Under the pieces are notes generated by a model. That model worked only from the letters and a program-made list of their open reading frames with translations, was not told the origin of the DNA and ran no database searches. Below are positions 1 through 32,174 of a DNA stretch of 32,174 bases, piece after piece. Each line of letters opens with the position of its first letter. The stretch's first letter is position 1. The stretch spans positions 1 through 32,174 of the IMG/VR virus record IMGVR_UViG_3300024324_000050; one strand, 5' to 3'. The position numbers and the translations under genes are program-made. This DNA is from a virus.

Positions 1-3000
1 GCTTATATTATCAACACTCTGCACCACCTTCAATTTACCCGCATCAACCATGTTCTGTACTCTACGCGGTAAGAGTGCTTTTATTTGGGCGACGGTTGAT
101 TTAGCTTGAGGCTTGTTTGATTTAGAATAAAGCGCAGTGCCTTTGTCTGTTTTTTTGGTTTTTAGCGTTTTGAATAGATTATCGTAAGCGTTATTAACCG
201 CTTCCATCTCATCATTTAATGGATATGGGTAAGCCTGGTTATCACCTAATATTTTATTCTCTGCATCGTGAGCTTCTTCACTGACGATATTTGCAAGGTA
301 ATCACTCTCAAAGCCTTTTGATGCAAGCTTATCTATTACATATCGTTCAAAACTTCGGGCCGTCATTTCCCTTACGGTTGACCAGTAATCTTTACCCCGT
401 GCTTTATCAAGCGACTCAGAGCGCTCAATTATCTTAGTCTCATTCTTGATTGATTTATACAGTCCCTTCCAAGCATCGTAAACCTCTTTACGCACTTTAA
501 AATCAGCATCGACAGTTTCAACCATTGTGGGTATGCCGTCCTTCTGTACAACCTTTCGCTTATCTCTTTTCCCTTCGGATAAAAATGAATCACCTTCATC
601 CATTGTGCCAAAGTAATTATCTAGGCCGTGAAAAAATTCATGCGCTAAACTTCCCTTACCATTTAACTTGGTTAGGTTTATATTTATTCCACCGCTCTCA
701 TAATGCGCTGCGGCTGGGTTTTTACCACCACTGCCACGCGCACCGAACGCAAGCCCAAGGGTTCCATTTAAAGATAGTGCTTCAGGAGGAATGCCTAGAA
801 CATCCGCTAAATCAAGTAACCCATCGTAAGCATTATTTAAGTCTTGCTGTCTGCGAGGGCCTTCTACGTAATTTCCAAACTGAACCCCTCTAAATCCAAA
901 GGTTTCTTGAAATAGCTCAGGCGTTACATCTTTGCCGTCACGATAATCAGTCCCCACTCTTGGGTTATTATCAATCCGTCTGATTGCGCGTACTTTCTTT
1001 TTCTTAGCTAATAACTCAATCAACTCATCGTAGTGGCTGTCTCTGTACGCAGTAGCTTCTTTCTGAGTATCAAAGCGTTTCAATTCAATGTACTTTCGTG
1101 ACGCTACTTTCTTACCAAGAAATACGCCTTTCTTTCCGCGCTCACTCCACATATCAAACTTAGTCTGTGCTTTGCCTGTCTTAGTATTAGTGTCTGATAC
1201 GTTTGATTTTATGTAATCAAGCGCTTCTTGTTTGGTATCAAAATAAGTTGAATTACTGCCAAAGCCGAAGGATGCGTTTGCGTTCCTCTCTCCTGACTTC
1301 TCAACACCCCATTTAGTGACATTTTCCTCCCCCTCATAAAGTGAGAAAAATGATTTATCCAGAGTGAATTTTGCCAAGTCTTTTATTTGAGACGGCAGTA
1401 TGTCCGCTGCTAGTTGGGCAATAGGGTAATAACCATCACCTAACGCGCTCTTATATATGTCTTCTGGCTGTAAGAGGCCCTTCATTAAGCCCTTTATTTT
1501 ATTTCTAGCGGAATTAACACTATCAACCCATCGACTAGCTCCACGCTTAGGTTTTCTTGGCTTAATCTCTGCGCGTAATTGCGCTATTGTCGCCACAAGA
1601 ACAGGGTCAACGCCATCACTAATCATTTTTTCATAATTAGGTAGCGGTATTGATTTGCTTAAAGGGACTTCTTTTACATCAATATCCTCATCTAATGCCT
1701 TGGTAAAGCTATAGGTGTGCTTTTTAGCGCCATCTAAAACTTCGCCGAAATCCTTTAACTTATCTTGATTTTGTTGGGGTGATTCTTTAGCTACAGGCTC
1801 AGATTTAACCTCTTGCTCAGGAGCTTCTGTCTTGGTTTCTTCAGTAGAGTATCCATCCTCGTAGCGCAGTAACTCTTTATTGCCTGCAATATCGCTCTGC
1901 TTACCTTCAAATAAGGCTTTAATATCAGCATCGGATAAGTCGCTATTATTAGCAATCTGAACGGCCATTCCATACGCTTCTAACCTTACACTGTTTTTGA
2001 TCGGGAATTTCTTGCCGTCAGATATAACGCCTTTCTTGCCAGCTTCATTTAGGTATTGAGTGATTAATTGCTTTGCGTCAGCTTGCTTAGTGCTTGGCTT
2101 GGCTGTCTTTGCTTTCGCTCTGGTTTCTTTAAATCCACTCGATGCCAATACTTTCTTTTTGAAGCGAGTAAGATGCTCCCTGGTATTTAATACTTTAAAT
2201 GTCCCATCACCAGGAACATCAAAAGTTTTATAGCCAACCTTCGATGCTGTCAGTTTAGCCGCGTCAACATCCCATTCGTGCTTTTGCTTCATATCAGCAT
2301 CTTTTAAAGCGCCACTAATGGTATACCCGCTCTTCCTCTCATATTCAGACATAGGCGGATGGTCTGCCGTGGACTCTAATCTAATTACCGTTTTATCAAT
2401 CGCATCAATAAGCCAGTCTTTCATTTCTGCTTTAGATTTATCAGGTCTATTATTTGCCGCTGTCGATAATGACTCATTAACTACTTCTGGTGTTACTCGC
2501 TCTATTTCACCATCTTCAATATGAGTGGCTTCAGTCGCCTTTAATTCTGGTGACTTTCCACTCAGTAATTTATCAACGGCTCGCTGCACTCCCTCTTGCT
2601 GATCGTATTGGCTATTAACTTTAGTTGAGAAATAATAGCCGTCATTAGGTGTTCCCGTATTGGAATCAAGCGCATCAGTTACAGCCTTTACATCTTTATT
2701 GAACTCACTGTCAGCACTTGTTGGTGCGGTTTTATTTGCGTACTTTTCAATGTGAGCCTGAACTCTTGCAATAGCTTGTCCTACTTCTTCTTGCTGAGTA
2801 GGTACGCTAGTTGTCTCTTGCTCTCCCGTTGGTACGGTGGCTGTGCTGGTGGTGTTGGCTTCAATCTGGGTACTTGCGTCATCTATTTGCTCTCCTGGTT
2901 GCGTCTTAGCTGACGTTTCTTGGCTTTGCGTTTCTGTCTGCTCATTCTGTATAGTCTCTTCGGGGTTTAATGTTTCGGTTTGCGCGACAGTTTCAAGGGG

Positions 3001-4905
3001 CAAATTTGCACTTTGAGGTGATACAGGTGTTAGCTCATTATCATTAAATGACCACGCTTCTCCATTGCTATCTTGATACTCGCCATTACCTAGGCTAATG
3101 TACTGCTCGCCCGTTTCATCTTCGTGCGTTGGTACTACAGCATCCTTAGCAGTAGTTGGCTCCACAGGGACGCTTCTATCGCCATCCATAGTGGGTGAAG
3201 CATTACTTTGTGGTATAGCGTTGCTGCTCACTACATCAGTGGTTATTTCAGGGGCTTCGGGGTTTAAGGCTTTCTCAAGCGCAGATTTCATCTGATCGTT
3301 AGAGATAATGCCGGATTGACCGTCATTAATATCGGCGAATCGTTTAATCTCAAAACCCAGGTTATCAACGAAGGCTTGCTTCTTGTCCGCGTTAAGACGG
3401 TTTTTAATGAGGAATTTGCGTAACTTTTGGCGTTGACGTTTAAGCTCTTTCGAGGTTAGTGCCGTACCGTCTTTATGGGATTGCTCGAATTGATTGCGCT
3501 CTATCTGCTCAATAGTCAGCCGATCTTCAAAGCTCTTATCGATTTGCGCTTCTTTATCCGGTGAGTTGCGTATTTCATTGAAAGCTGCATCTATGTCAGT
3601 CTTTCGACCTTCATCAATGACATCCTTAAACTCAGGCGTAGTCCATACGTTATCAGGTGCTTGTGTTTCAGGATTATAAGCGTTGGGGTTTTCTGTGCGG
3701 GAATCGATAAAGGATTGTAAGTCTTGACCATCGACTTGACGGTTAGCGATCAATCTCTCTGCAACAGGCTTATATTCTGCGGTAGGTGTTTCCCAGTCTA
3801 GCGAATCTTTGAAGTTATTGATTGCCTCATCGACTGTGCTGGCGTTGGTCACTGTTTCGGCTGCGTCTTCATTGCTTTCGCTTTTAGCCGCCCCCAATGC
3901 TCCACCTAGCCCAAAGCCTATCACAGCTCCAGTTGCGCCAGACCCTACTGCACCTTCGTAAATATCGCTATCTATATCGTATCGCTGTGCGACTATATTT
4001 GTTGCGACTTCTTGACCAAAGCCCTCAGCAAACTCTTGCGCCCCCTCAGTAATACCACCCTCTAAAGCTCTAAGCCCTCGGCTAGCGCCGCTAGATGCAA
4101 TTTTACCTAGCAATGGATTTGCAGCACCCATTGATACAGCCCCAATGCCTGCACCCATATTGAATGCTTCAGCAGACCGTGCTTCTGCATAAGTGTCTTT
4201 AGCTAAATTAAAGGCAGTGGCCTGCTCTAGCCCTTCTCTTCTATTCGTCTTATATAGTTCAACAAAATCAGGGTCTTGAAGCAGCATCTCTACCGGAGCC
4301 TTCATTACCTCATCTCTTGCTTGCTTGGCAGTTGAACCACCAATCATTGCCCCACCAGCAGTACCTTGACCCAGCACCTGGTTTCTAAGGGTTTGAGATT
4401 TAGATAACTTATTAACTATCTTTCCAGAACGATCAAGGACTTTAGCGCCTTTGCTTATCTTATCAAGACCTCTAGTCAATGCCATACCAGGAAGGAATGA
4501 AGGAGCAAGTGAGCCAACCCCTTGCGCCATAAGTAACCCGCCGCCTCTAAAGCTGCTACCTTCTTTTAATGATAGGTCATCATTGAACCCAGTATTCTGA
4601 ATCGCCTGGATACTTTCATCCGTCATCGTTTCGTACTGAGCATCGGCCTGTTCACCCAGCCAATCAGACGCAAAGTTATCATTACCGAGCGTAACGCCTC
4701 GCGCTATATCAGCAGCACCGGTATAAACGCCAGACTGAACGGCGTCAACCAGGTCTCCCGAATAGCTTTTGTTTTTATTTGAGTCTTGCGGCTCAAACTC
4801 TTCAACTTCTTCAGCTTCTTCAGTAATGAAATGACCGAAGATTCCAATTAATTCTTCATCAGATAATGTAGGGTACTGCGCTCTATAGCTCGATAACGAT
4901 GCCAT
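1..4905 (-). CDS. Giant polyvalent virion protein with LPD1-like/zincin region (partial, C-terminus outside window)
   Basis: The frame is open from ATG at 4905 (AAAGGA six bases upstream) to the window edge, giving 1635 residues with no stop. The N-terminal third has Ala/Gly-rich hydrophobic stretches, followed by a long acidic, Thr/Gln/Glu-rich linker (about residues 600-850). Two segments near residues 1180-1300 resemble the small beta-rich modules of phage polyvalent proteins. Around 1337-1347 is RGVQFGNYVEG, followed by a conserved block and HEFFHGLDNYFG at about 1422-1433, an HExxH zinc-metallopeptidase signature. I recall this arrangement from LPD1-type polyvalent proteins, which are thought to be ejected with the DNA and to act in the newly infected cell. 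It is last in the virion cluster, where podophages keep their internal or ejection proteins. The assignment is by motif only; protease activity is inferred. Confidence 0.85.
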   Translation of the reverse strand, partial: MASLSSYRAQYPTLSDEELIGIFGHFITEEAEEVEEFEPQDSNKNKSYSGDLVDAVQSGVYTGAADIARGVTLGNDNFASDWLGEQADAQYETMTDESIQAIQNTGFNDDLSLKEGSSFRGGGLLMAQGVGSLAPSFLPGMALTRGLDKISKGAKVLDRSGKIVNKLSKSQTLRNQVLGQGTAGGAMIGGSTAKQARDEVMKAPVEMLLQDPDFVELYKTNRREGLEQATAFNLAKDTYAEARSAEAFNMGAGIGAVSMGAANPLLGKIASSGASRGLRALEGGITEGAQEFAEGFGQEVATNIVAQRYDIDSDIYEGAVGSGATGAVIGFGLGGALGAAKSESNEDAAETVTNASTVDEAINNFKDSLDWETPTAEYKPVAERLIANRQVDGQDLQSFIDSRTENPNAYNPETQAPDNVWTTPEFKDVIDEGRKTDIDAAFNEIRNSPDKEAQIDKSFEDRLTIEQIERNQFEQSHKDGTALTSKELKRQRQKLRKFLIKNRLNADKKQAFVDNLGFEIKRFADINDGQSGIISNDQMKSALEKALNPEAPEITTDVVSSNAIPQSNASPTMDGDRSVPVEPTTAKDAVVPTHEDETGEQYISLGNGEYQDSNGEAWSFNDNELTPVSPQSANLPLETVAQTETLNPEETIQNEQTETQSQETSAKTQPGEQIDDASTQIEANTTSTATVPTGEQETTSVPTQQEEVGQAIARVQAHIEKYANKTAPTSADSEFNKDVKAVTDALDSNTGTPNDGYYFSTKVNSQYDQQEGVQRAVDKLLSGKSPELKATEATHIEDGEIERVTPEVVNESLSTAANNRPDKSKAEMKDWLIDAIDKTVIRLESTADHPPMSEYERKSGYTISGALKDADMKQKHEWDVDAAKLTASKVGYKTFDVPGDGTFKVLNTREHLTRFKKKVLASSGFKETRAKAKTAKPSTKQADAKQLITQYLNEAGKKGVISDGKKFPIKNSVRLEAYGMAVQIANNSDLSDADIKALFEGKQSDIAGNKELLRYEDGYSTEETKTEAPEQEVKSEPVAKESPQQNQDKLKDFGEVLDGAKKHTYSFTKALDEDIDVKEVPLSKSIPLPNYEKMISDGVDPVLVATIAQLRAEIKPRKPKRGASRWVDSVNSARNKIKGLMKGLLQPEDIYKSALGDGYYPIAQLAADILPSQIKDLAKFTLDKSFFSLYEGEENVTKWGVEKSGERNANASFGFGSNSTYFDTKQEALDYIKSNVSDTNTKTGKAQTKFDMWSERGKKGVFLGKKVASRKYIELKRFDTQKEATAYRDSHYDELIELLAKKKKVRAIRRIDNNPRVGTDYRDGKDVTPELFQETFGFRGVQFGNYVEGPRRQQDLNNAYDGLLDLADVLGIPPEALSLNGTLGLAFGARGSGGKNPAAAHYESGGININLTKLNGKGSLAHEFFHGLDNYFGTMDEGDSFLSEGKRDKRKVVQKDGIPTMVETVDADFKVRKEVYDAWKGLYKSIKNETKIIERSESLDKARGKDYWSTVREMTARSFERYVIDKLASKGFESDYLANIVSEEAHDAENKILGDNQAYPYPLNDEMEAVNNAYDNLFKTLKTKKTDKGTALYSKSNKPQAKSTVAQIKALLPRRVQNMVDAGKLKVVQSVDNIS

Positions 4906-4969
4906 GTAAAATCCTTTTTGACTTACCTAGAAGCTGAATCATTCAGCCTGTGTGATTTACTTTTCGTAT

Positions 4970-6202
4970 TTAATTGTCATAGAAAGGACTTTTGCCCTCA
5001 GAGAGACGCTTCTTTGCATGCTCGACTGCTTTAAGTGAAATATTCTTTGGTAGCTTGCCCATTAGATCATTCATCGGGGTACTAAGTAACCAGGTAACCT
5101 CTTCAAGGGTCAGTGTGGGTACTAATAAAGGGATTTCAACTTCCTTGCCTTCAATCTCAAACCCAGCAGATATTTCCGTAGAAGCGCCTTCCTTCCTATT
5201 TTTCCTCAATAGAGGGCCAAACCACCCATTACCTTTTAGAGTTTCGCTATTGTGACGCTTTCCATAGTTATAGTCTACTTGAGGTCTACCCTCAACAGCC
5301 GGTACAGGCTTGCCTAAAGGTATTTTAGCCTTTGGCAGCTCACTTATCTGTTTAGTGGTAATCGGGGTATTTGGAGGAGTCTTTCTTTTTGTTCTGTTCC
5401 TTCCGCTTTTCACTCCTTCCTGCGTAGGCATGAGTTGCTTGATTTTAGCAGTGAACTCCTTATTTTGATTTTCAATTGATTTGTTGTAACCACCTGTGAG
5501 CAACGCATGCTGTTCGGCCGGTGTAAGCTCCTGAAACTGCGCGGCAGTGAGTTTTTTGCCTGTATTAATCAAGCCTGTATTCGAAGTGTCTGACGAAGTG
5601 TCTGACGGAGTGTCTTCAGTAAGGCTCTTATCAACCTCATCAAGCAGAGGGTTTGTAGTATGCTTGTCCTTGTCCTTGTCCTTGTCCTTGTCCTTACTAA
5701 GTTTAGTTGCGGCTGCGTGTCTTTGTTCCTCACTTAGATAAACGCCACTATTTATCTCATCTTGACCAACTATTCTCCCTAAGACAGGACTGTATATCTG
5801 ATTTGTTGTCGTTGTTCTTCCTGTTATAGGATCGTATACTTTTGTTGGTATTAATGTAAGCTTGCCAAGAGGTCCTTCGCCTCCACCAGCAGCATTATTT
5901 TTAGCTTTTTGAGCGCCAATTAACCCCTCGTTTTTTACTTCCTGGAGTTTAATTCTGTCTGCCTGAGCAGTCGCATCATCAATAAGTTTTTGCGTCCTAG
6001 TAATCTTATTAACTCCAGCGGTATAGGTATTTTGATTCGTTTGACGTAACCTAGCGGCTGCATCAATACGCTTCTCACGGGCAATGATGAGTTTTTCTTG
6101 CTCCTTCAATACCCGCTCATCATCCCATTGATTTAGCTTGCGATCTGCCTCTTTAGAAATACCTCTGCCTAGTCCTTCAAAAGCTCCGGTTAATGCGCTC
6201 AT
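4970..6202 (-). CDS. Probable internal virion protein, 410 aa
   Basis: The N-terminal 100 residues are charged and helical (KEADRKLNQWDDERVLKEQE), as in phage internal proteins. A low-complexity middle contains alternating Lys-Asp (about residues 170-180), encoded by a 6-bp tandem repeat, and an SDTSSDTS tract. The C-terminal 90 residues (GNGWFGPLLRKNRKEG, then EIPLLVPTLTLEEV and GKSPFYDN) form a compact block that I recognise as recurring at the ends of podophage virion proteins, function unknown. The start ATG overlaps the stop of the upstream 151-aa gene (ATGA), with AAGGGG just before it. It sits between that gene and the giant polyvalent protein. An ejected or internal role is inferred from position and composition. 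Confidence 0.75.
   Translation of the reverse strand: MSALTGAFEGLGRGISKEADRKLNQWDDERVLKEQEKLIIAREKRIDAAARLRQTNQNTYTAGVNKITRTQKLIDDATAQADRIKLQEVKNEGLIGAQKAKNNAAGGGEGPLGKLTLIPTKVYDPITGRTTTTNQIYSPVLGRIVGQDEINSGVYLSEEQRHAAATKLSKDKDKDKDKDKHTTNPLLDEVDKSLTEDTPSDTSSDTSNTGLINTGKKLTAAQFQELTPAEQHALLTGGYNKSIENQNKEFTAKIKQLMPTQEGVKSGRNRTKRKTPPNTPITTKQISELPKAKIPLGKPVPAVEGRPQVDYNYGKRHNSETLKGNGWFGPLLRKNRKEGASTEISAGFEIEGKEVEIPLLVPTLTLEEVTWLLSTPMNDLMGKLPKNISLKAVEHAKKRLSEGKSPFYDN
5663..5695. repeat. Hexanucleotide microsatellite (CTTGTC)5
   Basis: Five perfect CTTGTC units run from 5663 to 5692, followed by a partial unit. Read on the minus strand they encode alternating Lys-Asp in the 410-aa protein. Because the unit is 6 bp, gain or loss of units keeps the frame. 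Confidence 0.95.
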
Positions 6203-6654
6203 TTCGACCCCTTGCTGCTATTTATTTCCTGTTTACCTTTAGCGATTGCTTCAGCCATCTGCTCTTTGGTAATGCCTAGCTTATCGAATATCTGTTCCGT
6301 CAGCTTCTTAAATGTTTCATCAATAACCTCTTTATCAACCACAGCACCCTTGCCTCTCTCGGCAAAATCTAAGGCTTTAATTGCGAGATTAACACCGGCA
6401 AAGATTAGCACTTCAAGCGGCAGGGTTTTGTTTGATCCATTAAATAGCACAAACATTAAGCCCGCAACGCCCCGTGACACGGTTTCAGGAATATCTTTAA
6501 GCGCTTCAGGATTGCTAACAAGCGCCATCTTGTCATGCGTCTTGCCAAACATCATTTTTTCACCCGCAATCACTGTCTTGTTGTATCTCATTTTCAGTTT
6601 AGGCGGTACTTTGTCCTCGATGGCTTTCTGTATTTTCTCTAATATGGGGTTCAT
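6199..6654 (-). CDS. Hypothetical virion-cluster protein, 151 aa
   Basis: I do not recognise the family. The protein is mostly helical, with a basic N-terminal third and a hydrophobic segment near residues 65-95 (GVAGLMFVLFNGSN through EVLIFAGVNLAIKAL) that could be membrane-interacting. A charged helical tail follows. The ribosome site is very strong: AGGAGG six bases before ATG at 6654. It overlaps the 325-aa gene upstream and the 410-aa gene downstream by four bases each, so all three are probably translated together. The context suggests a virion-internal or ejection component, by inference only. Confidence 0.7.
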   Translation of the reverse strand: MNPILEKIQKAIEDKVPPKLKMRYNKTVIAGEKMMFGKTHDKMALVSNPEALKDIPETVSRGVAGLMFVLFNGSNKTLPLEVLIFAGVNLAIKALDFAERGKGAVVDKEVIDETFKKLTEQIFDKLGITKEQMAEAIAKGKQEINSSKGSK

Positions 6655-7628
6655 CGGATTCCTCCTAGGCTTAGTCTTGATTTTGGTTGAGGTCTTAGTG
6701 AGCGACTACCGGTTAAGCCGCCAATAGTTGATACTGAGTTCAATCTATTCAATCGGTCTTGCTCGATTTGTCGTTCATAATCTAACTTCTCTTGTGCAGC
6801 CGCACCCTTAGCCGCGCCTTCAATCACATTTCCCGTTACGCCTAGAAGTCCAACGGCTATTTCTTTATTATCTTTAATCTCCGTCGCCCCTTTAGTCGCC
6901 CACTTACCCAGCGTGTCAAACAATGTACTTCCGGCGGGCTTTTCAACACCTTGTTTTATTGCAGAGGTTGCTGCTTTAGTGGCTGCTTCAGTGGGTGGGA
7001 ACGGGGTGAATCCTGTTTCAACACCACTAATCGGAACTTGATTCAATAAACCCGATGACGATTGTGTGCCAGTTGCCGCCGGTACGGGGACTGAGTTAGG
7101 GGGGACGAATCCTGTTTCAACGGCAGCCTTAGCTCCTGTTTTTAAGCCTTTTTCTAAGCCAGTTTCTAAACCTTTCTCTAAACCTTTCTTTCCAGCTGTG
7201 GCTATGGTGCTTTTTGTAGCCTCAGCACCGGCAGTCGTGAGCGCAGACGCACCTGAAGCCGCAAATCCTGCTACCCCTCCAGCCAAGGCCATATAGCCGC
7301 CCACTTTCAATAGCTTCTCATTACCCGTAACAGCGCCTACCACCGTTAAGACAGTGCCTACCACGGTAACGACGGTTGCAATGGCGGACACTACAGATAT
7401 TGCAGCCGTTGTTGCAGTCACCGCACCTACAGCAACGCCTGCCGCTGCTGCCGCTGAACCCGCTGCAACCGTCGTACCTACCGCACCGACAGTAGCTGCA
7501 GCCGCACCAATCGCAGGGCCAATAAAGAAAGGCATGTTTCTATCGCCATAAGCAGGACCACCAAAGGGGTCGCCGACTGGATGCTCTTTTGCTAAAGCCC
7601 GTGAAATAGACAGGGATAAATAATCCAT
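6651..7628 (-). CDS. Ala/Gly-rich hydrophobic virion protein, 325 aa
   Basis: Residues about 30-135 are an almost continuous Ala/Gly/Val hydrophobic region, able to form several membrane-spanning helices. It is followed by short repeats of the GLEKGLETG type (about 148-168) and two related VETGF(V/T)P segments. The C-terminal region has a charged helix near 285 and ends LRPQPKSRLSLGGIR. This composition is typical of podophage ejection proteins that insert into the host envelope. The start ATG at 7628 abuts the stop of the hydroxylase gene (TAATG) and has AAAGGA eight bases upstream, which favours MDYLSL over the internal MPFFIG. Function is inferred. Confidence 0.75.
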   Translation of the reverse strand: MDYLSLSISRALAKEHPVGDPFGGPAYGDRNMPFFIGPAIGAAAATVGAVGTTVAAGSAAAAAGVAVGAVTATTAAISVVSAIATVVTVVGTVLTVVGAVTGNEKLLKVGGYMALAGGVAGFAASGASALTTAGAEATKSTIATAGKKGLEKGLETGLEKGLKTGAKAAVETGFVPPNSVPVPAATGTQSSSGLLNQVPISGVETGFTPFPPTEAATKAATSAIKQGVEKPAGSTLFDTLGKWATKGATEIKDNKEIAVGLLGVTGNVIEGAAKGAAAQEKLDYERQIEQDRLNRLNSVSTIGGLTGSRSLRPQPKSRLSLGGIR

Positions 7629-8188
7629 TATTGAAATTCCTTTTCAGTTTTAATGCAGACAATTAAAGAAATCCTTTCTTCATCTGAATTGTTTGTTACC
7701 GCGTGATTAACGTCATTGCGAAACCAAGAGACATCGCCTACCGCATTAATAAGATTGCCTTCATCGAATACGAAAGCCTGGTCCTGATTGCATTTTATAT
7801 TAACGAGAAACTTATCATAGAACCCCGCATGAAAGCCGCCATCGATATGATTGTAAATTTTTTTACCTGGGGGAAGTCGTGTCATCAGAACCCCGCCTAA
7901 TATCTCACCGCCTAACTGAGCCATTAGTTCTAAGGCTAATTTCTTAACGCTCGGAAGTAATTCAGCACCTTCATACCACGCTGATAGATGGGGAACATTA
8001 AATAAACTAAAGTCGTCCTTATAGTTATCAACGGGATTAAAACGCACAAAAATATCGCTAGTGTGCCGATGAGGGCTGATATAGCCTTCAGTTCTATAAG
8101 TATGCTCATCCCATAATTCCTCAGCTTGGCTTAGCTCTTCAACTATCTGCGATACATCAGTATTAAATAAATACTTAAAGCTTATCAT
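7628..8188 (-). CDS. 2-oxoglutarate/Fe(II) dioxygenase, aspartyl/asparaginyl beta-hydroxylase-like
   Basis: The double-stranded beta-helix signature is visible: H114-x-D116 in the segment KIYNHIDGGFHAG, the distal H162 in NDVNHAVTN, and R172 (DEERISLIV) in the place where the AspH family binds 2-oxoglutarate. At 186 aa the protein is about the size of a single catalytic domain. The family hydroxylates Asp/Asn or other side chains using Fe(II), oxygen and 2-oxoglutarate. The gene overlaps the cupin gene by 14 bases and is coupled to the Ala/Gly-rich protein downstream, placing it in a virion gene cluster. A substrate among the phage's own proteins or a host surface protein is possible, but nothing in the sequence says which. 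Confidence 0.8.
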   Translation of the reverse strand: MISFKYLFNTDVSQIVEELSQAEELWDEHTYRTEGYISPHRHTSDIFVRFNPVDNYKDDFSLFNVPHLSAWYEGAELLPSVKKLALELMAQLGGEILGGVLMTRLPPGKKIYNHIDGGFHAGFYDKFLVNIKCNQDQAFVFDEGNLINAVGDVSWFRNDVNHAVTNNSDEERISLIVCIKTEKEFQ

Positions 8189-8492
8189 TGACTAGCACCT
8201 TATCGATCTTAGTCTCATCTGTTTCATCAGTTGCATGAATGCACATCCAGACAGCATCCCCACCAATCGCCCTAACAGAATGATTTAGGTCTGCTTTGAT
8301 ATTAATAACCGCAGGCGAATAATAAACCGTCTGCTCATCATTCACTGTCACAACAGCCGTTCCTTTTGCGAGTACGCTTAAGTGATCGTACTTATGCTTA
8401 TGAGAAATAACCTCTGCATCATCCTTTAAGAGTATTTCTTTACAATATAATCCATCACTGAAATGATGCGCTTGAACACTTATTCCTTCCAT
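8175..8492 (-). CDS. Small single-domain cupin protein
   Basis: The protein has the cupin fold pattern: H-x-H near residues 31-33 with a further His four residues on (ISHKHKYDHLSVL), a Gly-containing turn (LAKGTAVV), and a later His (DLNHSVRAIGG) that would complete the metal site. I chose ATG at 8492 (AGGA six bases upstream) over the TTG two codons earlier. The start lies inside the end of the 178-aa gene and the stop inside the hydroxylase gene. The enzymatic role is unknown: the cupin could be a metal-dependent enzyme or a binding domain, perhaps working with the hydroxylase next door. Confidence 0.75.
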   Translation of the reverse strand: MEGISVQAHHFSDGLYCKEILLKDDAEVISHKHKYDHLSVLAKGTAVVTVNDEQTVYYSPAVINIKADLNHSVRAIGGDAVWMCIHATDETDETKIDKVLVNDKL

Positions 8493-8991
8493 TCTCAATC
8501 CTTTTTCCTACGAACCGACACGCAGATAATCCAACGTCCAAACTATGGCGAATAAAGAAACCGCCTCTTTTACCAAGCGCTCTGTTGGCAATCTCATTAG
8601 CAACAGGTAGCGTAATAAATCGCATAAACTTAATCAATAATCGACTGCGCTTACTTTTACCGTGCATGGCGTTAACGATGGGGGTTGCCCATGAATGATA
8701 ACCAATCAAAACTAGCGGATCATTTATAAGCAAGTAATCACCGAACAAGCTATCTAGCTTATACACAGCATCATCAAGCAAGCCCAGCGCATTCAGTCGA
8801 GTGCAGATAATCTTGCCGCTTTTTGCTGGTGCCGGTGGTGGTGGTCCAAACTTCTGCCAAGGGCTAGGCGCCCTTACTTGTCTGCTTCTCAATCCTAGCT
8901 TATACCCACCCGTATATCGACCTTCTTTAGCAGGTCGCGGGTCTGATCTCAATCTGCGATTAATTAAACCGCCTTTGTCGTCAAATTCCAT
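8455..8991 (-). CDS. Conserved phage virion-cluster protein, 178 aa, unknown function
   Basis: The core KIICTRLNALGLLDDAVYKLDSLFGD...LVLIGYHSWATPIV matches a pattern I recall from a widespread uncharacterised phage family encoded among tail and internal virion genes (cysteine, G-L-L/M-D-D, aromatic-rich GYH-x-WA). The N-terminal 60 residues are basic and Pro-rich, including a PPPPAPAKSG linker. No enzyme motif is evident. AAGGAAG lies before the ATG at 8991. The gene sits between the 1039-aa repeat protein and the cupin. A virion assembly or structural role is inferred. Confidence 0.75.
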   Translation of the reverse strand: MEFDDKGGLINRRLRSDPRPAKEGRYTGGYKLGLRSRQVRAPSPWQKFGPPPPAPAKSGKIICTRLNALGLLDDAVYKLDSLFGDYLLINDPLVLIGYHSWATPIVNAMHGKSKRSRLLIKFMRFITLPVANEIANRALGKRGGFFIRHSLDVGLSACRFVGKRIENGRNKCSSASFQ

Positions 8992-9022
8992 TTTTATCTT
9001 CCTTTATTGTAGTCATCGAGGC

Positions 9023-12000
9023 TTAGTTTTTTTCCATCTTTCCTGTGTCAGGGTTAATACCGTATTCGCTCCAGTCCATAGCAGCAGTGGCATAGGCCAT
9101 TGCGGGTTCACGGCCCGAAGCAATAATGCGGTCATAGTTTTGTAAATCACCACCTGCATCTATGACTCGCTGTCGATATGAGTCAATATCACCCTGGGCA
9201 GGGGCAGCAACCGAATCACTAGCAATCAACCCTTGCATCTCATCACCAGCATAGCTATCCATAAACTCAACATCATTGTCATAATCATAGTCAGCCTGAG
9301 CGTGTGCAGAAGCTTTATCTTCATCACTCATGTCGCTGCTGTCTATCTCACCCTTAAGCCTTTCGTACTCAGGATTACGCTCATCAAGCAATAAGCCCGC
9401 AAACTCCTGGCCACTCCATACGGTGTCAAATACCCCCAATGCTGCGCTAAGTCCCTCCATTTCCATGTTATTATAGAAATCTTTAGTTTTTTGATCGAAG
9501 TCAGGATTATTGTTATTGGCATTTATCCTAGCTGCGGTACTCTCCATAAAACTTGTCGCCGCTTGAGATTTATTTAGCAGATTCTCATGGTCGTTGGTGA
9601 GTTGTTTTAGCTGTAGACTGACATTCGCATTAAACTTATATTCATCAATCTTTGCATTTAACTCGTCTCTGTTAAACGCTTGAGTGGTATCAAACTGGGA
9701 TTGCTCCTGATTTAACGTGGAATCAAACTGATACCCCTCCTCATCTAATCCCCTATCTCTATAATCACTATCAGTATCATACCTGTATTGATCCTCAGAA
9801 AAGTCCCTTTCATTAAAGCTGCTGCTAGTATCAAACTGGAATTGACCTTCAGCAAAGTCCCTATCATTTTGATAGCTGCCAGTATCAAACTGATGTTGCT
9901 CTTCAGCAAATTTCCGATTCTTGTAATCGGTTTCAGTCTCAAACTCATACCGGTCATTAAACAGCGTTTCATCTTTGTATAGATTATCAATATAATCTCG
10001 ATCAGAGTAGAAATCAAGCTCAGACCCCTGGAGGGTTGAGGCGTTCTGCGACCCCGCATTAAATTGATTATTTGTTGAGTCCAGCTCCGCTTGCGCCATA
10101 CTAAACTGATTGCTCATGTCCGCATTATAGCTTGCTGCCTTGCCGTACATTTCAGCGTCAGGTCTTGCAATATCCAGCGCAGTATCGAACATCGCCGCTT
10201 GCCCAGCACTTGATGCCATCGTACTATTCAGCATGCCTCTTGAGTTAGCCGCATTAGATGCTTGCCGTCTTGATGCCTCCATTAACGGATTGCCTTCATC
10301 AACCAAGCCTTGCACCTGACCTTGAACAGTCTGATTGCCTGTCACGTCCCAGTTTTTAACCGGTGCTAAATCAACATCAGCCGCTCGCTCGACAGCAGAG
10401 CTATAGTCCTTATCTCTAGTCTGAAGCATAGCAGAACTTCTGTCGTTAGCACGGCTATCGAAATCAGGATTATACCCTGTAGGAGCGCCCTTTAAAGCTC
10501 CTGTAGGGATTCCAGTGGATACTGACCCTTTAGCGGGAGTAGGTGAAAAAGTGGCATTCGCTTTTGTGGGATACCCAGTGGATTTTTGAGTGGCTCTTCC
10601 AGGCTCACCCACTCCAATGGGGACTCCAATCATATCATTACCGAGCGTTTTGGCTGGTCCTTGAGCGGGTGTAGGTGAATAACCATGTCGATCCTGATAT
10701 ACAGGGGGTAATGGCTCTGGAGGAGCCGGTCCTCGAGCAGGCGTAGGTGAATAACCAGTCGATCCAGTAAACGTTGACCCCATAGGTCTAGGGTCAGCTT
10801 TAATGGGTCCTTGTCTCGGTGTAGGTGAATAACCAGTCGATCCAGTAAACGTTGACCCCATAGGTCTAGGGTCAGCTTTAATGGGTCCTGGTCCCTGAGC
10901 AGGCGTAGGTGAATAACCATGTCGATCCTGATATACAGGTGGTAATGGCTCTGGAGGAGCCGGTCCTCGAGCAGGTCTAGCGGAAGCACGGGTCGGTTTA
11001 ATGAGTCCGCTTTCTGTTCTTTGCGGTCTGTTGAAATCGTTTGCTGTTCTTTGAGGTCTGGGTCTAGCGGAAGCGCGGGTCGGTCTGTTGAAATTATTTC
11101 CTGCCCCTTGAGAGCCACCTGCTGAACCACCTTGAGAACCACCTTGAGAGCCACCTGCTGAACCACCTGCTGGACCACCTTGAGAACCACCGGAACCTCC
11201 TAAGTGTCCAGCCGCTCCAGGTCTAGCTGTCGTACTAAAATACTCTTTAACCTGCTCGTTTGAATAGCCTGTCGCCTGAGCTAGAACGTCATCAGAAATA
11301 TTTCTGTCCCAGGCAAAAGCAGAGATTGCTTCAGGATTATCCTTATTATCTTCCACAAAGCCTCTAATTTGACTATGTGAATACATCGGAGCATCGTCTA
11401 AGTAAGATTTAATCTGCTCATCTGAATAGCCGGTTGCCTCTTTTAGACGGTCTCTAGTCACCCCGTTTGCTATGACGGCGTTCCTGATGGCTCCAGGATC
11501 ATTCATATTCTCGGTAATAAAGTCTTTAATTTGGCTGTTTGATAGAGTGCCGTTGTATTTCTGAGGCTTCTTCAGGCTATCATAATTAACTGGGTTGTCA
11601 AAACCATGCTCCAGACCTGCCAATAGACCACGATCCATGTTTTTCGGGAAAGAAAACTCTTTTACAGAAGGGCTTTCAGTTTCTGGAGGGCGATTCCTGA
11701 CAGGACTGAAATAATTATTAATCTCATCGTTTGAATAGCCTGTTGCTGCGGCTAGTTGGTCATCACTGATTCCGTTTTCTTTGGCAGCGGCTGCGATTAC
11801 TTCAGGATTGTTGATATTCGCGGCAACAAACTCTTTAATTTGACTATCTGAATAGGCAACCGGACTGGCAAACTCTTCTATGCCTGTGCGAGGGTTAATC
11901 ATGCCGCGACCCACTTGATATTGGCCAGGATTACCACCCATACCTTGAATGCTTGAAGCAACGCCATTAACTAAATCGGGACGCATCGCTACCACTTCGC

Positions 12001-12142
12001 GAGGGATCACCATCTCACCCTCTGAAACGTGCGCCATACGGGTGTCCCCATTACGACCTTGACTTGCTAACATGCCCATTCTGTTTTGCGGGGACCTCGA
12101 CGCTTTTTTTTGCGCCCACCCAGCATAGTCTGTCGCTGCCAT
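9023..12142 (-). CDS. Large repeat-rich internal virion protein, 1039 aa
   Basis: Five zones are visible. Residues 25-65 carry the phage motif GDTRMAHVSEGEMVIPREV. Residues 97-145, 199-247 and 254-302 are three copies of a helical repeat with the pattern SxIxxF, NP, AxxxxIS, ATGYSxxQIxxYF. Residues 312-345 are Gly/Ser/Gln-rich. Residues 350-510 are Pro-rich with long duplicated blocks. Residues about 707-834 hold an 18-residue-type repeat built on RxFAExQxQFDT, probably a long helix. AAGGAG precedes the ATG at 12142. The long helical and disordered design is typical of podophage ejection-type proteins; a specific role is not shown. Confidence 0.8.
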   Translation of the reverse strand: MAATDYAGWAQKKASRSPQNRMGMLASQGRNGDTRMAHVSEGEMVIPREVVAMRPDLVNGVASSIQGMGGNPGQYQVGRGMINPRTGIEEFASPVAYSDSQIKEFVAANINNPEVIAAAAKENGISDDQLAAATGYSNDEINNYFSPVRNRPPETESPSVKEFSFPKNMDRGLLAGLEHGFDNPVNYDSLKKPQKYNGTLSNSQIKDFITENMNDPGAIRNAVIANGVTRDRLKEATGYSDEQIKSYLDDAPMYSHSQIRGFVEDNKDNPEAISAFAWDRNISDDVLAQATGYSNEQVKEYFSTTARPGAAGHLGGSGGSQGGPAGGSAGGSQGGSQGGSAGGSQGAGNNFNRPTRASARPRPQRTANDFNRPQRTESGLIKPTRASARPARGPAPPEPLPPVYQDRHGYSPTPAQGPGPIKADPRPMGSTFTGSTGYSPTPRQGPIKADPRPMGSTFTGSTGYSPTPARGPAPPEPLPPVYQDRHGYSPTPAQGPAKTLGNDMIGVPIGVGEPGRATQKSTGYPTKANATFSPTPAKGSVSTGIPTGALKGAPTGYNPDFDSRANDRSSAMLQTRDKDYSSAVERAADVDLAPVKNWDVTGNQTVQGQVQGLVDEGNPLMEASRRQASNAANSRGMLNSTMASSAGQAAMFDTALDIARPDAEMYGKAASYNADMSNQFSMAQAELDSTNNQFNAGSQNASTLQGSELDFYSDRDYIDNLYKDETLFNDRYEFETETDYKNRKFAEEQHQFDTGSYQNDRDFAEGQFQFDTSSSFNERDFSEDQYRYDTDSDYRDRGLDEEGYQFDSTLNQEQSQFDTTQAFNRDELNAKIDEYKFNANVSLQLKQLTNDHENLLNKSQAATSFMESTAARINANNNNPDFDQKTKDFYNNMEMEGLSAALGVFDTVWSGQEFAGLLLDERNPEYERLKGEIDSSDMSDEDKASAHAQADYDYDNDVEFMDSYAGDEMQGLIASDSVAAPAQGDIDSYRQRVIDAGGDLQNYDRIIASGREPAMAYATAAMDWSEYGINPDTGKMEKN
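10671..10975. repeat. Nested A-B-B-A DNA duplications inside the 1039-aa gene
   Basis: A roughly 70-bp block starting GTAGGTGAATAACCATGTCG occurs at 10671 and again at 10905, nearly identical. Between them a second roughly 75-bp block starting GTAGGTGAATAACCAGTCG occurs at 10743 and 10821. All preserve the reading frame and encode GYSPTPA and ADPRPMGSTFTGST repeats. The near identity at DNA level indicates recent duplication or conversion. Confidence 0.9.
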
Positions 12143-12201
12143 TTTGAAACTCCTTGTTATGTTCCAGCACCATCCTGCGCTGGGTTTAGCGAACCTTGAT
12201 T

Positions 12202-12218
12202 GCTAACTATTTGTTAGC
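12202..12218. other. Perfect hairpin GCTAAC/GTTAGC in a 106-bp gap
   Basis: A 6-bp perfect stem with a 5-base loop lies between the 76-aa membrane gene and the 1039-aa gene. There is no T-run on either side, so it is not a standard intrinsic terminator. A transcript-processing or attenuation element is possible. Confidence 0.5.
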
Positions 12219-12248
12219 CATCATACGCTATTCTTTGATAAACTTTAA

Positions 12249-12479
12249 CTACTTAGATTCAGTTACCTGAGTGCGAATAACCAAGGCTTCAATATTCTTA
12301 GCCTGTGCTTCTTCATTGGCCTTGCCGACTTTCTCTACTTTGCGTCCAATCCCTAACATCCCGACTGAGCCTGTTACGAATCCCATCATGACATCCATAT
12401 CATGTAATCCAGCGAAGTAACCGCCAACGCCATAAATAAGTGATATTGCAATGCCTAACCAAGTGATTTTACCTTTCAT
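12249..12479 (-). CDS. Small membrane protein, 76 aa (holin-like topology)
   Basis: There are two hydrophobic segments, about residues 5-23 (ITWLGIAISLIYGVGGYFAG) and 31-46 (MGFVTGSVGMLGIG), then a charged helical tail (EKVGKANEEAQAKNIEAL). AAAGGA precedes the ATG at 12479. It lies between the exported 132-aa protein and the 1039-aa protein. The two-TM hairpin plus charged tail resembles small phage holins, but the 3-TM protein beside the terminase genes is a better holin candidate. It could be an accessory lysis or inner-membrane factor. Confidence 0.65.
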   Translation of the reverse strand: MKGKITWLGIAISLIYGVGGYFAGLHDMDVMMGFVTGSVGMLGIGRKVEKVGKANEEAQAKNIEALVIRTQVTESK

Positions 12480-12503
12480 AAGTGTGTCCTTTGTTTGTTA
12501 CAA

Positions 12504-12902
12504 TTAATTAGCAGTTATACAGTCAATGATTGGTGGTGCAAAACCATCGCAGTAGACTGGCGGTAGTTGCCTAAAATAAACCGCAGGAGAGGGGTCAGTC
12601 AGCTCTAGTGTTATATCTACTAGACCTTGTACGCCCTTGGCATCTAATGATTCTTCTATCAGAACCATCAATGCACAATCGCTTAGTAACTGAGTACGAT
12701 TAGTATCTATTTCACTTTCTAGGGGTGTAAAGTAAACCCCCGTCAGGCTGTCTACTTTGTCACACCTATACTCCCAAAAGTATTGAGACTCTGAGACTTC
12801 ATTCAAGAAGCCTGAGCCAGTGGTGTAGTGGTCTATCTTAGCGCCAGCAATCGCTGCTGCTATGGATAGGAGTAATAGCATTGTTACGATTAATATTTTC
12901 AT
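12504..12902 (-). CDS. Exported small cysteine-containing protein, 132 aa
   Basis: The N-terminus is a clear secretion signal: MK, a hydrophobic core LIVTMLLLLSIAAAIAG, and probable cleavage near residue 20-22. There is no lipobox cysteine, so it is not a lipoprotein. The mature part has four cysteines (47, 76, 118, 128), consistent with two disulfides in the periplasm. AAGGA precedes the ATG. It is preceded by a 139-bp gap holding a strong hairpin and a palindrome, so it may be expressed apart from the tail genes. I do not recognise the family. Entry exclusion, lysis timing or a virion-associated role are all possible. Confidence 0.7.
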   Translation of the reverse strand: MKILIVTMLLLLSIAAAIAGAKIDHYTTGSGFLNEVSESQYFWEYRCDKVDSLTGVYFTPLESEIDTNRTQLLSDCALMVLIEESLDAKGVQGLVDITLELTDPSPAVYFRQLPPVYCDGFAPPIIDCITAN

Positions 12903-12978
12903 TACAATTCCTTTTTAGATTAGCCTCTGAGGGCTAGGGTCATAATATAAGTCCTACTATATTAGTGTTGCTTTATAC

Positions 12979-12988
12979 GGTAGCTACC
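12979..12988. other. Perfect 10-bp palindrome GGTAGCTACC
   Basis: It lies in the leader of the exported 132-aa gene, just downstream (on the minus strand) of the long hairpin at 12993-13028. It could be a protein-binding site or part of the same folded leader. Confidence 0.4.
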
Positions 12989-12992
12989 TGTA

Positions 12993-13028
12993 AAGCAGCT
13001 AACTCATACATAGTACGAGCTGCTGCTT
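12993..13028 (-). terminator. Strong two-part hairpin after the tail genes
   Basis: On the minus strand, AAGCAGC pairs with GCTGCTT and, inside that, CTCGTAC pairs with GTATGAG (one G-U), with small internal bulges and a 3-base loop. Only UUU follows, so it is a weak intrinsic terminator or an RNA processing/stability element, located just after the last tail gene. Confidence 0.45.
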
Positions 13029-13041
13029 ATAGGTTTCTAAC

Positions 13042-13245
13042 TTAAACAGATACTTCACTTATAGGGGCTGTAGGGTCTACTACCACTTCAGGCATTAGGA
13101 ATGGGTAACGGTCGTTAAACGTAAATGCTAACGCCTCTTCTTCCGAGCGCCATGCGTTGTATCGTTCAGGATGTAAGTCTTGTATCAAAACAGCACCATC
13201 TTCACGGGTTACTGTAAGGATTCCATTTTCAAATAATTTAATCAT
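13042..13245 (-). CDS. Small tail-cluster protein, 67 aa
   Basis: I do not recognise the family. The protein is acidic and compact (TREDGAVLIQDLHPERYNAW, then a Pro-rich end). The ATG overlaps the stop of the 94-aa gene (ATGA), with AGAGG upstream, so the two are coupled. Position at the end of the tail-fibre group suggests a tail accessory or assembly factor, but no motif supports that. Confidence 0.6.
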   Translation of the reverse strand: MIKLFENGILTVTREDGAVLIQDLHPERYNAWRSEEEALAFTFNDRYPFLMPEVVVDPTAPISEVSV

Positions 13246-13526
13246 ATTGCGTATACCTCTATAAATAGGGTCGTGTTGGAGTTATTGGTATAAAAAACAG
13301 TTCCCGCTGGAAATCTAATCCCTGAAGAGACAAGTATGGGTGCAGAGCCTCCGACTGTGACGTTTACTGCGTTTATAACTGCATGGCCGGAAGTTGTGTT
13401 GCTCGCTCCATAAATACCAGCTTTCAATAGACCATAATGCCCTGATGGTATGCTGTAGGCAGTAGTTTGGACCACTACCGTTGTTATATAATCTGATGAG
13501 CTTGATGCTGTTGATATTAATGCCAT
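13242..13526 (-). CDS. Small beta-rich tail-associated protein, 94 aa
   Basis: The composition is Ser/Thr/Val/Gly-rich with alternating hydrophobic residues throughout, suggesting a single beta-sandwich domain (VVVQTTAYSIPSGHYGLLKAG, FPAGTVFYTNNSNTTLFIEVY). AAGGA precedes the ATG at 13526. It follows the 407-aa tail protein by 14 bases. The C-terminal pattern resembles small phage adhesion or fibre-accessory domains. No catalytic residues are seen. Confidence 0.65.
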   Translation of the reverse strand: MALISTASSSSDYITTVVVQTTAYSIPSGHYGLLKAGIYGASNTTSGHAVINAVNVTVGGSAPILVSSGIRFPAGTVFYTNNSNTTLFIEVYAI

Positions 13527-13540
13527 AATTTTGTCCTTGG

Positions 13541-14764
13541 TTAATTACTTATCACGCCCGACAAGCGCAAGGGGGATGTTTGAGAGAAATCCGAAGCAGC
13601 CGCCGTGGATTTACTTAGAATAATTGCGGCTGATTTGGTTTCGTATGGAATAAAATCCTCTATTGTAGATCCACCTTCAACTGTGTCATAGACTCTTAAC
13701 TGAGTTTTACCTTGTACATTGTGAAGCCCCATCTTGTAAAAAGTAGAATCTTGGTCAACGTAGCTGTTGAAATCCAAAGATAAAACAGCATGTGTAGAGT
13801 AAGTAACCGGACCAGAATATGTAGTTCCAAGTGTTAGAGCGTCAGACAAAACCGCTTTGTATAAAGTTGTGTTTAATCGCCGATATATGGTATACCGATC
13901 AGTTACAGAGTCATAATATGCAGACCATTTATAGGTTGTCCCCCCAGGGGAAACAGTATTTAGATTGACTAATGTATATACATTGGTTACAGGATTTAAT
14001 ATCATCACGTTAGATGCATATGAAGTCCCTCTATTAATAAGTATCATCCCATTGTTCATAAAGTAGGCGGATGGGTAGCTTGAAGCAGCAATTGCTGTTC
14101 CAGCATTGACAGATGTGGTAGCTCCTGTATTAATGTTATATTTATAAAGGGTGGAGCCGGGGCTGTAACTGGCAGAATAATAGGTGTCGATACCATTGAA
14201 AACAGCCCACCCGTATGTTCTGTTAAATATCGTAGCTTGTGTGCCGTTTGGACTGCCTTGCCGCTTATATCCAGTACAGGTGGAATTACCATCTTGCTTC
14301 GTCCAGAAAAAACTGCCGTCAGAGGCAACTGCAATCTCTGAAGCCGTGCTGCTACCAGTAAGTACAGGAAGTATAGGAGTCGATACTGTCGCTACATCCG
14401 TAGATGCCGTTGATGTAGCACCGTTGATGTCACTATACTTCTGTGTAACTAAAGTAGTTGCATCGTCTAAAACTATTAAGTCATTGGTGGTTAATATAGG
14501 GGTGCTGGGGTATAACCTTGCGCTAATTGTAGAGGATACATCTACAATCTCTGTACCCGAAGAATTAGCAAGAAGGGAAGCGGCCAAGAAATTATTATTT
14601 TGAAGCGCTGGGGATGTACTACCTGGCAATGGACTGCCCACTTGAACATCCTTAATAACATATTGGGTATTTGTGTCAGTAGTCAGAAGAGTGATTTCTC
14701 CTGTACTAGCTACGTCTGATACAGTTATATCATTCCTGTATATTTCTTTTATATTATCTGGCAT
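13541..14764 (-). CDS. Beta-propeller-like tail protein, candidate receptor-binding protein, 407 aa
   Basis: The protein is rich in Ser/Thr/Tyr/Gly. From about residue 140 onward it shows repeated short beta-strand units (DGSFFWTKQDG, GWAVFNGIDTYYSASYSPGSTLYKYNINTG, TYKWSAYYDSVTDRYTIYRR), as expected of a beta-propeller or similar all-beta adhesin. The N-terminal 100 residues look like a separate attachment domain. AAGGA precedes the ATG at 14764. It directly follows the tail-fibre gene, where podophages place receptor-binding proteins. Host receptor specificity is unknown. Confidence 0.7.
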   Translation of the reverse strand: MPDNIKEIYRNDITVSDVASTGEITLLTTDTNTQYVIKDVQVGSPLPGSTSPALQNNNFLAASLLANSSGTEIVDVSSTISARLYPSTPILTTNDLIVLDDATTLVTQKYSDINGATSTASTDVATVSTPILPVLTGSSTASEIAVASDGSFFWTKQDGNSTCTGYKRQGSPNGTQATIFNRTYGWAVFNGIDTYYSASYSPGSTLYKYNINTGATTSVNAGTAIAASSYPSAYFMNNGMILINRGTSYASNVMILNPVTNVYTLVNLNTVSPGGTTYKWSAYYDSVTDRYTIYRRLNTTLYKAVLSDALTLGTTYSGPVTYSTHAVLSLDFNSYVDQDSTFYKMGLHNVQGKTQLRVYDTVEGGSTIEDFIPYETKSAAIILSKSTAAASDFSQTSPLRLSGVISN

Positions 14765-14785
14765 AGTGATTCCTTATTAATCAGA

Positions 14786-15673
14786 TTATGAAAATTTAAG
14801 TGTGGTCGCATACGACCATCCAGGAGGCATATTAGTTAATTGACTACCATCGCCGTTAGGTGCAAGTACAGTACCCCCAATATCGGCATCTTTAAGAATA
14901 GTCGCATCGTATGCTTCAACCGTAACTCCAATATCAGAATCCTGTAAATATCCCTCAGCAGGTAGATAAGAAGCTACCCAAGAACTCCCTCCCCAGACTC
15001 TCATAGAGCTAGTCACCGTATCCCAGTACATCGCGCCTATTAAGAGAGCTGCGCCATCGTTATCAACAGTAGGAGGCGTTGCTTTAGGGCCTAAATATCG
15101 ATCATCAAATTCATCATAGGTAGCCGCTGCATTATCTGCTTGAGTAGTGGCCAATGCTACCTGATCTGCTGCCAGCCCAACTTGGATCGCTCCATTAGTA
15201 GTCGCGTCTATCGCTGATTGCGCCGATTCTATCGCTGATTGCTCTGCTCTATCCGCTGCTGCTGCTGAGTTCGCTGATACATGGAAATACCCTGTGGTAG
15301 AGCTGTATCGTAATACAACCGGAGCGCCAGCAGTGATGTCACCTGCATAAACGGCATGTCCGTGGGTTAGGCGTATTGATTTATCACCCAGCCCATTGAC
15401 GTTAATAGTCGCTGCGCCGGTGTTAGTGTTGAGTGCTTTAAACACAACAGAAAGTCCATCGGTATAACTCGCGGGTGCATAAGGGAGAGCGACCAGGTAG
15501 GCGTTAGCCGTTCCGGTATCTACTGCATAGTTTATCGTCCCTGTTTTTAATTCAAGTTCGGTAGGCAGTTTATTAAAGGCCGTCCCTACTGCGGCGGTTA
15601 TCGCGTTAATATCTGCCGACTTAGCGAGTGTAGCAGGCGCTAAATCTGTGGGGGCCGTAAAAAGCTGGTTCAT
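14786..15673 (-). CDS. Tail fibre protein, 295 aa
   Basis: The N-terminal part (TAPTDLAPATLAKSADINAI; LPYAPASYTDGLSVVFKALN; INVNGLGDKSIR) follows the pattern of phage fibre proteins that bind the tail. An Ala/Gln/Asp-rich stretch (about 135-185) is likely a trimeric coiled coil. It is followed by a short globular end with YWDTVTSSMRVWGGSSWV. At 295 aa it is short for a complete fibre, so the receptor-binding tip may be supplied by the next genes. AAGGAG precedes ATG at 15673, which overlaps the nozzle stop by four bases. Confidence 0.8.
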   Translation of the reverse strand: MNQLFTAPTDLAPATLAKSADINAITAAVGTAFNKLPTELELKTGTINYAVDTGTANAYLVALPYAPASYTDGLSVVFKALNTNTGAATINVNGLGDKSIRLTHGHAVYAGDITAGAPVVLRYSSTTGYFHVSANSAAAADRAEQSAIESAQSAIDATTNGAIQVGLAADQVALATTQADNAAATYDEFDDRYLGPKATPPTVDNDGAALLIGAMYWDTVTSSMRVWGGSSWVASYLPAEGYLQDSDIGVTVEAYDATILKDADIGGTVLAPNGDGSQLTNMPPGWSYATTLKFS

Positions 15674-17718
15674 CGGGTCAATCTCCTTCTTGTATAATGC
15701 GTAATAATCCCTTGCAGCGTATGCCCTAGGTCAATAGTTGAATTAGAGTAAAACGTAAAACTGATGGTCGTTCCCGTTCCCGCGACGGGTATAGAGATGG
15801 CTGATATAACTTTGCTGTCATAGTAAAACTGTTCCCAGCTATCAATATTCCATAGGCCACCCAGCCCCTGAACATCTTTATCCACCAGTAAATGAGTGCT
15901 GATGTCTGGGTCACCGTAATCAAAATCAGGATGTACTCTTATCGAGGAGTATCCCTCAGAGACTACTTCGATGATCGCCTTTCTGTATGACTTCAATACT
16001 TCTGGAGCGGAAAAATGATTAAAGGTCGTCCTTAAAATTGCCTCGATAGGCTCCCCATCGAATGAGCTGCCTTTATCTGCCTGGTAGACATAACCGTTAT
16101 CCCCGCCCAATAAGATGACTTCCTTACCGGTTGAGTCCTCGCCAGAGTAAGCGCAAGTTATATTATTCGGGTATTTAAAGGTGGTGTAATAATGCGCTAA
16201 TCCGTTCTCGGTATCTGAAACCGTTTGGATAAAGCCTGTGCCGTCATCGGCGTAGTATCTTATCTGGTTGCGAGACTTATAAACTGCGGTTGCAATGATC
16301 TTGCTTCGATAGGAATCAATGGTCGGCTGTACTTTTCGACTGACTGTATTGCTCTCAAAGTTACCGAAATCTTGGGTTGTGCTTATCTGTATAACGCCTC
16401 GATCATCCAATGCGAAAGCAGCGCCTAAATTATTCTGTGTATATGGCAACGCCCCTGTGTCTGGTGCGAGCGAGTTCAATTGAAAGTCGGCAACGGTTGA
16501 GCCTGATAGCTGCCACGTGCCGTTACGCGTAAAGACGATAAGCACATCACCTGACTGCTCTATCATCCCTGTAATATCATCGCCTAAGCCTATTTCATTA
16601 GCGCCTGATATGACCGTCCATTCGTGCGGCGTTCCTACCCCTGAGCTTTGCAATGACGCTTTAAATGATAGAAAGAGTGTTTTCTTGTGTGTCTGAATAT
16701 GTAGCGGTGAATCTTCTGTCATCCCTGTTTCAATAGGGATATACGCATCGCCATCGAAATCAAAAGCAGGATTAACCCCATCACACCCATAGAGTCTATA
16801 AGTGTCCGTACTGCCATAGAAGTTGAATAGAGCGAACTCATATCGACCGCCAGGCGCAATGCTTATCTGTGTTGCTGCACTAGCCGAGGTGCATTTAGTC
16901 ACCGCTGAGACTTGAATAACATTAGTCGCATCAAATGTACCGGTGATATTGTCCAGTATTAACCGGCCTGTTGCATCGTTTCCTGCATAGGTCCCTGTTT
17001 GTAATACCTGTCGCTTAAGTGTGGCGGTTGCTCCGCTAGTTAGCTGAGTGATTGCTGTGCCATCAGGGATGGATTCGGTTCCTGCGGTGAAGTCTAGCGA
17101 GTAATACAGTGAGATTTTAACCCACCCACTCGCGGTTGATTTGTAAAGATCACACGCGGTTGCGCCTGTATTATCTCTAAACGCATAAGCCACGCCTTTA
17201 TACATAACAGCACCGAGGATATTACCACTCCCAGGCACGGCTAGGATGTCGCTCCTATACTCATCCGCTACTAACTCCAAAATAGTCGCGTTCAATATCC
17301 CTGTGGGTGCGCCATTCTTAGTCGGCGTGACAGTAATCGTCGCCTGCGATACACCGAGTACCTCTAGTGTATCGTCCTTCTGAAATGTGCCGGTCGTTTT
17401 CGTGACTGCAATATACCCCGATCCAACATAAATCACTTTAGCTGAGCCGCTGATAGCACCCGTCACTATATTACCCACAATGATAGTGCCGGTAAGATTG
17501 ATGTCTATGTAATGGTAAAATCCATCACTGGGGTTACTGCGGCCATCAAAACGCTCATAGCCATCTACCCGCGCATAACCATCCAGCGTTAAGGCTTCAT
17601 AGTTAATCGCATCAATCGCAGCACCAGGATAGATAGACAGCGCTTTAGCCGACTGATCCAATCCTGACCTAAGTTGATTATAATCAATGTCCGTCTTTAT
17701 GCTGGGGAACCTCATCAT
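15670..17718 (-). CDS. Tail nozzle / stabilisation-type protein, 682 aa
   Basis: The N-terminus (DIDYNQLRSGLDQSAKALSIYPGA, YARVDGYERFDGRSNPS) matches the start of the podophage tail tubular protein B/nozzle family. The rest is a long all-beta protein with repeated strands of the type found in propeller-like nozzles (EWTVISGANEIGLGDDITGMIEQSGDVLIVFTRNGTWQLSG). Its length fits the 600-800-aa family range. The start MMRF overlaps the adaptor stop (ATGA), giving a coupled adaptor-nozzle pair as in T7-like and SU10-like phages. It should form the distal tail tube. Confidence 0.85.
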   Translation of the reverse strand: MMRFPSIKTDIDYNQLRSGLDQSAKALSIYPGAAIDAINYEALTLDGYARVDGYERFDGRSNPSDGFYHYIDINLTGTIIVGNIVTGAISGSAKVIYVGSGYIAVTKTTGTFQKDDTLEVLGVSQATITVTPTKNGAPTGILNATILELVADEYRSDILAVPGSGNILGAVMYKGVAYAFRDNTGATACDLYKSTASGWVKISLYYSLDFTAGTESIPDGTAITQLTSGATATLKRQVLQTGTYAGNDATGRLILDNITGTFDATNVIQVSAVTKCTSASAATQISIAPGGRYEFALFNFYGSTDTYRLYGCDGVNPAFDFDGDAYIPIETGMTEDSPLHIQTHKKTLFLSFKASLQSSGVGTPHEWTVISGANEIGLGDDITGMIEQSGDVLIVFTRNGTWQLSGSTVADFQLNSLAPDTGALPYTQNNLGAAFALDDRGVIQISTTQDFGNFESNTVSRKVQPTIDSYRSKIIATAVYKSRNQIRYYADDGTGFIQTVSDTENGLAHYYTTFKYPNNITCAYSGEDSTGKEVILLGGDNGYVYQADKGSSFDGEPIEAILRTTFNHFSAPEVLKSYRKAIIEVVSEGYSSIRVHPDFDYGDPDISTHLLVDKDVQGLGGLWNIDSWEQFYYDSKVISAISIPVAGTGTTISFTFYSNSTIDLGHTLQGIITHYTRRRLTR

Positions 17719-18392
17719 ACCAATGGCTCCGCAGGGATCGCTCGCGGTGTTTGATCTTGTTCAAGTTTAAACAGTATCTTCTTGAATTCGAGATCAGCAA
17801 AGCTGTAGACTTCAGGCGCATTCACATACACTGCGTGATAGCTGAGTGCCAAGTAAACGATAGCCATGTGAAACCGTGCTTTAAATAACGGCTCATCCGC
17901 ATCCGAAGCCAATACATGGCGAGTCTGATAATACTCACCCGCAATCACATAGTCGCCATCCGGTATGGGATAGAGAAGAATGTCATTATTAGGCTTACGC
18001 GCTATGTAACTAGGTCTGCCCGTTTGAACCGAGAGATTAGCAAATAAAAAGTTATCTCTAAATTCGTCATAGCTAATATTTAATAAATACTGCTCATCTT
18101 GCTGACCATCTGCCGCTTTGTATGCTCTGAAACTGTCTAAATCATATTCTGCAACATTCGTTAAGTTAATCGCTGTTTCACTATACGCTTGCACACCTGC
18201 CAGAGTATTGAAACTAAAATCAGTTCTCAGGTAGTCCCAGTTATCATGGAGGTTTTGGATTGCTTCATACGCTTGATTCACCCAATCAACCACTAACTTC
18301 ATCTGTCCGACCTGGTTTAGAACCGTTACCGGCCCTGTGCCTGATATTTGTGCTTCCTGTCTAAGTCTAGTAGCTAATTGAAGGTAATTCAT
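17715..18392 (-). CDS. Head-tail adaptor, SU10/gp11-like, 225 aa
   Basis: The protein starts MNYLQLATRLRQEAQISGTGP and continues with VDWVNQAYEAIQNLHDNWDYLRTDFSF, the family pattern of podophage adaptor proteins that ring the portal. Later segments (RKPNNDILLYPIPDGDY, ARFHMAIVYLALSYHAVY) also fit. ATG at 18392 overlaps the stop of the 155-aa gene (TAATG) with only a weak SD, indicating translational coupling. It directly precedes the nozzle gene. Confidence is high for the family and moderate for the precise homologue. Confidence 0.85.
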   Translation of the reverse strand: MNYLQLATRLRQEAQISGTGPVTVLNQVGQMKLVVDWVNQAYEAIQNLHDNWDYLRTDFSFNTLAGVQAYSETAINLTNVAEYDLDSFRAYKAADGQQDEQYLLNISYDEFRDNFLFANLSVQTGRPSYIARKPNNDILLYPIPDGDYVIAGEYYQTRHVLASDADEPLFKARFHMAIVYLALSYHAVYVNAPEVYSFADLEFKKILFKLEQDQTPRAIPAEPLV

Positions 18393-18859
18393 TACGCTTC
18401 AGCCAATACCGAACGCAACCATTGTGTGCCTTTCGCTGTGTCTTTCGTTACAGTAAAGGGATGTCTTAACGAATGCGTGACATTGATTCGAGTTGAGTCA
18501 TTGCCTTGCATGTCTTTGTATTTGATGGTCGTGACGTTGCCGAGCTTTGCTCTTGCTAGTACCTCAAGATACTTACGTCTAATCATCGTAGGAAGCCCAC
18601 GGATTAAGAATTGATTAATCCCATTACAGCCAACTTTAATAAGTTGTTCTGCATCAGCGCTGCCATTATCAATAATCGTCACTTCGACCATTTCTTCAGC
18701 AAACAATAGATTCTTTGTTCTGTGGCTGTCTACCGGCGTATCAATCGTTTCAATTTGATCTTTTAATTCGGACCTGTTTAAGTGGCCCGAGGCAGGTAAA
18801 TCCTTAGTTTGGTTTTGCCCGATCTCTAAATCGTTTGTATCTGTCTTTTTAATAGCCAT
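18392..18859 (-). CDS. Conserved structural-cluster protein, 155 aa, unknown function
   Basis: The acidic N-terminus is followed by FAEEMVEVTIIDNGSADAEQ, GINQFLIRGLPTMIRRKYLEVLARAK, and a C-terminal HPFTVTKDTAKGTQWLRSVL. I recall this C-terminal pattern from an uncharacterised family encoded between capsid and adaptor genes in other podophages. No enzymatic motif is seen. AAGGATAT precedes ATG at 18859. A role in head completion or scaffolding is inferred from position. Confidence 0.7.
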   Translation of the reverse strand: MAIKKTDTNDLEIGQNQTKDLPASGHLNRSELKDQIETIDTPVDSHRTKNLLFAEEMVEVTIIDNGSADAEQLIKVGCNGINQFLIRGLPTMIRRKYLEVLARAKLGNVTTIKYKDMQGNDSTRINVTHSLRHPFTVTKDTAKGTQWLRSVLAEA

Positions 18860-18878
18860 GTTATATCCTTATAAAGAG

Positions 18879-18901
18879 GCCCCACTCGTCCTGAATGGGG
18901 C
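18879..18901 (-). terminator. Hairpin with 9-bp stem between capsid-associated gene and 155-aa gene
   Basis: On the minus strand GCCCCATTC pairs with GAGTGGGGC (one U-G) around a 5-base loop, followed by CTCTTTAT. The stem is strong but the U-run is poor, so partial termination or transcript processing is more likely than a full stop. Confidence 0.55.
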
Positions 18902-18910
18902 TTTTGTAAA

Positions 18911-19267
18911 TTAACCGATTGCTAAAAATGCTACGACTTTAGACGCTTTAACCGCCCCTAATGTTGCATTCTGTAGCACTGAAAAGTCACGCTCTCCAAC
19001 AGTGATACCACCGTTAGTCGTTTCTAAAGTGCGTGTACCGGCTGCTGCTGTTTTAACACAAGTGTTAGCCGCCATTCCTTCGTACCATTCAATCGATACG
19101 CGATCAGTGACGTTCTCAAGCTTCACGTAACGTGGCTTAAAGCCAACATCAAACGTACTTGAATCTGCTGCAACAATAGTGGTTGCATCATAAACGACAT
19201 TACCCACTGATTGGTTAGGGGGAGTCGCACTTGTAATGCTCGCTGTGTAAACTATATTCTCTGCCAT
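18911..19267 (-). CDS. Capsid-associated candidate (decoration/head fibre type), 118 aa
   Basis: The sequence is beta-rich with no helical stretch (VGNVVYDATTIVAADSSTFDVGFKPRYVKLENVTDRVSIEWYEG, then GTRTLETTNGGITVGER). It lies directly after the major capsid gene and its terminator hairpin and has AGAGG before ATG at 19267. Small beta-rich proteins in this position are often decoration proteins. It could instead be a minor virion protein. Confidence 0.65.
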   Translation of the reverse strand: MAENIVYTASITSATPPNQSVGNVVYDATTIVAADSSTFDVGFKPRYVKLENVTDRVSIEWYEGMAANTCVKTAAAGTRTLETTNGGITVGERDFSVLQNATLGAVKASKVVAFLAIG

Positions 19268-19280
19268 GATTAAATCCTCT

Positions 19281-19305
19281 TAAAAATAAGGGGCTATCAA
19301 CCCCT
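19281..19305 (-). terminator. Rho-independent terminator after major capsid gene
   Basis: On the minus strand AGGGG-TTGATAG-CCCCT forms a 5-bp GC stem (extendable by one G-U pair), followed by TATTTTTA. It starts eight bases after the capsid stop. Termination here would give extra short capsid transcripts, as seen after major capsid genes in other phages. Confidence 0.65.
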
Positions 19306-19312
19306 CACTTAA

Positions 19313-20344
19313 TTATGCTAATGAAGCGACTGTTGTTTCTGCTACTGCCATCCAGCCATCGTTTAAGATACCTGCTGTGTAATAGAATTTCGAACCTACA
19401 TAACCACGTTGACCACCAGGATCGGCCGCGTTAGACGTAGGAGGTACAAAGATGGGAGTCATTACTTCCATACCGCGCAATGTCATCTGTGCCGCTGCAT
19501 CTTTAGCCATAAAGATCATTGGGTACACATCAGATAAACTACCCGTTGTACTTAAGTTACCCGTCGACCCAATAGCCGCACCCGCATCAACAATAGGTGG
19601 CAAGTCAGGCGATAGTACAAAGCGAATGTTCTGCCAAGTTCCTAGCTCATGGTCACATAACAACTTGCGTGTACCGTATTCAACAGTAGAAACAAAGTTA
19701 GCTAATGCACGAATATCTGACTCGCAATCGGTATGGCAATAAGCCACGAATGCACGTTCAATCCCCTGGGTCTTAGTATCAGGAGATGAACTCAATACAT
19801 CAGAAACTGGTTTCGCATGACTTGCATTTAGACCCCGAACGATCTTTTGCAATAATGTCACTGTAATACGATCCACTACGGACGCACGACCTGAACCCCC
19901 TGCATAAAAGATGTTAGTACAGGCTTTTAATGCACCGTACAATACCATCTCACGAACTAAGCCCATACGCTCACCCGTCTGCTCTTTCATAGCCGCAGGA
20001 ATGTCATCTTCGTATAAGTCGTACTCAACATCAGTAAAGGCGTACAAACACATGTACTGCTTAATGTTGAATGTTACATCGCGAGCAACAATCGTATCTG
20101 CTGCGGGTGTAACGCCTTCAGTCGTTAAGTGCGCTGCATCATCAATAACGAACTGATTAGGTGCGCCGACCGTACCACCATAAGGAACCCATGAACGAAC
20201 CACTAATGTGTTTGATTTGTTCTTAGGCATTTTTAGCTGACGCATGGAATTACCCAATACTTCAGTTGGAATCGCATGAGCGATAATCTCACCGGCAAGT
20301 ACCGCGGTACGTTGCGCTTGAGTGTTATACTTTTGAATAGCCAT
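19313..20344 (-). CDS. Major capsid protein, N4-gp56 family
   Basis: The 343-aa protein has the N4-gp56 pattern: N-terminal QRTAVLAGEIIAHAIPTEVL, a glycine-turn segment NTLVVRSWVPYGGT, KQYMCLYAFTDVEYDLYEDD, and a C-terminal YVGSKFYYTAGILNDGWMAVAET typical of the HK97-fold end in this family. CAGGATG precedes ATG at 20344. It follows the scaffold by 44 bases and is followed by a terminator. It should form the icosahedral shell. Family membership is well supported by the segments seen and by gene order. Confidence 0.9.
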   Translation of the reverse strand: MAIQKYNTQAQRTAVLAGEIIAHAIPTEVLGNSMRQLKMPKNKSNTLVVRSWVPYGGTVGAPNQFVIDDAAHLTTEGVTPAADTIVARDVTFNIKQYMCLYAFTDVEYDLYEDDIPAAMKEQTGERMGLVREMVLYGALKACTNIFYAGGSGRASVVDRITVTLLQKIVRGLNASHAKPVSDVLSSSPDTKTQGIERAFVAYCHTDCESDIRALANFVSTVEYGTRKLLCDHELGTWQNIRFVLSPDLPPIVDAGAAIGSTGNLSTTGSLSDVYPMIFMAKDAAAQMTLRGMEVMTPIFVPPTSNAADPGGQRGYVGSKFYYTAGILNDGWMAVAETTVASLA

Positions 20345-20388
20345 TGTTTACATCCTGTAATTTTAAATCGGTAAATCCTTTACCTGTT

Positions 20389-21168
20389 TCAGCCTCTTAC
20401 GTTTTTAATCCCCGCAAGATACGCTGCATTAATATCATCTTCAGAAGCCGAATCACCCTGCACTCCTTGTGCCTGGGTTGCTGATTCTAAGCGTCTTTGA
20501 TTGTCTTTTCTCTTGTCTGATTTCTTAGTAGTTTGTGATTTAAACGCATTAATTGCCTTAGAGATATAATTAGCATCCCAACTAGCGTCTAACTCCTGCG
20601 TTACCTCTGGCCTAAGCGATGCTTTCCATTTGCCAAAACCATCAGATCCCACGACATCACGCCAATCTGGATTGCTGTTAGTTAAAAGCTTTTCTTCAAA
20701 CTCCTGCTTTAATCCGAGTATTTCTTCTTCACGAACTACGGATGCTTGCTGGCTATCTTCCTGGTTACGACCTATTTGTAATTCATTTAAGTCATTGGCC
20801 AAGGCTTCAGCTAATTCATCACCTAATTCTTCAGAGACTCGTTTTAAGTGGCCTGCTGTTACTAGCTTTTTCGGTTCAGGGGCGGGTTCATCCTTTGCTC
20901 GTAAGCTTTGAATATCACGCTGAACTTCTCCAAATTTACCGTATAGCTTCTGCGTTGTGCTTTCCATCTGCTTTTCCAGATCGTCCACTCTTGCCGCTTT
21001 TGCAATAAACTCTTGTATCTGTTCAGACGAATAACCTGCGTCCTCTTTCTGCTCTTCAACCTCATCAGCTTCAAATTCCTCTGCGGGTTCTTCACGCACA
21101 TCAGAAAATCCGCTTTCAAACGCATCTTGAACATTTACTACATCACTTTCAACTTCGACTTGATCCAT
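20389..21168 (-). CDS. Scaffolding protein, 259 aa
   Basis: The protein is highly acidic at the N-terminus (DVREEPAEEFEADEVEEQKED), with a central coiled coil (about residues 55-100: IAKAARVDDLEKQMESTTQKLYG) and a basic C-terminal helix region (FKSQTTKKSDKRKDNQRR) likely to bind capsid subunits. It lies immediately before the major capsid gene. GGAGCAG precedes ATG at 21168. No protease motif is present. Composition and position are both classical for a head scaffold. Confidence 0.85.
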   Translation of the reverse strand: MDQVEVESDVVNVQDAFESGFSDVREEPAEEFEADEVEEQKEDAGYSSEQIQEFIAKAARVDDLEKQMESTTQKLYGKFGEVQRDIQSLRAKDEPAPEPKKLVTAGHLKRVSEELGDELAEALANDLNELQIGRNQEDSQQASVVREEEILGLKQEFEEKLLTNSNPDWRDVVGSDGFGKWKASLRPEVTQELDASWDANYISKAINAFKSQTTKKSDKRKDNQRRLESATQAQGVQGDSASEDDINAAYLAGIKNVRG

Positions 21169-21205
21169 CTTTACTGCTCCATATTAGTGGGCGTGAGCCG
21201 ACTAT

Positions 21206-21409
21206 TTAACGTCCAGGGGCTTCATGCGCCTGATTTGTATCTAATACTAATAGATTCTTTATTTCTTTAATCTGTCCTCTGATTAAAGCGGTGTCAATTT
21301 CATCTTGCGGCTTATCGTTCCTTGATCTAAGGACTTCAAGCCTTTCTTGCAAATGGCCTCTAATCGATTGCCATAAGTGCGATTCTCTTTCGTGCGGCTC
21401 TATTCTCAT
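21206..21409 (-). CDS. Small helical protein following portal, 67 aa
   Basis: The protein is a helical hairpin-like sequence: SHLWQSIRGHLQERLEVLRSRND, then TALIRGQIKEIKNLLVL. I recall similar short proteins, with a conserved RG-x-I, encoded next to portal genes in many phages, without assigned function. The ATG overlaps the portal stop (ATGA), so it is translationally coupled. Confidence 0.75.
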   Translation of the reverse strand: MRIEPHERESHLWQSIRGHLQERLEVLRSRNDKPQDEIDTALIRGQIKEIKNLLVLDTNQAHEAPGR

Positions 21410-23640
21410 TGCTCAAACGCCCGACCGTTAGCAGCTCTGCCTACCGGCTCCATGTTCGTTCGTGCGACTTGAGGTGCGCCATCCTTAGCTAACGACAAGT
21501 CTTTCTGAGTATTGAGTCTGAGCGAGGTCTGAGCTAACTCTGCCTTGATCTTATCGATACTCATGTTTTGAGCTTGCGATAACTCCATAATCTTAATTTC
21601 TCTATCCATCGACTTAAGCTGTAGCTCAAGCTGTCTATCTTCATTTGCTTGCTGCATCTTGAATTGATGCTCAGTCTGTGACATCTGCTGTTTAAGCTGT
21701 AACTCAGACATATCGCTCGACTGATTAAGTTTCGCTTTCTCCATTTCTGTCTGCTGACGAACCTTAGCTACTTCAATATTACCGGCAACTCTAGGGTCTT
21801 GTGGTGGATTTTCTTGTGCCGCTGCCTGCATTTCCTGCATCTCTTCTTCAGAGTATTGAAAGCGTTTAGCATCCAACTTCTGTGAAGCGAACATTTCTTT
21901 AATCCATTTCTGCGGGTTAATTCCGAACGCTGGGTTCTGAACCATTGCACCCATCTGCTGAATCGCTAGGTTCTGTGCGTCACGCTCAAATAAAGCGGTA
22001 GAGCCACGAGCCACAATTTGAAAGTCGCCTTTTGCTTCTTCATCATCTGAATAGATTAATAGCCATTCGTAATATCTTTGGATATGCGGTCTAGTCACAC
22101 TGTCATCAAAAGTACGTGCGATGTTACGACGAATCGTTGACGCATTGTTCTGCATCATCGTCATCCCACCCACTGTATCGGGTGCAGCTCCTGCTTGCCC
22201 TTGCAGCAACATAGGTAATCCGGTGACATCTTCAGCCATCTTCAGTGCGAATTGGATGATCGCCATCAGCTCATTACTAATAATCGGGATAATCACACTG
22301 GATACCGCTTGCTGTGCATTAAGTACAGAATCGGGACGTAAACGCATCACTGCGCCACGATTTAGATTAATCTGACCTCCGCCCTCCATTTCAATGTCAT
22401 TAGATAGCACTGTTATCGGACTTCCGCCCTTTCCTGCGTTATCCATCAGATTGCGTGTGCCAGCGTTAATAATTCTTTGTGCGGCTCTAATCTGTCTCAC
22501 TACACCGATACCCGTCCAGGTATCTGCCATTTGCTGCCAGGTCATGACATCGTAAGGGAACTCACCGCTATCTAACGGATTAAGTCCTGCTTTAATCACT
22601 CGCTCATTAACCATTGTGATCGTCACGGATATAGCCCCGCCTTCATCACAATGACAGCCTGCTGCTTTTATATCGTCACTGTCTGCTTCGCCAGTAAAAT
22701 ACCAAATCTCAAAGCGCTCATCATCTTGTGTGAACGTATTAGAATCATCGGCGTATTTCTTCTGTGGTCCTTCTGCCAAGATAAGATCAATCTGACCTTC
22801 AATATATAAAGCCTCATCATCAATATTCTTTGTGCCTTTTAATTCTCTAAGCTTCTTTGCTGTCACATAATCCTTTTCCCAGACATACGAGCCGTCATGA
22901 AGAGACTCACCACAATCAGGGTCAGGGTATAGGTTTCTAGGGTCAATGCGTTTAGATTCGGGCTTAGTTTCCTGTAGCACTTCGATATTAACTTCACCCG
23001 ACTCTTCGTCACGTGTAATCTTCTTAGACTTACGCTTAACAGGGAGTGGGCCTTTCAGTACGCCACAACCGATCTTAGCGGCATCACGAATGACTTTTCT
23101 TACTTCGCCATTCCAGTCGGCTTCGAGCAGCCAATCTTCGATTTGAGTATTCGCTTTAGCTGCTGATTCCCTGGCTTCTTCAATCATTGCCAGGGCAATA
23201 TCTTTGACCGGAGTTTCTTGCCCGTTCACCAGGACAGTTTCTTCCGACTTCTTAGAATCAGCGATTATGCTGGGAATGGGCGTTTCTTGGATTTCAAACG
23301 GGGATTCTGAACTCGGCAGAAGCATGTCAGACATACTCGCTGCTGCAATATCCGTATAAGTGCGCGTGATATTCAGAAAGATATTACTACCCTTTGATTT
23401 CTTGCGTCGACGAGTAGTGAATTGCTCATCAGTGATCTTTAAATCTTCGCGATTAGCGTCATCAATTCCTTGATAGAACTCTTCATCCTCAGTCCAGATG
23501 GCTTCTATACCGGTAGACTTGCGATGGTTCACTGCTTTATCACGCTTCTTAGCTAGAGATACGCCTAACGCATTAATTCGCGCTGTTCTTTCAAACTCGG
23601 TCGCATCCTCTTTTTCAGTATCTTTTTGTGCTAAATCCAT
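21406..23640 (-). CDS. Portal protein, 744 aa
   Basis: The portal core is visible in WNGEVRKVIRDAAKIGCGVLKG, the ITRTYTDIAAASMSDMLLP helix, and the segment DTVGGMTMMQNNASTIRRNIARTFDDSVTRPHI, common to podophage portals. The last about 130 residues are Gln/Glu/Met-rich coiled coil (EMEKAKLNQSSDMSELQLKQ), consistent with a long helical barrel. AGGAG lies ten bases before ATG at 23640. It forms the twelve-subunit DNA channel at the head vertex, and the order TerL-portal-scaffold-capsid is canonical. At 744 aa it is large, with the extra length in the C-terminal helices. Confidence 0.9.
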   Translation of the reverse strand: MDLAQKDTEKEDATEFERTARINALGVSLAKKRDKAVNHRKSTGIEAIWTEDEEFYQGIDDANREDLKITDEQFTTRRRKKSKGSNIFLNITRTYTDIAAASMSDMLLPSSESPFEIQETPIPSIIADSKKSEETVLVNGQETPVKDIALAMIEEARESAAKANTQIEDWLLEADWNGEVRKVIRDAAKIGCGVLKGPLPVKRKSKKITRDEESGEVNIEVLQETKPESKRIDPRNLYPDPDCGESLHDGSYVWEKDYVTAKKLRELKGTKNIDDEALYIEGQIDLILAEGPQKKYADDSNTFTQDDERFEIWYFTGEADSDDIKAAGCHCDEGGAISVTITMVNERVIKAGLNPLDSGEFPYDVMTWQQMADTWTGIGVVRQIRAAQRIINAGTRNLMDNAGKGGSPITVLSNDIEMEGGGQINLNRGAVMRLRPDSVLNAQQAVSSVIIPIISNELMAIIQFALKMAEDVTGLPMLLQGQAGAAPDTVGGMTMMQNNASTIRRNIARTFDDSVTRPHIQRYYEWLLIYSDDEEAKGDFQIVARGSTALFERDAQNLAIQQMGAMVQNPAFGINPQKWIKEMFASQKLDAKRFQYSEEEMQEMQAAAQENPPQDPRVAGNIEVAKVRQQTEMEKAKLNQSSDMSELQLKQQMSQTEHQFKMQQANEDRQLELQLKSMDREIKIMELSQAQNMSIDKIKAELAQTSLRLNTQKDLSLAKDGAPQVARTNMEPVGRAANGRAFEQ

Positions 23641-23660
23641 TAGCTATCGGCTCCTTGCCT

Positions 23661-25094
23661 TTAATATCCTGCACCTTCATCATAACTAAACGTCTCGATA
23701 GGCGGACGATAATTATCAAAAGCTGGTTTATTTGCGAAGCAATAAACGAGTGCATCGGAAATATTGGGAGATTGAAACCCACGGGACTTCATGTCCTGCT
23801 TACTTTCTATCTGGATAATACTATTGTTTGTACGTTTTCTCTGTAATTTTATTAATTCAGTCTTTAATTGTGAAAGCCCTTTCAAATCGGAGCTTAAACT
23901 AATCATTTTATCTGGGTCCGTATAAATTCCGTTCTCAACAGCATTATACGTTGCTTCAAATCTGTCTCTCAGTAGCCACCAATACTGCGCCCTCTTGTTC
24001 TTAAAGACGTTCTTATAGGTCGCATCCATATATTTAGTGTGCGGATAATCAACGCTTGATCCACCACGGTACGGCTCTACTGATATATTCTTGCCTTCGA
24101 GTCTTTGCTCTAGCCCCACTTTCACGCCAGCACCTAAGCCATCTGCATCATAAACAATTGTGTCGCAGCGCTTCTCATGTGCCGTATCAAATGCGATATT
24201 AATTGCATCCGGTAGCTCTCCGTGTGTCCACTCCTCTGCATGAGTAATGACTGAGCCATGCCGAATACACAGTGCTTTGGCATCTTTACCGCTGTCTGCT
24301 GGATCGAAACCTAAACACTTAACGCCAACTGCTTGAAATGGTATCTTTACATGTGCATCAATCGCAGCTTCAACCCATTCTGGCTGAATGATTGAATCGT
24401 CATAGTCCGCGAAACACTCACCCCCATAGATATGTAGCCATCGCTTAAAGTTATCCTTCTTCATCTTCGCCGAAGAATCAATTAACTCCTGCGGTGCAAA
24501 GGGATTATCCTCTAGCCCTACTTTGACGACATACACATCCTCATCTTCGTAGAAACCGTCCTGTTGTATCTCATTCAGATAAGGCTTAACGTAATCATCA
24601 TAGACCGCCCCGTTTTCATCATCGGGGTTAAAGCTCATCCAGATTTCACTGCCAGGCTTACGAAAAGTAGGTATCAGCGTCTCTAAACTCTTAGAAGTCA
24701 CTGTCTCCGCTTCTTCCACCCAGGCTATGTCAAAATCATACTTAGACTTTAATGAAGCAATATTGCGTGATAGCTGACCGTAACGGATGATACTGTCGTT
24801 AATGGTACAGTCGATAGAGTTTGCTTTGACATTATAAAGTGACGCTAAGCCCAGCTTATCAATCTCACCGCTAAACGCCGAGTGAACTGAGTCCTCAATC
24901 GAGTTCATAAACTCACGCAAGCACAGAATACGCATAGCGCGATTGCTTGACATCGTAAGAATGGCACGAACAATCGAAATGGTTTTTGCACCACCACGAC
25001 CGCCATACATTACCTTGATGCGTTTCGGTTTAAATAGAAATTGAAATTTTGCTGCTATCTCAAGGTTCGGTACTATCTCTTTGTACAAGCTCAA
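23661..25094 (-). CDS. terL: Terminase large subunit, PBSX-type (Terminase_3)
   Basis: ATPase motifs: Walker A GGRGGAKT at residues 31-38, Walker B DIAWVEEAE at 122-130, and the coupling motif SFNP at 154-157. RNase H-like nuclease acidic residues: D264 in GFDPADSGKDAK, D316/D318 in VYDADGLGAG, and D447 in NISDALVY. At 477 aa it is full length. The start is TTG at 25094 with AGGG close upstream; I found no in-frame ATG or GTG between the previous stop and Walker A. It overlaps the 72-aa gene by 35 bases. The enzyme translocates DNA into the prohead and cuts it. Confidence 0.95.
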   Translation of the reverse strand: MSLYKEIVPNLEIAAKFQFLFKPKRIKVMYGGRGGAKTISIVRAILTMSSNRAMRILCLREFMNSIEDSVHSAFSGEIDKLGLASLYNVKANSIDCTINDSIIRYGQLSRNIASLKSKYDFDIAWVEEAETVTSKSLETLIPTFRKPGSEIWMSFNPDDENGAVYDDYVKPYLNEIQQDGFYEDEDVYVVKVGLEDNPFAPQELIDSSAKMKKDNFKRWLHIYGGECFADYDDSIIQPEWVEAAIDAHVKIPFQAVGVKCLGFDPADSGKDAKALCIRHGSVITHAEEWTHGELPDAINIAFDTAHEKRCDTIVYDADGLGAGVKVGLEQRLEGKNISVEPYRGGSSVDYPHTKYMDATYKNVFKNKRAQYWWLLRDRFEATYNAVENGIYTDPDKMISLSSDLKGLSQLKTELIKLQRKRTNNSIIQIESKQDMKSRGFQSPNISDALVYCFANKPAFDNYRPPIETFSYDEGAGY

Positions 25095-25278
25095 CGTCCC
25101 TGTTGATAATAACCATCTTCGCTAAGTCAGCGTAAATATCTTCGCGCTTGATCTCGCCTGAATCGACCTGATCTTTGAACGCATAAACTCCTGTCTCACT
25201 GCCAGCACTAAAGAAGTAGGCTGCCTGCCCATCTGCTAGAACCCCAGCTTGCTCAGTAATATCAATACCATTTATCAA
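25060..25278 (-). CDS. Small hypothetical protein between TerS and TerL, 72 aa
   Basis: The start is TTG at 25278, overlapping the stop of the 87-aa gene (TTGA), with AGGG about nine bases upstream. The protein is acidic and compact (EQAGVLADGQAAYFFSAGSETGVYAF). No recognised domain. Coupling to both neighbours argues that it is real. Confidence 0.6.
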   Translation of the reverse strand: MINGIDITEQAGVLADGQAAYFFSAGSETGVYAFKDQVDSGEIKREDIYADLAKMVIINRDVELVQRDSTEP

Positions 25279-25538
25279 TAGGATTTTCCCTGTTCTATGC
25301 CGGCATCAGCCGACTGATTAAATAACTTATTCAAGCTTTCTGGACTATCAGTCTCGGGTGCGAACTTAGTCTTAATGTTATCTAAAACCTCATCGATACT
25401 TGTCAGTTGAACCGGGTCCGCTCCCATACCGCTGACAATAAAGCCCTCAGCAGTTTTGGTAATAGTGATGCTATTACTATGCTCTTGCGCTTCTTCTGCG
25501 GGTGATTCCTGTTGCATTGGTGAAAATTGCTCGTCCAT
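25275..25538 (-). CDS. Hypothetical protein in terminase cluster, 87 aa
   Basis: The protein is acidic, with a Gln/Glu/Ser-rich N-terminus and a short beta segment (NSITITKTAEGFIVSGMGADP) before a helix (SIDEVLDNIKTKF). GGATTAAGAAGG lies before ATG at 25538. Family not recognised. Confidence 0.65.
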   Translation of the reverse strand: MDEQFSPMQQESPAEEAQEHSNSITITKTAEGFIVSGMGADPVQLTSIDEVLDNIKTKFAPETDSPESLNKLFNQSADAGIEQGKSY

Positions 25539-25571
25539 CCTTCTTAATCCTTTTAGTTAGCTGATAAAACT

Positions 25572-25979
25572 CTACTCATCTACACCGACAAAAGTCACTG
25601 TCAGTCCAGTCGGCATTAGGCTTTCGCCATCCTTGCCTGTAATTTCTTTGCGCTCAAGTCCGATTCCGTGCAACTTAGCCTTGCCCATTGTTGCTGCAAT
25701 CATTGCTTGTGCCGCCTCTTGATCTGTCGCCATAACCCTTGCTTCTTCAAGCTCTTTAGTGAGTGAATCCACTGTCACAGCATTCCTTTCTGCGCTAATA
25801 GCCCTTAGTTCATCTAGCCTTGCCGTTATCTTGCCGTTTTCCATTAGCTCTTTAGCTTTGCGATTAACGGTTGTACTCTTCATTTTTTCATAATCATACG
25901 CATGACGATAAGCTTCAGAAGCATTGCCGCACTCTATGTATTTATTTACAAATGACTCTTGCTTTACAGTTAACGACAT
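25572..25979 (-). CDS. terS: Terminase small subunit (Terminase_2 type)
   Basis: The N-terminal helix-turn-helix LTVKQESFVNKYIECGNASEAYRHAY follows the Terminase_2 pattern: Q-x-x-F-V, then N-A-S-x-A-Y. It is followed by VNRKAKELMENGKITARLDEL and a coiled-coil oligomerisation helix near residues 70-95. At 135 aa it is typical in size. The SD is weak, and the start lies six bases past the stop of the membrane/coiled-coil gene. It recognises viral DNA for packaging with TerL. Confidence 0.85.
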   Translation of the reverse strand: MSLTVKQESFVNKYIECGNASEAYRHAYDYEKMKSTTVNRKAKELMENGKITARLDELRAISAERNAVTVDSLTKELEEARVMATDQEAAQAMIAATMGKAKLHGIGLERKEITGKDGESLMPTGLTVTFVGVDE

Positions 25980-25985
25980 TCTTTA

Positions 25986-26282
25986 CTAACTAGTATGATT
26001 AGCATTACACGCAGTAATCGATTGCTTACCTTCCATCTTCGATTCTATTCTGTCTAATTGCTTGATTAATCGGCTCATCGCTTCGCCGAAGTCATGTTTA
26101 GTCACGTAGTTCTCGCGCGTGTGCTGTAGTTCTTTGTCCATATCATCAAGCTTTAAGGATAAATCTTTGATCTTTTCATCAGTCGACTTCTTATGCTCGT
26201 TAATTATTCTTGCGCTGAGTGCTGTTATTGCACCCAATACAGTCAGTGCGATAGCGACCAAGGTCGGTTCGGTCAGTGTCAT
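25986..26282 (-). CDS. Membrane-anchored coiled-coil protein, 98 aa (possible lysis accessory)
   Basis: One N-terminal transmembrane segment (LVAIALTVLGAITALSARII) is followed by a coiled coil to the C-terminus (STDEKIKDLSLKLDDMDKEL; SRLIKQLDRIESKMEG). I prefer ATG at 26282 (GGAAG eight bases upstream, one base after the holin stop) over ATG at 26297, which has no clear SD. The topology is like an inner-membrane spanin or a small phage membrane protein of the type found beside holins. No partner lipoprotein is seen nearby, so the spanin call is tentative. Confidence 0.7.
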   Translation of the reverse strand: MTLTEPTLVAIALTVLGAITALSARIINEHKKSTDEKIKDLSLKLDDMDKELQHTRENYVTKHDFGEAMSRLIKQLDRIESKMEGKQSITACNANHTS

Positions 26283-26283
26283 T

Positions 26284-26730
26284 TTATTTGCTTCCATTTA
26301 TTGACGTACGCTCTATATATGATTTTAGGAGTCCTCGTAGACCATAGATCACTACGACCATTCCGATTACGATAGCGATATACCACTCCGGCATTGATTC
26401 TATTGCTATAAAACCATCTTTGATTGTCTGCTGATAGCCTGGTACAAAGGCCAGGATGACTGGTAATATGAAAACAATTAGAATGAATTCATCTTTCCAG
26501 CTATTTTGCATGTTTTTCTGTGATTGCTTATCCAGGTCATAGTCTTGTGCTTGACCTGTTTTTGCCAGTTCAATCGAAGCATTAGCCCTGGCAACATTAG
26601 CTTCATGCTCAAGCTTATCTATCTCGAAATTTTGTTTCGCCTTGATCGTCTTTCGCTTTTGCCATTCATTGACGGGTGTCATGACGGCACCCACTAATCC
26701 GCTCACTGCGCTTGCTATTAAAGTCCACAT
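26284..26730 (-). CDS. Holin of 3-TM type, 148 aa
   Basis: The layout matches the 3-TM holin family described from gene-transfer agents: N-terminal hydrophobic helix MWTLIASAVSGLVGAVMTPV, a charged coiled middle (KAKQNFEIDKLEHEANVARA), the SWKDEF motif, then two strong TM helices (ILIVFILPVILAFVPGY; WYIAIVIGMVVVIYGLRGLL). I chose ATG at 26730 because the longer frame to 26787 runs through a terminator hairpin and U-run. It is the first gene of the late operon and should permeabilise the inner membrane for lysozyme release. Confidence 0.75.
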   Translation of the reverse strand: MWTLIASAVSGLVGAVMTPVNEWQKRKTIKAKQNFEIDKLEHEANVARANASIELAKTGQAQDYDLDKQSQKNMQNSWKDEFILIVFILPVILAFVPGYQQTIKDGFIAIESMPEWYIAIVIGMVVVIYGLRGLLKSYIERTSINGSK

Positions 26731-26747
26731 ATCACATTTCGTCAGGC

Positions 26748-26782
26748 AAAAAAAAAGCCAAGACCTTAATAAGCTTAGCTTT
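26748..26782 (-). terminator. Rho-independent terminator upstream of the late operon
   Basis: On the minus strand AAAGCTAAG pairs with CTTGGCTTT (one U-G) around an 11-base loop, and the 3' arm runs into nine Ts. It lies between the Q-like gene region and the first late gene, so leftward transcripts stop here unless read-through occurs. Confidence 0.8.
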
Positions 26783-26808
26783 GACAATACTGTTAATTAC
26801 ACTATATC
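26781..26808 (+). promoter_or_regulatory. Candidate rightward promoter TTGACA-16-TATATC
   Basis: A perfect -35 at 26781-26786 and a fair -10 at 26803-26808 point toward the plus-strand 114-aa gene. The 13-bp palindrome at 26839 would lie about 25 bases past the start point. Confidence 0.4.
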
Positions 26809-26829
26809 AGTTAAAAAGCGGACATTCCA
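26801..26829 (-). promoter_or_regulatory. Candidate leftward late promoter, TGGAAT-17-TATAGT
   Basis: A good -10 (TATAGT, at 26801-26806 on the minus strand) has a poor -35, as is common for activator- or antiterminator-dependent promoters. The predicted start is only about 12 bases before the terminator stem at 26782. Confidence 0.35.
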
Positions 26830-26838
26830 TCTTTTTTG

Positions 26839-26851
26839 TTACTAATAGTAA
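26839..26851. promoter_or_regulatory. Operator-like perfect palindrome TTACTAATAGTAA
   Basis: A 6-bp perfect inverted repeat about a central A. Nearly the same sequence recurs at 29896-29908 and, more degenerate, at 29950-29962 beside the HTH regulator gene, suggesting a shared binding site. Confidence 0.55.
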
Positions 26852-26868
26852 TATTTTTTAGATAAGAG

Positions 26869-26897
26869 TTACGATACTTACATGGTGATGTTATACT
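26869..26897 (+). promoter_or_regulatory. Candidate promoter TTACGA-17-TATACT for the 114-aa gene
   Basis: A good -10 (26892-26897) at ideal 17-bp spacing from a modest -35. It is 60 bases upstream of the start codon at 26957 and follows the operator-like palindrome at 26839. Confidence 0.4.
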
Positions 26898-26956
26898 GAG
26901 AGCCGTACTACCAATCAACCACAGGGCAGGGAAGCTCCACAACCAAGGAGAATCAG

Positions 26957-27301
26957 ATGGCTCTATCAGGAACAGAACGAAGCAGGAGATGTCGCGCAAA
27001 ACAGGCGGCTTATGTAGCGGAACACCGCGCAAGAAAAGCGGCTTTAGCTTTCTCGACTGAATATTTAAAGGGCATTAGTATAGCAACGCCTGAGCAGTTT
27101 ATAGAAGCCAAGGCGGTCGAGTTTGAAGATAAACATGGCGTATTTTTAATGGCATTCCATGACTCTCTAACTAATGAGTTTTACACTCAGCTAAAGGAAT
27201 ATTCACCAGAAGCTGGCTCGTCATTGTATGTTATCAACGAATTACTAAAGGCATGGACTATGGGGGGAAAGAAATACAAGGTAATTAAAGCATCGATGTA
27301 A
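26957..27301 (+). CDS. Plus-strand hypothetical protein, 114 aa, basic N-terminus
   Basis: The gene is one of only two convincing plus-strand genes in the window. A clear SD (AAGGAGAA) lies before ATG. The N-terminal 30 residues are very basic (GTERSRRCRAKQAAYVAEHRARKA), like short nucleic-acid-binding leaders. The rest is a compact acidic/helical domain (TPEQFIEAKAVEFEDKHGVF, SSLYVINELLKAW). No recognised family. It sits between the late operon and the Q-like gene, converges on the latter, and has two candidate promoters with an operator-like palindrome between them. A regulatory or early host-modifying role is possible but not shown. Confidence 0.75.
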   Translation: MALSGTERSRRCRAKQAAYVAEHRARKAALAFSTEYLKGISIATPEQFIEAKAVEFEDKHGVFLMAFHDSLTNEFYTQLKEYSPEAGSSLYVINELLKAWTMGGKKYKVIKASM

Positions 27302-27338
27302 TGATCGTTTCCCTGCTCCCAGGAAGTCGTTAAATGGA

Positions 27339-27698
27339 TCACATATACTTTAAGACGGTTTCCTCTGCGATCTCATTGTATCGCCTGCACTGTCGCTCGC
27401 TCACGCCCATTAGATCAGCGATTTTATCTAATGACATCTCTCGCTCATATCTCAGCTCGATGTACGTGTACGCCTTATACTCCCTCATTCTCATGCTATC
27501 TATCGCAGAAGACACGGCTCGCATTAACTTTAAAAAGGCCACGTCCGTCATCGTTACTCCCGCTGGGACTCTTGAGCAGGGTAATGATGCCCCTACCCTT
27601 TCACCGCCCGATGAGACTGTCGGATAACCATTCCCTGTCTTTTCTCTTTCGTGGTCGTAGTACGCCACGATTGCTGAATGTGCGTCCTCGTTAGCCAT
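27339..27698 (-). CDS. HTH late-transcription regulator, Q/ArpU-like, 119 aa
   Basis: The C-terminal half is a sigma-70 region 4-type helix-turn-helix: YTYIELRYEREMSLDKIADL followed by GVSERQCRRYNEIAEET. The N-terminal half (DHEREKTGNGYPTV) is uncharacterised. Proteins of this size and layout serve as phage late regulators or antiterminators (ArpU/RinA/Q-like). It is the last gene of the leftward early block, its start overlaps the lysozyme stop, and the terminator before the late operon lies about 560 bases downstream, as expected for such a regulator. The exact mechanism is inferred. Confidence 0.65.
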   Translation of the reverse strand: MANEDAHSAIVAYYDHEREKTGNGYPTVSSGGERVGASLPCSRVPAGVTMTDVAFLKLMRAVSSAIDSMRMREYKAYTYIELRYEREMSLDKIADLMGVSERQCRRYNEIAEETVLKYM

Positions 27699-28101
27699 TG
27701 ATTATCAAGTCTCGGTTCTTTTTAGCTCTTTTGCCCACCTGACTAGCATAATGACTATCCATCAGCTCTCTTGCTGCGATTTCATAATCATGATCGGCGA
27801 TGGCCTTGTGCATCCGCTTAAATTTCTTTAATCTTGCTATGCCCAAGTTGAATGACATATCGATCAGCGCGTCTATCCGGTTTTGCGTGAGAGTTTTGTA
27901 CGCAGGAAACGCAGAGAACAGCTCATCTTGAGCGACACCCAAGTCAATATCCAAAAGAGCAATAGCAATCTTCTTAGGGATGCCGTTATCTTCGATATTA
28001 TGACCGTAGCCGATCGTCAACTTCCCTGCTGGACAGAGATATGGCTTCAATCTCAGTCCCTCGCTCTCTTTTACATGTTGCTTTAGTTTTTCGCTTATCA
28101 T
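27691..28101 (-). CDS. Endolysin, T4-type lysozyme (GH24)
   Basis: The motif ESEGLRLKPYLCPAGKLTIG followed by YGHN aligns with T4 lysozyme: catalytic Glu is E14, and T29 matches Thr26. The position of T4 Asp20 is C23, a change common in this phage branch and known to be tolerated in T4 lysozyme. At 136 aa it is slightly shorter than T4 lysozyme. GGGAG lies six bases before ATG at 28101. No signal peptide is seen, so it needs the holin to reach the cell wall. It is in the early block, about 1 kb away from the holin. Confidence 0.9.
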   Translation of the reverse strand: MISEKLKQHVKESEGLRLKPYLCPAGKLTIGYGHNIEDNGIPKKIAIALLDIDLGVAQDELFSAFPAYKTLTQNRIDALIDMSFNLGIARLKKFKRMHKAIADHDYEIAARELMDSHYASQVGKRAKKNRDLIING

Positions 28102-28195
28102 TCATCGCTCCCAGGTATTTATCTAATCTGTAAATAATCGTAGCCCACACTGCGAACAGCGATAGGGACGCTAACTTCAATAAAATATCCATCAT
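27998..28195 (-). CDS. Possible overlapping membrane peptide, 65 aa
   Basis: In a different frame from both the 54-aa gene and the lysozyme lies a short frame with one credible transmembrane helix (LLKLASLSLFAVWATIIYRL) and a basic tail. The SD is weak. Embedded lysis genes (holins, spanins) do occur in this position, but the frame may simply be a shadow. Confidence 0.3.
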   Translation of the reverse strand: MMDILLKLASLSLFAVWATIIYRLDKYLGAMNDKRKTKATCKRERGTEIEAISLSSREVDDRLRS

Positions 28196-28283
28196 TTTCT
28201 GTGTCTTGTCGCTCGTCTGTTTTTTGATACGGTGCGGACCATAGATTGATCGGCGGTAACGTGAATTCTGGCCAGCTAATCAT
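28119..28283 (-). CDS. Small conserved-type phage protein, 54 aa
   Basis: The sequence begins MISWPEFTLPPINLWSAPYQ, a WP-x-x-x-x-PPINLW pattern that I recall from short phage proteins of unknown function. The ATG overlaps the stop of the upstream 54-aa gene by eight bases, with AAAGG nine bases before it. It ends 17 bases before the lysozyme start. Confidence 0.65.
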   Translation of the reverse strand: MISWPEFTLPPINLWSAPYQKTDERQDTENDGYFIEVSVPIAVRSVGYDYLQIR

Positions 28284-28440
28284 CTCTTTCATCCTTTGGA
28301 GTAAAACGATATGTCTTACGACCTAATCTATCTTTAATCAGCTCAGGCTCTTGAGTATCAAAAGTAACTTTATCAAAATTGCTATTGAACCGCTTTTTAT
28401 CAGTGATTCGAGAAGCATCGCCCTTCCCGCCATCACTCAT
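28276..28440 (-). CDS. Small hypothetical protein, 54 aa
   Basis: The frame starts MSDGGKGDASRITDKKRFNS and ends in a charged, soluble tail. It overlaps the HNH gene stop by eight bases (ATGAGTGA) and the next small gene by eight bases. The tight overlaps and phage-like SDGGKGD start support a real gene. Function unknown. Confidence 0.7.
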   Translation of the reverse strand: MSDGGKGDASRITDKKRFNSNFDKVTFDTQEPELIKDRLGRKTYRFTPKDERDD

Positions 28441-29086
28441 CGTTTAAAGTCTCTTCTATCAACTTTGCATAGCCAATAATATCCGTCCATTCAGGGAATG
28501 GTTCTATATCATAGCTCGTCTTTTTAGACCACCTTAATGCTCTGTGATAGCATGTATTACAGAGCTTTCCTTGCTTTCGCCATTTTACTGAATCCACCCT
28601 TGAACAGACTAAGCATAAATTCTTCCTTTCACTTGTTCGCTTCGCATGAAGATTCCCCTTGTAAAATATATCATCAAATTCTCTAGCGCCATACTTACTC
28701 CATCGTTTGTGAGATGTATTTACGCTGACCCCTAACTTATTTGCCCACTGCGCAATGGTTAGATTTATACCGTTATGCTCTATGAGTACGTTATTAGCTT
28801 TATTATTTTGCTGAATCTCCATTGTTACCCATCTACAATTGCGGGGAGAATAATTCCCATCACCATTGACCCTATCAATAGTAAGCCCTACAGCATATCC
28901 GTTCTCAATAGCCCAGCTATGGAACGCATCGTAATCATCAGCCCAGTCCTTGCAGACAGATATTCCACGACCGCCATACCTATCCCAAGAATCGTCTTTT
29001 TCGTCAAAACACCTTCTACGCATATTTCTCCACGCATAATATATTCCAGTTCCAGACTTGTTAATCCACTTCCGAGAGAACGCCAT
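28433..29086 (-). CDS. HNH homing-type endonuclease with zinc ribbon, 217 aa
   Basis: The N-terminal region YYAWRNMRRRCFDEKDDSWDRYGGRGISVC and LTIDRVNGDGNYSPRNCRWV (about 68-87) are the hallmarks of the phage HNH family, in which IDR-x-N and YSP-x-NCRW carry the active-site core. A NUMOD-like helix-turn-helix follows (LTIAQWANKLGVSVNTSHKR, about 109-128). The C-terminal part has C158-x2-C161 and C176-x2-C179, a zinc ribbon. I chose ATG at 29086 (GGTGG upstream) over a TTG six codons earlier. It overlaps the DUF6378-like gene by 26 bases. Such genes are often selfish insertions, here between small operon genes. Confidence 0.85.
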   Translation of the reverse strand: MAFSRKWINKSGTGIYYAWRNMRRRCFDEKDDSWDRYGGRGISVCKDWADDYDAFHSWAIENGYAVGLTIDRVNGDGNYSPRNCRWVTMEIQQNNKANNVLIEHNGINLTIAQWANKLGVSVNTSHKRWSKYGAREFDDIFYKGNLHAKRTSERKNLCLVCSRVDSVKWRKQGKLCNTCYHRALRWSKKTSYDIEPFPEWTDIIGYAKLIEETLNDE

Positions 29087-29387
29087 TTTTAACCACCATT
29101 TCAATTACCTTGCTGTCAGTGCAGCCGTTTGTAGTCATCATAGAATTCATTACTAGCGTTGCATACCCCGCTATATCCCTAAAGTTTTCGATATATTCAG
29201 GATCGCCGTTGATTATTCTCGACATCTTATGCGCTATCATTTCTAATGCCTCCTTTTTATCGCTTGATAAGTCATGCCACCTACTATCCTGCATCGCAAC
29301 TTTTATATTCTGCGATACACGGGCATTATCTTTAAATTCGCCATACCTCGACCCACGCTCAGCTAATACACTTTTGATTTCACTCAT
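29061..29387 (-). CDS. DUF6378-like phage protein, 108 aa
   Basis: The pattern VLAERGSRYGEFKDNARVSQNIK, then KKEALEMIAHKMSRIINGDP and FRDIAGYATLVMN, matches the conserved phage family I know as DUF6378: YG near the start, KEAL-x-MI-x-K-x-x-RI, and D-x-AGYA. Function unproven. It overlaps the 46-aa gene by eight bases. Confidence 0.8.
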   Translation of the reverse strand: MSEIKSVLAERGSRYGEFKDNARVSQNIKVAMQDSRWHDLSSDKKEALEMIAHKMSRIINGDPEYIENFRDIAGYATLVMNSMMTTNGCTDSKVIEMVVKNGVLSEVD

Positions 29388-29520
29388 TTTGTAATTTCTT
29401 CTCTTTCTCTAGTAGTAGCGCATAGTAGTCAACCTGCGCTTGATGTAGCGCCAATTCTTTCTCAAGCCATTCGATTCTACTGTCATCACCCGTTAAATTA
29501 TCAAAGCTTATTGCAGTCAT
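29380..29520 (-). CDS. Small coiled-coil protein, 46 aa
   Basis: A short frame fills the gap between the RusA-like and DUF6378-like genes, overlapping RusA by 20 bases and the next gene by eight (ATGAGTGA). The product is a single charged helix (EWLEKELALHQAQVDYYALL). Perfect packing in the operon supports it. Confidence 0.65.
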   Translation of the reverse strand: MTAISFDNLTGDDSRIEWLEKELALHQAQVDYYALLLEKEKKLQNE

Positions 29521-29881
29521 CGTCTGTCTTTATCTCTATAGCCCCTACGTAGCTCCATACTTTAGTCGCTCTGAAGTCGTAGATAAAGCTGTCGTTACTG
29601 TGTGCTGCATCACATAAACTCTTGGCCAGATTGTCCCAGTCAGGCGTTTGTTGATGCGGCGTCCCGTCCATTAGCGCCTTCTTTTTCTTGCTCCATGTGC
29701 GTGGCATTGGCATGTGAAACGTGACATGCGATCCGCTTTCTGGAATCTCAATTCCACACAGTCTCACATCATCAGCGAAAGCACGATACCGCATGACACA
29801 AGGTCGCTTATTCCACTTATCAGCCCTGGTTTGGCGTGGTTTAGGAACCGGAGTAATTAGAAATCTTGTATTGAGTAACAT
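29501..29881 (-). CDS. rusA: RusA-like Holliday junction resolvase
   Basis: The motif TPDWDNLAKSLCDA (D81, D83, K87), then ND (D97) and D102, is the RusA active site, where the acidic residues bind magnesium and the Lys is catalytic. The N-terminal PVPKPRQTRADKW is also typical. At 126 aa it is the usual size. The enzyme resolves branched DNA during replication and recombination before packaging. The start ATG at 29881 lies just left of the regulator intergenic region; its SD is weak. Confidence 0.9.
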   Translation of the reverse strand: MLLNTRFLITPVPKPRQTRADKWNKRPCVMRYRAFADDVRLCGIEIPESGSHVTFHMPMPRTWSKKKKALMDGTPHQQTPDWDNLAKSLCDAAHSNDSFIYDFRATKVWSYVGAIEIKTDDDCNKL

Positions 29882-29895
29882 TTAAAATAATTCCA

Positions 29896-29908
29896 TTGCT
29901 AATAGTAA
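29896..29908. promoter_or_regulatory. Operator-like site TTGCTAATAGTAA
   Basis: It matches the perfect palindrome at 26839-26851 at 12 of 13 bases and lies 15 bases upstream of the RusA start, between RusA and the HTH regulator. A direct repeat, AGTAACATTTAAA, occurs at 29874 and 29904. Confidence 0.55.
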
Positions 29909-29949
29909 CATTTAAACGAATATCTATCTAACACTAAAGCACATACTGG

Positions 29950-29962
29950 TTGCTAAAAATAA
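29950..29962. promoter_or_regulatory. Degenerate operator-like site TTGCTAAAAATAA
   Basis: It matches the 29896 site at 11 of 13 bases and lies next to the -35 region of the candidate promoter for the HTH regulator, as expected for autoregulation. Confidence 0.45.
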
Positions 29963-29965
29963 CAA

Positions 29966-29993
29966 TTATTCTTAATTTGTGATTAAATATAAT
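29966..29993 (+). promoter_or_regulatory. Candidate promoter for the HTH regulator
   Basis: A perfect TATAAT at 29988-29993 lies 16 bases after a weak -35 (TTATTC). The predicted transcript start is about 17 bases before ATG at 30017. Confidence 0.5.
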
Positions 29994-30016
29994 CTCTTAG
30001 TTTTGCAGACAAGAAT

Positions 30017-30349
30017 ATGATAAATACGACAGAGACGTTAGCGACACGTCTAAAAACAGCTCGCAAAGCACGGGGGTACTCTCAAGATAAACTCGAAGAG
30101 CTATCCGGAGTCAATCGAAACTATATTGCTAAAATAGAGTGTGGCAACGTAGCAAATCCAGCCGAAAAATATATAAAAGAATTAGCCAGGGTCGTAAAGG
30201 TCAGTGCTGAGTTCTTAACGCACGGAATTATCAACACTGACACAATAGATTTTGAAGACAGGCGTATACTTATGCGTTTAAAGAGACTTCCAGAGCATAG
30301 GCGACAGAAATATAGAGATGCTATTAACGCACTGCTTGATACTGCTTAG
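30017..30349 (+). CDS. Cro/C1-type HTH transcriptional regulator, 110 aa
   Basis: An XRE-family helix-turn-helix spans about residues 9-63: LATRLKTARKARGYSQDKLE, then LSGVNRNYIAKIECG. The C-terminal 45 residues are a short helical extension (DFEDRRILMRLKRLPEHRRQ) instead of a self-cleaving peptidase domain, so it would not respond to RecA like lambda CI. It is on the plus strand between two leftward genes (SSB and RusA) and converges on SSB with seven bases between the stops. Operator-like sites upstream suggest self-regulation. It could be the phage switch repressor or a middle-gene regulator. Confidence 0.85.
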   Translation: MINTTETLATRLKTARKARGYSQDKLEELSGVNRNYIAKIECGNVANPAEKYIKELARVVKVSAEFLTHGIINTDTIDFEDRRILMRLKRLPEHRRQKYRDAINALLDTA

Positions 30350-30356
30350 ACCTCTC

Positions 30357-30752
30357 CTAAAACGGGATGTCATCATCAAAAGGCTCAGACTTTGCTTCTG
30401 TAGCCGGTGCGCTTGCTGCTGACACTCCGCCACCTTCTGACTTCTTGCCGATTAAATCAACGATATTGGCATTCAGCTCTAAACTGGTCTTAGTCGTGCC
30501 ATCGCTTGCCTGGTATTCTCTCTGAGATAATTCGCCAGAGACAAATACCTGCTGCCCTTTTTTCAGATAATCCTGTAGCTTACCTTCGGCGCGTTTACCC
30601 CACAGTGCCACTCGAATCCACAGTGTCGTCTGTTTATCACCGAAGCCTATATTATTGGCTACAGTGACATTCAATACTGTCTGGCCACTAGGGATAGTTC
30701 TGACTTCGGCATCCCGACCGACTGTGCCTGTAAAACTGAATACATTACTCAT
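30357..30752 (-). CDS. ssb: Single-stranded DNA-binding protein
   Basis: The OB-fold sequence is clear: FSFTGTVGRDAEVRTIPSGQ, LWIRVALWGKRAEGKLQDYL, GQQVFVSGELSQREYQASDG. A disordered Gly/Ala/Ser linker follows, and the protein ends FDDDIPF, the acidic tip that in bacterial SSB recruits replication and repair partners. At 131 aa it is full length. AGGAG precedes the ATG, which overlaps the stop of the 148-aa gene. Confidence 0.95.
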   Translation of the reverse strand: MSNVFSFTGTVGRDAEVRTIPSGQTVLNVTVANNIGFGDKQTTLWIRVALWGKRAEGKLQDYLKKGQQVFVSGELSQREYQASDGTTKTSLELNANIVDLIGKKSEGGGVSAASAPATEAKSEPFDDDIPF

Positions 30753-31195
30753 GCTGTTACTCCTAAGTTAAAGTGTCTGTTTTTAATGTCATTTTCCTGC
30801 ATTATCGCTCGGACTGTTTTATCATTCAGTGGCGGATGGTCTCCCACAGGGGTGTTAGTGGATAACCTCGCCGATCTTTTAAGCTTTCTCATCGCAGACT
30901 TCAGAAACCGATCACACTGACTCGCATTTTCAGACGGCAATAACACGCGATAATCGCCCTTAAATCCAGACAAGTACTTACCCTCTTCGAGTAAAGTGCT
31001 TCTACAATATTCAATGGCGTTTAACTCAAAAAGAGCCACCCTGCTAAAGTCGTCCCGAGTACCCACAATAGGGTATTCGATTTCCAGAAACTTTCTCACT
31101 TCACTGCCCTTGAAGACAGCGCCAAACTCAAGCGACCCTTGCGAGTTCAAGTATCCGAATAAGTCCTCGCCTCTGTTCTTTGTGTATTTATCCAT
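30749..31195 (-). CDS. Early hypothetical protein, 148 aa
   Basis: I do not recognise the family. The protein has a mixed sequence with a helical C-terminal half containing basic stretches (RFLKSAMRKLKRSARLS) and ending with a phage-like TVRAIMQENDIKN. It is coupled to both neighbours: its start lies in the end of the 199-aa gene and its stop overlaps the SSB start. A DNA-metabolism role alongside SSB and RusA is plausible. Confidence 0.7.
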   Translation of the reverse strand: MDKYTKNRGEDLFGYLNSQGSLEFGAVFKGSEVRKFLEIEYPIVGTRDDFSRVALFELNAIEYCRSTLLEEGKYLSGFKGDYRVLLPSENASQCDRFLKSAMRKLKRSARLSTNTPVGDHPPLNDKTVRAIMQENDIKNRHFNLGVTA

Positions 31196-31787
31196 GAGTA
31201 ATCACCGCTGTACCTCTGCCGAATGTCGGTCTGAAATCACCGAAGCCACCGCGAATCGCTGCGAACTCTATAATCCTGGTTAAATCTTGTTTATCCATCA
31301 GACTGGCATCGAATTCTAAATCGAAAGAAAATTCCCATTCGTGAAAAATAGGCATCGTTTTCGCAATACGCACCTGGCCTTGCGGTAATATCATCTTATG
31401 TCTAAAGAAATCATTACCGACAATATCATCGGGTGATTTTACCTGGGCTGAATTCTTGTACTTGAGAGAGGTTTTATCCTGAATCGGGAAGACTGACGCT
31501 CTTATGTCAGCTTTCGGTATTTTCGCAACTTTATTAGACACCTTGCAGATTGCCGCCATTATCCAGCGGGCAGGAATATAGACTCCTAATTCGTCATCCC
31601 AATAAAGAGCGCTCTGAACTTCTAAATCCGCTAACTCTAGGTAATCCTCATCAGTTCTACGAGTTTTCTTCGCATTAATTTCAGACATTCTCCGCGAGAA
31701 CTTATTGAACCGGTCAACCGTTTGTGGGTTTTTGATGATAAGCGGTGATACCCCTGTGATCTGGATGTTCGCTGTTTTTATAGCCAT
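31188..31787 (-). CDS. Early phage protein with RAMP-like features, 199 aa
   Basis: The protein starts MAIKTANIQITGVSPLIIKN, has RRTDEDYLELADLEVQSALY and a GVYIPARWIMAA segment, and ends RGGFGDFRPTFGRGT. I recall this pattern from a widespread uncharacterised phage family encoded near SSB genes. The glycine-rich GGFGDFRP loop near residues 180-187 resembles the loop of RAMP/ferredoxin-like nucleic-acid proteins, an inference only. I chose ATG at 31787 (GAGAG upstream) over a TTG nine codons earlier. It is the first gene after the repeat array. Confidence 0.75.
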   Translation of the reverse strand: MAIKTANIQITGVSPLIIKNPQTVDRFNKFSRRMSEINAKKTRRTDEDYLELADLEVQSALYWDDELGVYIPARWIMAAICKVSNKVAKIPKADIRASVFPIQDKTSLKYKNSAQVKSPDDIVGNDFFRHKMILPQGQVRIAKTMPIFHEWEFSFDLEFDASLMDKQDLTRIIEFAAIRGGFGDFRPTFGRGTAVITHG

Positions 31788-31850
31788 TTTTTGGTCTCTC
31801 AAGATTAAATTCAACCTGGATTTAGGTTGGAGTTTGGGTCAAATATTGCC
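31788..31850 (-). promoter_or_regulatory. Leader of the early leftward operon with small hairpin
   Basis: The 63 bases between the first early gene and the repeat array contain a perfect 6-bp stem CAACCT/AGGTTG (31812-31829) and a TTGACC element on the minus strand. No well-spaced -10 was found, so the promoter is probably within or beyond the repeats. Confidence 0.35.
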
Positions 31851-32174
31851 CGCTAAGCTCACTCAAGGAATAAGCTTAACGCGTGTATTTGCAATCCGCT
31901 GCCCTGCCATGCACTGCTCTGCTATGCAATGCTCTGCACTACAGTTGAATCTAAAAATAGACTCGCTAAACTCACTCGAAGAATGAATTTAACGCGTATA
32001 TTTGCAATCCGCTGCACTGCTATGCGATGCACTGCAATGCACTACATTTGAATCTAAAAATAGACTCGCTAAACTCACTCGAAAATAAGTTTAACGCGTG
32101 TATTTGCTTTGTCCTGCACTGCATATATCTGAATCTAAATAGACTCGCTAAGCTTACTCAAGGAATAAGCTTAA
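31851..32174. repeat. Degenerate tandem repeat array with conserved hairpin and inner 5-bp tract
   Basis: Units start with CGCTAA at 31851, 31964, 32067 and 32146 (113, 103, 79 and at least 29 bp; the array runs off the window). Each full unit has an inverted repeat (CGCTAARCT ... AGYTTAACG, about 13-base loop), ACGCGT, TATTTGC, a tract of 5-bp units CNMTG (8, 6 and 2 copies), then TGAATCTAAA and AGACT before the next unit. No convincing gene lies here. The array could be an origin, a partition- or packaging-type site, or a structured leader RNA. Confidence 0.9.

Follow-up and report, generated by a model that had tools for sequence, protein, structure and literature searches.

A very probable VIPR guide-RNA array of GCA/NN pentamers beside a vipr gene in an uncultured tailed phage

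Introduction

VIPR is a CRISPR-like system by which phages recognise DNA under the guidance of RNA, posted as a preprint in April 2026 (PMC13142463; bioRxiv 2026.04.26.720920). It combines a phage RAMP protein, Vipr, with RNAs (vrRNAs) that carry 9-16 pentamers, each made of a fixed triplet and two variable bases (NN), followed by a constant structured 3' tail (PMC13142463). The NN bases pair with double-stranded DNA, one base being skipped per step, and the complex represses transcription, its targets being competing phages and satellites (PMC13142463). For all VIPR types, the preprint gives the pentamer as GGY/NN "or a related consensus (fig. S17)" (PMC13142463).

Here we analyse a repeat array at one end of a viral stretch of 32,174 nucleotides (hereafter the window; IMG/VR record IMGVR_UViG_3300024324_000050). 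An earlier note on this DNA proposed that the repeats are a structured leader, an RNA decoy or an origin-linked transcript, and knew of no described element with this layout. The latter statement is out of date since VIPR was posted. As for the roles, the neighbouring Vipr protein, its fold, the pentamer code and the recurrence of the layout in dozens of phages point instead to VIPR guide RNAs. We conclude that the repeats are very probably the vipr-proximal, cut-off part of a vrRNA array of a GCA type in an uncultured tailed phage.

Results

Pentamer tracts alternate with hairpin tails at the end of the window

The array end of the window (the last 324 bases, 31851-32174) comprises three hairpin tails in full and a fourth truncated by the contig end, in line with the earlier count of at least three full units and one partial unit sharing a hairpin, and pentamer runs sit between the tails (Table 1). 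Read on the minus strand, each unit consists of a run of GCA-NN pentamers, a first hairpin (HP1) of 11 bp, where 9 bp had been described, and a directly adjoining second hairpin (HP2) of 6-7 bp. The repeats are not random: the self-match of the array at lag 5 is 0.411, against 0.260 (sd 0.025) in 1,000 dinucleotide shuffles, none of which scored as high. The 5-nt period is thus far above chance, and nowhere else in the window is the lag-5 signal as strong as in the array. No sigma-70-like promoter was found near it. Elsewhere in the window, tandem repeats (12/36 and ~78 bp units) occur at 11106-11191 and 10737-10928, inside a 1039-aa ORF (9023-12142).

At a minimum, the window contig is truncated within the array and within the gene at its left end. 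The rightward extension that the earlier note had called for is provided by a second IMG/VR contig (L002), which was found through a relative of the window's array-adjacent protein and extends ~1.1 kb past the vipr gene. It carries a complete array of five hairpin tails, with four guide tracts of 10-15 pentamers and one four-pentamer remnant; over both contigs, which come from one phage group, tracts have 8-15 pentamers, apart from the remnant of 4. Outside the repeats, the two DNAs are 98.5% identical over 4.8 kb. The remnant is the same in both, and the guides between it and vipr differ, with one in L002 and two in the window. Since the guides differ while their flanks are almost constant, the guides turn over, as expected of an arms race. 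Comparison of the window's DNA with phages gave short matches only, in unrelated genes.

All known units of the two contigs lie upstream of vipr. The array had been placed at the head of the early operon; it does adjoin the vipr-vap-ssb genes, just upstream of them, but it is not clearly the head, because L002 has further elements upstream of the array: a same-strand 75-aa ORF (122-349) and a 23-nt inverted repeat ending in a T run (434-510, in the region 405-515), which is 83% complementary (fold z -3.5). By eye, this inverted repeat has alternative, attenuator-like pairings with the sequence just before it.

Table 1. Features of the array and its adjoining genes in the window, and arrays recognised in two Vibrio phages
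Feature	Coordinates	Strand	Remarks
vap-like accessory gene, 148 aa	30749..31195	-	second gene of a two-gene operon with vipr
vipr, 199 aa, predicted RAMP-fold protein	31188..31787	-	ATG at 31787; also readable from TTG 31814
3' tail of the putative vrRNA nearest vipr	31836..31884	-	HP1 31852-31880, variant HP2 31836-31851; folding z -4.1, covariation
Guide tract W1	31888..31942	-	in-register pentamers (5'->3', minus strand): GTAGT GCAGA GCATT GCATA GCAGA GCAGT GCATG GCAGG GCAGC GGATT GCAAA
3' tail, second unit	31947..31997	-	HP1 31965-31993, HP2 31947-31964; folding z -5.6, covariation
Guide tract W2	32001..32045	-	in-register pentamers (5'->3', minus strand): GTAGT GCATT GCAGT GCATC GCATA GCAGT GCAGC GGATT GCAAA
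3' tail, third unit	32050..32099	-	HP1 32068-32095, HP2 32050-32067; folding z -4.7, covariation
Short four-pentamer tract	32103..32122	-	GCAGT GCAGG ACAAA GCAAA; identical in L002; probably a remnant unit
3' tail, fourth unit	32129..32174	-	cut by contig end; array goes on in L002
GCA/NN guide arrays, Vibrio phage phiHSIC	L003 4600-4905		unannotated
GCA/NN guide arrays, Vibrio phage 1.266.O	L004 3810-3960 and 4610-4790		unannotated

The tails covary as minus-strand RNA

We aligned nine units, from the window and the five of L002. As minus-strand RNA, 96.7% of the cells pair, and sliding the partners lowers pairing to 52% or less. Double changes occur in 11 cells, in 5 pairs, compared with 3.1 in shuffles (0/500 as high). 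The switch noted previously at position 7, from G-C in units 1 and 4 to A-U in units 2 and 3, was confirmed. It had also been remarked that stem mismatches are always C opposite A on the plus strand. This is true of every HP1 mismatch in the window, each becoming a G.U pair in minus-strand RNA, and over the nine units G.U pairs make up 32 of the 147 paired cells; on the plus strand they would be C.A mismatches. The five additional units of L002 could have broken the stem; HP1 is broken in one cell only (U.U). The covariation proposed in the earlier note thus withstands the refuting condition set there, on units that lay beyond its reach. The remaining unpaired cells arise because the unit nearest vipr has its HP2 replaced by a different sequence, which can itself fold into a bulged hairpin. 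Folding z-scores of single units range from -2.6 to -5.6. These comparisons support the view that the repeats fold as minus-strand RNA and that, as the earlier note proposed, the hairpins are under selection in a leftward transcript.

The same data bear on a DNA-level array, of protein-binding iterons or a replication origin. The iteron-like spacing and the nearby ssb gene would fit such an element, but the covariation involves G.U pairs on just one strand, which points to RNA. Moreover, among the relatives analysed below the triplet changes with the Vipr clade and the arrays adjoin vipr in genomes with different neighbours, and we regard this explanation as extremely unlikely.

Other searches with the tails returned little. 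No Rfam family was found in the window at gathering cut-offs, and two weak sub-threshold Rfam matches in L002 (1-1200) were judged to be chance. A check for tRNA mimicry found no tRNA in the window. Among viral contigs, one exact tail-hairpin pattern had no match, and the other retrieved L002 and two matches inside coding sequence (L006 and L007), which we attribute to chance.

The adjoining genes encode a Vipr homologue and a vap-like protein

The product of the ORF next to the array matches PDB 36pp ("SUSP1 Vipr protein") with an E-value of 1.7e-21 as a single sequence (phmmer), and of 3.5e-83 as a profile built with six phage relatives. It also matches PHROG 4652, of function unknown. An AlphaFold model based on 28 sequences from the window and viral contigs has a pLDDT of 91.9, and its best PDB matches in Foldseek are Csm3, type VII Cas7 and Cmr subunits (best E 1e-4). 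The C-terminal segment GFGDFRPTFGR is invariant or nearly so. By homology and modelled fold, this is a Vipr protein with a predicted RNA-binding RAMP fold, i.e., a single-RRM RAMP homologue with a G-loop.

The second gene is kept in this position in most loci of the GCA clade (see below) and corresponds to the vap gene expected beside vipr. Its product is related to gene 94 of the felixounavirus wV8 (hhalign E 4.6e-7), a member of PHROG 5926, which 9 of the 21 members of the window protein's family also match; in felixounaviruses, gene 94 occupies the vap position. Its predicted fold has no significant PDB match (best E 0.096), and the weak ones include winged-helix DNA-binding proteins. Regarding the features of type II, the vap-like gene is thus related to a felixounavirus one, and Vipr falls on a separate, fully supported branch.

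PADLOC gave no family match for either of the two array-adjacent proteins. A CRISPR array was rejected on this ground and because the segments between the tails are GCA/NN pentamers. An RNA-based anti-CRISPR or a decoy made of repeat mimics would be phage-encoded repeated hairpins, as these are. However, the partner protein is itself encoded by the phage and belongs to the family of the solved Vipr, the Rfam search of the window gave no family at gathering cut-offs, and the pentamer tracts have no place in such a model, which leaves it next to no chance. The locus features that the preprint names for VIPR are present, the two-hairpin tail with covariation being the structured 3' tail after the tract; the pentamers correspond to the related consensus only, as GCA/NN and not strict GGY. 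With GCA replacing GGY, the locus was therefore filed as VIPR.

The fixed triplet follows the Vipr phylogeny

Pentamer runs flank the Vipr homologues in nearly all surveyed loci, with 240 guides in all. The GCA loci have 80 tracts and 1020 pentamers, in which the triplet is conserved (G 95%, C 87%, A 92%) and the NN positions are variable, apart from some excess of A. Surveyed relatives whose Vipr is 43% or more identical to the window's use GCA/NN, including phiHSIC and Vibrio phage 1.266.O. One locus whose Vipr is 41% identical to the window's (L043) has three GAA/NN tracts at 3661-3966, with 40/40 pentamers perfect. The other surveyed loci use GGY/NN, including felixounaviruses and mycobacterial and Gordonia phages. 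Tracts are unusually long in L035 (3599-4090), with 21-29 GCA pentamers against the 9-16 reported. In Gordonia phage Trine and Mycobacterium phage LittleE (L008 3600-3880; L011 2128-2420 and 3629-3935), the tail stems contain GGTTCGA(G/C)TCC, which resembles a tRNA T-arm and is perhaps a processing signal. The GenBank repeat_region DR_4 of phage wV8 overlaps the tail regions of VIPR-type arrays (L009 2762-2819 and 4155-4212).

Arrays downstream of vipr are found in phiHSIC, Felix-type phages, L022, L026 and L035, and they bear on the possibility of a structured leader or attenuator, in which the hairpins would regulate leftward transcription into the vipr-vap-ssb genes. This would account for hairpins that fold on the transcribed strand, for an array just upstream of the operon and for the three HP1 hairpins of L002 that score as weak terminator-like sites. 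Yet it does not explain why the 5-nt register is strict, why the NN letters vary or why some arrays lie downstream, all of which a guide array accounts for, and we consider it very unlikely.

The triplet of these guide arrays follows the tree of 71 Vipr proteins, in which one branch separates the 31 GCA/GAA rows from all 40 GGY rows, with full SH-aLRT support in a tree made by a quick method, with no bootstrap. The 31 rows, about 30 marine and environmental relatives, include two MAG loci that were initially unlabelled (L092 and L093) and both show GCA tracts, and three rows with an absent or weak tract (L017, L018 and L019) that were labelled GCA by similarity; a few further rows of the tree were labelled by group, and not one by one from their own tract. 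Column 188, in the predicted G-loop, is T in 31/31 proteins of the GCA/GAA side and R in 39/39 of the GGY side. Other columns separating the GCA/GAA from the GGY side are 75 (W vs mostly N), 136 (Q vs mostly V), 143 (K vs mostly R) and 19 (N vs H); position 60 likewise separates the clades. Because all these changes lie on one branch, the columns are candidates for reading the triplet, not proof of it. Among 369 surveyed genomes of one class, the starting genome alone had a Vipr of the GCA clade, so cellular genomes seem to carry this branch only rarely.

Searches for the targets of the guides

The one-base-skip patterns of W1, W2 and guides 1 and 3 of L002 were scanned in the viral_contigs set. 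The scans with these four guides gave 10-13 matches, on the order expected by chance, and established no natural target. W1 is the sole guide of the four with a family of matches extending past the searched core; those of W2 and of the two L002 guides show no such extension. The W1 family is a gene that contains ENALDFYEVWGAL, occurs in five contigs and weakly matches families of phage single-strand-binding proteins. The guide aligns with it in frame, the skipped base being the wobble base, and up to 19/20 letters match. We estimate the probability of such an extension by chance at about 0.1-0.2, and do not claim this gene as the target of W1. Two guides of a related MAG, searched against 190 genomes, had three matches with one mismatch and one with two, approximately the level of the controls. 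When ~240 guides were compared with the fetched loci for mutual targeting, the one-base skip showed no clear excess over other skips.

Discussion

By analogy with the work on SUSP1 (PMC13142463), the locus could function as follows. The array would be transcribed leftward into RNAs of ~100 nt, each made of a GCA-NN tract and the two-hairpin 3' tail. Vipr subunits would assemble along the tract and grip the GCA triplets, leaving the NN dinucleotides free to pair, with one base skipped per step, with the double-stranded DNA of a competing phage, satellite or prophage. The bound complex would then repress transcription at the DNA target, presumably aided by the vap product.

The GCA/NN variant may be new, and may already fall under the "related consensus" named in the preprint (PMC13142463). 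A tentative reading, which we hold to be possible rather than probable, is that a deep marine and environmental branch of Vipr has GCA (GAA in one phage) in place of GGY, along with altered Vipr residues, among them T instead of R in the predicted G-loop, that the triplet is read by the protein and can evolve, and that the skip may follow another rule than in SUSP1. The clean split of GGY, GCA and GAA by Vipr branch is a natural experiment on triplet-reading residues, and makes it testable whether the one-base skip holds when the triplet changes. The analysis also extends VIPR to a branch of largely uncultured phages and to Vibrio phage genomes that have long been public, where its genes are annotated as hypothetical.

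Comparison with known systems

The VIPR of Escherichia phage SUSP1 (type II in the preprint; PMC13142463, PDB 36pp) resembles the window locus in its homologous, phage-encoded Vipr, in a related second gene (the comparison being made via its homologue in felixounavirus wV8), and in RNA units of ~100 nt with triplet/NN tracts and a constant structured 3' tail. The window differs in its GCA/NN core instead of GGY/NN, in a tail of two adjacent hairpins, in which we identified no pseudoknot, and in the position of its known units, and those of L002, upstream of vipr. Several Vipr positions also differ, e.g., T188 for R.

The closest named relatives of the locus are those of phiHSIC and 1.266.O, with 45% Vipr identity. 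Their VIPR proteins are hypothetical proteins in their records, and their VIPR loci were recognised in this analysis. They share with the window the GCA/NN tracts and, by eye, hairpins with a similar apical sequence. In contrast to the window, vipr and the next gene enclose all of the units in phiHSIC and part of them in 1.266.O, and the tail differs in its distal part.

Class 1 CRISPR-Cas systems, in which Cas7/Csm3 RAMPs work with crRNA, are comparable in the RAMP fold and in the arrayed units of a variable guide and a constant structured handle. Unlike theirs, the guide letters of the window are broken by a fixed triplet in every pentamer, and the array is phage-encoded, with no cas genes or spacer acquisition seen beside it.
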